From: Deltaproteobacteria bacterium
Lineage (GTDB): Bacteria; Desulfobacterota; Desulfarculia; Adiutricales; Adiutricaceae
Length of the DNA stretch: 51,722 nucleotides
Assembly: GCA_031264145.1 (NCBI GenBank)
Contig: JAISEK010000130.1
Span: 1-51,722, forward strand
Reading direction: 5' to 3'
Shown here: one piece after another, positions 1 through 51,722 of the stretch
Layout: each line of letters begins with the position of its first letter
Position numbering within the stretch: position 1 is the first letter of the stretch
Made by a program: the position numbers and the translations under genes
The notes under the pieces: model-generated
Seen by the model: only the letters and a program-made list of their open reading frames with translations
Database searches by the model: none
Told to the model about the DNA's origin: nothing

Positions 1-81
1 GAAAATGGCGGCAAGGGACAGAACGGCATACATTCCAAGACCGACAATAACCTGAATATTGACAGCCTGGGGCTGTGGTAG
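1..81 (+). CDS. C-terminal end of an upstream gene (partial)
   Basis: Frame 1 is open from the window edge and ends at TAG 79-81, giving 26 residues that are polar and rich in Asn, Gly and Lys and finish in SLGLW. It stops 10 bases before the VWA gene, so the two are probably co-transcribed. Too little is visible to name it. CobT-like VWA proteins are commonly encoded next to a MoxR/CobS-type AAA ATPase, so that is a guess from context only. Confidence 0.5.
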   Translation, partial: ENGGKGQNGIHSKTDNNLNIDSLGLW

Positions 82-91
82 GTCAAAGACC

Positions 92-1816
92 ATGATCAAT
101 CCACTGATTAAATCCCTTCCCTTGATCGCCTCGGCTCTTGGACAAAGATATGGGGTCAGGGTCTTCATTGGGGGAGACAAGGCCATGTCGGATGGCAACG
201 ATATCTATCTTCCATCCTTACCCATAAATTCCTCAACTGAATTGCTCAACCTGACGAGAGGCTATCTGGACCATGAGGCGGCCCATATCCGGGAGACCGA
301 TTTTCGGACGTTGAGATCGGCCAGACTTACGCCCGTTGAGTTTCATGTCTGCAATATCATCGAAGACCACAGGGTGGAACGTCTTCTTGGCGAGCGATAT
401 CCTGGTTGTCGTCAAAACTTCGAGTGGCTTGTCAGGAGGTTTTTCGATGAGGATCCCATACAGGACAAGTCTCTGGATCTCATGATCCTGGACTGGATTC
501 TCCTGACCGTGCGTGGCTGGTCCGTGCCCGAGATTGGGGCCAGGGCCGTAAGTCTGGCCAGGGTCATGGAGGAAAAGTGCCCTGGCCTTCCTGGAAGTCT
601 TCAGCCCGTGCTTGACGGCATCAAAGCCAGCTGTCCCGACACTGGGGCATCCATTGGACACGCCCGTGATTTGGTCAGGACGTTACAAGTCTTTAAGGAG
701 CAAAATGACAAGCGGGATGACCTTGAACGAAACGGCTTGGATCAAGACAGGAGCCAGGTCTCCCCTGAAAAGGGACATGGCTTTTCTGGAATCAAAAATC
801 TGGATCCAGTCCCTGACATCGGGCAAAAGAGTTCCTGTTCAAACGACGGCGAACGGGGCATGGATGATTGTCTGCCTGGATCCAAGACCAAAGACACAAA
901 AACCGCCGACAAATTGGAAATAGCCTCGTCGGCCATTGAAAAACTGCTTGGCAAAAGAACCGACGAACTGCCCAAGTCTTTCGATGGTCTTTTGGAATCC
1001 AGCCTGAGTGACACTGCCAACGGGCCAGGACATAAGGTCACGGTGGCCATTCCTAGTTGTCTGCCCTTGGGTGAGTTGGGCCAAGATGACATCGCCGCAG
1101 CCAAAAAGACGACCCTGCTTCTCAAGGGAAGACTCCAGAGCCTGTTGCAGGGGTTGACGATAAAACCCGCCAGCCCTGGCCTGCGTGGCCGTCTGGAACC
1201 CTGTCTTCTGCATAGGGTCTGCCTGGGTTCCTCGCCCAAGGTTTTCAGGAGAAAAGGGACACGGACGGGTCTGGACGTGGCCGTCCATCTGCTGTTGGAC
1301 GCTTCCGCCTCAATGAGTCGTCTGATCAATTTGGCTTGCCAGACGGTCTATTCGATATGCGAGGCACTGGCTAATGTCTCTGGAATCAATGTGGCGGCCA
1401 CGGCGTTTCCAGGGATTCCATGTCAAAAATCTTCCAGACAAGATGGCCATAAGTGGTTGACCGTGGCTCCAATGCTGGGTCACGGTCAACGGATTCACCG
1501 TAATTTTCAGGCCAGGGCTTCAGGCAATACTCCCTTGGCCGAGGCCCTATGGTGGGTCATGCAGGAAATGGTTCCGCTAAACGAACTAAGAAAAATGATT
1601 CTCCTGGTGACCGATGGGGAGCCTGATTCGCCATATGAGGCCAAGAAAGCGATCAAGTTCGCTCAGGATGCGGGAATCGAGCTGTACGGCCTGGGTTTGG
1701 GGAGCGACTCGGTCAAGGGACTGATGCCTGGGAGAAATATCGTCATCAATAATCTCATGGAAATGCCCCGGAAGTTGTTTGGGCTTCTGGGTCAGGCTTT
1801 GAACTACAAGCAGTAA
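92..1816 (+). CDS. CobT-like protein: N-terminal HExxH zincin-like domain plus C-terminal VWA domain
   Basis: A 574-residue protein. Residues 61-65 read HEAAH, and a conserved Glu/His patch (NIIEDHRVE) follows at 88-96; together they look like the HExxH plus distal Glu of a zinc metallopeptidase fold. A charged, low-complexity middle (about 200-290) leads to a C-terminal von Willebrand A domain whose MIDAS motif DASAS starts at D403, with a TDGEPDSP strand further on. This is the layout of cobaltochelatase CobT-type and MoxR-associated VWA proteins found on integrative elements. The ATG at 92 is preferred over a TTG at 59 because the family begins near MINPLIKSL and the upstream gene ends at 81. 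The next gene starts 15 bases downstream. No cobalamin genes lie nearby, so a chelatase role is unlikely. The actual function is unknown. Confidence 0.8.
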   Translation: MINPLIKSLPLIASALGQRYGVRVFIGGDKAMSDGNDIYLPSLPINSSTELLNLTRGYLDHEAAHIRETDFRTLRSARLTPVEFHVCNIIEDHRVERLLGERYPGCRQNFEWLVRRFFDEDPIQDKSLDLMILDWILLTVRGWSVPEIGARAVSLARVMEEKCPGLPGSLQPVLDGIKASCPDTGASIGHARDLVRTLQVFKEQNDKRDDLERNGLDQDRSQVSPEKGHGFSGIKNLDPVPDIGQKSSCSNDGERGMDDCLPGSKTKDTKTADKLEIASSAIEKLLGKRTDELPKSFDGLLESSLSDTANGPGHKVTVAIPSCLPLGELGQDDIAAAKKTTLLLKGRLQSLLQGLTIKPASPGLRGRLEPCLLHRVCLGSSPKVFRRKGTRTGLDVAVHLLLDASASMSRLINLACQTVYSICEALANVSGINVAATAFPGIPCQKSSRQDGHKWLTVAPMLGHGQRIHRNFQARASGNTPLAEALWWVMQEMVPLNELRKMILLVTDGEPDSPYEAKKAIKFAQDAGIELYGLGLGSDSVKGLMPGRNIVINNLMEMPRKLFGLLGQALNYKQ

Positions 1817-1831
1817 GGGAGGTAACCTGGA

Positions 1832-2137
1832 ATGAGGCCGATTTGTATGGTTTGCATGACAAGGGAGTATGTGGAGCTGACGTCATATGGGAGCGACATG
1901 GGGACCGTGATCGGGGGAGTGGCCGGATCTGGAATCCTGACGTCCAAGGGAGCCGCCGTTGGTGCGGCCATCGGGTCAGTCGTTCCAGTCGTCGGTACAG
2001 CCGCAGGTGGTATCCTGGGAGGCATAACAGGTGCCATCACGGGCATGGTGGCTGGGGCCAAGGTTGGAGAAACGGTCGATAAGCACGTTATAAGGCTCTA
2101 TCGATGTAGGAAGTGCGGGCGAGCGATCAAGGTTTGA
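1832..2137 (+). CDS. Small glycine-zipper membrane protein bracketed by two CxxC pairs
   Basis: A 101-residue protein with a good ribosome site (GGGAGG, about 9 bases before the ATG). The N-terminus has CMVC at residues 5-8 and the C-terminus has CRKC at about 92-95, so the four cysteines could form one zinc ribbon. Between them, residues 24-78 are nearly all Gly, Ala, Val and Ile with many GxxxG spacings, typical of a glycine-zipper hairpin that inserts into or packs within membranes. It lies 15 bases after the VWA gene on the same strand and is followed by a strong hairpin, so the two form one transcription unit. No specific family is recognised. A pore-forming or membrane-anchoring role is inference from composition alone. 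Confidence 0.7.
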   Translation: MRPICMVCMTREYVELTSYGSDMGTVIGGVAGSGILTSKGAAVGAAIGSVVPVVGTAAGGILGGITGAITGMVAGAKVGETVDKHVIRLYRCRKCGRAIKV

Positions 2138-2164
2138 TGTCTTGTGATTTTACTTATTAATAGT

Positions 2165-2194
2165 GTCCATTCTCCCTATAGCGGGAGAATGGAC
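2165..2194 (+). terminator. Rho-independent terminator after the glycine-zipper gene
   Basis: A perfect 12-bp stem (GTCCATTCTCCC and its complement) with a 6-base loop, followed by a T-rich tract at 2200-2216. It sits 28 bases after the stop codon. Confidence 0.75.
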
Positions 2195-2708
2195 CGGATT
2201 TCTTTAGTCTTTTTTTCATTTCCACTCATCTCATATTTCATGTCTAGCATAAATGACAATCTTCTGAAATCATGACCAGGATTGATGATCACGTTGCCAC
2301 TGAATTTGCGTTTGGGATACGATTTTGTTAACCCATGTATGACAATATCAAAAATAAATGCTGTAAAATCTAGCAGTTAAAAAAATTGAAGCACTTTTTA
2401 CGCACTACAATTTTCCTGAAAAGCGACTAATACGTCTTTCAATGAGTTTTTTCTTTTTAATAACGTTGTTTATTTAAATATTCATCTATTTTTTTAATTT
2501 AGATTAAAATTATTCGGATTTTCTATTCTGAGTAGCTAACTATTTTAATCTTCTGGCTTCATAATAACAATAAAGACGTGATCTAATCCATCTTAAGTTA
2601 TTTATTTGTAAATTAAAACTATAAAATTGCTATTAATTTAAATAGAGCGTCATTTTTAAAGTTAAAATTATTTTTATTAATATTTAATAACTAAGTATAA
2701 TTATTATC
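2195..2708. other. AT-rich stretch without genes
   Basis: Very AT-rich sequence between the terminator and the transposase remnant. No open frame with coding character, RNA gene or long repeat was seen on either strand. Confidence 0.6.
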
Positions 2709-2940
2709 ATTAAGCCACTTGACATTATCCGCCGTGGCTACGCCTTTGTCGATGACCACCTGGCCCGCTTTTGTAGCCTGAAGCTTGGCCAACATGGCTT
2801 CCAAAGTGGATGGTTCCGATATATTTCCAGGAAAGATTTCAGAGCGCATGACAAAGCCCGCGGGAATCTAGTGCGATGGCCAGAGTCATTAGAGGGCAAT
2901 CAGAACGTTTCTCTTTTGAGTGGCCTCGGTTGGCCTTTCC
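2709..2940 (-). pseudogene. Fragment of an IS1634-family (DDE) transposase
   Basis: On the minus strand the sequence reads GHSKEKRSDCPLMTLAIALD, then after a frame change GFVMRSEIFPGNISEP, then TLEAMLAKLQ and QVVIDKGVATADNVKWL. This order (GHSKxxRxDxP, ALDxxGFxxRSExFxGN, VVxDxGxAT) is the conserved catalytic-core path of IS1634-type transposases, with the second catalytic Asp in the VVIDKG segment. One frameshift near 2864 and the missing ends show it is dead. Its GC content is much higher than the flanking AT-rich DNA. Confidence 0.7.
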
Positions 2941-3230
2941 CGCCAACCAGCTCGAACATGCTTCGCATTACTTTGTTCACATACAAATCAGAAATGATAA
3001 GCCTTATGAATATGCTGCAATTGAAAATAATTATAAAATCCACGTTACTGGTAGCTTTCAGACGATGAGAGTCAGTTTATTATTTTTGGGCTTATGCTTA
3101 GTAGGATAACAACTGGTTTTTTTACAAATTGTTTGTTATCTATGCCCGTGAAAAAAATATTGACAAAATCATTGAGATTATGATAAGATTTCAGATGGGC
3201 AAACTTATGGGTACAGTTGAGGTCGACTTT
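2941..3230. other. Intergenic region before the AlpA-like gene
   Basis: Moderately AT-rich sequence. The in-frame extension upstream of the AlpA-like gene (from 3129) has no ribosome site and is not counted as coding. No other feature was seen. Confidence 0.5.
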
Positions 3231-3437
3231 ATGACCGAAATAAACTCTGAGTCCCCGACTACCTGCAATACAAAAGAAGTTCTTTCTCTTGTTCGGTGCG
3301 GGGCCACCAAGCTTTATTGTTGGTTAAAAGAAGGCAAGTTCCCAAAGCCTATGCGCTTTGGGCGACAGAATCGTTGGTTTAAATCAGATATTATTAATTT
3401 CATTAATAATGGTTTTAAACTGACACCCGACCTTTAA
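3231..3437 (+). CDS. AlpA-family helix-turn-helix regulator / excisionase-like
   Basis: A 68-residue protein. The pattern CNTKEVLSLVRCGATKLYCWLKEGKFPKPMRFGRQ, described here as a motif path (KEVL, then KLYxWxKEGxFPxPxRxG, then WxKSDI), is that of AlpA/MerR-like winged-helix proteins that activate integrases or act as excisionases on islands and satellite phages. The ATG at 3231 is chosen because GAGGT lies about 10 bases upstream and the family starts close to this point; an open extension back to 3129 lacks these signs. It lies about 600 bases from the integrase and points toward it, so a role in element excision or integrase control is likely. Confidence 0.8.
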   Translation: MTEINSESPTTCNTKEVLSLVRCGATKLYCWLKEGKFPKPMRFGRQNRWFKSDIINFINNGFKLTPDL

Positions 3438-3824
3438 AAAAAGTCAGGGAAATCACAAAAAAGGAGATTATGATATGCTTTAGCGAAAAAACCTTTCATA
3501 CAATTTAAGATAGAAAGCAAATAATTTGATCTATTGAATGTCATATTAGTTTTCTTATTTAGAGAAATTTGCATTACTATTATAAAGAATTATTGATCAT
3601 AAATCCCTTCGGCGGGGGCCGTCCGGCTTCGATAAATAAAAGAAACTTATCCACTATCTTAGTGAAACTTTTTTTATTTGTCGTCGTAAAATCATAACTC
3701 TGATTACAAAAATAAATTTAGTTTGTGTGTATATATATTAAATTTAAACGTTAAAATTTTTTGGAAAATAAAATTGCCCATAAGTTAGCTTAATTTTAAC
3801 GTTTGATTAAGCTTATTAAAAAAA
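3438..3824. other. AT-rich spacer between alpA-like gene and terminators
   Basis: No gene seen. A short GC-rich patch near 3607-3632 is the only break in an otherwise very AT-rich spacer. It may be a decayed remnant, but nothing was identified. Confidence 0.5.
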
Positions 3825-3877
3825 ACAGGCACTTCTACAGGGATAAACCGTAAGATAGAAGTGCCTGTTGTTTTTTT
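3825..3877. terminator. Strong hairpin, probable bidirectional terminator
   Basis: The arms ACAGGCACTTCTA (3825-3837) and its exact complement (3856-3868) form a 13-bp stem, with a run of A before it and a run of T after it. It could end transcription from both the AlpA-like gene and the converging integrase. Confidence 0.75.
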
Positions 3878-3906
3878 ATAAATCGTTCCTAGATATTAAG
3901 TTTTAG

Positions 3907-3935
3907 AGCGGTCATAAATTGTGACCGCTTTTTTA
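3907..3935 (+). terminator. Second hairpin with T tract
   Basis: AGCGGTCA pairs with TGACCGCT across 7 bases, followed by six Ts. It lies about 40 bases after the first hairpin. Two terminators so close together could also bracket a small RNA, but no promoter was identified between them. Confidence 0.6.
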
Positions 3936-4016
3936 TTTACATCATAGCCATATTTAAAAAATTTTAACTCTTTTTATATGTTTAATAATATAATACTTAA
4001 TTTCTATTGGTAAAAT

Positions 4017-5192
4017 TTATCGCAATGTATCCAAGTAATCAGCCCATTCCTGCATCATTATCCTGCGATTTGACAGATAATCAGCATAGTTATAAGATGC
4101 TCTGACGCCATGATCGCTATGGGCCAACTGCCTCTCGATCCAGTCCCGATTGTACTCCTTCTCATTTAGTATGGTCGAGGCTATGGATCTGAAGCCGTGG
4201 ACGGTCATTTCCTCTTTGGAAAACCCCAGTCTTCTTAAGCCAGCAAGGAGGGTCATATCTGAAATAGGCCTATCATTGGTCCTCATGCTTGGAAAGAGAT
4301 ACCGACCTGTGCCGGAATAACAGCGCAACTCGTTCATGATATTGATTACTTGAGTGGCCAGAGGGACTATGTGGATCTGCTTCATCTTCATTTTGTCGGC
4401 AGGTATACGCCATTCCGCCTTGTCAAAATCAAATTCAGCCCACTCGGCATGTCGTAGCTCTCCTGGCCTTACGAAGACATAGGGAGCTATCTGTAGAGCC
4501 AACTTTACTATAGGGTTACCGCTATACCCATCGATAGCTCTTAAAAGACCGCCTATGGCATTAGGGTCAGTGAGGCTGGCCATGTGGTCATGCGTAGCAG
4601 GTTTTAGGGCACCTTTCAGATCTGTTGAGATGTCGTGGGTCATCCGCCCTGTGGCTATGGCGTAACGGAAAACCTGGCCGCAATATTGTAGACACCTATG
4701 AGCGGTGACAATTGATCCTCTTGATTCAATTTTACGTAAAACTTCCAATAATTCCAGAGCTGTTATTTCTGAAATTTGCCTAATAGAAAGAAATGGCAGT
4801 AAGTCTTTCTCAATTCTGCCCCATATCCTTTTGGAGTACTCTGGAACTAGAGTAGTTTTTTTGTTCTCAAACCATTCCCTCGCAATGACTTCAAATGAAT
4901 TATCGTTTTGAGATCTTTCAGCGTTTTTCTCAGCCTTTTTTTGGACACAGGGATTAACCCCGGCTTCAAGGTTTTTTTTCGCCTCAGCCAGCTTTTCCCT
5001 GGCTTCCTTCAGTGAGGCCAGAGGGTATTTTCCCAAGGTCAGGGTATAAAAATGCCCTTCAAACTTATAGTTGAACCTCCAGGACTTTAGGCCAGTTGGC
5101 GTGGCGAAAAGGTACATGCCCCCGCCATCAGGGTATTTCGTGCTCTTGGCCGGAGGTTTGAGATTTCGCAGAAAAAGGTCGGTCAGCGCCAT
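4017..5192 (-). CDS. int: Tyrosine recombinase integrase, P4 type, with DUF4102 N-terminus
   Basis: A 391-residue phage-type integrase. The N-terminus (LTDLFLRNLKPPAKSTKYPD, then GGGMYL) is the DUF4102 arm-binding domain; a SAM-like core-binding domain follows, then the catalytic domain. Catalytic residues are visible: Arg in RPGELRHAEW, His-x-x-Arg in HGFRSIAS, a further His in LAHSDHG, and Tyr in SYNYADY. Start 5192 is preferred to an in-frame ATG at 5258 because the family begins at MALTD and GGAGGAG lies just upstream. The gene is about 170 bases from the 3' end of a tRNA-Glu gene, the usual target of this class, so the window's left 5.3 kb is one end of an integrated element. It looks intact. 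Confidence 0.95.
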   Translation of the reverse strand: MALTDLFLRNLKPPAKSTKYPDGGGMYLFATPTGLKSWRFNYKFEGHFYTLTLGKYPLASLKEAREKLAEAKKNLEAGVNPCVQKKAEKNAERSQNDNSFEVIAREWFENKKTTLVPEYSKRIWGRIEKDLLPFLSIRQISEITALELLEVLRKIESRGSIVTAHRCLQYCGQVFRYAIATGRMTHDISTDLKGALKPATHDHMASLTDPNAIGGLLRAIDGYSGNPIVKLALQIAPYVFVRPGELRHAEWAEFDFDKAEWRIPADKMKMKQIHIVPLATQVINIMNELRCYSGTGRYLFPSMRTNDRPISDMTLLAGLRRLGFSKEEMTVHGFRSIASTILNEKEYNRDWIERQLAHSDHGVRASYNYADYLSNRRIMMQEWADYLDTLR

Positions 5193-5241
5193 GAGGGTAT
5201 CGACTCCTCCAGAAGGTAAGATACCCTCAAATATACCCTCA
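5192..5241. repeat. Three TACCCTCA copies at the integrase start, candidate arm-type binding sites
   Basis: TACCCTCA occurs at 5222-5229 and 5234-5241 as direct repeats, and inverted at 5192-5199, overlapping the integrase start codon. Short repeats between an integrase gene and its attachment site often bind the integrase N-terminal domain or the excisionase. That reading is inference. Confidence 0.45.
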
Positions 5242-5294
5242 ATAATCTTGGGTGTCAACGGAAAAAGGCGGTATTAGACGGTCAACCATTGGAC

Positions 5295-5337
5295 AAAGAA
5301 AAGGCCGAAAGCCTTTAATTTAAAGGGCTTTCGGCCT
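5295..5337 (-). terminator. Terminator downstream of tRNA-Glu
   Basis: Read on the minus strand, AGGCCGAAAGCC pairs with GGCTTTCGGCCT across an AT-rich loop, with one bulged base, followed by TTTTCTTT. It lies 27 bases after the CCA end of the tRNA. Confidence 0.75.
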
Positions 5338-5363
5338 ATATCGTACTTGCCGGGATTGTCGGC

Positions 5364-5439
5364 TGGTAGTCCCAAGGGGAATCGAACCCCTGTTTTCGCC
5401 GTGAGAGGGCGGTGTCCTAGACCGCTAGACGATGGGACC
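5364..5439 (-). tRNA. tRNA-Glu (anticodon CTC), attachment target of the island
   Basis: A 76-base cloverleaf on the minus strand. The acceptor stem GGTCCCA pairs with TGGGACT, the anticodon loop is CTCTCAC (anticodon CTC), the T arm is AGGGG-TTCGAAT-CCCCT, and an encoded CCA ends it. The anticodon stem has one C-A mismatch at its outer pair. The integrase gene lies just beyond the 3' end, so this tRNA is the probable attB. The matching repeat at the far end of the element is not in the window. Confidence 0.95.
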
Positions 5440-5469
5440 GCAAAGGCACATTCACCTTTGGAGAGAAGA

Positions 5470-5498
5470 TATGTATCATAGCTGCGTTTCCAGGTCAA
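5470..5498 (-). promoter_or_regulatory. Sigma70-type promoter of tRNA-Glu
   Basis: On the minus strand TTGACC is followed after 17 bases by TACATA. A start about 7 bases further on would give a leader of roughly 24 bases before the mature tRNA. Confidence 0.55.
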
Positions 5499-5694
5499 CC
5501 TTTTTTTGTCCCAGGGGAAAAGGCTCGCGTGCGGGCGTCTGGTATTTGCCACGATTGCGCCTAAAGTGGTAATATGTCTGTAGTCAACGGCCCCGGTACG
5601 CACAGGCCAGAAGCCAGCCTCCCCCTGTTCTTTGGGCCTGGCCGGCCCAGGCTAGCGCACTTAGGGTCTTTTTCAATGCCAGAGGTTCGGATTT

Positions 5695-5934
5695 ATGCCC
5701 ATTTATGAGTTCAAGTGCCTTGACTGCGGCCATGACTTCGAGGAGCTCGTCCTGAGCCGCTCTGAGACCGTTACCTGCCCAGGCTGCGGCGAGGCCAACT
5801 GCGAGAAACACCTCTCAAGCTTCCGTTGCGGCCCATCTGGGGGCTCCATGGACCTGGCCTCCGGTTCCCCATCTTCCTCGTCGTCCTGCGGTTCCTGCTC
5901 CTCGTCGTCATGTGCCGGCTGTGGCGTCCACTGA
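5695..5934 (+). CDS. FmdB-family zinc-ribbon protein
   Basis: A 79-residue protein. It opens with [17 protein letters not shown] and a second CPGC pair, the CxxC...CxxC zinc ribbon of the FmdB putative regulatory family. It continues with a low-complexity Ser/Gly/Cys tail that ends [10 protein letters not shown], also typical of the family. GAGG lies about 12 bases before the ATG. Its end overlaps the start of hemC by 23 bases, so it probably leads the tetrapyrrole operon. The family's role is poorly defined: a regulator or metal-binding adaptor has been proposed for relatives. Confidence 0.9.
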
Positions 5935-6844
5935 GGGCCGCCCGCCGTTGAGGGTCGGGGCCCGGGGGAGTTCCCTGTCGAGGGTCCAGACCATGGCCGT
6001 GGTGAAGAGGCTCAATGAGCTCAATCCAGGGGAGGTATTTGAGTTCCTTGCCATCAGGACCAGCGGCGACGACCCCTCCTCTCGGCCCTATGGCCCCCAG
6101 GGCGTCAAGGGTCTGTTCGTCAAGGAAATCGAGTCAGCCCTCCTGGGCGGCCAGATCGACCTGGCCGTCCACAGCGCGAAGGATCTGGCCTCGGAGCTGC
6201 CAGATGGCCTCGTCCTGGGCCCGGCCATGGAGCGGGCCGAGCCCTGGGACGCGCTCGTCTGCGCCCAGGGCCTGGGCCTGGCCACCCTCCCCATGGGGGC
6301 CAGGGTGGGGACGTCCAGCCTGAGGCGTGGGTCCTTCCTCAAGGCCTTCCGCGAGGATCTGGAGATCATGCCGCTTAGGGGCAACGTGGAGACTAGACTC
6401 GCGAAGGTCGGCCGGGACTTTGAGGCCATACTGCTGGCCAAGGCCGGCCTGGTACGCCTGGCCCCTGGGCACGGCCATGCGGTCGAGGATCTGCCACCCG
6501 AAGTCATGCCACCCTCTCCCGGCCAGGGCCAGCTGGCCCTGGAGTTCCGCGAGGGCGACCATCGGGTGTCGGCCCTGCTCCAGGGACTGGACCACGAGGC
6601 CTCTGGCCTGGCCTTGGCCGCCGAGAGAGCCTTCATGCGGCGGCTGGGCCTGGGCTGCACGGCCCCCGTGGGTGCCCTGTGCCAAGACGGCCCGGGGGGC
6701 CGGCTGGTCATGCGGGCGGCCCTGGCCGCGGAGGGTAGGGGGATCATTCTCGCTGGGGGCGAAAGCGCCTACCGCGACCTGGCCGCAGCCGCCGCCCTGG
6801 GCCGCCTGGTGGCGGAAAAGATCCTGGAGGGGACCCCGAGATGA
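5912..6844 (+). CDS. hemC: Hydroxymethylbilane synthase (porphobilinogen deaminase)
   Basis: A 310-residue enzyme that polymerises four porphobilinogens into hydroxymethylbilane in the cytoplasm. Visible family motifs are GARGSSLS near the start, RTSGDD at 49-54, [12 protein letters not shown] (residues 86-97), GTSSLRR and LRGNVETRL. Cys249 in LGLGCTAP is the expected attachment point of the dipyrromethane cofactor. A GTG at 5912 is taken as the start; a second GTG at 5921 is possible. It overlaps the FmdB-like gene upstream and shares an ATGA overlap with the methyltransferase/synthase gene downstream, so translation is probably coupled. Confidence 0.95.
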
Positions 6845-8391
6845 GCGACGCGACCGCCAAGAGGCCCGGCCAGGTCTACCTGGTCGGGGCCGGCCCAGGC
6901 GACCCCGGGCTTCTGACCCTAAGGGGGGCCCAGGTCCTGGCCAGGGCCCATGTGGTCGTCCACGACCATCTGGCCGCCCCCGAACTGCTGGGCCTGGCGC
7001 CAAGCGAGTCGAGGAAGATATACGCCGGCAAGGTCGGCTCGCGCCACGCCTTGAGGCAGCACGAGATAAACGCGCTCCTGGTCTCGGAGGCCCTGTCCGG
7101 CCGCACGGTGGTGAGGCTCAAGGGCGGGGACCCGTACATATTTGGCCGGGGCGGCGAGGAGGCCCTGGAGCTGGAAAAGGCAGGCATCCCCTTCGAGGTC
7201 GTGCCCGGGGTGACCTCGGCCATAGCCGCGGCCTCTGCGGCCGGCATCCCCCTGACCCACAGGGACCTGGCCTCCCAGGTGGGCATCATAACGGGCCACG
7301 AGAGACCGGGCAAGGAGGCCTCTGCCCATGACTTCGGGGCCCTGGCCCGGCTGGGGACCCTGGCAGCGGTCATGGGTGTGGAAAACCTTTCCGGCCTCTG
7401 CCGCTCGCTGGTGGAGGCAGGAAAGGACCCAGGGACACCGGCCGCCCTCATCCAGTGGGGCGCCACCGGCCGCCAGAGGGTGGCCGCCGCGACCCTTGGC
7501 TCCCTCCCGGGGGAGGCGGCCAGGGCCGGCCTGGGTGCCCCGGCCCTCCTGGTGGTCGGGAAGGTCGTTGGGCTCAGGGACAGGCTGTGCTGGTTCGAGA
7601 AGAGGCCACTTTTCGGGAAGACTGTACTGGTCACCAGGACCAGGGAGCAGTCGGGCCGGCTGGCCGCCTCCCTTAGGGAACTGGGGGCCAATGTCCTGGA
7701 GAGGCCGGCCATCGAGATCAAGCCCATCTCGCCTAACCCGGCCCTGGACGCAGCCCTTGGGGCCCTGTCCGGCTATCGGTACCTCATTCTCTCCTCACCC
7801 AACGGGGCCTCCATCTTCATGAAGGCCCTGTTTGGCCGCGGACTGGACGCCAGGGCCCTACACGGCCTCCTGATAGCCGTCATCGGCCCTGGCACCGCCG
7901 GGGCCCTGGCTGACTTCGGCCTGGCGGCCGACATCATGCCCAGTCGTTTCGTGGCCGAGGGCCTGGTGGAGGCATTCTCGGGGCTGCCGGCCGGCCGGGC
8001 TCTCCTGGCCAGGGCCAGCGAGGCCAGGGACATCCTGGTGGAGGGCCTCCGCGGGCTCGGTTTCGCCCTGGACGTGGTCCCCCTGTACGAGACGGCCACG
8101 GCCGACTGGGCAGGGCTCGACCCCAGCGGTGGGGAGGGGGGGGGCCTGGGCGACGGCGACTTTCTGGGAGGGGTTGACCTGGCCACCTTGACCAGTGCCA
8201 GCACGGCCAGGGGCCTGGCCGAGCACGTCCCTGCGGACAGGCGGGCCTCTCTCCCGGTGGTCTCCATCGGCCCCGTCACCTCCATGGCGGCCATCGCTCT
8301 GGGCTTCAAGGTGGCCCGTGAGGCCAGGATCTCGACCATAGAGGGCCTGATAGAGGCGGCCAGGGATTTCCTCGCGCCGGTCCACCCCTGA
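6841..8391 (+). CDS. cobA/hemD: Fused uroporphyrinogen-III C-methyltransferase / uroporphyrinogen-III synthase
   Basis: A 516-residue bifunctional protein. Residues 10-245 form an SAM-dependent uroporphyrinogen-III methyltransferase with GAGPGDPG (16-23), KGGDPYIFGRGGEE (94-107) and the PGVTSA motif. From about 262 a second domain (GKTVLVTR, then SSPNGA and IGPGTAGAL) is uroporphyrinogen-III synthase. HemC product would thus be closed to uroporphyrinogen III and methylated to precorrin-2 by one polypeptide. This fusion is common in anaerobes that make siroheme and cobalamin, and in sulfate reducers that make haem by the siroheme route. Its start overlaps hemC by 4 bases. A glycine-rich linker at about 428-437 may be an insertion. 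Confidence 0.95.
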   Translation: MSDATAKRPGQVYLVGAGPGDPGLLTLRGAQVLARAHVVVHDHLAAPELLGLAPSESRKIYAGKVGSRHALRQHEINALLVSEALSGRTVVRLKGGDPYIFGRGGEEALELEKAGIPFEVVPGVTSAIAAASAAGIPLTHRDLASQVGIITGHERPGKEASAHDFGALARLGTLAAVMGVENLSGLCRSLVEAGKDPGTPAALIQWGATGRQRVAAATLGSLPGEAARAGLGAPALLVVGKVVGLRDRLCWFEKRPLFGKTVLVTRTREQSGRLAASLRELGANVLERPAIEIKPISPNPALDAALGALSGYRYLILSSPNGASIFMKALFGRGLDARALHGLLIAVIGPGTAGALADFGLAADIMPSRFVAEGLVEAFSGLPAGRALLARASEARDILVEGLRGLGFALDVVPLYETATADWAGLDPSGGEGGGLGDGDFLGGVDLATLTSASTARGLAEHVPADRRASLPVVSIGPVTSMAAIALGFKVAREARISTIEGLIEAARDFLAPVHP

Positions 8392-8443
8392 ACCCAGGCC
8401 GGCCCAAAAACGATAACCCCAGGGAGACGCCGCCCCAAGGACC

Positions 8444-10720
8444 ATGAACGATCGCGACCGATACACGCGCCTGGAACTCAGGGGTCTGCTGAACGAGACC
8501 CAGTTCCAGGCGGCCACCCACCTGGACGGGCCCCTCCTGATAGTGGCCGGGGCCGGAAGCGGCAAGACCCGCACCCTGGTCCACAGGGTGGCCTGGCTGG
8601 TCGACCAGGGCATAGTCCCCTCATCCATACTGCTGCTTACCTTCGCCCGCAAGGCCGCCTCCGAGATGCTCTCGCGCTGCGCCTCCCTCGTCGGCGACAG
8701 GGCCGGCATGGTCAACGGCGGCACCTTTCACTCCCTGGCCAACTCCATCCTGCGGAGGTACGCCCCGAAGCTTGGCTTCTCCAGCCAGTTCGGCATCATG
8801 GACCAGGACGACTCAGAGACCCTCATAGGCCGCCTCAGGGGCGAGGACCCGGCCCACAAGGGCCATGCCGCCTTCCCCAAACGGAACACCATCCAGAACA
8901 TCTTCAGCCAGGCCGTCAACAAGGACACCGACGTCGGACGGCTCATGCAGTCGTCGTTCCCCCACCTCCTGGAGTTCGAGACGGCCCTTCTCCGAATCCT
9001 CGCCGCCTACCGCCGGCACAAGCAGGAAAACGACCTGATGGATTTCGACGACCTTCTGGTCAACCTGGAGAGGCTCCTGGCAGGCGACGAGGGCGTCCGC
9101 CGGGAGATAGCCTCCCGCTACAGCCACATCCTGGTCGACGAGTACCAGGACACCAACCCCATCCAGGCCAGACTGACCGCCCTCCTGGGCCGGGACCACC
9201 TTAACGTGACCGCCGTGGGCGACGAGGCCCAGTCCATCTACGGCTTCAGGGGAGCCAACTTCCGCAACATCATGGATTTCCCGGATATCTTCCAGGGGAC
9301 CAAGATCCTTACGCTGGAAGACAACTATCGGAGCCACCCCCAGATCCTGGCCGTGGCCAACCACCTGCTGTCCCAGGCCAGGGAACGTTTCGAGAAGACA
9401 CTCCGGGCCAACCGCCCGGACGGCCCCCCGGTCAAAATCCTGCTCCTGGACGACACCAGGGACGAGGCCGTGACCGTGGCGGGCTCCATAGAGGCCGACC
9501 TAAGGGCCGGCCTGGCCCCCAGGGACATTGCCGTCCTCTTTAGGGCCGGATCCCACTCCTTCGAGCTGGAAAGCCAGCTGACCAAACGGCGCCTGGCGTA
9601 CAGCAAGTACGGTGGCCGCAAGTTCCTGGAGATGGCCCACACCAAGGACTATCTCTGCTACCTGAGGCTCGCGGTCAACCCCAGGGACGGCCAGAGCCTG
9701 AGGAGGGTCCTGGGCCACGTGGATGGCCTGGGCCCGAAGGGCCAGGAGAAGGCGGCGCTCTGGGCCCTGGGGCAGGAAGAATACCTCTCCTCCCTGGACC
9801 AGGCCCCGGCCTACAAGGACAAGGCACGGAAAAGCCTCTCCTCACTGAGGGATCTGTTGGCCTCAATCTGCCTCGGCCCCCTGGAACCGGCGCTGGTGGC
9901 CAAGGAGGTCTTCGACTTCTACTCCGGGATTCTCCCGCGGCTCTTCCCCGACGACTACCCATCCCGTCTCCAGGACCTCATGGAGATAAGGAACATGGCC
10001 GCCGAGGCCCCGGACCTGGTCTCCTTTTTGGCCGACACGACCCTGGACCCGCCCAATACCCTCGTCGTGGGCCAGGGCGACGTGAAGGACAGAAACGATC
10101 TCACCCTGTCCACCATCCACTCGGCAAAGGGCCTGGAGTGGCCCAAGGTATACGTCATCTCGGCCGTCGAGGGCCGCTTCCCCTCCGCCTACGTCAAAAG
10201 CTCCCAGGACATAGAGGAGGAATTGAGGCTCATGTACGTGGCCGTGACCAGGGCCTGCGACCAGCTGGTGGTCACCATGCCCCTAAAGGATAACTGGGGA
10301 GGGTCCCCCTGCCCCAGCCGGTTCCTGGCCAGACTGGGCCCAGGCCTGGCCGAGGTCTTCCAAAACGGGCGGCCTACCGGGACTGACAGCCTGTCCCCCT
10401 ACCACGGAAGCCTGGATTTTGAACTCCTCGACGAGGTAATGAACTCCGCCCACGACCTTCCCAAGAGGGCCATCGGCGTCCAGGAGGCGAAAATACCCCC
10501 GCCGCGCCGGGCCCCGGGGAAGGCCCGGGGCAAGGGGGCCGCCCCCACAAGGGGGGAGGAATGCCAGCGTCCCGCGCTGGGGCAGCGGGTCAGCCACCCC
10601 GTGTTCGGGCCGGGGTCGGTTGTGGCCATGGAGGGGCCCAGGGCCACCATAGACTTCGACCAGTTCGGGAAGAAGACGATCTTGGTCCAGTTCGCCAAGC
10701 TGGTCCCCCTTAGCCCTTGA
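8444..10720 (+). CDS. UvrD/Rep/PcrA-type superfamily 1A DNA helicase
   Basis: A 758-residue 3'-5' helicase. The motifs appear in order: Q motif (NETQFQAA), Walker A AGAGSGKT at 35-42, LVDEYQDTN (motif II), GDEAQSIYGFRGA (III), LEDNYRS (IV), TIHSAKGLEW (V) and EELRLMYVAVTRA (VI). The C-terminus carries a basic Pro/Gly linker and the small GQRVSHPVFGPGSV domain typical of PcrA/UvrD. AAGGA lies just before the ATG. It follows the tetrapyrrole genes by 52 bases and may be in the same unit. A role in replication or nucleotide-excision repair is expected. The exact orthologue (UvrD, Rep or PcrA) is not decided here. Confidence 0.92.
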   Translation: MNDRDRYTRLELRGLLNETQFQAATHLDGPLLIVAGAGSGKTRTLVHRVAWLVDQGIVPSSILLLTFARKAASEMLSRCASLVGDRAGMVNGGTFHSLANSILRRYAPKLGFSSQFGIMDQDDSETLIGRLRGEDPAHKGHAAFPKRNTIQNIFSQAVNKDTDVGRLMQSSFPHLLEFETALLRILAAYRRHKQENDLMDFDDLLVNLERLLAGDEGVRREIASRYSHILVDEYQDTNPIQARLTALLGRDHLNVTAVGDEAQSIYGFRGANFRNIMDFPDIFQGTKILTLEDNYRSHPQILAVANHLLSQARERFEKTLRANRPDGPPVKILLLDDTRDEAVTVAGSIEADLRAGLAPRDIAVLFRAGSHSFELESQLTKRRLAYSKYGGRKFLEMAHTKDYLCYLRLAVNPRDGQSLRRVLGHVDGLGPKGQEKAALWALGQEEYLSSLDQAPAYKDKARKSLSSLRDLLASICLGPLEPALVAKEVFDFYSGILPRLFPDDYPSRLQDLMEIRNMAAEAPDLVSFLADTTLDPPNTLVVGQGDVKDRNDLTLSTIHSAKGLEWPKVYVISAVEGRFPSAYVKSSQDIEEELRLMYVAVTRACDQLVVTMPLKDNWGGSPCPSRFLARLGPGLAEVFQNGRPTGTDSLSPYHGSLDFELLDEVMNSAHDLPKRAIGVQEAKIPPPRRAPGKARGKGAAPTRGEECQRPALGQRVSHPVFGPGSVVAMEGPRATIDFDQFGKKTILVQFAKLVPLSP

Positions 10721-10973
10721 GCCCTGACGGAGTGGCCGGCATTTGGCAGGGGGCGGAAAGATGCGGGCTGGCCACGGCTCCGATCCTCCTCCCCGAGCCC
10801 AGGCTGTCCCCGGAGCGGCCCTGGGGACTTGCCCCGCCTCCAAGGCGCCGACGGGTGCCGTCCCAGGTTTCAAGGGATCGCCCTCCCCCTTTCCCTACCC
10901 GCCCCCGCATATGGCCATGATCTTGGTGCCCTTGGCGTCGCTCCCGCTGAACCTCAAGGCTGAAATTTAGTAC

Positions 10974-11001
10974 TTGACACCACTATATCTGGTGGTACAA
11001 T
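10974..11001 (+). promoter_or_regulatory. Near-consensus sigma70 promoter upstream of folC
   Basis: TTGACA (10974-10979), a 16-base spacer, then TACAAT (10996-11001). It points toward folC, which starts about 220 bases downstream, and probably drives the folC-lptD-purH-lgt run. Confidence 0.65.
10979..10996. promoter_or_regulatory. Operator-like dyad in the promoter spacer, resembling an NrdR box
   Basis: ACCACTATATCTGGTGGT fills the spacer between -35 and -10. The half-sites match at 8 of 10 positions. The 16-base core resembles the published NrdR-box pattern (acaCwAtATaTwGtgt). NrdR sites normally come in pairs about 31-33 bp apart, and no convincing second copy was seen, so the identity of the regulator is uncertain. 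Any protein bound here would block RNA polymerase. Confidence 0.4.
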
Positions 11002-11228
11002 ATTGGCCCAACCATAACATATGCTTTTTTAAGCAAGCATTTGGTTTTTCTTGCCCACACTTGTTTACATTTTGAGGCCATTTGGCTAGAATTTAGGCCC
11101 AGGACTTAACCGGACCCCACCGACTTGCCGCTCCCGCCCGCAGGTGGCGGCCCAGGGGCTTCCCCCCTTTTCCCGTCCGCCAAGCCAAACTGACCGGAAT
11201 AAAGGCCCCTTGGCCGACAAAGACGCTC

Positions 11229-12581
11229 ATGGAAGCAACAAAAAACCCAGGCGACTACCATGGGATCATAGCCAGGCTCTTCGAGCTCCAGAAATTCGGC
11301 ATGAAGTTCGGCCTGGAATCGATGGAGCGCATCCTGGACAACCTGGATCGGCCCCACGACGGCCTGAGGCTCGTCCACGTGGCCGGGACCAACGGCAAGG
11401 GCTCCACGGCGGCCATGCTGGCCGCCGGCCTCAAGCTAGCCGGCTTCAAGGTGGGCCTATATACCTCGCCCCACCTGATAACCTTCAGGGAGCGCATCCA
11501 GCTGGACGGGGACTACATCCCCGAGCTGGACGTGGCCTCCCTGGCGGCCCAGGTCTGGCCGGCCACCGACCCCGCCTCGCCCCCGACCTTCTTCGAGTTC
11601 GTGACGGCCATGGCCTTTCTGTTCTTCAAGCGGGAAAAGGCCGACCTGGCGGTCATCGAGACGGGCCTGGGCGGGAGGCTGGACTCCACCAACGTCATCA
11701 GGCCCCTGGTCTCCGGCATCACCAACGTGAGCCTAGAGCACACCGACCACCTGGGCAAGACCATCGAGGCCATAGCCTTCGAGAAGGCCGGCGTCATAAA
11801 GCCGGGCACGCCCTTCGTCGGCGGCCGCCTGGACGGGCCGGCCCTGGACACGATATCATCCAGGATCGCCGAGTGCGGCTGCCCGACGAGCTACCTCCTG
11901 GGCCGGGACTACGAGGTCCGGCCGGTCGGCCCCGCCGGCCACCCGGCCATCGACTACCACGGCCCAAAGTGGAGGCTCGAGGGACTCCCGCTGGCTCTGG
12001 CCGGCCCCTTCCAGGCCGACAACGCCGCCATGGCCCTGGCTCTGGCTGAGACCCTGGCCGGTCTGGGCTACGACATAGGCCCGGAGGCCGCCGCCGGGGG
12101 GCTCTCGGCCGTCAGGTGGCCGGGCCGGGCCGAGACCTTCGCCCCCGGGGCCTGGCCCCCAGGCCATTCGTCGGCGGCCCCCCTCATACTGGACGGGGCC
12201 CACAACCCGGCCGGGGCCCTGGCCCTGGCCTCCCTCATCAGGGCAACCCCCCGCCGGAGGCTCCACCTGATAGTCGGGGTCATGGCCGACAAGGACATCG
12301 GCGGGGTCCTTGGCCCCATCATAGGCGAGGCAGACCGTCTTTACCTGACCAGGCCCGCCTACCACAGGGCGGCCAGCCCTGAACTTCTCCTTTCCAGGAT
12401 CATCGGTGCCCTGGGCCCCCCGGGCTGCCCCCACAGCCTCCACCCGTCCATCCCGGAGGCCCTGGAGGCGGCCGCAGCCTCGGCCGGCCCGGAGGATCTG
12501 GTTGTCCTGAGCGGCTCCCTCTTCACCGTGGGCGAGACCAGGGCCTACCTGACCGGGGCCGGCGACGTGGAGTCCAATTGA
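11229..12581 (+). CDS. folC: Folylpolyglutamate / dihydrofolate synthase
   Basis: A 450-residue Mur-ligase-type enzyme that adds glutamate to dihydropteroate or folates using ATP. The P-loop GTNGKGST is at residues 53-60, followed by YTSPHLITFRERI, the ETGLGGRLDSTN segment, FEKAGVIK and, in the C-terminal domain, DGAHNPAG. The length is normal. The ribosome site is weak. Its TGA overlaps the TTG start of lptD by 4 bases. Confidence 0.95.
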   Translation: MEATKNPGDYHGIIARLFELQKFGMKFGLESMERILDNLDRPHDGLRLVHVAGTNGKGSTAAMLAAGLKLAGFKVGLYTSPHLITFRERIQLDGDYIPELDVASLAAQVWPATDPASPPTFFEFVTAMAFLFFKREKADLAVIETGLGGRLDSTNVIRPLVSGITNVSLEHTDHLGKTIEAIAFEKAGVIKPGTPFVGGRLDGPALDTISSRIAECGCPTSYLLGRDYEVRPVGPAGHPAIDYHGPKWRLEGLPLALAGPFQADNAAMALALAETLAGLGYDIGPEAAAGGLSAVRWPGRAETFAPGAWPPGHSSAAPLILDGAHNPAGALALASLIRATPRRRLHLIVGVMADKDIGGVLGPIIGEADRLYLTRPAYHRAASPELLLSRIIGALGPPGCPHSLHPSIPEALEAAAASAGPEDLVVLSGSLFTVGETRAYLTGAGDVESN

Positions 12582-15148
12582 GCGCCTGGCCCAGGCATAG
12601 CAGTCCTGGCCTGGCTTCGGCCTGGCCCCTGGCCCTCCTGGCACTCCTGGCCCTCCTGGCCCTGCCCTTCCCCAGGGAGGCCAGGGCCCAGGCCCCCACC
12701 CTCACCCAGGCCCTTGACCCGCCGGAAAACGCCTTTACCCCCGAGATGATTGTCGAGTACGCGGACGAGATCGCCCCCTGGCCAGAGGACCAGCCCGTCC
12801 CTGGCCCCTTCCCGGAGGAGGCCTTTGCCCCCGAGCCCCAGGCCGGGCCCCATGGCCAGCCATTGTACGGCTCGGGGCCGGAACCCATCTTCCAGCTGGA
12901 GCAGGGCGAAAGGGTCAGGATGACCGTGACCCAGGCCGACCCGGAGGTGGTCATACAGGCCGACGAGATGCGTCTCGATGAGGGCACCGGCAGGCTAGAG
13001 TTCATGGGCAACGTGGTCAAGACCAGGGGCCTTGAGGAAATTTCCGGCCAGAGGGCCCTCTGGCACGACCCAAGCCAGACGGCCGAGATCAGCGGGGAGG
13101 TCCGGATGAGGACGCCCGACTTCATGGCCACGGCGGCCAGGGCGGCAGTCAACATGGATCTCAGGCTGGCCAAGCTTTACGACGGCAAGGCCTTCTTTCC
13201 CCAGGGCCACTACTATGTGGAGGGGGACGTCATTGAGCGGCAGGGGGAGGAGACGATATACGTCAACGAGGCCGTCTTCACCACCTGCGACGGCCCCGAG
13301 CCTTCCTGGAGGCTAAAGGCCTCAAACCTTCTCATAAACCGCGGGGGACTGGCCACGGCCACTGGGGTAAGCTTCAGCAACAAGTGGTTCCCCATGTTCT
13401 ACGCCCCCTACTTCGCCGTGCCCATCAAGGGCGACCGGCAGACCGGCTTCCTTGTCCCCAGCATCAGCCACTCCAAGCGGGACGGCTTCTTCCTGGCCAC
13501 GCCCTTTTTCTGGGAACTGGCCGAGGACTACGATCTGACCGTCACCCCCGTCTGGCGCTCAAACCGCGGCCTGGCCATGACCCTGGAGGGCCGCTACAAC
13601 CTCAACGCCGGCCAGGGCATCTGGATCCTCACCTACCTAAAGGACAAGGAGGACAACGTCTACTCCTACCGCTCGGCGGGGACCATGGACCGCAACGTCA
13701 AGGACCTCTTCTGGCTTCGGGCCCAGAACTCCTGGAACGTGGCCGACTGGAACCTGAACCTGGATCTTGATCTGGTCTCCGACCCCATGTTTCTTTACGC
13801 CTTCAGGAGCGACATCGACGGCTTCCTCATCTCCCAGAAGCTCTTTTCCAGCCACTTCGGACGGACCGTCAACGAGGAGCTGGACCCGTCGAGGCTCTCG
13901 ACCTTCTTCGCCCAGAGGGCGGGGGCCGACACGTACATCAGGGGCTCGCTGACCTACAACGACAACCTCTACCGACGGAACAACATCGACACCATCCAGA
14001 ACCTGCCGAAGATCCAGTACAACATCGTCAGCCGCCCCCTGGGCTTCGGGCCGTCCATGCCAGGCAGCCTTGGCGGGCCCCGGCTGAGCCTTGACGTCCA
14101 GTACGACTACTTCACCCGGCGCAGCGACAGGTTCAGCTACGTCTCGGAGACCGGCCACCGCCTGTCCCTCTCACCGTCGCTTTTCTGGAACTTCGACATC
14201 GGCTCGGTCATGAACCTCAAGGTCGACGGCGGGGCCAAGAGCACGGCCTACTTCCCCAGGGGCCTTAAGCCAACCGAGCTGGGGCATGCCCTCCACGACG
14301 ACTTCGAGACCGATCTCTCCGGGAACCTAAACCTGGAGCTGACCACCTCCCTGAGCCGCGTCTTCGGCCTCGGACAGGATTCCGGGACCCTGCACCAGGT
14401 GACCCCCATCCTCTCCTTCGAGGTGGTCGAGGCCCCCTCCCAGGACGATCTGCCCTTCTTCGACATCCTGGACCGAAGGCTCAGCCGCCGCACCTTCCGC
14501 TACGGCCTAAGAAACACCCTCACAACCAAGACCCCGGTCCGCGATCCAATGGGGAACCTCCTGTACAACAACTACCGCCAAATACTCAAGCTAGGCGTCT
14601 ACTCCAGCTACGAGTTCGCCGACAACATCGACTGGGCAGAGAAGGATTGGGCCCGCTACTACACGACCGACTACTTTGAGCGGGGGGTCGGGCCCCTGGA
14701 GCTGGAGCTGGAGAGCAACGTCATCGACGCCGTCTCGGCCAGGCTCCTTTCCCGCTTTGACGGGCGGGCCGGCAAATTCACCCGCCATGAGATCTCCCTG
14801 AACATCCACAGCCAGAGGGGCGACTCCCTGGGCCTCATCTACGACTACGACAACCCCACCCCGCGGCAGGGGCCGTCGCAGTTCTACGACATCAGCCAGA
14901 TCAGGGGCGACGCCCGCCTGAACCTGACCGGCGGCTGGAGCGCCACCCTCTCCTCCCGCTACGACTTCAAGCAGGACAAGGAGCTGGAGAGCTACTTCAC
15001 CATCTCATACAGCGCCCAGTGCTACGGCGTGTCCCTCTTCCTCTCCAACACCTACGACGACCGCCGAGTTGGCCTGGTCTTCGACTTTCTGGGCCTGGGT
15101 TCCATCGGCACCCCGGCCACCTCCATCTCCTCGGACGGCGGCAGGTGA
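12578..15148 (+). CDS. lptD: LPS-assembly outer-membrane protein LptD
   Basis: An 856-residue outer-membrane beta-barrel that places lipopolysaccharide in the outer leaflet. A long Leu/Ala signal peptide (about 1-38, ending REARAQA) is followed by an acidic linker, then the periplasmic OstA/LptA-like jellyroll (DPEVVIQADEMRLDE through about 230). The barrel begins near FSNKWFPMFYAPYFAVP and ends GLVFDFLGLGSIG. The start is a TTG that overlaps the folC stop (TTGA). Cysteines near residue 230 and close to the C-terminus could form the disulfides known to matter in LptD, but the usual consecutive-cysteine pattern is reduced. Confidence 0.93.
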   Translation: MSAWPRHSSPGLASAWPLALLALLALLALPFPREARAQAPTLTQALDPPENAFTPEMIVEYADEIAPWPEDQPVPGPFPEEAFAPEPQAGPHGQPLYGSGPEPIFQLEQGERVRMTVTQADPEVVIQADEMRLDEGTGRLEFMGNVVKTRGLEEISGQRALWHDPSQTAEISGEVRMRTPDFMATAARAAVNMDLRLAKLYDGKAFFPQGHYYVEGDVIERQGEETIYVNEAVFTTCDGPEPSWRLKASNLLINRGGLATATGVSFSNKWFPMFYAPYFAVPIKGDRQTGFLVPSISHSKRDGFFLATPFFWELAEDYDLTVTPVWRSNRGLAMTLEGRYNLNAGQGIWILTYLKDKEDNVYSYRSAGTMDRNVKDLFWLRAQNSWNVADWNLNLDLDLVSDPMFLYAFRSDIDGFLISQKLFSSHFGRTVNEELDPSRLSTFFAQRAGADTYIRGSLTYNDNLYRRNNIDTIQNLPKIQYNIVSRPLGFGPSMPGSLGGPRLSLDVQYDYFTRRSDRFSYVSETGHRLSLSPSLFWNFDIGSVMNLKVDGGAKSTAYFPRGLKPTELGHALHDDFETDLSGNLNLELTTSLSRVFGLGQDSGTLHQVTPILSFEVVEAPSQDDLPFFDILDRRLSRRTFRYGLRNTLTTKTPVRDPMGNLLYNNYRQILKLGVYSSYEFADNIDWAEKDWARYYTTDYFERGVGPLELELESNVIDAVSARLLSRFDGRAGKFTRHEISLNIHSQRGDSLGLIYDYDNPTPRQGPSQFYDISQIRGDARLNLTGGWSATLSSRYDFKQDKELESYFTISYSAQCYGVSLFLSNTYDDRRVGLVFDFLGLGSIGTPATSISSDGGR

Positions 15149-15219
15149 GTGGCCGGCTCCACTCGCCCCGACGCCACATGCGTAAGACGCGGCACCCGGC
15201 TGCGCAAGACTGGTGAGCA

Positions 15220-16524
15220 ATGGGTTCTGGCGACATAAAGGACATCTACCGGAAGGACCTGACGGAGGACTTCCCGGATCAGCTGACCATCAGGCTGGGC
15301 GAGACTGAGCTCAGGTACGAGAAGAGGCTCTTCACCCTCCCGGGCGAGGATGGCCGTCCGGTCAAGAGCGGCCTCAGGTATGGGGAGAACCCGGGCCAGC
15401 CGGCCGCCCTCTACCGGCTGGTGAACGGCAACCTGGCCCTCTCGGGACTGGAGTTCGTGGGGCCCGGCCAGGGCCTGGTCTCCGACATCGGGGCCACGGG
15501 CCAGGATCTGGTCTTCGGCTGCCGCAAGCACCCCTCCAAGACAAACCTGACCGACGTCGACTCTGCCCTGGGAATACTCAGGTACCTGACGGACTCACCC
15601 ACGGCCGTCATCGTCAAGCACAACAACCCCTCCGGGGCGGCCGCCGACGACAGCCTGGCCAGCGCCTTCCACAAGGCCTTCGAGGCCGACAGGGTGGCCG
15701 CCTTCGGCGGGGCCCTGGTCGTCAACCGGGCCCTGGACAGGGCGACGGCCTCAAGCATGGTCGAGAGGTACATGGAGGTCGTGGCCGCCCCCGACTTCGA
15801 GGAGGGGGTCGTCGAAATCCTCTCCAAAAAACCAGATCTGCGGATCTTCCGCCTGCCAAAAATCGAAAGGCTCTCCGAGTTCCGCTACCAGAGGTTCCTG
15901 GACATCAAGAGCCTCATTGACGGGGGCCTGGTCCTCCAGCACTCCGCCGTGAGCCGCGTCCAGGCGCCAGGGGACTTCAGGCCAGCCACGGCCGATCGCG
16001 CCGGCGAGCGCCTGGAGTCCGCCCGCCCGCCCTCCGAGGCCGAGCGCCGCGATCTCCTCTTTGGCTGGGCCATCGAGCAGGGCGTGGTCTCCAACTCGGT
16101 CCTCTTCGTCAAGGACAGGGTGACTGTGGGCATCGGCTGCGGCCAGCAGGATCGCGTCGGCGTGGTGGAGGTGGCCATCTTCAAGGCCCGCCGCAACTAC
16201 GCCGAGCACCTGGCCTTCTCCAACCACGGCCTCACCTTCCCTGAGCTTTCCAGGGCGGCCCGCCTGGGCTCCAAGCCCAACGAGGCCGTGTCCGACATCG
16301 AGGCCCAGGTCGACGAGGCCTGCGGCAACCTAAGGGGATCCGTCATGGTCTCCGACGCCTTCTTCCCCTTCAGGGACGCCGTGGATCTGGCCATCGGCCA
16401 GGGGGTCACGGCCATCGCCCACCCTGGGGGCTCGCTGCGCGACTTCGAGAGCCTCCAGGCGGCCAACCTGGCCTCCCCCCCGGTGGCCATGGTCTTCACA
16501 GGCCAGCGGGCCTTCAAGCACTGA
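15220..16524 (+). CDS. purH: AICAR transformylase, stand-alone (PurH C-terminal domain only)
   Basis: A 434-residue protein made only of the AICAR formyltransferase half of PurH; the IMP cyclohydrolase domain (about 200 residues, normally N-terminal) is absent. It transfers a formyl group from 10-formyl-THF to AICAR. RYGENPGQPA (53-62), the catalytic KHNNPSG (133-139), FGGALVVNR, SNSVLF and HPGGSLRD are all present. A separate IMP cyclohydrolase must exist elsewhere in the genome. Similar stand-alone forms occur in deltaproteobacteria. It lies 71 bases after lptD. Confidence 0.9.
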   Translation: MGSGDIKDIYRKDLTEDFPDQLTIRLGETELRYEKRLFTLPGEDGRPVKSGLRYGENPGQPAALYRLVNGNLALSGLEFVGPGQGLVSDIGATGQDLVFGCRKHPSKTNLTDVDSALGILRYLTDSPTAVIVKHNNPSGAAADDSLASAFHKAFEADRVAAFGGALVVNRALDRATASSMVERYMEVVAAPDFEEGVVEILSKKPDLRIFRLPKIERLSEFRYQRFLDIKSLIDGGLVLQHSAVSRVQAPGDFRPATADRAGERLESARPPSEAERRDLLFGWAIEQGVVSNSVLFVKDRVTVGIGCGQQDRVGVVEVAIFKARRNYAEHLAFSNHGLTFPELSRAARLGSKPNEAVSDIEAQVDEACGNLRGSVMVSDAFFPFRDAVDLAIGQGVTAIAHPGGSLRDFESLQAANLASPPVAMVFTGQRAFKH

Positions 16525-16536
16525 CGGCGGTGGGCG

Positions 16537-17334
16537 GTGTGGCCCCATGACCTAAGGCTGGGCCCCCTGGCCATCAGCCCCTACGGCCTGGCCCTCATCC
16601 TGGCGATCCTGGCCGCCCTCTCGTTTCTGGGCTATACCGCCCCCAGGGCCGGGACCTCCCCCAGGAGGGCCTTTGACCTGGCCTTCTGGCTGGTCATCGC
16701 CGGCCTTTTGGGCTCAAGGCTGGCCTACGTCCTCCTTAACCCCAGCCTCTACGCCGGCCGTCCCCTGGAGGCCCTCCAATACTGGCAGGGCGGCCTCATG
16801 TTCCAGGGAGGCCTTCTGGCCGGCCTCCTGGCCGCCGCCCTGGCCTGCCTCGTTCTCCGCCTGAACTTCCTGGTCATGGCCGACGCCCTGGCCCCAGCCC
16901 TCTCCCTGGGCCAGGCCATCGGCCGCGTCGGCTGCCTCCTGGCCGGCTGCTGCCACGGCCGCCCGGCCCCGGGATCCTTCCCCCTGGCCCTGACCTTCCC
17001 CCGGTTCTCCCAGGCCCCGCCGGGCATCCCCCTGTACCCTACCCAGATCATGGAGTGCCTGGGCCTGCTCCTGATCACGGCGGCGCTGATGTTCCTTCTG
17101 GGCCGCTCCCGCCCGGCCGGCCTGGTGGTCTCGGCCTACCTGGCCCTGGCCGGGCTCCTAAGGTTCCTGGTCGATCCCCTCAGGGGCGACTACCGTGGCC
17201 CCAGGGCCCTGGGCCTGGCCCCCACCTCCTGGGCGGCCATGGCCGCCTGCCTGGCCGGCCTGGCCCTGGGCCTTTTTCTCCTGGCCAGGCAGAAACGCCT
17301 GGCCAGATCCAAGATACGATGTTCCTGCCTTTAA
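16537..17334 (+). CDS. lgt: Prolipoprotein diacylglyceryl transferase
   Basis: A 265-residue inner-membrane enzyme that attaches diacylglycerol to the lipobox cysteine of prolipoproteins. About seven Leu/Ala-rich membrane segments are visible. The signature is present as GQAIGRVGCLLAGCCHGRP, with YPTQIMECLG and RFLVDPLRGDYR further on. The start is a GTG, 12 bases after the purH stop, preceded by a G-rich ribosome site. It ends the plus-strand operon, and an AT-rich scar follows. Confidence 0.93.
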   Translation: MWPHDLRLGPLAISPYGLALILAILAALSFLGYTAPRAGTSPRRAFDLAFWLVIAGLLGSRLAYVLLNPSLYAGRPLEALQYWQGGLMFQGGLLAGLLAAALACLVLRLNFLVMADALAPALSLGQAIGRVGCLLAGCCHGRPAPGSFPLALTFPRFSQAPPGIPLYPTQIMECLGLLLITAALMFLLGRSRPAGLVVSAYLALAGLLRFLVDPLRGDYRGPRALGLAPTSWAAMAACLAGLALGLFLLARQKRLARSKIRCSCL

Positions 17335-17578
17335 CCTTATTTCAATCTCTAAAAAAAAGCGATATAAAAATAATAATATTAAATATGTTATTTACTAATT
17401 TAATATAAAATTTTCAAATTATATATAATTGATGCATTTTTTATGCATTAAATTAATTAATAAAATTTATAATTATAACTTTAGAAATTTTATTTATCCA
17501 ATACAGATTGAAGTGGACAACCACCTGCTAAAACTGGTGATTTAAAAAAATATAGCGACTGAATTCGCTTTTGAGCGG

Positions 17579-17908
17579 CTAAAGCCGGTACTCTGAAAGG
17601 CAGAAGACGTCATGCGGCTTAAGCCGTATGAGATACATTGTGTCAATTTTAAAGTCATCATCCAAATCATTACCTTGATTTCATATGTAATCGGCGACCA
17701 TTTGATCGGTTACATTTCCGTTCGTGCAGCTGAAAAATCCTCTGGCCCACATGTGCCTTCCGCAATATTGTTTCTGTAGCTCTGAAAATATAATCATTAG
17801 CTTATGTAAAGTTCTCCATTTCAACTTTTGTACCAATTTGATTACATAAATTTTTGGCATTAGCGATATTAATAGATGCGTGAGATCACTATAGACGATC
17901 CTTTAATT
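17579..17908 (-). pseudogene. Decayed IS200/IS605-type TnpA (Y1 transposase)
   Basis: Minus-strand frame: IVYSDLTHLLIS, LVQKLKWRT, ELQKQYCGRHMWARGFF, NVTDQMVADYI, a TGA, then NQGNDLDDDFKIDT. This follows IS200-type TnpA (usual DHVHLLxSxPPK, LQKxYWGxHFWARGYF, VTxExxxxYI). The first His of the HUH metal motif is Leu here, and an in-frame TGA falls near 17685, so the gene is dead. The N-terminal quarter is missing. A short hairpin-like CCACCTGC...GGTG at 17521-17540 may be part of the element's end. Confidence 0.75.
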
Positions 17909-18019
17909 ATATTCATTTTCTAAATATCATATATTTATCTAATAATTTAATCTAATTTTGATGTTATGCTGGTAATATATATTTTAATCTATAAATGAGA
18001 AAATAATATTTAAATATGC

Positions 18020-18300
18020 TATGATTTCCGTATTAATACTAAATCATAATACCCACTAATATCACGGAAGCCCAGTCTCCAGGTACTCCAAATGAAGCTT
18101 TCCATCAGATGGCATTCCGGGTCACTGGGCCTTCCAGGTATTTTTACGGCCCCATCAAATGAAACCGCCTCCATTTAACGCCAGACACAAAAGTGCCATG
18201 TAGGTTTAAACGATTGCCCCAATAGGCCACATCTTTTGGCTTGTCAAAGACGATGTCATCACCATCACAGTAATTGTGGTGGATCGTTAATCCGGCTCAG
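18020..18300 (-). pseudogene. Unidentified coding remnant
   Basis: On the minus strand about 45 residues read without a stop (NYCDGDDIVFDKPKDVAYW, then GNRLNLHGTF, then WRRFHLMGP and a stop), followed in another frame by KIPGRPSDPECHLMESFIWS and a stop near 18020. The composition looks protein-coding and the frame change suggests decay. No family was recognised. Confidence 0.4.
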
Positions 18301-18329
18301 CCCTTTATTCCTCCTTGCCGGCAAATTTC

Positions 18330-18362
18330 ATGAGCCCCGGCCCATGTCTGGCCAGGGCTCAT
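18330..18362 (-). terminator. Hairpin downstream of metY
   Basis: ATGAGCCC pairs with GGGCTCAT, extended by GGCC/GGCC after a mismatch. It lies just past the metY stop. It has no clear T tract, so it is a weak terminator candidate. Confidence 0.45.
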
Positions 18363-18387
18363 ACCCACTATAAGCCTCCCTAGAGGC

Positions 18388-19680
18388 TCAGACAAGCCCA
18401 AGGGCCTCATCCAGGGCCTCCAGGATGTCATCGATGTGTTCTATGCCGATGGATAGCCTCACCAGATCGTCCTGGAGACCGCCGGCCTCCTGGGCCTCCC
18501 CCGAGAGTTGGGAGTGGGTCGTCGAGGCCGAGTGGATTATAAGGCTCTTGGCGTCGCCCACGTTGGCCAGGAGGCTGAAGAGGCCAATGTTGTCCACCAG
18601 CCTGACCCCGGCCTCGCGGCCGCCCTTGACGCCGAAGACGACCATGCCTCCGGCCCCATTGGGGAGGTACCTGTCTGCCAGGGCCTTGGACGGATCGCCG
18701 GCCAGGCCAGGGTAGCGGACCCAGGTCACCTTTGGGTGGGCCTTGAGGAATTCCGCCACCCTGAGGGCGTTCTCGCTGTGCCTGGCCACCCTGAGCGGCA
18801 GGGTCTCCACGCCCTGCAGGAACTGCCAGGCGGCGTCTGGAGCCAGCGTCGGCCCCTGGTTGCGCAGGCCCACGGTCCTCAGGCGCAGGGCGAAGGCGAT
18901 GGGGGAAAGGGGTCCCAGATCGTGGGCGAACCTTAAACCGTGGTAACCCCTGTCCGGCTCGTTGTAGAGATTGAACTTCTTGTCCGTCCAGTCGAAGCGG
19001 CCGGCATCGATGACGATGCCGCCGATCCCCACTCCGTGGCCCCCAATCCACTTGCTCAACGAGTGGATGACCACGTCGGCCCCATATTCTATGGGCCTCA
19101 GCAAGGTCGGCGGGGTAAAGGTCGAGTCGACCAGGAGTGGAAGATGGTGTTTTTTGGCTATTTTGGCGTAAAGCTCGATGTCGGCCACGTCCAGGACTGG
19201 ATTCCCGATGGTCTCGATGAATATGGCCCTGGTCTTGGCATTGATGGCCGCCTCGACTGCCCTCTCGTCGTTGACCGGGGTAAAGCGGACCGTTATGTCG
19301 TTTGACTGGGGCAGGATGGCGTCAAACATGGTGTAGGTGCCGCCGTAGAGGTTGACCGCGCTCACCAGCTCGTCGCCCGCCTTCAGGATGTTGGTGATGG
19401 CGAAGTAGACGGCCGAGGTCCCGCTAGAAAGCGTCAGCCCTGCCGCCCCGCCTTCCAGGGCGGCCAGCCGCTTCTCAAGGACATCGTTGGTCGGGTTCAT
19501 GAGCCGGGCATAAATGTTGCCCAACTCCTTCAGGGCGAAGAGGTTGGCCCCGTGCTGGCTGTCCCTGAACTTGTAGGCGGTGGTCCTGTACACCGGGACG
19601 GCCCTGGCCATGGTCGTCGGGTCGGCTTCCTGGCCAGCGTGGACGGCCAGGGTTTCCAGGCGATACTTCTTCTCGGACAT
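18388..19680 (-). CDS. metY: O-acetylhomoserine sulfhydrylase (PLP-dependent, Cys/Met metabolism family)
   Basis: A 430-residue PLP enzyme that makes homocysteine from O-acetylhomoserine and sulfide. It opens with YRLETLAVHAGQEADPTT and carries the Y-x-R phosphate-binding motif (IYARLMNPT), SSGTSA, the DSTFTPP segment and the PLP lysine K210 in SLSKWIGGHG. A later HSQLSGEAQEAGG and RLSIGIEHIDDI match the MetY branch rather than cystathionine synthases. Start 19680 is chosen because AGAGG sits 7 bases upstream and the family begins here; an open extension to 19779 has no support. It stands alone on this strand between accessory stretches. Confidence 0.93.
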   Translation of the reverse strand: MSEKKYRLETLAVHAGQEADPTTMARAVPVYRTTAYKFRDSQHGANLFALKELGNIYARLMNPTNDVLEKRLAALEGGAAGLTLSSGTSAVYFAITNILKAGDELVSAVNLYGGTYTMFDAILPQSNDITVRFTPVNDERAVEAAINAKTRAIFIETIGNPVLDVADIELYAKIAKKHHLPLLVDSTFTPPTLLRPIEYGADVVIHSLSKWIGGHGVGIGGIVIDAGRFDWTDKKFNLYNEPDRGYHGLRFAHDLGPLSPIAFALRLRTVGLRNQGPTLAPDAAWQFLQGVETLPLRVARHSENALRVAEFLKAHPKVTWVRYPGLAGDPSKALADRYLPNGAGGMVVFGVKGGREAGVRLVDNIGLFSLLANVGDAKSLIIHSASTTHSQLSGEAQEAGGLQDDLVRLSIGIEHIDDILEALDEALGLV

Positions 19681-20364
19681 TTTTTTCCTCTCTTCCGGCC
19701 TCCGGACCAGGGACAAAATACCCTCGCAGGGTCCTGGGCCTGTGGTTTCATGGGCCGGGCGACCCAAGCTGGGCGACACGATGGACGGGAAAGGCCGAAG
19801 CCACTCCCTGGGGAATGGCTTCGGCCTTCAGGAATACTGATTAGCCGCTATTACTGCGCTGGCTGTCCGTGGGGCCGCCAGCTTCCAGGGCACCAGCCTC
19901 CTGGCCGTCAGACCGACTGGTGGCACCAAGGGTGCCCTAAAGGGACCAGAATGATGGAGGCTACGGTGTCCCATGGACAAATCCCGAGACATCAGCCGCA
20001 CAGCCAGACTTTGGGGCACCAGACGCAACTGGCTTGAATCTAAAACCATCCCCCGAGGTCTGGCCAACATGGGTAGACACTGTCGATGGCCGTTCTGATC
20101 CAAGCCCTACAACCGGGCAAGACCTGATAATGGCAGGCAAAACTGATCGCAGCAGATGTTACCATATCTACCCTCGGGGATCAAGGCTCGACAAAAATAT
20201 CTCTAATGTGAATATATATTCTATTTTATGTTTATATATTGATGTATTTATTGATACTTTAATCCCATATTGCGGTTTTAGGCAAACCGACAAATCCCCA
20301 CCCTAAAGCCACTCGGGCGACCCTGTCAATCAATCCCCAGGACCGCCCCTCATTTTGCCGACGC
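19681..20364. other. Leader and spacer upstream of metY
   Basis: No gene was seen. The metY-proximal part is GC-rich and holds one large hairpin (19791-19828, listed separately). The distal part, 20160-20280, is AT-rich. No match to SAM riboswitch core sequences was recognised by eye. Confidence 0.5.
19791..19828. promoter_or_regulatory. 13-bp perfect hairpin in the metY leader
   Basis: AAGGCCGAAGCCA (19791-19803) and its exact complement (19816-19828) enclose a 12-base loop. It lies about 110 bases before the metY start and lacks a T tract. It may be a leader structure or a dispersed palindrome like those at 23114-23493. Confidence 0.4.
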
Positions 20365-20394
20365 AAAAAAAGCCTCCTAAACAGGGGAGGCTTT
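20365..20394 (-). terminator. Terminator after the extended TetR gene
   Basis: On the minus strand AAAGCCTCC pairs with GGAGGCTTT across 8 bases, followed by a run of Ts. It lies 35 bases beyond the stop of the gene. Confidence 0.8.
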
Positions 20395-20428
20395 CGCGAC
20401 TCTGGGCCGACGGGCCCAAAAAAGGGCC

Positions 20429-22021
20429 TCAGCTTTTTGACTTGCCCTTTACCCAGGTGTCGTCCAGACCTGTCCAAAGATTACCTTGGGCTGAGAAGGC
20501 GGAGATCGTGACCTGGCCCAGAGGCCGCTCCTTGCCCTTGTCCCCGTCTGTCCCGACCTGGACATCCAGCCCAATGGACCTATCCCCGATCTGGACTTTG
20601 CCCTCAAGGCCTGCCCTGCCCCTGACTTTTACCTTCCTGCTGTCACCCACGAACACAGATGGGCCGTTCCAGTCCTTGGCCTTATGGCAGTTCCCAGGCC
20701 TGGGCTTAGGGCTGTCGTCGGTTTTGGAGGCCTTGCCGTTTCCTGGCCTGGCCCCCGGGGCGTCCACGGCTCTGGGAGACTGACCGTTCCCGGGCCTGGC
20801 CGTTCTCGCCTCGTCCGGGGCCATCCTGTCGGCGGCGGCGAGGCGCTCGGCCGACAGGAAAATGGGCTGGACCTGGCTCTGCTGGCGTTTGGCCGTGATA
20901 TAGCTTTCGGTCTCGAACTTTTTCATCACCTCGCCGATGTCCACGAGCTTGACCCCAGAGTCCCTGACCTTTTTCTGGACCAACGCCCTGGCCTTCCGCC
21001 ACAACTCGGTCTCGGCCTTGATGAGTTCCCTTGCCTCGGCGGCCGGCCCCATGGCGGTATTTGACTCCACCGCGACCGATTCCATGTAGCTGTCGGAGAA
21101 GGATTTGAAGATGGACTCGGCCTGGCCGTCCAGGTTGAGCCTGGGCAGCAACAACGTCTCGGCCTCGATGAGACGCAGAAAACCCTCGGCTTTTTGCGCA
21201 AAGGCCTCGCTAATCCTTGGGGAAATCTTGGCCAGCTGCTCCTTGGCCGTCCCCAGGTGACCGGCCGGTGAACTGGCCTTGTAGGCCAGCATGGCCTTGG
21301 GGAAAGGCTGTATTCTGGCCGTCCTGTCCACCGTCTCCGTCTTTTCCCTGGCCTCGATGGCGCCCATGTGGCACAAAAAGTCCTTGACCCCTCGGAACAT
21401 GCCGGACATGTCGCTGATCGACTGCAGGCCAAGGTACTCCTGCATCTGCAGGCTTATGGCCGTATGGAAACAGTTATTTATTATTATAGCAGCAATATTT
21501 GTATCAAATGGTTTACTTAAACCATTTTTGATTATATTATTAAAAATTTTAGTATAAAATTCTACGCTATACGACATGTAAGTATCAGTATAGATAGCGG
21601 CGGACGCAGCATTGCGGTACTTCTCGCAGTTGACCAACGACAACGCATAGATGGCGCAATGGTTAAGGACGTCCTTGGGATTGTGCACTATGGCGTCCAT
21701 GGTCTCGAATATGGTCCCTGCCGTGTCAGCCAGGTCGCGGATGTGGTTGAGATAAAGGAAGTACAGATCCTCGGACTGTTTGAGAATGGCGTCCAGCAGG
21801 GCCTGCTTGCTGGGGTAATGGTTGTAGATGGAAGAGCCCTGTATCCCCACAGCGACGGCGACGTCGCGCACGGAGATGTTGTCATAGCCCTTTTCGGCGA
21901 AAAGGACCGTGGACTGCATGAGGATGCGCTCTTTGGTGGGCACCAAGGCGCAGGACAGGCTCTCGGTCACGTCCTGGTCGAAAAGCCTGAAAATAACTTC
22001 ACCCTCTGGTTTGACTGGCAT
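20429..22021 (-). CDS. TetR-family regulator with a long, unusual C-terminal extension
   Basis: A 530-residue protein; ordinary TetR proteins have about 200. Residues 29-75 form the TetR DNA-binding domain (ERILMQSTVLFAEKGYDNIS, VRDVAVAVGI, SSIYNHYPSKQALLDAIL). A helical ligand/dimer domain runs to about 217. Residues 225-400 are helical and charged with Ala/Glu/Lys. Residues 401-450 are a proline-rich repeat in which RPGN recurs at 409, 425 and 441, exactly 16 residues apart. A basic, beta-like tail follows, ending KGKSKS. ATG 22021 is preferred because GGAG lies 11 bases upstream. The first half is paralogous to the next gene upstream. AT-rich codons at about 21470-21560 stand out inside a GC-rich gene. 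Ligand and targets are unknown. Confidence 0.8.
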   Translation of the reverse strand: MPVKPEGEVIFRLFDQDVTESLSCALVPTKERILMQSTVLFAEKGYDNISVRDVAVAVGIQGSSIYNHYPSKQALLDAILKQSEDLYFLYLNHIRDLADTAGTIFETMDAIVHNPKDVLNHCAIYALSLVNCEKYRNAASAAIYTDTYMSYSVEFYTKIFNNIIKNGLSKPFDTNIAAIIINNCFHTAISLQMQEYLGLQSISDMSGMFRGVKDFLCHMGAIEAREKTETVDRTARIQPFPKAMLAYKASSPAGHLGTAKEQLAKISPRISEAFAQKAEGFLRLIEAETLLLPRLNLDGQAESIFKSFSDSYMESVAVESNTAMGPAAEARELIKAETELWRKARALVQKKVRDSGVKLVDIGEVMKKFETESYITAKRQQSQVQPIFLSAERLAAADRMAPDEARTARPGNGQSPRAVDAPGARPGNGKASKTDDSPKPRPGNCHKAKDWNGPSVFVGDSRKVKVRGRAGLEGKVQIGDRSIGLDVQVGTDGDKGKERPLGQVTISAFSAQGNLWTGLDDTWVKGKSKS

Positions 22022-22377
22022 ACAGCTTTCTCCAAAAGCCACCTTAGACGAAAAGGAAAAAACGACAGAAATCCCGATATTGAGGCCGGGACCATATGTG
22101 TCGCCAGTAACAAAGTCCCGCCGAAACCGAAGGACAGCGAAAGGCTTTGTGACTGGAAAGACGGAAGGGCGAGCCTTCCGGGGAAGAGGGCCGGACCGAG
22201 AGCGCATGGCCGCGCGCCGGATCGGCCGAGTGATTCTAGGGCCGATCTAGCCCCAGGCACGGATGCCGCACACAAAAAGTGAACAAAAACGACCAAATAC
22301 AAAGAAACGAACAATAGTACGCCTACTAGGCGTCAGACATGTCGTTAAAACTCTCGGTGAACCATCAACACGATATT
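22022..22377. other. Spacer between the two TetR genes
   Basis: No gene seen. It contains a 15-bp palindrome (22319-22333) that could be an operator. Confidence 0.5.
22319..22333. promoter_or_regulatory. Palindrome ACGCCTA-C-TAGGCGT, candidate TetR operator
   Basis: Perfect 7-bp arms around one base, about 300 bases upstream of the extended TetR gene and 45 bases beyond the stop of the other TetR gene. A related dyad (ACGCC...GGCGT) occurs at 29089-29107. Confidence 0.4.
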
Positions 22378-23052
22378 CTATTCTGGACAAGCTATGCGCA
22401 TGATAAACTGCTTGAGATCATTAAACATTTCGGCGAACGAATAGGGCGGGTGCTGTTCGAGGTACTCATGCACGCGGAGGTTGATGCCGATCAAAACGCT
22501 GTGCATTATGACCATGGCCACTGTCCGGCAGTCAAAAGGCTGGCACAGGCCCCTGACGACGCAGTCCTCGAAACGGATCTTGAAGAAATTGATGCTGTAG
22601 TCGAGGAAAGTGTTGGTGAAGATCATTGAGGCCCTGTTGTAGCGGAACTGCTCGGTCTGGATCAAGGAAAAGGCGAAGCACGTGAAGGTATTGGACATCT
22701 TGATGGGCTCAAGGAACACGATGTCCAGGATCTCGGAGAAGGAGGACGCCGTCGACATCATGTTGTCAAGGTGCTGGAAGTAGAGCAGGTACAAATCCTC
22801 GGCGTGCTTGATGACGGCATCGAACAAGGCCTCCTTGCTCTCAAAATGGTTGTAGAGTGAGGAGGGCTTTATGCCTATGACGGCCGCTATGTCCCTTATC
22901 GAGACCGCGTCGAAACCTTTTTTGGCAAATAGGACCGTCGACTCCAAAACTATCAGATCCTTAGTCTTGGATGAATCCTCAAAGAGAGGCAATGGAACGA
23001 CGTCGCCAAAAATTTTATATTTTAGGTCAATTTTTTGTTTATTTGTGGTCAT
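22378..23052 (-). CDS. TetR-family transcriptional regulator
   Basis: A 224-residue protein with an N-terminal TetR helix-turn-helix (LESTVLFAKKGFDAVSIRDI, then GIKPSSLYNHFESKEALFDA) and a C-terminal helical ligand domain. It resembles the first half of the following extended TetR gene along its whole length: VLFAxKGxDxxSxRDxAxxxGI, SSxYNHxxSKxALxDAxxKxxEDLYxLY and later features. The pair therefore looks like a tandem duplication, with a 356-base spacer. No efflux pump or enzyme gene is adjacent, so the controlled genes are unknown. Confidence 0.88.
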   Translation of the reverse strand: MTTNKQKIDLKYKIFGDVVPLPLFEDSSKTKDLIVLESTVLFAKKGFDAVSIRDIAAVIGIKPSSLYNHFESKEALFDAVIKHAEDLYLLYFQHLDNMMSTASSFSEILDIVFLEPIKMSNTFTCFAFSLIQTEQFRYNRASMIFTNTFLDYSINFFKIRFEDCVVRGLCQPFDCRTVAMVIMHSVLIGINLRVHEYLEQHPPYSFAEMFNDLKQFIMRIACPE

Positions 23053-23113
23053 AGTCTAATACCCGATGACACAGGCCAAGTCCAGATTGGGACCAGCCAA
23101 CCCAGCCTGCCCC

Positions 23114-23147
23114 AGGCCAGGGTGCCCCTTTCAGGGGATCCTGGCCT
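23114..23147. repeat. Hairpin 1 of a cluster
   Basis: AGGCCAGG pairs with CCTGGCCT, and an inner CCCC pairs with GGGG, making a nearly continuous stem. Confidence 0.5.
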
Positions 23148-23317
23148 TCTGGCCCCCAGAAAGGTCTGATCGCTTCCCAGACCAGAAAACCGTCCCGGCC
23201 CACCAGGGGCCCTGACGCATGGTCCCGACAAAACGGCGGCCACTCGGCCAAGGCTGGCCACCGCCCCAAAGGGGGAAACTCCCGTGGTATCTTCCTTCCC
23301 CATAGGCGATGTCCCAT

Positions 23318-23352
23318 GGTCCCGATCCGGCCGCCAGGCCCGGATCGGGACC
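23318..23352. repeat. Hairpin 2 of a cluster
   Basis: GGTCCCGATCCGG (23318-23330) and its exact complement (23340-23352) form a 13-bp stem with a 9-base loop. Confidence 0.6.
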
Positions 23353-23461
23353 TTCCCAAAACAGGCAAACGGACGTTAGTTTTCTGACACGCCCCCCCTG
23401 CCCCAAAAAATTACCCTGGCGGGGCCAAGAAGCGATTCCAGACTATCGGGCGTTCAGGTTT

Positions 23462-23493
23462 GCCCGGAAAACCGGCCAGTGGGTTTTCCGGGC
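23462..23493. repeat. Hairpin 3 of a cluster
   Basis: GCCCGGAAAACC (23462-23473) and its exact complement (23482-23493) form a 12-bp stem with an 8-base loop. Confidence 0.6.
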
Positions 23494-24366
23494 CCTGTGT
23501 GCACCGCGCCTTGGACCCCCGATCCAACCTGGACTCTTCGAGGCTGGCGGCCCTGGCCCATGGTTGGCCAGGCCGGCAATGAAACACCGGCTGCTTTCGG
23601 GCATCGCGGGCAACCCGCTGCCTTCAGACATTTCCTCGAAACCATCCCCTGGCAACTGCTCACCACAAGTTGAGAAAATTATGGTCTTTTCCCTAACCAA
23701 TAGTACATGCAAAATTACTGTTAGGCAAGGAAAAACAGCAGTTAGGCCGCGCTGGGACAATAACGCAAACGAAAAAAGTCGGGGAAGGAAAAACAAAGAA
23801 TGTTTTCAGCAATTTGGAGGAAGCCATTCCCAAGACGACGGCCCTACCTCAGCAGGCCACAGCACTTGCCAAGGCCTCAAGCTAGGGTCATAGGGCCCAT
23901 AGGGGACGGCAATGGAGGGAATCGCCCAAACCATCTACCAAAAAAGCATGCCGACCTAGTCTCCGAGCCAGGATTATCTCTGACCCATATATTAATTTCT
24001 AGATAAATTACAAACCGGTTTCCACCCGCGACAAATATTATGCCCTGCTTAATATTTATAATTAATTATTTTTTATCTATGGCAACCTAAAGGCAATGAA
24101 AAATATTTAATGCAATATATTATTATGCTAAAACAACTAATTATAGATATCTAAAAATCATAAAACCCAGATATTTTATGGTAATACGTAATACGTAATA
24201 TAATAATACCTTATAGCACTATTTACTGATCTATGGCCCACTTGTCATTTACATATGTGGCCTTGAGGTCCCCAACCTAGGCGCAAAAAAATTAGCATTC
24301 GGATGGCCCGCAAGGAAACGGCAAGACGACAAACTGCCAAGTCAACCTTAGCGGGTACACGAGACC

Positions 24367-24394
24367 ATCTTACAGGTTTTTTTTGTAAAGTCAA
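24367..24394 (-). promoter_or_regulatory. Promoter-like pair with no gene directly downstream
   Basis: On the minus strand TTGACT, 16 bases, then TAAGAT. The nearest gene downstream (TetR, starting at 23052) is 1.3 kb away. Confidence 0.4.
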
Positions 24395-24525
24395 GTATCT
24401 TATACAAAAAATCTCTGTACGCCACAAGTGATGCCATGGCTCACGTCTGGACGGCCAGTTTGACGCCATGGAAGCCATTTATGCCCTTTAAACTCTAGAC
24501 AGTTTGCGAAGGACATGGAAAAAGC

Positions 24526-25026
24526 TCATCCGGACATCCGGCGGTCGCTCTCCGCCATGGAGTCGAACAGGGGCACGCAAATCTTGACGGCCATCCTGTT
24601 GGCCCAGTCAGGCTTGTAGATCTCGAAAAACGGCTGGTTCCAGTTCAGGGCGTAGTCCGAGGGTGGCTCCCAGAACTGCGTCAGACGGCTGTAGAAGACC
24701 GGCAGCGGCCTCTCGGGAATCTCCACCCTGCTGCCGTAGGTCCCGGCGTCCATGGGCATGGAGATCAGGTCATCCGGGACGATGTCGCCAGGAAGGATCT
24801 CGACGGTGGTCCAGTACTCGAAGAAGCCGGTCAGGTTAAGGTTGGCGCAGACCCCGTAGAGCTCGCGCCCTGGGGGAATAAGGGTCCAGGAGAGCCTTTC
24901 CATGAACTTATACCACAAAAGATCATAGTACTGAGAAACATCATTAGAATTTAGGATTGAGCAGTAGCCTACCAAATTCTTTTTGGGTAAATTTTCGACA
25001 GCGTCGATGTAAACTGTGCCATTCAT
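24526..25026 (-). CDS. GyrI-like / AraC-type effector-binding domain protein
   Basis: A 166-residue protein made of a single effector-binding domain of the Rob/BmrR/GyrI type. The middle reads LYGVCANLNLTGFFEYWTTV, with DLISMPMDAGTYG following, the pattern of the two-repeat small-molecule-binding fold seen in stand-alone 'effector binding' proteins. Conserved aromatic and acidic residues (FFEYW and the C-terminal VKICVPL strand) support this. No DNA-binding domain is attached. It stands alone between two long noncoding stretches. It may sequester a ligand or partner with another regulator; the nearby TetR proteins are candidates only by position. Confidence 0.75.
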   Translation of the reverse strand: MNGTVYIDAVENLPKKNLVGYCSILNSNDVSQYYDLLWYKFMERLSWTLIPPGRELYGVCANLNLTGFFEYWTTVEILPGDIVPDDLISMPMDAGTYGSRVEIPERPLPVFYSRLTQFWEPPSDYALNWNQPFFEIYKPDWANRMAVKICVPLFDSMAESDRRMSG

Positions 25027-25681
25027 AACATCCTCCGATGAGCATGTCGTGTAAGGGATTCGTTTTCCCCGGCCAAAGGACGGGGTTTATGGGATAACCA
25101 TCCCGCAAGCCATGCGATTGTCCCGAAAAGAGGCATGATGGCCAGCCAGTTTTAGCCAAGATGACAGCGGGCTCAGGCGGATGGCATGGATAGTCAAAAA
25201 ATCAGTTTGGCGGCTAACTAACGATTGTACTTCAATTTGAAATCACATTATTATCTAAAAAGTTTATATATAGATTCTTTTAACTTAATATTCAATAGTT
25301 AAGTTCAGTCAATGTCCAATATCATCCCGTGTAAAATATTTAGCCTGGCCAGTCGTTGTCGGTCTTTGTCCTGGGCAATCGGTTTTAGTGGCCCCCGCAT
25401 CGAATTGTATCAACGAAACTTAGGCTAACAAATGTTCGTTCGAGATCAGGTTAATCCATTTTCAAATCCAGGTCAAGAAAAAAATAACGGCTGCCAAAAA
25501 TTTTTGAACTTTTTTTTCGTTTGCCAATATCGCCTTGTCTTTGGAGGGGTTCCTGACGATTTCAATTCAAAAAATAATTTTACTGGAATCTTGTGGACAA
25601 AATAACAACGTTTACCCGTTCGTAGAAGATAACCATCGCGAGTTCCCTGAGCTGGAAAATCGTTTTGGCCAGACCCCCCAT
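25027..25681. other. Spacer upstream of the GyrI-like gene
   Basis: No gene seen; AT-rich between 25200 and 25560. GATG and GGAGG near 25030-25036 supply the ribosome site of the GyrI-like gene. A GGCTAACTAACG at about 25209 echoes the CTAAC half-site of the dyad array that follows. Confidence 0.45.
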
Positions 25682-25853
25682 GGGCGACTAACCGGCGTTA
25701 GTCGCCCAGCCGATAGTCCGGTTCCGGCCCAGCGGGCCACCTTGCGGGTCACTTGGGCCGACTAACCCCCGTTAGCCGTATCGCGCAAAAACATGCCGCT
25801 TCCCCGTCCCCCCTGGACGGACAGCCGCGGCCCCGGCTAACCGCCGTTAGTGG
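25682..25853. repeat. Three CTAAC-N4-GTTAG dyads spaced 74 and 75 bp apart
   Basis: The cores lie at 25688-25701 (CTAACCGGCGTTAG), 25762-25775 (CTAACCCCCGTTAG) and 25837-25850 (CTAACCGCCGTTAG). The first is embedded in a perfect 11-bp inverted repeat (25682-25707). In the outer two bases on each side the second and third match less well. The centres are 74 and 75 bp apart, about seven helical turns. They lie downstream of rubrerythrin and upstream of the GyrI-like gene, so they could be operators or a decayed tandem repeat. Confidence 0.7.
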
Positions 25854-25886
25854 ATGCCCCCCTGGGCGGTGGTCACCCGGCTGGGC

Positions 25887-25920
25887 AAAAAAAAGCGCCC
25901 CCGGTCTGCCGGGGGCGCTT
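25887..25920 (-). terminator. Terminator after rubrerythrin
   Basis: AAGCGCCCCCGG pairs exactly with CCGGGGGCGCTT around a 4-base loop, followed on the minus strand by eight Ts. Confidence 0.9.
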
Positions 25921-25939
25921 GGGGCGAGACGGGGGGTGC

Positions 25940-26443
25940 CTACTGGATCTCGAAATACACCTGGTGCTTGCCGCCGCAGATGGGGCAGGTGTCGGGCACG
26001 CTGCCCTCGGCCACGTGGCCGCAGACCTTGCAGACGAAGACCTTCGGGGCGGCCTGGCCTGGGTTGGCGGCGGCCTTCTTGAACAGCTCGGCGTGGACCT
26101 TCTCGGCCTCGTTGGCCAGATGGAAGTCGCGCTCTGAGTGCTTGTCGCCGGCACCCTGGGCGTTCTTGATCATCTCTGGGTACATCTTGGTGAACTCGAA
26201 TGTCTCGCCGCCGATGGCCTCCTTGAGGTTCTCGGCGGTGTCCTTGACGCCGTCGAGAAGCCTGAGGTGGCTGTGGGCGTGGATGGTCTCGGCCTCGGCG
26301 GCGGCCCTGAAGATCTTGGCCGCATATGGCATCTTCTCTTGCTCGGCCTTGGCCGCGAAGGCCAGGTATTTGCGGTTGGCCTGGGACTCGCCGGCGAAGG
26401 CAGCCTTCAAGTCAGCAACAACCTTGGGATCGGAAGCGGGCAT
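25940..26443 (-). CDS. rbr: Rubrerythrin
   Basis: A 167-residue cytoplasmic peroxidase of anaerobes that reduces hydrogen peroxide at a di-iron centre. The N-terminal ferritin-like four-helix bundle contains the metal ligands in FAGESQANRKYLAFA, AAEAETIHAHSHL and NEAEKVHAELF (Glu-x-x-His). The C-terminal rubredoxin-like domain has CKVCGHVAEG and CPICGGKHQ, the four iron-binding cysteines. Length and order are normal. GGAGG sits about 9 bases before the ATG. It is monocistronic, with a strong terminator 20 bases after the stop. Confidence 0.96.
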   Translation of the reverse strand: MPASDPKVVADLKAAFAGESQANRKYLAFAAKAEQEKMPYAAKIFRAAAEAETIHAHSHLRLLDGVKDTAENLKEAIGGETFEFTKMYPEMIKNAQGAGDKHSERDFHLANEAEKVHAELFKKAAANPGQAAPKVFVCKVCGHVAEGSVPDTCPICGGKHQVYFEIQ

Positions 26444-27072
26444 CTCTAAACCTCCATGAAGGGTGGTTGATTCGAAAATATCGGTCCCGCCTGGGGGAAA
26501 GCCTTGGGGCCCAGGACAAGCCTGTCTGGGCCGGGACTGGTCCCCAAAAAAGCGGGCAGACTGGCCGGGCCTGGGCCCGGCGTCGTTTTGAGCGGCAAAA
26601 AACCAGGCCCGGTCCTTAAAGACTCAATCGGATCTTCAGGGCGGGCCTGACGGCAAGGTTCCGTTCAGCTGTGGCTAAGTCTACATCAAAAAAATTGACA
26701 AATCAACAGACACCGACGGTCCTCCAGGGGATAGGGCCGGGCCATTCCGGCTGGGAGCGCAAAGGCCCCCGCCACCGCCCCCGGGCCTGTTCGGGCCTCC
26801 TTAGGCCGGTGGTCACCCAGCTCCCCGTCCGCCAGGACGTCTGTGGCCCCGGCAGGGAGCCTTTCCCATGGTCCAGCCAGGGCGCTTTGACCCGACTCCT
26901 GGGCTAATGATTGTCCCTGGCCGCGCGAAAGGCCGGCAGGGGCAATTTGCCTTGCGCATTTCCCTGGCGGAATCTCTTTGAGGCAAGGACTAGGGGCACA
27001 TAAGGCAAAATGGCCATGATTCTGGCGGTAAAGGTGAAGGCCGGCCGTCCCCGCCGGCAAATTATGTATCGG
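26444..27072. other. Spacer between ubiB and rubrerythrin
   Basis: No gene seen. It must hold the rubrerythrin promoter. A TTGATT...TAGACT pair on the minus strand near 26671-26702 is a weak candidate. No clear PerR-type operator was recognised. Confidence 0.4.
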
Positions 27073-28761
27073 CTAAAGATCCTTGTATTTCCGCAAAAAA
27101 TCCAGAATCAGCCAAAAGCCCACTATCCCGGCTCCCAAAAAACCTATCAGCCCCAGGATAGGAAGGCCATGCCAGAGCGGCGGAAGCTTAGAGTGCATGA
27201 CCAGGGAGGAGCCGATGACCAGGGAGGCCAGGACTATGGCGAAGGAAAGCCTGTAGCTGGCCTGATTTATGAACTGGCCCATCTTCTCGAAACCCTTGAT
27301 GGTCAGATCCGCAGGCAGCCTTCCGCTCTTGATGGTCTGGAACAGGGGCGAGAGCTCGTCGGGCAGTCCCTCCAGGGTCATTGCCATCTCAATCCCACCG
27401 CGGTTTATGATTTCCCACCAGTGGCCCGGGGAGAAGCGCTGGCGGTAAAGCTTGGCTATGACCGGCTCGGCCTCCTCGACTATCCTGAAGCCGGGGTCGA
27501 GCCTCAGGCCCAGGCTCTCAAGCTGGACCAGGGCCTTGACCAGGAGGAGCAGGTTGCTGGGGGCCCGGAGGTCGTGCTGGCTCAAAAGCTCCAGGATGTC
27601 CTTGAGCAAGGGGCCGAGCCTTATGTCCTTTATGCTCCCGGTCAGGTGGGTCTCTAGAAAGAGGCCTATTTCCAGCTCCAGGGCCTCAGTGTTCGGCCTG
27701 ACCGCGGGCTTGGTCAGCCTCAGGAGGTGTCTGACCACTCTGGCCGCGTCCCGGTTGACCACGCCAAGGGCCAGTCCCAGCAGGCGATCCCTGAAGGCCC
27801 GGTCCACCGTCCCGACGAGGCCGAAATCCAGAAACCCCAGCTTCGGGCCGGGCATGACCAGGAGATTGCCCGGGTGGGGGTCGGCGTGGAAGAAGCCGAA
27901 CTCGATGATCTGCTCCAGGGCCACCCTGGAGACCAGCCGGGCCACCTCAGACGGATCTATCCCGGCCGCCGTCAGGGCCCCCAGGTCGTCAATCTTGGAG
28001 CCGGAGAGCCTCTCCATGACCAGGACGCTGTCGGTGCAGAGGCTCTTGTGGAGGATCGGGATCTTGACCTCGGGGTTGTGGAGGTAGTAATGGTGGAAGC
28101 GATCGATGTTGATGGCCTCCAGCCTGTAGTTAAGCTCCGAGTTGAGACTCCGCTTGAACTCGGCCACCAGATCCAGGGGATGGATGAACTCCAGGAAAGA
28201 GAGGTGCCTCTCGACCTGCTCGGCAAGCTCGGTCAGGATCTCCAGGTCCGTGTTGATCTGCCTCTGGAGGCCCGGCCGGCGGACCTTCACCACCACCTCG
28301 GCCCCATCGGCCAGCCTGGCCGTGTGGACCTGGCCGATGGAGGCGGCCGCCAGGGGCTCCAGGGACACGTCCAGCAGCAAGCCCTCATCTAGCTCTTGGC
28401 CGATGATGCGGAGGACGTCGTCCACCGGCATGGGAGGCACGGCGTCCTGGAGTCTGGCCAGCTCGTCGAGGTAGTCCAGCGGCAGGATGTCCTGCCTGGT
28501 GGAGAGATACTGGCCGAGCTTGACGAAGACCAGCCCCATCTCCTCGAGGGCCTGTCTCAGCCTCCGCGGCCTGGTCGGGCGGTGGTCTGGGACCGTCAGG
28601 CCCACCAGCCTCCTGGCCCGGATGAGGACGTCGCCCAGGCCAATTCGGTCGAACAGGTCGCCGAAGCCAAACTTGACCATGATCCTGATGACCTCGGTCA
28701 GCCGCTCCAGATGCCTGTAGGCCCTGGTTAGCCGGACTATTGGGCTTTGGGTGTCTGCCAT
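27073..28761 (-). CDS. ubiB: UbiB/ABC1-family atypical kinase (AarF)
   Basis: A 562-residue protein. The family hallmark KxGQ motif appears as VFVKLGQYLSTRQDILP (about 75-90), followed by the Ala-rich nucleotide loop AAASIGQVHTARL, the VVVKVRRPG lysine, the ExD-type SELNYRLEA, FHADPHPGN and the metal-binding LDFGLVG. The C-terminus has two hydrophobic segments (LSFAIVLASLVIGSSL and a final GLIGFLGAGIVGFWL) that anchor it in the inner membrane. UbiB relatives support quinone synthesis; the host's quinone type is not known from this window. It is transcribed away from the unknown 7-TM gene. Confidence 0.92.
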   Translation of the reverse strand: MADTQSPIVRLTRAYRHLERLTEVIRIMVKFGFGDLFDRIGLGDVLIRARRLVGLTVPDHRPTRPRRLRQALEEMGLVFVKLGQYLSTRQDILPLDYLDELARLQDAVPPMPVDDVLRIIGQELDEGLLLDVSLEPLAAASIGQVHTARLADGAEVVVKVRRPGLQRQINTDLEILTELAEQVERHLSFLEFIHPLDLVAEFKRSLNSELNYRLEAINIDRFHHYYLHNPEVKIPILHKSLCTDSVLVMERLSGSKIDDLGALTAAGIDPSEVARLVSRVALEQIIEFGFFHADPHPGNLLVMPGPKLGFLDFGLVGTVDRAFRDRLLGLALGVVNRDAARVVRHLLRLTKPAVRPNTEALELEIGLFLETHLTGSIKDIRLGPLLKDILELLSQHDLRAPSNLLLLVKALVQLESLGLRLDPGFRIVEEAEPVIAKLYRQRFSPGHWWEIINRGGIEMAMTLEGLPDELSPLFQTIKSGRLPADLTIKGFEKMGQFINQASYRLSFAIVLASLVIGSSLVMHSKLPPLWHGLPILGLIGFLGAGIVGFWLILDFLRKYKDL

Positions 28762-29172
28762 ACGCTTCTGGGCCCCTCGTCCCCGCCAGAATCGCCAACG
28801 GCGGGTAACTTCTCAGATTCGCCACTGGCCGCTATGCTGTTGCCAGTAATAATATTGTATGATACCATAAGTTCAATATAAAAGGATGCTCGCGACATTA
28901 AGCCCTTCTGGTCAAAAAAATAATGTCCGGCAGCCCGCAAAATTTAAAGACGCCCTGAAGATAACCCTGACGACGTGGCTGCTTGTTGAAAAAAGGCAAA
29001 GTAAAGCCTGAATGCCGTAAAAAAATTTGTGAATTTTTATTTTTAATCACAACATTACAGCCATAAAACCAACAGATCATTCTCCAAATACGCCAATATT
29101 AGGCGTAATGACACTTAAACAGCTTATTTTTTGGCCCACCCTGCGCGGGGACACCAACCCCAGCGCCGAGCC
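28762..29172. other. Divergent promoter region between ubiB and the 7-TM gene
   Basis: AT-rich. It contains a 19-bp dyad at 29089-29107. No gene seen. Confidence 0.5.
29089..29107. promoter_or_regulatory. Dyad TACGCC-N7-GGCGTA upstream of the 7-TM gene
   Basis: Perfect 6-bp arms around AATATTA, 66 bases before the likely start codon. It shares the ACGCC/GGCGT arms with the palindrome between the TetR genes. Confidence 0.4.
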
Positions 29173-31026
29173 ATGGACACTCAATCCACACCAAATCAGG
29201 AATGCAAGAGCCGACACATGAGCATGGACAACGACAACACCAATACCCCAGATGGCGATCTCGGGCTTGCCCCAGATTCCGGGCTGGACCAGGATCTCAG
29301 CCTGGACGCCCCGGACCTGGAGCCCTCGCCGGCCCATAGCGGGCCCAACCTCCAAATGAGCCAGGCGGTCAAGGATCTGGAAAGCCTTGACGAGGCCGAG
29401 CTGTCCAAGCCGGCCAGCCTCGGCGATGGCCTGACAGCTTCGCCGGAAAAGGCCGGCCCTTCCCCGGAGGCCAGGGGCTACCAATGGTTCTTCGTCCACC
29501 TCCTGGGCCTGCTGGGCCTCATCGCCTGGGCGGCCGGTGCCTTCCTGGCCTCCCTGCCGTATCGCTGGGAAGCGGCCCTCATCGCCCTGGCCGTGGCCGT
29601 CCTGACCATTCCGACCATGAGGACATTCCACGTCCGCACCCGGGCCGGCCTGGCCGGCCTGGGTGCCGCCCTGGGCCTTGCAGTCTGCTCCTTCTATGAT
29701 CCCGACGCCCAGTTTCTGCCAGGCGTGCCCCTGGCCCTGGTCTGGCTCCTAATACTGGCCATTACCTGGCTCTGGCTGGTCGTGGCCGTCTTCCGCAATG
29801 AGAGCCTTCGGAAAAGCCGCCTGGCCCTGGCCTTGTCCATCGTCCTCATCTATCCGCTTCTTGCGCCTGTTTTTGCCATTTTAAACAGCTTTGTCTTTAA
29901 TTCTTTGCCCATAGAGTCTTTTGACCTCCAAATATTAAACGAAAGCCCTGGTTTTCTGTCCAAATCAACTCCCTGGCTCGTCTGGCCCCAGGCCTTCATG
30001 GCCTTCCTGGTCCCGCCGCTAGCGGCCGTCTTCCTCATACGGGACCAAATCATCACCTACAGGATTTCCAAGCCGGGCCAGCGCCACCTGGGTGCCCTAT
30101 GGCTGTCCCTGGCCGGCTTCGTGGTCCTGGTCTACAGCCTGCTCAGTTTCAGCCCCCTGGCCGAGGATTACCCCAACCTGGCCAATTCGATAAGAAACAT
30201 GTGGCCGGCGGCCAGCCAGTATCACAGGTCGGCCTTGGTCGCTCAGGCGCCTGCCGTGCCGACGAGGCCCTCCTCCATGCCTCCAGCCGTTCCTCCCGTA
30301 CCAGGGCCGGAGGCCCTGACCGGGCCGACCCAGGACGGCCAGCCGACGACGACCGTCGAGGCCCCTCCTGCCGAGGCCGCCACCGCATCTGACACTCCCC
30401 CCCTCACCATGGAGCCCACCTCCTCCACCGGGAACGCCGGGGAACCATCCGCCCCACATGACGCCGCCGCCGGGTCCCCCGCCTCCCCAGAGGGCGCCGG
30501 GGAACAACCCCACGCCTCCCCAGAGGATGCCGGGGAACCATCCGCTCCCCTCGATGACGCCGGTGGGGAAGCCGGCCCAGTCGTCGGGGATGAGGCCGCA
30601 GGCCACTCCGCAGGGCCGGCAGCTGTCCAGCCCATAGGGACCGACGAGGTGCCATCGCCATCGGACCAGGACATCCTGGCAGCCATGGTCCCTAACGGCC
30701 AATCACAACCGTCAACCTTGACCACGCCGGAGTTTGACGAGATGGAGGAAATCGGGCCCATCATCGCCACTTCCCTGGAGATGGGCTCCGGCCAGGCAGG
30801 CTTCGTCCCCCTGGGAGACGAGCGGGACTCTGGGGCCATGGCGGTCCTGACCCAAGAGGCCGAGGGGACCGTCGACTCAGGGCTCGCGGACAAAGTCGAG
30901 GCCCTTGCCGAGGAAAACCGCGCCTTGAAGGACAGGATCCTGATCCTGGAGGCCCAAAACGAATTGCTCCTCGATCGGATCAAGTACTACGACGGGCTGA
31001 TCTCGAACATCATCGTCCCCCGTTGA
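29173..31026 (+). CDS. Uncharacterised 7-TM protein with disordered region and C-terminal coiled coil
   Basis: A 617-residue protein of no recognised family. The order is: an acidic Asp/Pro-rich cytoplasmic stretch (1-105); seven hydrophobic segments between about 110 and 350 (starting WFFVHLLGLLGLIAW and ending LWLSLAGFVVLVYSLLSF); a long Pro/Ala/Gly/Glu linker with repeated GEPSAP/GEQPHAS units (about 375-490); and a short leucine-zipper-like coiled coil (AEENRALKDRILILEAQNEL) near the C-terminus. The start is uncertain: ATGs at 29173 and 29218 both lack a strong ribosome site. A scaffold or envelope role is possible but not shown. The Mrp-type gene follows by 130 bases. Confidence 0.7.
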   Translation: MDTQSTPNQECKSRHMSMDNDNTNTPDGDLGLAPDSGLDQDLSLDAPDLEPSPAHSGPNLQMSQAVKDLESLDEAELSKPASLGDGLTASPEKAGPSPEARGYQWFFVHLLGLLGLIAWAAGAFLASLPYRWEAALIALAVAVLTIPTMRTFHVRTRAGLAGLGAALGLAVCSFYDPDAQFLPGVPLALVWLLILAITWLWLVVAVFRNESLRKSRLALALSIVLIYPLLAPVFAILNSFVFNSLPIESFDLQILNESPGFLSKSTPWLVWPQAFMAFLVPPLAAVFLIRDQIITYRISKPGQRHLGALWLSLAGFVVLVYSLLSFSPLAEDYPNLANSIRNMWPAASQYHRSALVAQAPAVPTRPSSMPPAVPPVPGPEALTGPTQDGQPTTTVEAPPAEAATASDTPPLTMEPTSSTGNAGEPSAPHDAAAGSPASPEGAGEQPHASPEDAGEPSAPLDDAGGEAGPVVGDEAAGHSAGPAAVQPIGTDEVPSPSDQDILAAMVPNGQSQPSTLTTPEFDEMEEIGPIIATSLEMGSGQAGFVPLGDERDSGAMAVLTQEAEGTVDSGLADKVEALAEENRALKDRILILEAQNELLLDRIKYYDGLISNIIVPR

Positions 31027-31155
31027 CCACCAGGCACCAGCCGGCAGGTGCGCACCATGCCTGGCTGATTCCCTGTTGACATGGCCGTGGGACCCATCCC
31101 TCTCCTTCCCTATCTCAGCCTAGGGCCGGTGCCCAGGCAGCCTTGCAGGTTTTCC

Positions 31156-31968
31156 ATGACCACGACTTTGGGGACGTTGGATCAACGGTTGCGCCAAAAG
31201 GAGATGTCGGCCGCGCTGTGTCGGTTTGGCAAAAAATATCTCGTGCTGAGCGGCAAGGGTGGCGTCGGCAAGACCACCCTGGCCGCCAACCTGGCCTGGC
31301 TCAAGGCCAAGGCCGGGCACAGGGTTGGCCTTCTTGACGTCGACCTACACGGTCCCGACATCGCCGGTGCCCTGTATCTGCCCGAGGCCAAGGTCGAGGT
31401 CGATGACCAGGGGCACCTGGTGCCGGTCAAGGCCGCCGAGAACCTTTGGGTCATGACCGTCCAGCACCTCCTGGAACGCAAGCAGGAAGCCGTGATGTGG
31501 CGGGGCCCCCGGAAAATGAGAGCCATCATCCAGTTCATAGGCGAGACGGCCTGGCCGCAGCTGGACTACTTTTTCATCGACTCCCCCCCGGGGACCGGCG
31601 ACGAGACCCTCACGGTCCTAAAGAACATTCCCGACGTAAAGGCCCTGGTCGTCTCAACCGGCCACGCCATGGCCCTGTCGGACGTGGCCAAGGCCATAGA
31701 TTGCCTCAAGGCCTGCGGGACGGAGGCCTTTGGGCTCATCGACAACCTCTCAACCCTAATCTGTCCCGAGTGCGGCAGGGAGACTCCCCTCCACGGCCAG
31801 GGAGGGGCCCAGGAGCTTGCAGGCGCAGCTGGCATCCCTTTTCTGGGCTCGCTGCCCATGGACCCGGCCGCCTCTGCGGCCGCCGACCGGGCCGGGACGC
31901 CTTTGGCCGAGGCGGCCCCCGAAAGCCAGCTGGCCCTGAGGCTGGTGGAGCTGGCGGACAGGCTTTGA
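31156..31968 (+). CDS. Mrp/NBP35-family iron-sulfur carrier ATPase
   Basis: A 270-residue P-loop protein. SGKGGVGKTTLAANLAWLKA is the deviant Walker A, followed by DVDLHGPDI, FIDSPPGTGDETLTV and VSTGHAMALSDVAKAI, all Mrp/ApbC signatures. A CPEC pair near residue 204 is the cluster-binding cysteine pair used to carry a 4Fe-4S cluster. The protein lacks the N-terminal MIP18-like domain of longer Mrp proteins. Start 31156 is chosen because conserved sequence begins shortly after and GCAGGT precedes it. Confidence 0.9.
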   Translation: MTTTLGTLDQRLRQKEMSAALCRFGKKYLVLSGKGGVGKTTLAANLAWLKAKAGHRVGLLDVDLHGPDIAGALYLPEAKVEVDDQGHLVPVKAAENLWVMTVQHLLERKQEAVMWRGPRKMRAIIQFIGETAWPQLDYFFIDSPPGTGDETLTVLKNIPDVKALVVSTGHAMALSDVAKAIDCLKACGTEAFGLIDNLSTLICPECGRETPLHGQGGAQELAGAAGIPFLGSLPMDPAASAAADRAGTPLAEAAPESQLALRLVELADRL

Positions 31969-31999
31969 GCGGGGCGGCCTCCCGGGGACACGTCCCGAC

Positions 32000-32043
32000 G
32001 GCCAAATGAAAGGGGGGGGCCTGCGCCCCCCTTTCATTTGGCC
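32000..32043. terminator. 18-bp perfect hairpin between convergent mrp and corA
   Basis: GGCCAAATGAAAGGGGGG (32000-32017) pairs exactly with 32026-32043. It sits between two converging genes and probably ends both transcripts, although the T tract is weak. Confidence 0.7.
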
Positions 32044-32050
32044 CTTCCGG

Positions 32051-32986
32051 CTAAATCCACCTTTTCCGCAGAAAATAGAACCACATCAGACCGGAAATGA
32101 CCACGCAGAACAGGCCCACGATCCAGAAGGCCTTGGGATTGCTGGAAAGCGGCAACACCACGTTCATGCCGTAGGCGCCGACGACGAGCGTGGGCAGCAT
32201 GAGGATGATGGTCACCCCGGCCAAGAACTTCATGACCTTGTTCAGGTTGTTGTTGATGATGTTGCCGAAGGCATCGCCAACGCTGCCCATGACCTGGCCG
32301 AATATGTCGGCCATGTAGATTGCCTGCTGGTTCTCGATCAGGGCCTGGTCCAGGAGATCCAGCTCTTCCTGTGACTGGAAGAAGCCCTTGCCCTCCAGGA
32401 CCTTGCTGATGATGCCCCGGTTGGACTTCAGGGCCACCGTGTAGACGATCAGGGCCTTGTCGATGGTCAACAGGGTCATGATTTCCTTGTTGTGCTGTGA
32501 CTTTGACAGGGATTGTTCCGCCAAGTCAGTGATGCTTTCCATCAACTCCAGGTGTTTGATGAAGTCTATGGAGCTTTCCATCAAAATTTTTATTACGACC
32601 TTCTTGTTAGTCACCGGTCTTGGCTTTTTGTGCCACCGGCTTATCAAATCCCCTATCAGGCCAACCTCTGAACAGACCGTGACCAGCACCTGACCACTGA
32701 CGATAATCCCCAGCGGCGTGGTCCCAAAGGAGTAGTCCTTCTCCTCGGCCCTGATGTATGGCACGCTGATGATCATGAGGCCAGAGTCATCCTCCTGCTC
32801 CAGCCTCGGCCGTTCCTTGGGATCCAGGGGATCGGTCAGAAACTGGTGGGGCAGCCCCAGCTCGGAGGCCACAGCGTCCAGTTCCTGTCCGCTTGGGTCC
32901 TCCAGGTTGATCCAATCGGCCCCGGCCCCTTCCGGGCTGACCTCAAAACCAGGTTCCTCGGCCACGTGCCTATACCTAGTCATCAT
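32051..32986 (-). CDS. corA: CorA-family magnesium/cobalt transporter
   Basis: A 311-residue protein. The cytoplasmic funnel domain covers about 1-245; two membrane helices follow at the C-terminus (VMKFLAGVTIILMLPTLVVGAY and AFWIVGLFCVVISGLMWFYF). The pore motif is present as YGMNV, and a basic RKRW tail ends the protein. AAGGAG lies about 10 bases before the ATG. It forms a pentameric channel for magnesium in the inner membrane. Confidence 0.93.
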   Translation of the reverse strand: MMTRYRHVAEEPGFEVSPEGAGADWINLEDPSGQELDAVASELGLPHQFLTDPLDPKERPRLEQEDDSGLMIISVPYIRAEEKDYSFGTTPLGIIVSGQVLVTVCSEVGLIGDLISRWHKKPRPVTNKKVVIKILMESSIDFIKHLELMESITDLAEQSLSKSQHNKEIMTLLTIDKALIVYTVALKSNRGIISKVLEGKGFFQSQEELDLLDQALIENQQAIYMADIFGQVMGSVGDAFGNIINNNLNKVMKFLAGVTIILMLPTLVVGAYGMNVVLPLSSNPKAFWIVGLFCVVISGLMWFYFLRKRWI

Positions 32987-33227
32987 GCTCGAAACTCCTT
33001 GGAAGCGTTAGAAAAAATCATTCACAGACGGACATTTCCCGTCCCCCCCAATAGCCAACCGCACCAGAAGGGACGTCCAAGGCCTTACGGCGTACACAGC
33101 CGGCCTGCCGTCGCCCCCAGGGTGCAGGCGTCGGGCATTGATGGCCATCTCCAGTGTTTTTGGGGCCATTTTGCCCAGATTTCATGGATATCGGGCCCCA
33201 GGAGCCAATCGGCGGCCTGCCCGGCAC

Positions 33228-34475
33228 CTAGCCTCTGGCCACGTCCTGGCCAAGGGCGGCCGTTTCACCGGTCCTGATCGTGAGGACGGTTATCTCCGAG
33301 GGGACGAACAGCCGCACCGGGAAGCCCGACCACAGGCCCAGGCCTGGCTGCACGAACAGCTTCATGCCGCCAACGTCGTAGAAGCCGGAAAGAAAGCCGC
33401 CATTGGACTTTTTGACGAAGCTGGCCAGAATGGGCATCATGCCCCCATGCGTGTGGCCGGAAACCTGGAGTGCCACCCTGGGATCCAGCGCGTTTTCCCT
33501 GGCCCTGACTGGGCGGTGCTCCATGAGGATCACCGGCAGATCCGCCGGGGCCCCGGCCAGGGCCAGCCCAAGGTCGGGTCCCTCCAGGCCATAGCGGGGG
33601 CTCAGGGCGGACAGATCCGCCAGGCCGGCCAATATGACGGGAATACCCCTGGGCATGATGACCCGGTGGGCATTGTAGAGCACCGCTATCCCCAGACGGT
33701 CAAAAACCGGCAGCCACTCGTTGAGCCGGGAGATGTACTCGTGGTTGCCCACGCAGGCCCAGACGCCGTAAGGGGCCCCAAGGCTGGCCAGTGGGGCCAC
33801 GTCGGGGCCTCTGGCCTCCGCTGTCCCGTCGACCAGGTCCCCGGGCACGAGGATCAGGTCCGGCTTCTCGGCCATGGTCCTGGCCACAACCTCCTCGACC
33901 CAACCCCGATCAAAAAAGCGGCTGATGTGCATGTCGGCCAACACGGCCACCTTAAGGCCATCGAGGCCCCTGGGCCAGTCATTGACAACCACCTCCGCCC
34001 TCCTCACTCCAGGCACCCTGGCCGCCCCGATCAGGCCGGCCAGGTCCAAGCCAGCCGCCAGGGCCAGGACGACGATGGCCGCCGCCGGGCCCCCCAGCCA
34101 AACCCTCGCGGCCCTGCCCAACCCCTTGCCGGCCAGGAAGGACAGGACCCAGGCAAGATCCCTGGCCAGGGAGAGTAGAAAGAGCATGACTATCAGGCCC
34201 TGGAGGAAGGAAGTGGCCAGGAGAAGCCACCGGTTGGCCTCTATGCCCCCAAGCCCACCGAAGACCGAGCGCATAATCAGGAGCCGCCCGGACGACAGGA
34301 AGACCAGGACCAAAAGGCCGGCCCTGGGCAGCCTGCCGAGGGGCAGCCTCAACACGTAGCTCGCGAACACATAGCTGGTCAGGATAAGGGCAAAATACAG
34401 GAACATTCTCGCCACCGCCTGTGGTTCGGGCCCTTGAAGGGCCGCTCGGGGCAGGCCCAGGGGCTCGGGACGCAT
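33228..34475 (-). CDS. Membrane-anchored metallophosphoesterase (YaeI/YkuE type)
   Basis: A 415-residue protein. About four hydrophobic segments fill the first 150 residues, then a calcineurin-like phosphoesterase domain with the full metal set: LADMHIS (DxH), VPGDLVDG (GDxxD), CVGNHEY (GNHE), a lone His in MEHRP and SGHTHGG (GHxH). Such proteins hydrolyse phosphodiester or pyrophosphate bonds, for instance in lipid head groups; the substrate here is unknown. The ATG at 34475 is 7 bases after the smr stop and is preceded by GAGGCGG, so the two genes are an operon. A start at 34406 is possible. Confidence 0.9.
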   Translation of the reverse strand: MRPEPLGLPRAALQGPEPQAVARMFLYFALILTSYVFASYVLRLPLGRLPRAGLLVLVFLSSGRLLIMRSVFGGLGGIEANRWLLLATSFLQGLIVMLFLLSLARDLAWVLSFLAGKGLGRAARVWLGGPAAAIVVLALAAGLDLAGLIGAARVPGVRRAEVVVNDWPRGLDGLKVAVLADMHISRFFDRGWVEEVVARTMAEKPDLILVPGDLVDGTAEARGPDVAPLASLGAPYGVWACVGNHEYISRLNEWLPVFDRLGIAVLYNAHRVIMPRGIPVILAGLADLSALSPRYGLEGPDLGLALAGAPADLPVILMEHRPVRARENALDPRVALQVSGHTHGGMMPILASFVKKSNGGFLSGFYDVGGMKLFVQPGLGLWSGFPVRLFVPSEITVLTIRTGETAALGQDVARG

Positions 34476-34482
34476 GTCCGCC

Positions 34483-35328
34483 TCAGCCCCTCAGGAGGAT
34501 ATAGCTGGCCCCCGAGCCGCCGTCCATGGGCCGGGCGGTGGTGAAGGCCAGGATGTGCTTCTTGATGGGACTTTTCAGGAGCAGCCTTTCCAGGTTCCGC
34601 TTGATGATGGGGATGCCGTCAGGGGAGCGGTGGCCCCTCCCGTGGACCAGCAGAAGGCAGGTCCGGCGGAGGTAAACGCTGTCGGTGACGAACCTGGTGA
34701 TGGCCTCCTCGGCCTCTGGAAGCGTGAGGCCATGGAGGTCAAGGTGGTCCTGGACGGGGATGCGGCCCTGACGCAGGTGTTCCATGACGGCCGCAGGCAG
34801 GCCCTTGACCTGGGCCTCGGACAGCTCGTCGGTGGAGGAAAAGTCGAACTCGGACTTGCCGCTGACCAGATCGGCCAGATCCCGCAGGACCGCTATGTCC
34901 TCCGACTCGCTTGAGGTCGGTTTCCAGCTCTGTGCAGGCAGGGGCTCCGCTTCCCGGCGACGGTTCTGGTCGGCCAGGGGGCTCACCCCCTCCATGGCCC
35001 TAAGGAAAAGGGCCTCCCCGTCCTCCGAATCGTCTTCACCCTGGGGCTCCGGCACGGCGGCTAGGCTCCTGGCCGCCTTTCTCTCCTTCTTGGCCCTAAG
35101 GAGCCCTTCCCTCAGCCTGAACTCCTCATCCCTCTGCTTCTCCCTGAGCCTGTCCCTTAGACCTGCCAGGGCAGCGAAAGGGCCGTCGTCAGGCCCAGGC
35201 GGTGTCCCAGCCAGGTCCCCTGGACGTTTTTCCTCAAAAAGGAGGCCAGGCATATCACCCCTGGCTTTGAGGCCAGGGCCAGGGCCTACGGGAAAGCCGT
35301 TTATGCGGGTGGGCTTTGGCTTAGCCAT
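34483..35328 (-). CDS. Smr-domain protein
   Basis: A 281-residue protein. The first 190 residues are charged and partly coiled (an RDRLREKQRDEEFRLREGLL stretch). The C-terminal 85 residues are a Small MutS-Related domain with the hallmark DLHGLTLPEAEEAI, LLLVHGRGHRS and a final FTTARPMDGGSGASYILLR. Smr domains bind or nick branched DNA or cleave RNA on stalled ribosomes. The His of DLHG and the GRGH motif are present, so nuclease-type activity is possible. Start 35328 is preferred to an open extension to 35604, because conserved charged sequence starts here and GGAAAGG is upstream. Confidence 0.88.
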   Translation of the reverse strand: MAKPKPTRINGFPVGPGPGLKARGDMPGLLFEEKRPGDLAGTPPGPDDGPFAALAGLRDRLREKQRDEEFRLREGLLRAKKERKAARSLAAVPEPQGEDDSEDGEALFLRAMEGVSPLADQNRRREAEPLPAQSWKPTSSESEDIAVLRDLADLVSGKSEFDFSSTDELSEAQVKGLPAAVMEHLRQGRIPVQDHLDLHGLTLPEAEEAITRFVTDSVYLRRTCLLLVHGRGHRSPDGIPIIKRNLERLLLKSPIKKHILAFTTARPMDGGSGASYILLRG

Positions 35329-35880
35329 TGGTTCGAACCTTTCCTGGGCGAAAGACGGTCCGTGAGGACCAGAGGCAGCGGGAGGCCAGCCCTGGCGCAC
35401 GGTAGGACCAGATAATCTCCCGATCCGGGTGTCAATACATAACGTTGGGGGATTCTTCGGCCGCAATTCGTGACCTTGACATCTTACTCCCCAAGGCCAG
35501 AATTTGCCAGGACGGCCGGACGGCCGTCCTGGCAATCGTCCTCCCGGCCATTCCCTCTGGCATGGCGAGGTTGGCGCTGGCCTCATGGCCGTTTCTGCGG
35601 TCAATGAGCGTGGACCAGGATTTTCCCCGCGACGTCTTCACGCAAAAACAGAGGTCGATGGCCACGTCCGCCGACACCAATTTTGAGGCCAAAACCCGCC
35701 GGAACATATCACTTGCCTAAGAATGATGGACATGCAAAAACCTTAAAAGCCCAAAAAAGACCAGACTTGATGGATATTATCAAGGCCTTATTTTGGCAGA
35801 TCTCTAAAAAGCTGGCTATCTACATCCTCATCAAGAATCATTGGTGCTCTTTTCCCTGGGACAGCAGCCCCAAAAAAACA
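35329..35880. other. Spacer before tRNA-Asp
   Basis: No gene seen. A 12-bp perfect inverted repeat, GCCAGGACGGCC with its complement around a 4-base loop, lies at 35506-35533. The right part is AT-rich. Confidence 0.5.
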
Positions 35881-35908
35881 TTGACATATTTTTCCCCAAG
35901 CGTATAAT
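35881..35908 (+). promoter_or_regulatory. Consensus sigma70 promoter of tRNA-Asp
   Basis: TTGACA, 16 bases, TATAAT. The expected start is about 70 bases before the tRNA. Confidence 0.8.
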
Positions 35909-35983
35909 GTCAGTTTCAGTGGCATTTGCTTCACAGGTCATCGGTGGGCCTGGAGCTAGATGGCCATTTCTGGTTTGGCTTGC

Positions 35984-36060
35984 GGGGACGTAGTGAAGCG
36001 GTTTAACACGTCTGCCTGTCACGCAGAAGATCGCGGGTTCAAATCCCGTCGTCCCCGCCA
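35984..36060 (+). tRNA. tRNA-Asp (anticodon GTC)
   Basis: A 77-base cloverleaf. Acceptor GGGGACG pairs with CGTCCCC, the anticodon stem-loop is CTGCC-TGTCACG-CAG with GTC, the T arm is GCGGG-TTCAAAT-CCCGT, the discriminator is G and CCA is encoded. Confidence 0.95.
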
Positions 36061-36118
36061 CATGCTATCCTGCAGCGTTAATTCATAAAATTCCATATTA
36101 ATATGTTTTATTATTTAC

Positions 36119-36147
36119 AAAAACCCCTTGAGTTTCAAGGGGTTTTT
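36119..36147 (+). terminator. Terminator of tRNA-Asp
   Basis: AAAACCCCTTGA pairs with TCAAGGGGTTTT across a 3-base loop, followed by further Ts. Confidence 0.85.
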
Positions 36148-36463
36148 GATTTTTGGATCTATTTTTAAATATCCCGTCCAGAAGCCATCAGGCCATCAGG
36201 GCCGGCAGAGCCCCCATGTGGCCCACCATCGCCCAGCGGCATCGCCATGGCCGACCTGACAGAGAACGATCCGCCAGGATCCGGGGATATTTTTTGCCCG
36301 TGGGCTTTCCGTTCCCGAATTGGCACACTGCCGGGGAGGACAAATCCTGGATGGCCAATACAGTCATATGGATATTTCGTCTCCGACCGCCTAATGGCGC
36401 GGACGGAGACGAAGGATGCTCGTCAGGCCTTGGCCGGGCCATGGCCTGGGGTGATATGCGATG
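36148..36463. other. Spacer between tRNA-Asp and the MFS gene
   Basis: GC-rich. No gene with coding character seen. Confidence 0.45.
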
Positions 36464-37729
36464 TCAACGCCGGATGGCGAAGGACAGGATGGCCCCGGCC
36501 CCGCAGAGGCCGGCCAGGGTCATGATGCCGGCCATGTTTCCCCCCGCATCCATGATGGCACCCAGGGCACTTCCGGAAAACATCGCCCCGATGTATGCCG
36601 TCCCGTAGAGAATGCCGTTGCCGGCGGCCCCGCGTTGGCCACCCAGGATGTCGCCGGGAAGGCAGCTCATGGGGGCCATGATGGCCTGAATGAGCCCGCC
36701 GGTCAAGAAAAGAAGCCCAACGAGAACAGCCAGGCCGGCCGGCCAGGAAAGGATCGAGGAACCGCTGGATAGGGCAAAGAGGGCCGCACCGGAGATGACG
36801 AAGCCCAGGCAAATGACAGGCCAGCGCCGTCCGGTGAAGATCTTGTCCGATAGCCAGCCGGTCGTAAGCGACAGGGCCGCCGCACCCCAGTGAATGCTGC
36901 TCCCGACGGCCCCGGCCACCACCAGGCTAAGCCCGTACCCGCCATCGTCGATGGGCTGCTTGAGGATCTTGATGATCCAGTTGTTGAGGCCCCACCTGAC
37001 GGCGTTGGCCAGGATCATGCACAGGCAGAGCATGAGGAATTTGGAGTTAGCCAGGCAGAGGACGTACTCAGCCACGGTGATTGGCGCCTTCCTTTCCTTG
37101 GCCGACGGCAGCCAGCCGGCCTCGTAGCCGGCCCGACCGGGCGTCGGCTTGACCAGGAGGAGGATCAGCAGGCCAGAGAGGCCGAAAATGAGGGGCAGGA
37201 ACAGGAAGTCAGCGCGCCAGCCACATTTTTCGGCCACCAGGCTGGCCGCCGGCATGGCCAGGGCACTGCCGACATAGGAAAGGGCGCAGAGGATACCCAT
37301 CCACGAGCCCCAGCGCTTTTCCGGCAGCCAGGCGTAGAGGATGCCAGTTATAGGGCTCCAGACCAGGGCCAACGAGACTGCGTTGAGGCACCAGAAGGCC
37401 GTGAACGCGGTCAGAGAGCCAGAGAGCCCGAAAAGGACGTTGGCCAATACGGATCCGGCGATGCCGAGCAAAAGGATGGTCTTGGCGTTAAACCTGTCGC
37501 TCAAAAAGCCGGCGACGAACTGCCCGAAGCCGTAGACCATGGCGAAGGCGCTTAAGACTATCCCGAATTCGGCGTTGGAGAAGATAAACTCGTCCTGGAT
37601 GGCCTGGGTGGAGGCCGAGATATTGTATTTGGCGAAATAGGTTGTCAGATAGGCCGAGAAGGTGACTAACAAAATCTTGAACTGGACCGGCGCGACCTTA
37701 TCCGCGCCCAATGTCTTTTCTCGGGTCAT
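36464..37729 (-). CDS. MFS transporter of the organophosphate:phosphate antiporter type
   Basis: A 421-residue protein with 12 predicted membrane segments. Near the N-terminus it reads YFAKYNISASTQAIQDEF and then SAFAMVYGFGQFVAGFLSDR, the OPA-family pattern (GlpT/UhpT-like: Tyr plus basic residue before helix 1, then the loop 2-3 GxxSDRxxxK motif as FLSDRFNAKT). A second SDK motif (GWLSDKIFTGRR) follows in the C-terminal half. Start 37729 is chosen because AGGAGAG is close upstream. Substrate is probably a small phosphorylated compound or related anion. It stands alone at the edge of an accessory region. Confidence 0.8.
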   Translation of the reverse strand: MTREKTLGADKVAPVQFKILLVTFSAYLTTYFAKYNISASTQAIQDEFIFSNAEFGIVLSAFAMVYGFGQFVAGFLSDRFNAKTILLLGIAGSVLANVLFGLSGSLTAFTAFWCLNAVSLALVWSPITGILYAWLPEKRWGSWMGILCALSYVGSALAMPAASLVAEKCGWRADFLFLPLIFGLSGLLILLLVKPTPGRAGYEAGWLPSAKERKAPITVAEYVLCLANSKFLMLCLCMILANAVRWGLNNWIIKILKQPIDDGGYGLSLVVAGAVGSSIHWGAAALSLTTGWLSDKIFTGRRWPVICLGFVISGAALFALSSGSSILSWPAGLAVLVGLLFLTGGLIQAIMAPMSCLPGDILGGQRGAAGNGILYGTAYIGAMFSGSALGAIMDAGGNMAGIMTLAGLCGAGAILSFAIRR

Positions 37730-38423
37730 GGCCCTCTCCTGGTAACCGCTTCCATGGCGGTAGGTTATGGTTGTTCCCGAAGACCGGGGACCTTTGCTGG
37801 GGACGTGCTGGGAAGTTGGAAGTGGCCTTCGGCTAACTGGGCGAACCATGGCCATCCCCATTTTCCAGCGTTAACCAAGATTCCCAGGCGTTTATTGATG
37901 AGGAAGCAAAAAACCCGCTCTTTGAGATCCACTAAAATAAAGCCTTGATAATTGGCATAAAGCCCTGCCCATTTTTAGGCTTTACAAGGGTTTTATGTGT
38001 CCACCAATCTTCGATCATGACAATATATCATGCGAGATATAAAAATCAAGAACAACATTATAATTGGAAGTAGATAATTTTATGCTACTTTTTAAAATTA
38101 ATTTCTGTTTTTATGTAATAAAATACCTCTATATTACATAAATAGTTATATAATATTAAATTATATAACTATTTATGTAATATTAGTTAAAAAATATTAT
38201 TTAGCTTTAATAATATATAGAAAATAGTTTATATAATGTTATATAGAACAATAAGTATTGAAATAATCTGACAGTTTATAAATATTAATTAATACTATTC
38301 TAATATTAGATATAGTTAACAATATAAGTATGACACAAAACGTTCAGCTACCACTTTTAAACAAAGATTCCACTCAGAACTGTCGGCAAGCGAGATGCGA
38401 ACTAACGTCCTAGCTGAGACTCT
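37730..38423. other. AT-rich spacer with a 23-bp perfect inverted repeat
   Basis: No gene seen. From 37980 to 38340 the sequence is over 80% AT by eye. The inverted repeat is listed separately. Confidence 0.5.
38131..38183. repeat. 23-bp perfect AT-rich inverted repeat with 7-base loop
   Basis: The arms 38131-38153 and 38161-38183 are exact complements, beginning ATATTACATAAATAG. Such a long perfect repeat in AT-rich DNA could extrude as a cruciform or form an RNA stem. It has no T-tract context. Confidence 0.85.
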
Positions 38424-38720
38424 GTGTTCTATGCAATGTTGACGCTGATGCAAAAGCCTTCCTTCGACGAGATCCTGGACTACCTCAAGGCCTTCAGGGC
38501 CGGGATTGACGTGAGCCCTGAGACCCCGCCCGTCCAGAACATCATCGGCCAGACTGGGGCTGGCCGCCCCGGAGAAGAGCGTCCTCCCGCTGGAGACCAG
38601 GAAGGAACTCAGGCCTCATGGCCAGCGCAGCCAAGGCCTTCTCCTGAACCCATAGACGGCCTTTCCGGCCAGGATGGCCGTCCATTTGAGGTAAAAATTT
38701 TTATCTATAATAAGTTATAA
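38424..38720 (+). CDS. Doubtful small ORF, possible remnant
   Basis: The open frame gives 98 residues. The first part (SFDEILDYLKAFRAGIDVSP) looks like a real helix; the rest is Pro/Gly-rich and runs into AT-rich sequence. The helix faintly resembles the last helix of TetR domains (FAEMFNDLKQFI in the TetR gene at 22378). Hairpin-forming AT-rich DNA flanks it on both sides. It has no clear ribosome site and may be a fragment rather than a gene. Confidence 0.25.
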   Translation: MFYAMLTLMQKPSFDEILDYLKAFRAGIDVSPETPPVQNIIGQTGAGRPGEERPPAGDQEGTQASWPAQPRPSPEPIDGLSGQDGRPFEVKIFIYNKL

Positions 38721-39361
38721 TATTTATAACTAGCTATTATATTGAAATATTATATAACTAGTTAAAATACATAATAAATTATTAAGCTAACATGGCTTAA
38801 AATATTTTAATTTCTATTTTTGGGTGGTTTCCCCGAAGAAATAGCCATCATTGGCTGCCCCCTTGTCCGCGGTTACCCAGCCAGAACCCAGCTTGAGACC
38901 GAGCGCTGGGGGCAATATCTCACCGTCAAGCCGTCCCACGACGGCCTGGCCCTTGAAGCGATCCCTTTAACCCGAGAACGGCACCTCAAGCGTGGAGACG
39001 GCCAGTGGCTTGCCGAAACGCCTCCGACGCAAACGAAACCAGGATTGCCCCATGATGGGAAGTCATTCCGGCGAGGAGCTACGTCTTGTCAGCGTTGAGG
39101 AGACCGCCTCCCATGATTTGCCGAAATGTCTGGACCCCGGTTGGGGACTCCTCTTGAAACGACCTTTCACTTGGCCAGCCAAGACGCTTGAAGTCGCCGG
39201 GATAGCCGTCTTGTCGCCCTTTCTGGCAAGGCGGATCTGTCCGCGATGTGGTTCCGCCCATGACCTTGGCTTCGCCGTAAGGCTTGACCGCCCCATGGAT
39301 TGAGGCGGAGTTCGGCCGGGTCGCGGCCAGCCTTTGAGAAGCCACAAGAGCCTTCATGTCG
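38721..39361 (-). other. Spacer with possible degraded coding DNA
   Basis: GC-rich from 38820. On the minus strand, an ATG at 39357 lies 4 bases after the XRE gene and opens MKALVASQRLAAT. Further on, PLAVSTLEVPFSG, a stop and RDRFKGQAVVGRLDGEILP weakly recall the N-terminal region of HipA kinases (PLSxSxPL...FKGxxVxxFFDxLLP). Several stops interrupt the frame. A decayed hipA beside the XRE gene is possible but not shown. Confidence 0.25.
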
Positions 39362-39571
39362 TCAGTCCTCCAGCAACTTATCCTGGTAAGCCTCCTGCAC
39401 CGTCAAATTGAGCACGGACAGAAGCTTGCGTATGGACTGAAACCTAGGCAAGCCGCCCTGCTCAATGGACTTAACGACGTTTGGCGTGACACCGGCAAGC
39501 TTGGCGAGATGATATTGGCTTAACAGGAGGTTTTCCCTCATCTTCCTAAAAGCTTCGCCATTGATTTTCAT
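39362..39571 (-). CDS. XRE-family helix-turn-helix protein
   Basis: A 69-residue protein. FRKMRENLLLSQYHLAKLAG followed by VTPNVVKSIEQGGLP is a classic XRE/Cro helix-turn-helix, and a short C-terminal helix follows. Start 39571 is preferred to 39607 because GGAG lies 8 bases upstream. An open start 4 bases after its stop suggests it once preceded a co-translated partner, as antitoxins do, but that partner is decayed. It seems intact. Confidence 0.75.
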   Translation of the reverse strand: MKINGEAFRKMRENLLLSQYHLAKLAGVTPNVVKSIEQGGLPRFQSIRKLLSVLNLTVQEAYQDKLLED

Positions 39572-39949
39572 CTTTTGGTCTCCTATGGGTGAATGATTAT
39601 GCCGCACCTGTGATGCATCTTCGGTTGACGGCGGTATCTTGATTTTGAACTGGCCATCTGGAGCGCCTAGATCTTAGCCTTGACGAATTTCCATTCGCCA
39701 TTGCCGCCAGCGGATATCACCCAGGACGAAGTCGCCCCTTGGCAGGGTTGCTTCAGCTTTAGCGGAGCCCCAAAATAGGCTTTTTGCGGCCTCACCATAT
39801 TTGAGCCGCTCCGTACGGCGGCGTCAGGTCAATCCCCTGACCGGTTTTCTATGTCAGGCTGAGTGGCAAGGAATCAGAACCGTCCCTTCAGCCAAAGACG
39901 TGGCCTCCAGACATGGTGACGAAGGACACGGTCAGTTCACGGCCCCTGA
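39572..39949. other. Spacer between the XRE gene and the parA remnant
   Basis: GC-rich. Short open stretches on the minus strand have no recognisable relation. No intact gene was seen. Confidence 0.4.
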
Positions 39950-40500
39950 AATGGAGACAGTTCAGTTCATCGCTGCCTTCGCGTCCTGAGGCCTCTGCTC
40001 CTGCGCGCAGAGTCCCGACCTGGTGGCGTTGCCGAATGCCTTTCGACGTCTCAAGGGCGTAGCAGGGTGCCTTGGCTGGGGATATCGGCCACCTTCGCAG
40101 CTGATTCCCGGTTGTCTGCCGATAAGCCGGGATCGGCCAGATTCAACACCGCCCGTCCCTCAGGCCGTTGACCCAGGCGACGAGGGCCGCCATGCCCGAC
40201 AAGGCCAAAACGTCGTACATGCGCGGCTGAAATGGCACCAGAAGGACGCCAGCGATCAGCGGAGCGACTCTCAGTGCGCTGTAAATCCCTGCTCCCGAAG
40301 TCCGTAACCTGTCGTCAAATTAAGGCCTCTGCGGCTTGATCTGGCAGCGCATGTTCTGCCTGTTGGGTGGGCTGGTGCCTGTCTCCGCCCACAAGCCTGA
40401 CGTCATGCCCGCCAAGTGCCCTGCCATGTCCAGGTTGACGGCGATGGTGTTCTTGCCCACGCCGCCATGAGAGTCGCCCACGGCTAAAAACTTACTTCAT
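39950..40500 (-). pseudogene. Decayed ParA-type partition ATPase
   Basis: Scattered over several minus-strand frames are the parts of a ParA/MinD-like ATPase in the right order: VLAVGDSHGGVGKNTIAVNL (a damaged Walker A, normally KGGVGKTT), then GHDVRLVGGDRHQPTQQAE, then VPFQPRMYDVLALSGMAALV, then ADPGLSADNREAAKVADIPS, RRKAFGNATRSGL and RPQDAKAAMN. At least three frameshifts are needed to join them. ParA genes of this type belong to plasmids and integrative elements, so this is debris of a past element. Confidence 0.75.
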
Positions 40501-41553
40501 CCCCATCGGATTAATATTTCAAAAACATTAAAACAGTGGCCTATTATTGTCAAGCCCCATGAGGCCCAGGCTGGGGCCAGGCCATGGCGGACGGCTGGCC
40601 TTGGGCCCACTGGCCTGCGGGGTGACGTTGCGTTAGTTTCATATCGTTTTAATATCTGGATATCTATGGAATAATCTGAAAGCCATATCTAAACGTTATT
40701 CATCCTTTTTTTATTGCCTCCACAAGGCCTTGGCTATATCACCCGGCCACGCCGTTGGCCAGTACGGGGACATGCGCCGTTTGGCCAGCGGGGAGTCACC
40801 TGGCCCCCCAGGACAGCCTTGGGGCCAGGGCATGGCGCACTGACGGCCCCGTTATAATGGATGCGTTACCTTGACGATATTGGGCACTAACGCATTGTTT
40901 TTCTTGATTTGACGGGTGTAGACACCTTGGATTAATCTGTCCACTCCAACGTTGACACCAAGATACTGGCTCTTCCAAGGGATCAGGCCGGTTTCAGGGA
41001 TGAATGGAGGCTGGGCGGGCGGGAGGGAGCATTGCTGGGGCTTTCCAGACAGGGGACGGGGCCAGGCCCGGCTGGCTTCGCCCCAACCACCCGACCCTTG
41101 GCATTGATTGGACCCGTCGGATGCCTCCCTCGCCCGACGAGAGGAGACTGGGGCTCGGAAAGGGACACGCCAATAAACGAAAGCGGCCCTGGCGGGGAGA
41201 AGGGGCCGGCCACCGCGGTAACAACGCAAACTCATAATTGCCATTATCTTGGGAAAATAACGCAACTCTATCATAACTGGGAGCCGGATCAGCCATCCCC
41301 TTCCAAGCCAACGGGCGACGGCTGAAAGAAAGAGGCTCATCAGCTGACATCTGGGGAAGAGGACGGCTACATCTCAAGGAAATGCACGAAGCGGTCTAGG
41401 CCCTGCAGACAATTCTGGTACGGCCGTTCGGGCCAGCTGGATGGGGAGCGAGAATCCTCCGCCTGTTGCGGACAAGGTTGGGGTAAGTTATTATTGTTGC
41501 CAGGCCCTAATGGACTTGATGCCAGAAAACCCTAGAAACGTTCGGAACCTGTA
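40501..41553. other. Spacer upstream of the methyltransferase, with possible fragment
   Basis: No intact gene. On the minus strand around 40857-40985 one frame reads SQYLGVNVGVDRLIQGVYTR and ends at a stop near 40852. It looks like the end of a protein, but nothing upstream joins it and it was not identified. Confidence 0.4.
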
Positions 41554-42579
41554 GTGTCACCCCCTGTCGAAGGCCTCTGGCCAATCTTCACCTACATTGA
41601 TTTGTTCGCCGGCATCGGGGGCTTCCACCTGGCCGCCGACGCGTTGGGCGGAAAATGCCTGTTCGCCAGCGAGGTCGATCCCGAGGCCAGGCGGGCATAC
41701 GAGGCCAACTATGGCCTCCATCCCCATGGGGACATTACCAGGATCCCCTCCGGTGGCATTCCCGACCATGACGCGCTTTTCGCAGGCTTTCCATGCCAGC
41801 CTTTCAGCATCATCGGCTCCAGGTTGGGTTTTGAAGACACCAGGGGCACCCTCTTTTTCGAGATCGCCAGGATTATCAGGGAAAAGGAGACAAAGCCCCG
41901 GCTGTTGGTGCTTGAAAACGTAAAGCAGCTCGCCGGACACGAAAAAGGGAAAACCCTGGCCACCATCCTGGCGACATTGAGCGACTTGGGCTATAAGGCC
42001 CATTGGAGGGTCCTCAACGCCCTGGATTTCGGGTTGCCGCAGAAAAGGGAACGCACGATCATCATCGGCTTTCGGGACCGGGGCGTGTCGTTTTGCTTCC
42101 CAACCGGGACCGGGCCCGGGAACCTCGCGGACGTGCTCGAGTCGGACTCCGAGGTGGACCAAAGGTTTCTCGCCAGCGACAGGATCGTCAAAAAACGCCT
42201 CGAACGGCATGCCAGCCATCACTTCCCCGGCATATGGCACGAAAACAAGAGCGGGAACATATCAAGCTATCCCTATTCCTGCGCCCTGCGCGCCCATGCG
42301 TCGTACAATTATCTGCTGGTCAACGGGCGGCGCAGGCTGACGCCCAGGGAAATGCTCCGCCTGCAAGGATTCCCGGATAGCTTTCGGATCGTCTGCAATG
42401 ACACCCAGACGCGCAAACAGGCCGGTAACGCCGTTCCCGTAAACATGATCAAGGCCGTTCTCAAGGAGGCACTTGAGGCCTGGGGGCAATCGCCGGGACG
42501 GCCGGCGGGGACAGTCCCCACGCCAGGCCCTCCTGAGTTCGAGGTGGCCTGTGGCGCTAACCCTGGCAGTGGGGCTTGA
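41554..42579 (+). CDS. C5 cytosine-specific DNA methyltransferase
   Basis: A 341-residue m5C methyltransferase of the type II restriction-modification class. Motif I is FTYIDLFAGIGGFHLAA, motif IV is FAGFPCQPFS with the catalytic Cys of PCQ, motif VI is LVLENVKQL (ENV), motif VIII is QKRERTIIIGF and motif X is QAGNAVPVNM. The target-recognition region between VIII and IX is short. The start is a GTG at 41554. No endonuclease gene is next to it, so it is orphan or its partner is lost. It lies in a decayed accessory region. Confidence 0.93.
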   Translation: MSPPVEGLWPIFTYIDLFAGIGGFHLAADALGGKCLFASEVDPEARRAYEANYGLHPHGDITRIPSGGIPDHDALFAGFPCQPFSIIGSRLGFEDTRGTLFFEIARIIREKETKPRLLVLENVKQLAGHEKGKTLATILATLSDLGYKAHWRVLNALDFGLPQKRERTIIIGFRDRGVSFCFPTGTGPGNLADVLESDSEVDQRFLASDRIVKKRLERHASHHFPGIWHENKSGNISSYPYSCALRAHASYNYLLVNGRRRLTPREMLRLQGFPDSFRIVCNDTQTRKQAGNAVPVNMIKAVLKEALEAWGQSPGRPAGTVPTPGPPEFEVACGANPGSGA

Positions 42580-42665
42580 CGGGCGGGGTAAGGAAACTCA
42601 TTTCATTTAAGCTAGCGTGTATTTTTTTAAAAATATTATTAAATATTTCATTTATGAATGCCTCA
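42580..42665. other. AT-rich junction after the methyltransferase
   Basis: AT-rich, no gene seen. Confidence 0.4.
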
Positions 42666-42953
42666 TCACATATTGGAGGCACCCACTTCCTTGGCCAATC
42701 TCACGGCCGGCATGACCAAGATGAGGCCCATAACATCCAGGATGGTAAGCGAGGCAAGGGGTGATAATACCCGCCGACCTTGGGTGCCCCACCCGCCCAT
42801 CTCTCTGACAACGGAAATCACCCCAGTTCCGGTACCTGATGGCGGTCTTGACCTGGCTAAGTTTGCAGCCATATCGAAACTAGGGATAGAGGGATACCCA
42901 TGGGCGGCAATAATGGCGCCTACATTCTCCAGGCAGCGTGCCCGAAGCGACAA
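42666..42953 (-). pseudogene. Probable fragment of a CPA2-type cation:proton antiporter
   Basis: The frame is open for 95 residues. The second half (GTGVISVVREMGGWGTQGRR, then SLTILDVMGLILVM) matches the antiporter core, where TSVxVxxxVLRELGLLxTxxGR is followed by a DD or DV pair and a hydrophobic helix. The first half is less convincing and the rest of the ~400-residue protein is absent, so it is a remnant. Confidence 0.4.
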
Positions 42954-43203
42954 TGGCCATGGGCAGATCCCCCTTGGCCATTCCGCAAAGGATAACCCAT
43001 CTGGCTATCCTTCTTCGAATTAATATTTAAGTTTCAAATCAAGCGACATCATGGCGGAAATGGCGTGAGCCGGGACATTTCGGCTGCATGAAACTGACGA
43101 AATGCCCTGATGTAAGACCGCTGGGAGTGTGTCTGGCCTATTTCTGGAGTTTTGGCAATTTGGTTGGAAACGGGCGCGGCGCGTCTGATTGTCCCGCTGT
43201 CCC
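42954..43203. other. Spacer beyond the small cysteine gene
   Basis: No gene seen. Confidence 0.4.
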
Positions 43204-43401
43204 TCAGCGCCTGGGCCTTTTGGGGGCAAAGAGATGGCAGGAAGCGCCGGAGGTACGGAATACCTGGACATGGGGCAGTAGTCTGCTTTTGAAGCCCAGG
43301 GCCCGGCACCCGTGGGGACTTTTGGGCTCCCAGGTCACGAAGTAGTGAAGGCAGGCGTAGCAGTTTGGCCTGGTTTCGTGGCGGGGTGGATCCTGTGGCA
43401 T
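43204..43401 (-). CDS. Small conserved cysteine protein (CxxC...GC...C type)
   Basis: A 65-residue protein. NCYACLHYFVTWEPKSPHGC, followed by RALGFKSRLLP and SGASCHLF, reproduces a widespread small family with conserved C-x-x-C, W-x-P-x-x-P-x-G-C, GFKS and a fourth Cys, in which relatives are often labelled 'hypothetical' or, wrongly, uracil-DNA glycosylase. Four cysteines could bind zinc. It starts 11 bases after yggS on the same strand and so probably belongs to the HD-GYP/yggS operon. Function unknown. Confidence 0.7.
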   Translation of the reverse strand: MPQDPPRHETRPNCYACLHYFVTWEPKSPHGCRALGFKSRLLPHVQVFRTSGASCHLFAPKRPRR

Positions 43402-43412
43402 GGGCTGTTCGG

Positions 43413-44108
43413 TCAGGACCTCGGTCTCTGGCCGAACAGGGCCGTGCCAACCCTCACGATGGTCGATCCTTCGCTGATGGCCACGGGGAAGTCGTCGCTC
43501 ATGCCCATGCTCAGGCCCTTGAGGTGCGGGCAGAAGCGATCCCGGAGTTCCCTCAGCCTGGCGAAGTGGGGACGGCCGGTTTCGGGGTCGGGGTCATAGG
43601 GGGGCATGGTCATGAGGCCCAGGGGCCGGAGGCAACCGAAGCGTTCCAGGGAATCGAGAAAGGCCGGGAGCTCGCCTGGCTCAAGACCGCTCTTGGAATC
43701 CTCGCCCGAGACGTTGACCTGGACGTACACGCCCATGTCCCTTTCCAGCCTCGCTAGCCTCCTGTCCAGCTCGGCGGCCAGTTCCAGGCTATCGAGGGCG
43801 TGGAGGACGCCGAAGAGGGAGGCGGCGTATTTGGCCTTGTTGGTCTGGAGGTGGCCGATGAAGTGCCACTCGAGGTTGTCAGGCAGGGACGGAATCTTCT
43901 CGCGGGCTTCCTGGATGTAGCTCTCGCCGAAGGCCAGTTGGCCTGCCTGGCCGAAGGCCCGGACAGCCGAGGCCGGGAAGGTCTTGCTGACCGCCAGCAA
44001 GGCCGTCTCGCCTGGGGCCCGCCCACAATCGGCCAGGGCCTTCTCTATCCTCTGGCGGACTGCGGCCAACCTTCCGGCCGCCTCGGCCAGTTCGTCATTG
44101 GCGGACAC
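43413..44108 (-). CDS. yggS: PLP-homeostasis protein, YggS/PLPBP family
   Basis: A 231-residue protein that binds PLP and balances B6 vitamers and amino acids. ALLAVSKTFPASAVR holds the PLP lysine; GESYIQEAREKI, WHFIGHLQTNKAKY, VQVNVSGEDSKSGL, GLMTMPPY, LSMGMSDDFPVAI and STIVRVGTALFG are the family landmarks. Length is normal. It begins 9 bases after the HD-GYP gene. Confidence 0.95.
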   Translation of the reverse strand: MSANDELAEAAGRLAAVRQRIEKALADCGRAPGETALLAVSKTFPASAVRAFGQAGQLAFGESYIQEAREKIPSLPDNLEWHFIGHLQTNKAKYAASLFGVLHALDSLELAAELDRRLARLERDMGVYVQVNVSGEDSKSGLEPGELPAFLDSLERFGCLRPLGLMTMPPYDPDPETGRPHFARLRELRDRFCPHLKGLSMGMSDDFPVAISEGSTIVRVGTALFGQRPRS

Positions 44109-44117
44109 CCTCAGGCC

Positions 44118-45353
44118 TCACTCAGCCGCGAAGTTGTAGAAGCTGGCCGGGTCAAACCCGGCCTCCGAGGGCGGCACGACCCGGTTGATGGTCCAGCCCT
44201 GGTTCTCGGCAGGCTTTGAGAGGTCAACCAGCTTGGTCCGGGAATAGAGCTGGCCGTTGGGGTCGGACACAACCTTGATCAGCGGGGTCAGAAGTGAGCG
44301 GTTGATGACCTCCATGACCACGGCCAGGTGTCCGGTGTTTAGCTCCACCACTGACCCGGGAGGATAGATGCCCACGCTTTGCACGAAACGGTCGACCCAG
44401 TCAGGCTGAAAATGGGTGCCCCTCAGGCTGTAGATGAACTTGAGGGCGTCATGGGGCAGCATGCCCTTGTGGTAGACCCGATCCGAGGTGAGCGCGTCAT
44501 AGACGTCCGACAGGCCACAGATGGTGGCCAGGGGCGGGATCTGCTCGCCCTGGAGGTGATCGGGGTAGCCGCTGCCGTCAATCCTCTCGTGGTGGAAGCG
44601 GGCTACCTTTATGACCTGGTCGCTGACGTTTAGGTGCTGCTCGGTGAGAATCTCGGCGGACAAGGCCGCGTGGTTGCGCATTATGGCGAACTCATCGTCG
44701 GTCAGCTTGCCCGGCTTGTTGAGGATGTTGTCCGGGATGCGGATTTTCCCCAGATCATGGAACATGGTGCCCAGGCCCAGGATCTTGAGTTCCGCGTCCG
44801 TCAGGCCAAGGGTCTTGCCGGCGGAGATGGACAGGACGGAAACGTTCAGGGAATGGGTATAGGTGTAGTCGTCGAAATGCCTGAGCTTGATAAGGGCGGT
44901 CAAGGCATCCCGGTTGCGCGAGACGCTCTCGACCAGCTCATCGACGTTTTCCTGGACCTCGCTGACCTCGATGCGTTTGTTCATGCGGCATGCGGCCACC
45001 AGGGCCTTGGAGGTGTCAAGGGCCCGGCCATAGGCCTTGGCGGCCTTGGGAAACTCGGACTCCATGGACACTATCGGCTCGACGGACTTGTGGACTACCG
45101 TGGGGGCCTTGTTGATGGCGTTTTTGGGATCGGCCAGAGAGGGCTTGGGCCTAGGTTCAAGTCTGGGCTTCTTTACGGACTTGGCGGTATCGATGTAGAC
45201 TTCCTCAATCCCAAATTGGATTAGCTCATCTATCTCGCTTCTTTCCGTCAGGAGGCGGCTTTTTGTCTTCCAGGGATGGTTGAGCCAGGTGCGTCCGACA
45301 TCGGCAACGAACATTCCGACTTCAAGACTTTTTGTTGATATTTTTCTAATCAT
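44118..45353 (-). CDS. HD-GYP domain cyclic-di-GMP phosphodiesterase
   Basis: A 411-residue protein. The N-terminus (KISTKSLEVGMFVADVGRTWL) is a DUF3391-type domain that often precedes HD-GYP. The catalytic domain shows the HD pair (GTMFHDLGKI), RIPDNILNKPGKLT, the HHERIDGSGYP motif and DVYDALTSDR. A C-terminal beta-rich part (STIVEL-like VVELNTGHLAVVMEV) follows. It hydrolyses cyclic di-GMP to GMP and should lower the second messenger. It lacks a receiver domain, so input is through the N-terminus. Divergent AT-rich DNA separates it from fusA. Confidence 0.93.
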   Translation of the reverse strand: MIRKISTKSLEVGMFVADVGRTWLNHPWKTKSRLLTERSEIDELIQFGIEEVYIDTAKSVKKPRLEPRPKPSLADPKNAINKAPTVVHKSVEPIVSMESEFPKAAKAYGRALDTSKALVAACRMNKRIEVSEVQENVDELVESVSRNRDALTALIKLRHFDDYTYTHSLNVSVLSISAGKTLGLTDAELKILGLGTMFHDLGKIRIPDNILNKPGKLTDDEFAIMRNHAALSAEILTEQHLNVSDQVIKVARFHHERIDGSGYPDHLQGEQIPPLATICGLSDVYDALTSDRVYHKGMLPHDALKFIYSLRGTHFQPDWVDRFVQSVGIYPPGSVVELNTGHLAVVMEVINRSLLTPLIKVVSDPNGQLYSRTKLVDLSKPAENQGWTINRVVPPSEAGFDPASFYNFAAE

Positions 45354-45886
45354 ATTTCCAAAGGTTCACTATAAATGGCTAAACTAAGCCACGTACATTC
45401 TCCTATGGCACCTAAGTAAGGCACATAATTATATAACCAAAAGGCCGCAAACCAGCCCGACTTGGCCTAACGCCGCTTGGAACTAGTCAGGATTTGGGAA
45501 ACAGAGCCTGGAAGGCCAAAGGGGGCCTATCTTCCTGGAATCTCCTATGCTATGGGCAAAGCAAAAAAAGATGCTCTCTGGTCTGGCTGCTTTTCTGTCC
45601 CATTTGATTATAAGCTATTTGGCAACATAGTCAAGCACCGATCCTTTTGGAAGCAGACTTGACAGTCTACGCAAAAGTAATGCTAAGTTTAGGAAAATAA
45701 TGATCAAATTTATTTTTATATCTTAAGGAACTTAAAAAATATGTTTAAAAATTTTTAAATAAAATTATAAATGTAACATTCTATATTAATTAATATTAAA
45801 TCAATATTGCGTTTTTATATCATATAAATAGGCGTTTACCATCCAAAACGATGGCCCAGGCCGACTGGAACAATCCTGGGCCGGCT
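45354..45886. other. Spacer between HD-GYP and fusA genes
   Basis: No gene seen; AT-rich from 45660 to 45840. It must hold the HD-GYP promoter and the end of the fusA transcript. No strong hairpin with a T tract was recognised. Confidence 0.45.
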
Positions 45887-47941
45887 CTAATGGCCCTTGC
45901 GCTCGACCACGTCGAAATGATCGAACTGGAGCATGAAGGAACCCCGGCCCTGCGTCTGGGAACGGATGACCGTGGAGTAGCCGAAAAGCTCCGATAGGGG
46001 CGCCTTGACGACGATGACCTTGAAGCCACCCTGGTGGCTGACCATCTCCTCGACCCGGCCAAGGCGGGAGGCCAGATAGCCGATGATTTCGCCGGTGAAC
46101 TCGTCCGGGGCGGTGATCTCCAGGCGCAGGATTGGCTCCATCATGACGGGGGATGCGTCCCTGAGGGCCTGGCTCAGGGCCTGCATGACTGCCATGCGGA
46201 CCATGGGCTCTGGCACCGGGCCATCGCCCAGATCCAGGGCGTCAAGGCTGGCCGACACGTCGGCCATCGGGTAGCCCTGGATGGGGCCGGAGGCCAGGCC
46301 GGCCTCCATGGTCTCCAAGGCCGCCAGAAGGAGCCTTTCCGGGATCAGGGCCGGGGCCAGGAGACGCTGGCTGGTGGCCAGGCCGCTCCCGCGGAGCCCG
46401 GGGGCCACGGAAACGGTGGCCCTGATGGGCTGGGCCCCGGTCCCCAGATCCCGCTCGAAGGATCCCTCCGCCGTGGCCGGGACGGACACTGTCTCGCGAT
46501 ACACGACCTGGGGCTTGCCGACGCGGGGGCTAAGGCCAAATTCCCGGGAGAGCCTTTGTACCAGCACCTCCAGATGCAACTCGCCCATCCCGGAGATGAC
46601 AGTCTGGCCGGTATCGGGATCGACCTTGATCTTGAAGGTCGGATCCTCCTCGGTCATCTTGGTCAGGGTGTCAAGGAGCTTTTGCTGGTCGGCAGCGGAC
46701 TCCGGTTCTACCGCGACCGAAATGACCGGATCGGCGGCGGTGATGCTCTCCAGGAGGAGAAGGCGCCCGGCGGAGCAGACCGTGTCCCCTGTGACCGCTC
46801 CCCTCAGGCCGACTATGCCCACCAGGTCCCCGCTCAGGGCCTCGGGGATGCGGTCCCTCTTGCCGGCGTTGAGCCTTAGGACCCTGGCTATCTTGTCCTT
46901 CTGGCCGGTGCGGACGTTCACCACCTCGTCGCCTTCCCTCACGCGGCCGCTGTAGATCCGCAGGAAGCTCATCTTGCGTCCCTGCTCCATCATCTGGATC
47001 TTGAAGACCAGCGCGGCCAGGGGATCCTTGGCCTTGGGCTCGACCAGCACCTCGGCGCCATCAGGGGAATGGGCGGCGATGGGCGGCAGGTCCACCGGGG
47101 CCGGCAGATAATCGACGATGCCGTCCAGGAGCGGCTGGACGCCCTTGTTGCGCAGGGCCGCCCCAGCAAAGACTGGGGTCAGCCGTAGGCCTATTGTCGC
47201 CTTGCGGATGGCCTCGATGAGCCTCTCCAGGGGTATCTCCTCGTCGGCCAGGTAGGCCTCCATCAAGGCGTCGTCGGTCTCCGCCAGGACCTCCAGGAGA
47301 GCTTCCCGGCCGGCCTCGGCCTCCGTCCTGGCCTCCTCGGGAATGTCGAGATCCATCATCTCGGCACCCAGATGGTCCTCGGGCCAGACGTACAGGCGCC
47401 CCCTCAGGCAGTCTATGACCCCCTTGAAATTCTCCTCCTGGCCAAAGGGCCTGGTAATGACCAGGGGGTTGGCCGAGAGTCTTTCCTTGAGCTGCCCCAT
47501 GACCCGGTCGAAGTCGGCCCCGACCCGATCCAGCTTGTTGACGAAGACCAGCTTCGGGACCCGGAAGCGGTCGGCCTGGCGCCAGACCGTCTCCGACTGG
47601 GGCTGGACCCCGCCCACGGCGCAAAACACGCCCACCGCCCCGTCCAGGACCCTGAGGCTTCTCTCGACCTCGATGGTGAAGTCCACGTGGCCTGGCGTGT
47701 CGATGATGTTGACGGTGGCCCCGCGCCACTGGCAGGAGGTCACGGCGCTCATGATGGTGATGCCCCTGGCCTGCTCCTCCGGGAGAAAGTCCATGGTCGC
47801 CTCGCCGTCGTGCACCTCCCCTAGCTTGTGGGTGCGGCCCGTGTAGTAGAGAATCCGCTCAGTCAGGGTGGTCTTGCCGGCATCGATGTGGGCGATGATG
47901 CCGATGTTCCGCAGCTGCTGGCTTTTGGTGCCACTGGTCAT
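45887..47941 (-). CDS. fusA: Elongation factor G (divergent paralogue)
   Basis: A 684-residue translational GTPase that promotes ribosome translocation or recycling. G1 is AHIDAGKTTLTERILY, G2 region RGITIMSA, G3 DTPGHVDFTIEVERSLRVLD and G4 NKLDRVGADF. Domains II-V follow, ending in the barrel EPILRLEITAPDEFTGEII and SSELFGYSTVIRSQTQGRG-type segment. Domain IV (ADVSASLDALDLGDG) departs from the usual YPVVDVKVTL pattern, so this may be an EF-G2-like paralogue rather than the main EF-G. No ribosomal-protein genes are adjacent, which supports that. Confidence 0.9.
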   Translation of the reverse strand: MTSGTKSQQLRNIGIIAHIDAGKTTLTERILYYTGRTHKLGEVHDGEATMDFLPEEQARGITIMSAVTSCQWRGATVNIIDTPGHVDFTIEVERSLRVLDGAVGVFCAVGGVQPQSETVWRQADRFRVPKLVFVNKLDRVGADFDRVMGQLKERLSANPLVITRPFGQEENFKGVIDCLRGRLYVWPEDHLGAEMMDLDIPEEARTEAEAGREALLEVLAETDDALMEAYLADEEIPLERLIEAIRKATIGLRLTPVFAGAALRNKGVQPLLDGIVDYLPAPVDLPPIAAHSPDGAEVLVEPKAKDPLAALVFKIQMMEQGRKMSFLRIYSGRVREGDEVVNVRTGQKDKIARVLRLNAGKRDRIPEALSGDLVGIVGLRGAVTGDTVCSAGRLLLLESITAADPVISVAVEPESAADQQKLLDTLTKMTEEDPTFKIKVDPDTGQTVISGMGELHLEVLVQRLSREFGLSPRVGKPQVVYRETVSVPATAEGSFERDLGTGAQPIRATVSVAPGLRGSGLATSQRLLAPALIPERLLLAALETMEAGLASGPIQGYPMADVSASLDALDLGDGPVPEPMVRMAVMQALSQALRDASPVMMEPILRLEITAPDEFTGEIIGYLASRLGRVEEMVSHQGGFKVIVVKAPLSELFGYSTVIRSQTQGRGSFMLQFDHFDVVERKGH

Positions 47942-48042
47942 AGGGAACCCGCCAAAGACTTCCCCGGCTCAAAACCGGGCTGGATTGGGCCTGGTTGCCG
48001 CATTCGGCAAGGCCTGGCGACGGGCCCCCAGAGGGGCAAGTC

Positions 48043-48555
48043 CTAGGCCTTGCCCAGCAACATTCCAAGGCCGCTGTTCTTCTCGTCAATACCCTCTGCC
48101 AGGGAGGTCTTCAGGGCCCTAAGCTTTTCGGCCAGCCCGTTGTCCGACAGGGCCAGGATCTGTATGGCCAGGATGGCAGCGTTGCGGGCCCCGTTCATGG
48201 CCATGGTCGAGACCGGCACCCCGGAGGGCATCTGGACGGTGGCCAAAAGGGCGTCGAGCCCCGAAAGGGGCGAGGAGGACAGGGGCACCCCTATCACCGG
48301 GAGGATGGTCGAGGCCGCCACCACCCCGGCCAGGTGGGCGGCCCAGCCGGCCCCGCAGATTATGACCTTGAGGCCCCTCTCGATGGCACTAGCGGCGTAG
48401 AGGTGGGTCCTGTCTGGCGAACGGTGCGCCGAGGCGATCGTCACCTCATGGGGCACGCCGAACTGGACGAGCGTCTCGACCGCCTGGCGCATGACGGGGA
48501 GATCGCTGTCGGAACCCATGATCACGCCCACCACTGGTCTCTCATCAACTTCCAT
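48043..48555 (-). CDS. purE: N5-carboxyaminoimidazole ribonucleotide mutase
   Basis: A 170-residue enzyme of purine synthesis that converts N5-CAIR to CAIR. VGVIMGSDSDLPVM is the nucleotide site, VTIASAHRSPDRT follows, then ICGAGWAAHLAGVVAA with the active-site region and PVIGVPLSS with MPSGVPVSTMAM. Start 48555 is chosen because the family begins at VGVIMGS just after it; an open extension to 48597 is unsupported. It precedes fusA by 101 bases on the same strand. It completes the purine theme with the AICAR transformylase at 15220. Confidence 0.95.
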   Translation of the reverse strand: MEVDERPVVGVIMGSDSDLPVMRQAVETLVQFGVPHEVTIASAHRSPDRTHLYAASAIERGLKVIICGAGWAAHLAGVVAASTILPVIGVPLSSSPLSGLDALLATVQMPSGVPVSTMAMNGARNAAILAIQILALSDNGLAEKLRALKTSLAEGIDEKNSGLGMLLGKA

Positions 48556-49560
48556 AGTGACACCCTGGCCCTGGGATAGGTGAAAACGAAGATCCACGCC
48601 ACGAGGGTGGGCCCCCTCGCGGCCAATAGACGGCCACCGGCGCGTTGGAAAAGCCCCTATGGGGACGGGGCCGTTCCTATAGGGGCATCAACTCATGCCT
48701 TCCTGCCCGGGGGACTCCACCCGGGGGGCACTAAGCCGCCTGGGGCTTCCCGCTCCCCCGCCATTCTATTCGCGAGCAATCCGCCCGTCAAGTCAAGGAA
48801 GTGGCCCGGGGACAGGGCCCCATTGGCCGGCCAAGACCCCCAGCAGGGCGGCCAAGGGCCGGCCAGGAGTTGGAAAAGGCCGCCGTGGGCCTTTCCTTGG
48901 CGGCCTGGCCGCGAGGATAAGGAGGATTGGCCGGCCATCATGGCGGCACCGGGCAGTCCCTGGGGCCGGATGGGCTCCGGCAAGCCCACGGGGAGCCGCC
49001 GGGGCACCTTTGGCGTGGAAAACAACTTTCACTCACCACATCAGACATGGCGCAAGGGCCGTCCGGCCCGCCATTTTGTCCCCAGGATTTCCGGGCCGCT
49101 GTGGCATGAAAGGGCGGCCCCCGGTCCACTCCCCCTTAAGTCCAGGGTAACTTATGCATGGCCTGCCCCAGGCAGGTACAGGCGAGGCCCCTACGCCCGC
49201 GCCTGGCGGGCTCAGGGTTTCAAAGCCCCGGGCGCTGGTATCCTGGTGGCCTGCATGGTTTGCCTTGGAAACGGCTATGGGGTAGAATCGGCCTTAGCCC
49301 GAAAGATCCTTCGGCCATAGTCCCGCGCCCCTTTTCTGGTCATTATTTTGTCCTCCAGGGGGCCCCACTTTTCCGGCCCCAAGGGGAGTCCTTATTCTAA
49401 GCCGCAGCCCAAAGTTCACTGTCGCAGGCAAGACAAATCCGCAATAACCTCATCGATGTCTGGCCTTTGATAAGTCAGTCTTGGAATGCGATTTGGAATT
49501 ACCGCGGCCCTGCTTCCCCGGAAGGCCCCCCTTCATGGCCCCGAGAGGACAGCTTCCAAG
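48556..49560. other. 1-kb divergent spacer between purE and the beta-CASP gene
   Basis: GC-rich. Open frames over 100 codons exist but are Arg/Pro/Gly-rich and match no family, so they are treated as chance. An 8-bp hairpin (GCCCCTAT...ATAGGGGC) lies at 48653-48686. No recognised riboswitch. Confidence 0.5.
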
Positions 49561-51165
49561 ATGAAAATCAAATGCCTCGGCGCCATCCGGACGGTCACCG
49601 GCTCGTGCTTCCAGCTGGAAAACCCCGATGGCGGGTTGACCCTCATCGACTGCGGCCTCTTCCAGGGCGGCCGGCAGACCGAGCTCCGCAACTTCAACAC
49701 CGACCTATACCGCCCAGCCGAGGTCAAGGCCATCGTCATCACCCACGCCCACATGGACCACTCGGGGCTGGTCCCCCGCCTGGTCCGGGCCGGCTATGGC
49801 GGACCGGTCTACGCGACCGAGGCCACCTGCGACTTGCTGCCCATTCTCTGGCAGGACGCCGCCTTCATCCAGGAGCAGGAGTCCCAGTGGAAATCCCGCA
49901 AGAACAGGCGCCAGGGCGGCCAGGGGGTCAGCCCCCTCTACGACCGGGAGGCCGCGGCGGAGGCCACCAGGCTCCTGAGGCCCCTCAAGCTGGGAGCGGA
50001 TACGGAGATCCAGCCCGGCCTGTCCGTCAGATGCCTCGTGGCCGGCCACATCCTGGGGGCGGCCAGCCTGAGGCTGTCGGTGCGGGAAGGCGGCGCCGAA
50101 AGGCACATCCTCTTTTCCGGCGACTTGGGCCGCAAGGGCCAGCTCCTCCTGGAGGACCCGGAGATTCCCCCCAGGTCGGACGCGATCTTCATGGAGACCA
50201 CCTACGGCAACCGGCTCCACAAGGATCTGGGCAACACCATTGAGGAGCTGGTGGGGATAATCAACGAGGCCTACGCCGAGGGTGGCAAGATCCTGGTCCC
50301 CTCCTTCGCCGTGGAGAGGACCCAGGAGCTGATTCTCCTGCTGGCCCAGGCCTGGCACGAGGGGAGGATCCCCCGGGATCTGCCCATCATCCTCGACTCG
50401 CCCCTGGCCATCTCGGCCTCGGAGGTCTTTCTCAGGCACCCAGAGCTTTACGACGAGGAGGCCCGCGAGCAGATAGGGAGGGGCCACAGCCCGCTCTCGA
50501 TCGCCACCCTCAAGGCCACCAGGACTGCCGAGGAGAGCCAAAGGGTGAACGACATAAATGGGCCGGCCATCATCCTGGCCGGCTCTGGCATGGCCAACGC
50601 CGGGCGCATCCTCCACCACTTCAAGCACAACCTCTGGCGGCCCAACTGCCACGTCGTCTTCGTGGGCTTCCAGGCCCAGGGGACGACCGGGCGCCGCCTG
50701 GTGGAGGGGGCGTCCTCCGTCAAGATTTTCAGGGAGGACGTCTCGGTCAAGGCCAAGATCCACACCCTGGGCGGCTTTTCCGGGCATGCCGACCAGAACG
50801 AGCTCCTCGAGTGGCTTGGGCCCCAGATCCACCCCAACCTCATGGTCGTCCTGGTCCACGGCGAGGAATCGGGCACCCTGGCCTTCCAGGAGAAGCTCAA
50901 GGAAACCCATCCCGGCCTCGACACCCTGGTCCCCGAGTGGCTGCAGGTCCTGGAGCTGCCGCCCAGGGCCCGGCAGGCCGCCATCCCGGCCGCGGCCAGG
51001 CCCTCCACGGCCGAGGCCCTGGCCGCCGAGGCCAGGAGCTTCCAAAACCGCCTCGATCGGCTCAAGGGCCAGCTGGCCCGGCGCACCGAGCTTTTGAGCC
51101 CGGAAAGGCTCTCGTCCCTGGAGGACCTCCTGAACCGGGCCGAGGAGATTGCCCTGGGCAGATAG
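49561..51165 (+). CDS. Beta-CASP metallo-beta-lactamase RNase
   Basis: A 534-residue protein. It opens with a metallo-beta-lactamase fold (MKIKCLGAIRTVTGSCFQLE), the metal motif THAHMDHSG, a second His in VAGHILGA and FSGDLGRKG. The beta-CASP insert follows, with ETTYGNRLH, VPSFAVERTQELI and LDSPLA. Further landmarks are ILAGSGMANAGRI and GGFSGHADQNELLEWL, the C-terminal HADQ motif. It therefore belongs to the CPSF73-like RNA-processing group. Start 49561 is used because the conserved fold begins there. The last 60 residues are a charged coiled tail. The moaC gene starts 29 bases downstream. Confidence 0.92.
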   Translation: MKIKCLGAIRTVTGSCFQLENPDGGLTLIDCGLFQGGRQTELRNFNTDLYRPAEVKAIVITHAHMDHSGLVPRLVRAGYGGPVYATEATCDLLPILWQDAAFIQEQESQWKSRKNRRQGGQGVSPLYDREAAAEATRLLRPLKLGADTEIQPGLSVRCLVAGHILGAASLRLSVREGGAERHILFSGDLGRKGQLLLEDPEIPPRSDAIFMETTYGNRLHKDLGNTIEELVGIINEAYAEGGKILVPSFAVERTQELILLLAQAWHEGRIPRDLPIILDSPLAISASEVFLRHPELYDEEAREQIGRGHSPLSIATLKATRTAEESQRVNDINGPAIILAGSGMANAGRILHHFKHNLWRPNCHVVFVGFQAQGTTGRRLVEGASSVKIFREDVSVKAKIHTLGGFSGHADQNELLEWLGPQIHPNLMVVLVHGEESGTLAFQEKLKETHPGLDTLVPEWLQVLELPPRARQAAIPAAARPSTAEALAAEARSFQNRLDRLKGQLARRTELLSPERLSSLEDLLNRAEEIALGR

Positions 51166-51194
51166 CCCCGCCTGGCCAGAAGGAGGACGAGAAC

Positions 51195-51719
51195 GTGGCC
51201 GGATCCAAGAAAACTCCCCAGCCGGCGGCCAACCACGGCTTCAGCCACCTGACCGAAAGGGGCGCCGCCCGCATGGTCGACGTCTCCGGCAAGGCCTCCA
51301 CCCACAGGGAGGCCGAGGCCAAGGGCGAGATCGCCCTGGGGGCCAGGATAACCGAGGCCATCCTGGCCCAGGCCGTCGAGAAGGGCGACGTCCTGTCCGT
51401 GGCCAGGGTGGCCGGCATCATGGCCGCCAAAAACGCCTCCCTGGCCATCCCCCTGTGCCATCCCATATCCATGACCGGCTGCCGGCTTGACCTGGACATA
51501 GACGCCGAGAGGCGGGTCCTGACGGCCACCTGCCTGGTCTCCACCGACGGCCAGACCGGGGTGGAGATGGAGGCCCTGTGCGGCGTCTCCGGGGCCCTCT
51601 TGGCCGTCTACGACATGTGCAAGGCCCTGGGCAAGGGGATGGTCATAGGGCCCATCTGGCTAAGCGAGAAATCCGGGGGCAAAAGCGGCCCCTACAGGGC
51701 CGAGGGTCCCCGGGGCTGA
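51195..51719 (+). CDS. moaC: Cyclic pyranopterin monophosphate synthase
   Basis: A 174-residue enzyme of molybdenum-cofactor synthesis; it converts the MoaA product to cyclic pyranopterin monophosphate. FSHLTERGAARMVDVSGKAST is the family start. It continues with AGIMAAKNASLAIPLCHPIS, and then VEMEALCGVSGALLAVYDMCK, whose aspartate and lysine are the expected active-site residues. The GTG at 51195 is preferred, with AGGAGG 9 bases upstream. It ends 3 bases before the window edge and is complete. Confidence 0.95.
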   Translation: MAGSKKTPQPAANHGFSHLTERGAARMVDVSGKASTHREAEAKGEIALGARITEAILAQAVEKGDVLSVARVAGIMAAKNASLAIPLCHPISMTGCRLDLDIDAERRVLTATCLVSTDGQTGVEMEALCGVSGALLAVYDMCKALGKGMVIGPIWLSEKSGGKSGPYRAEGPRG

Positions 51720-51722
51720 GGC

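What the first reader, a model, noticed from the sequence alone, without database searches (positions are those of the whole stretch)
1..2194. VWA-zincin gene and glycine-zipper gene as a two- or three-gene island module
Sequence shows a HExxH plus VWA protein and, 15 bases later, a 101-residue glycine-zipper protein bracketed by CxxC pairs, closed by a strong terminator, with an unknown gene ending 10 bases upstream. VWA proteins of this type usually work with an AAA ATPase. A membrane-active small protein paired with a metallopeptidase-like VWA partner has the look of a defence or killing module, but that is inference. There are no cobalamin genes to support a chelatase role.
Basis: partly seen in the sequence, partly recalled or inferred. 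Interest (0 to 1): 0.65.

Follow-up and report, generated by a model that had tools for sequence, protein, structure and literature searches.

The report
Mobile-element recombination operon's AAA-partner tail end
The two genes are real and form the tail end of a conserved operon, in which a probable ATP-driven protein-remodelling machine travels with DNA-repair (recombination) genes on bacterial mobile elements; they do not look like a stand-alone toxin or defence pair.

Summary
Observation confirmed: window 92-1816 encodes a 574-aa CobT-like VWA protein with HExxH; a 101-aa CxxC/glycine-zipper/CxxC protein starts 15 bases later, then a hairpin terminator. The gene ending at 81 is the C-terminal stub of DUF3150: its DSLGLW-stop tip is identical in relatives. 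The contig starts at base 1, but relatives show the whole operon: ERF annealase, PD-(D/E)XK nuclease, CobS/MoxR-type AAA ATPase, DUF3150, VWA, glycine-zipper. Given enough upstream DNA, DUF3150 precedes VWA in 71/71 loci, the AAA gene in 68/68, an annealase (ERF, Bet or RecT) in 52/59, including IncC plasmids and SXT-like elements. HExxH and the MIDAS are near-invariant. So the predicted AAA partner is right, but a defence or killing module is not supported: no PADLOC match for the VWA protein, and the glycine-zipper gene is a lineage-specific accessory (13 of 73 scored VWA loci). Best reading: an AAA+/VWA remodelling, perhaps proteolytic, complex serving the recombination module of an integrative element at tRNA-Glu; its biochemical role is inferred. 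A MoxR/vWA-metallopeptidase pair is published for jumbo phages; no published account of the DUF3150 triad was found. New variant of a known kind.

The parts
1..81 (+). C-terminal 26 codons and stop of a DUF3150 gene (...NNLNIDSLGLW*), cut by the contig end
   Evidence: Tip DSLGLW* is identical in the DUF3150 proteins (PF11348, E 8.7e-96 for L028) directly upstream of the VWA gene in L028, L031, L032 and L033; tblastx of 43-87 falls on the L028 DUF3150 end; 35 of 69 distinct DUF3150 tails end in GLW
92..1816 (+). CobT-like VWA protein with N-terminal zincin-like HExxH domain (574 aa)
   Evidence: Pfam CobT and VWA above cut-offs; closest solved chains CobT of CobNST (9uka, E 3.3e-21) and NorD (9qhd); 12-sequence alignment A1
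272..286 (+). HExxH (H61 E62 H65)
   Evidence: H61 in 80, E62 in 81 and H65 in 81 of 83 rows from genomes and plasmids; 28-29 of 30 viral rows
362..379 (+). E91-D-x-R-x-E96, candidate third metal ligand
   Evidence: E91, D92, R94 and E96 each in 80-81 of 83 genome and plasmid rows; the aligned stretch of CobT reads EQARVE
1298..1312 (+). MIDAS DxSxS (D403 S405 S407); T480 at 1529-1531 and D508 at 1613-1615
   Evidence: D, S, S and T in 83/83 and D508 in 82/83 genome and plasmid rows
1832..2137 (+). 101-aa glycine-zipper protein bracketed by CxxC pairs (split zinc-ribbon candidate)
   Evidence: C5, C8, C92, C95 and D83 plus several zipper glycines invariant in 14 homologues; AlphaFold2 model poor (mean pLDDT 54.5), only the two ends at about 70-83
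2165..2194 (+). terminator-like hairpin, 12 pairs
3129..3437 (+). HTH_17/AlpA-like small regulator of the island
   Evidence: PF12728 E 6e-6 at the cut-off (26.9 against 27 bits), PF05930 E 0.003 below the cut-off
4017..5258 (-). tyrosine integrase
   Evidence: PF22022 E 7e-31, PF13356, PF00589; 67% DNA identity to the integrase next to the same tRNA in G019
5364..5439 (-). tRNA-Glu(ctc), presumed attachment site and right border of the island
   Evidence: same tRNA-integrase order in G019 and in G002 with other cargo; no att repeat could be shown because the left end is missing

Best explanation
The two genes are the 3' end of a mobile-element operon of the order ERF annealase, PD-(D/E)XK nuclease, CobS/MoxR-type AAA+ ATPase, DUF3150, VWA-zincin, glycine-zipper protein. 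Shown: gene order (in relatives), motif conservation and linkage. Inferred: the nuclease and annealase resect and anneal DNA ends for RecA-independent recombination. The AAA+ ring is coupled to its substrate by the VWA co-chaperone, whose MIDAS binds an acidic ligand. DUF3150, with a folded core and a disordered tail ending in a conserved aromatic tip, is the bridge or substrate adaptor. Together they unfold or strip (and, if the HExxH is active, cut) proteins on the recombining DNA so that the element can repair or replicate itself. The glycine-zipper protein is a lineage-specific accessory, most likely a small membrane-inserted anchor whose two CxxC pairs form one zinc site.
For: AAA-DUF3150-VWA linkage in every locus with enough upstream DNA (71/71 and 68/68). 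Annealase upstream in 52/59 and nuclease in 54/59, with different annealase families swapped (ERF in 21, Bet or RecT in 31) while the triad stays. Same triad beside bet/recT and exonuclease genes on IncC and Pseudomonas plasmids, and RadC-like genes (read by eye) next in SXT-like loci. HExxH, ED.R.E and MIDAS near-invariant; Walker A in 73/73 AAA proteins. Closest solved chains of the VWA protein are AAA co-subunits, CobT and NorD. DUF3150 predicted well folded (pLDDT 83.5, tail disordered), 64 of 69 distinct tails ending in F, W or Y. SXT Bet and Exo are shown to recombine DNA (PMC3118119). The pair sits beside integrase and tRNA-Glu.
Against: No biochemical or genetic test of the triad was found. 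Two relatives (L043, L045) carry the triad without annealase or nuclease genes, so the link is not absolute. In this genome only the stub, VWA and glycine-zipper genes are visible; the rest is inferred from relatives. Phage homologues have AAA+VWA without a DUF3150 hit and without annealase hits nearby, so the pair can serve another purpose, such as virion assembly. HExxH activity is untested. The glycine-zipper model is too poor to show a zinc ribbon.
Confidence: 0.55

Rival explanations
1. A defence cassette: the AAA-DUF3150-VWA(-glycine-zipper) set senses invading DNA or phage and the zincin or the glycine-zipper protein kills or blocks; annealase and nuclease are part of it.
For: Small integrase-linked elements (about 9 kb in L046, host genes on both sides) resemble elements that carry defence cargo; MoxR-vWA ternary conflict systems exist (PMC7159879).
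Against: No PADLOC match for the VWA protein; the third component is DUF3150, not VMAP, iSTAND, FtsH or a beta-propeller protein; no swapping effector domains seen; same triad on conjugative plasmids and SXT-like elements beside bet-exo.
Confidence: 0.15
2. A protease machine: the AAA+ ring feeds DUF3150 or bound proteins to the HExxH domain, as FtsH does within one chain. This can hold together with the best explanation.
For: HExxH plus a downstream Glu near-invariant over 113 proteins including phage ones; the authors of PMC7824862 call the jumbo-phage equivalent a metallopeptidase domain fused to vWA.
Against: CobT has a related N-terminal region and works in metal chelation; the profile alignment to 9uka starts after the HExxH. 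No fold or activity test here.
Confidence: 0.25
3. A metal chelatase: VWA = CobT, AAA = CobS, inserting a metal into a tetrapyrrole or protein.
For: Pfam CobT match above cut-off; CobN homologue in the genome; hemC and cobA-hemD nearby.
Against: NCBIfam CobT equivalog 28.9 bits against a cut-off of 759; the tetrapyrrole genes lie beyond the tRNA-Glu border, and fmdB-hemC stay there in G019 and in same-genus genomes without the module; the module in relatives sits at other tRNAs; CobN is on another contig.
Confidence: 0.05
4. VWA plus glycine-zipper protein as a toxin pair, the small protein being a pore former held in check by the VWA protein.
For: Glycine zippers occur in bacteriocin-like proteins; the two genes are adjacent and co-inherited in a lineage.
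Against: Most loci have the VWA gene without the glycine-zipper gene (60 of 73 tree rows); Marinobacterium loci carry a relative before Bet instead; invariant Cys pairs and a C-terminal CxxCG suggest a metal-binding structural protein.
Confidence: 0.06

Closest known systems
MoxR AAA+ / vWA-metallopeptidase pair of group 2.2 jumbo phages (PMC7824862)
   Same: vWA protein with an N-terminal metallopeptidase-like domain next to a MoxR AAA+ gene
   Different: Here a third conserved gene, DUF3150, lies between them and annealase and nuclease genes precede; the phage pair is proposed to act in virion assembly
Lambda-Red-like ssb-bet-exo module of SXT/R391 elements and IncC plasmids (PMC3118119, PMC4542580)
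   Same: AAA, DUF3150 and VWA genes of the same families lie beside ssb-bet-exo there; plasmid pAQU1 lists a CobS-like CDS 096 and a VWA CDS 102 (PMC4036041)
   Different: Here the annealase (in relatives) is ERF and the nuclease another PD-(D/E)XK group; a glycine-zipper gene is added; VWA identity is only 26-28%
CobNST cobaltochelatase (CobT, PDB 9uka)
   Same: CobT-like N-terminal and VWA regions, CobS-like AAA partner in relatives
   Different: Far below the CobT equivalog score; no CobN in the locus; DUF3150 present
NorQ/NorD
   Same: AAA+ plus VWA partner; NorD (9qhd) is the second closest solved relative
   Different: No nitric-oxide reductase genes seen; N-terminal region not aligned
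MoxR-vWA ternary conflict systems (PMC7159879)
   Same: MoxR AAA + vWA + a third conserved protein
   Different: Third protein is DUF3150; no variable effector domains seen; bpMoxR match of the L028 AAA below cut-off (16.5 against 27)

Membership tests
Cobaltochelatase CobT (CobNST) | NCBIfam CobT equivalog score of at least 759 bits | tested here: not met
   28.9 bits
Cobaltochelatase CobT (CobNST) | Pfam CobT N-terminal domain and VWA domain | tested here: met
   43.7 and 26.0 bits, both above cut-off
Cobaltochelatase CobT (CobNST) | CobN in the same locus | tested here: not met
   CobN homologue is on another contig, C47; none of the Pfam-scanned neighbours of the VWA gene is CobN
MoxR / vWA-metallopeptidase pair | HExxH-bearing domain N-terminal to a VWA with intact MIDAS | tested here: met
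MoxR / vWA-metallopeptidase pair | MoxR-type AAA gene in the same operon | tested here: inconclusive
   68 of 68 related loci; the window's contig ends before it would be reached
MoxR / vWA-metallopeptidase pair | zincin fold and peptidase activity | not tested
AAA-DUF3150-VWA set of mobile elements (as in IncC and SXT) | DUF3150 gene directly upstream of the VWA gene | tested here: met
   stub 1-81 ends in DSLGLW* as relatives do
AAA-DUF3150-VWA set of mobile elements (as in IncC and SXT) | annealase and nuclease genes upstream | tested here: inconclusive
   present in 52 and 54 of 59 related loci; no ERF relative in this assembly
Known anti-phage defence systems (PADLOC 2.0) | match to a system protein | tested here: not met
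   none for VWA; LeoB E 0.006 over 33 zipper residues of the small protein only
Gly-zipper_Omp (PF13488) | score of at least 25 bits | tested here: not met
   24.8 bits, a borderline miss that reflects the zipper repeat only
MoxR-vWA ternary conflict systems | VMAP, iSTAND, FtsH or beta-propeller third component | tested here: not met
   third component is DUF3150

The most novel reading that the evidence does not exclude
Many conjugative and integrative elements carry a dedicated ATP-driven remodelling-and-protease machine (CobS/MoxR-type AAA, DUF3150 with a C-terminal aromatic docking or degron tip, VWA-zincin) for their own Red-like recombination. It is independent of which annealase is used, and in some lineages it is tied to the membrane by a split zinc-ribbon glycine-zipper protein.
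Probability: 0.25. Interest if true: 0.72.

Novelty: new variant of a known kind. Interest (0 to 1): 0.5.

Why it matters
Annealase/exonuclease pairs of mobile elements are studied and used as two- or three-protein tools, yet the same elements, including IncC resistance plasmids and SXT-type elements, carry a conserved AAA-DUF3150-VWA set beside them, and no paper in the searched library mentions DUF3150. If it acts in recombination or break repair, it is an overlooked part of how such elements survive entry into new hosts. DUF3150 has no fold match among solved structures, so it is also a protein-structure target.

Tried and rejected
Finding the upstream genes elsewhere in the same assembly: none. 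Single-sequence viral scan: three pattern hits, none a relative; the alignment scan worked. Glycine-zipper protein in plasmid and phage records by tblastn: no match. Structure of the glycine-zipper protein: too poor to search with. Zincin test by sequence search of the N-terminal 230 residues against PDB: nothing. SSB-like tail idea for DUF3150: some gamma tails are acidic and end in F, but the GLW tails of this lineage do not resemble the DDDIPF stretch of plasmid SSBs, so kept only as a thought. Chelatase reading because of nearby hemC and cobA-hemD: rejected, those genes lie on the host side of the tRNA. Att repeat: not found, as the left end is missing. Fold match of DUF3150 in PDB: none (best E 0.5, prob 0.02); in predicted viral proteins, eight phage proteins at E <= 0.001, one already named DUF3150.

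Full report
What is there. Window 1-2194 reads as the first-stage reader described. A frame stops at 79-81, ATG 92 opens a 574-aa protein ending at 1816, ATG 1832 opens a 101-aa protein ending at 2137, and a 12-pair hairpin lies at 2165-2194. The large protein matches Pfam CobT (43.7 bits) and VWA (26.0 bits), both above cut-off, but scores only 28.9 bits against the CobT equivalog cut-off of 759. Its closest solved relatives are CobT of cobaltochelatase and NorD, both partners of AAA+ rings. The small protein is a glycine zipper between two CxxC pairs.

Relatives answer the question. Full-length homologues occur in G014, G016, G017, G019 and twice in G029 of the same family. In G019 and G029 the operon is complete: ERF (PF04404, E 1e-27 in L028), a PD-(D/E)XK-like nuclease (PF13366 and PF12705 below cut-off), a CobS/MoxR-like AAA (PF07728 and CbbQ_C above cut-off), DUF3150 (PF11348, E 9e-96), VWA, glycine-zipper. 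These DUF3150 proteins end in DSLGLW, and the window's stub 1-81 ends ...NIDSLGLW*. The gene on the left is therefore DUF3150.

How general it is. A scan of 84,980 species genomes with the VWA alignment kept the best 79 loci. Where the DNA reaches far enough, DUF3150 lies upstream in 71/71, the AAA gene in 68/68, an annealase in 52/59 and a nuclease in 54/59. The annealase differs: ERF in 21 (mostly Desulfovibrionaceae, relatives of this organism and Alphaproteobacteria), Bet or RecT in 31 (mostly Gammaproteobacteria, including SXT-like elements and IncC plasmids). Loci L086 and L095 have an SSB and a nuclease around an unassigned 318-aa protein. These counts are not independent events: 14 of the SXT-like loci are near copies, and the loci are the best matches to this VWA protein, not a random draw. 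In a sample of 395 genomes of the phylum, 30 carry DUF3150; none of 14 control genomes does. Plasmid records show DUF3150-VWA with the AAA gene on IncC, Pseudomonas and Rhodanobacter plasmids.

Motifs. Over 83 rows from genomes and plasmids and 30 viral rows, HExxH is kept in all but a few, E91 and D92 likewise, and the MIDAS residues D403, S405, S407, T480 and D508 in 82-83 of the 83 (T480 is N in 20 viral rows). Walker A is intact in 73 of 73 distinct AAA proteins. DUF3150 has a folded core (AlphaFold2 mean pLDDT 83.5) and a disordered tail; 64 of 69 distinct tails end in F, W or Y, 35 of them in GLW. Its model matches no solved structure (best E 0.5) but matches eight predicted phage proteins. 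So phages also have DUF3150, although the 39 viral loci fetched here show AAA and VWA without it.

The glycine-zipper gene. Directly behind the VWA gene it is found in the window, G017, G019 and both G029 loci, in Desulfovibrionaceae and Desulfobacterium-type loci (L050, L051, L053-L056, L094) and in Rhodospirillaceae (L079, L080). Among 148 near genomes, six of the seven strong matches (E below 1e-30) are next to a VWA gene or its remnant, and the seventh, in G001, is itself a remnant without the first CxxC pair. On a tree of 76 VWA proteins presence is clustered: 5 changes against a shuffled mean of 12.2, none of 500 shuffles as low. But 60 of 73 scored rows lack it, and two Marinobacterium loci carry a relative in front of Bet instead. 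It is an inherited accessory of one lineage, not the partner that defines the module. C5, C8, C92, C95 and D83 are invariant in 14 homologues. The model is too poor to say more; a single zinc site formed by the two ends of a membrane hairpin is inference.

The island. Downstream lie an AlpA-like regulator, a tyrosine integrase (4017-5258) and tRNA-Glu(ctc) (5364-5439). G019 has the same order with a decayed VWA-glycine-zipper pair in front of a related, shorter integrase, while its complete operon lies further in, on the opposite strand. fmdB and hemC lie beside the tRNA-Glu or within a few kb of it in same-genus genomes, and other integrase cargo lies on the island side in G002. The hemC and cobA-hemD genes at 5912-8391 are therefore host genes. 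In the complete chromosome CP026657 the element in L046 is about 9 kb: ERF to glycine-zipper, a 543-aa unknown and an integrase, between apparent host genes.

How it most likely works. Shown by others: SXT Exo and Bet resect, anneal and recombine DNA (PMC3118119), and bet/exo expression is under the transfer activators of SXT and IncC elements (PMC4542580). [quoted passage not shown] Shown here: the AAA-DUF3150-VWA set is linked to such modules whatever the annealase. Inferred: the AAA+ ring with its VWA co-chaperone remodels proteins on the recombining DNA, DUF3150 being adaptor or substrate through its aromatic tip, and the HExxH domain may cut. In jumbo phages a MoxR/vWA-metallopeptidase pair has been described and assigned to virion assembly (PMC7824862), a reminder that the pair itself does not fix the process served.

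Verdict. Observation confirmed. Interpretation half right: AAA partner yes, defence or killing not supported. A new variant of a known kind, with a testable and possibly overlooked role in mobile-element recombination.

Noticed in passing
L028:1130-5646: Next to the intact operon of G019 lies a second cassette: another small CxxC glycine-zipper-like protein, a 322-aa unknown, an AAA protein (PF00004, E 1e-28) and a 502-aa protein with a weak C19orf12-like stretch; it recalls the AAA plus glycine-zipper pairs noted in PMC11090510.
   Followed up: partly
L028:14890-15931: Decayed VWA C-terminus and glycine-zipper gene beside a shortened integrase at tRNA-Glu, matching the window's pair in position: evidence for repeated use of this site.
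   Followed up: yes
G000:C47:2559-6524 (L220): A 1322-aa CobN/Mg-chelatase large-subunit homologue beside what looks like a TonB-dependent receptor gene, with no recognisable AAA or VWA chelatase subunit in the 14 kb read (judged by eye, not by Pfam).
   Followed up: partly
L029:622-2637: In G016 a NERD-helicase fusion follows the VWA gene where the glycine-zipper gene is expected, with only a frame-broken remnant of the latter.
   Followed up: partly
L086:3266-4219 and L095:3321-4274: 318-aa protein without any Pfam match between SSB and a PD-(D/E)XK nuclease in Geobacter-type loci; by position a candidate for a further annealase family.
   Followed up: no
L071:10575-10886: A different small protein with several CxxC pairs and a possible membrane stretch follows the VWA gene; L034, L052 and L058 have tiny single-helix membrane proteins there, so this position may favour small membrane proteins.
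   Followed up: partly
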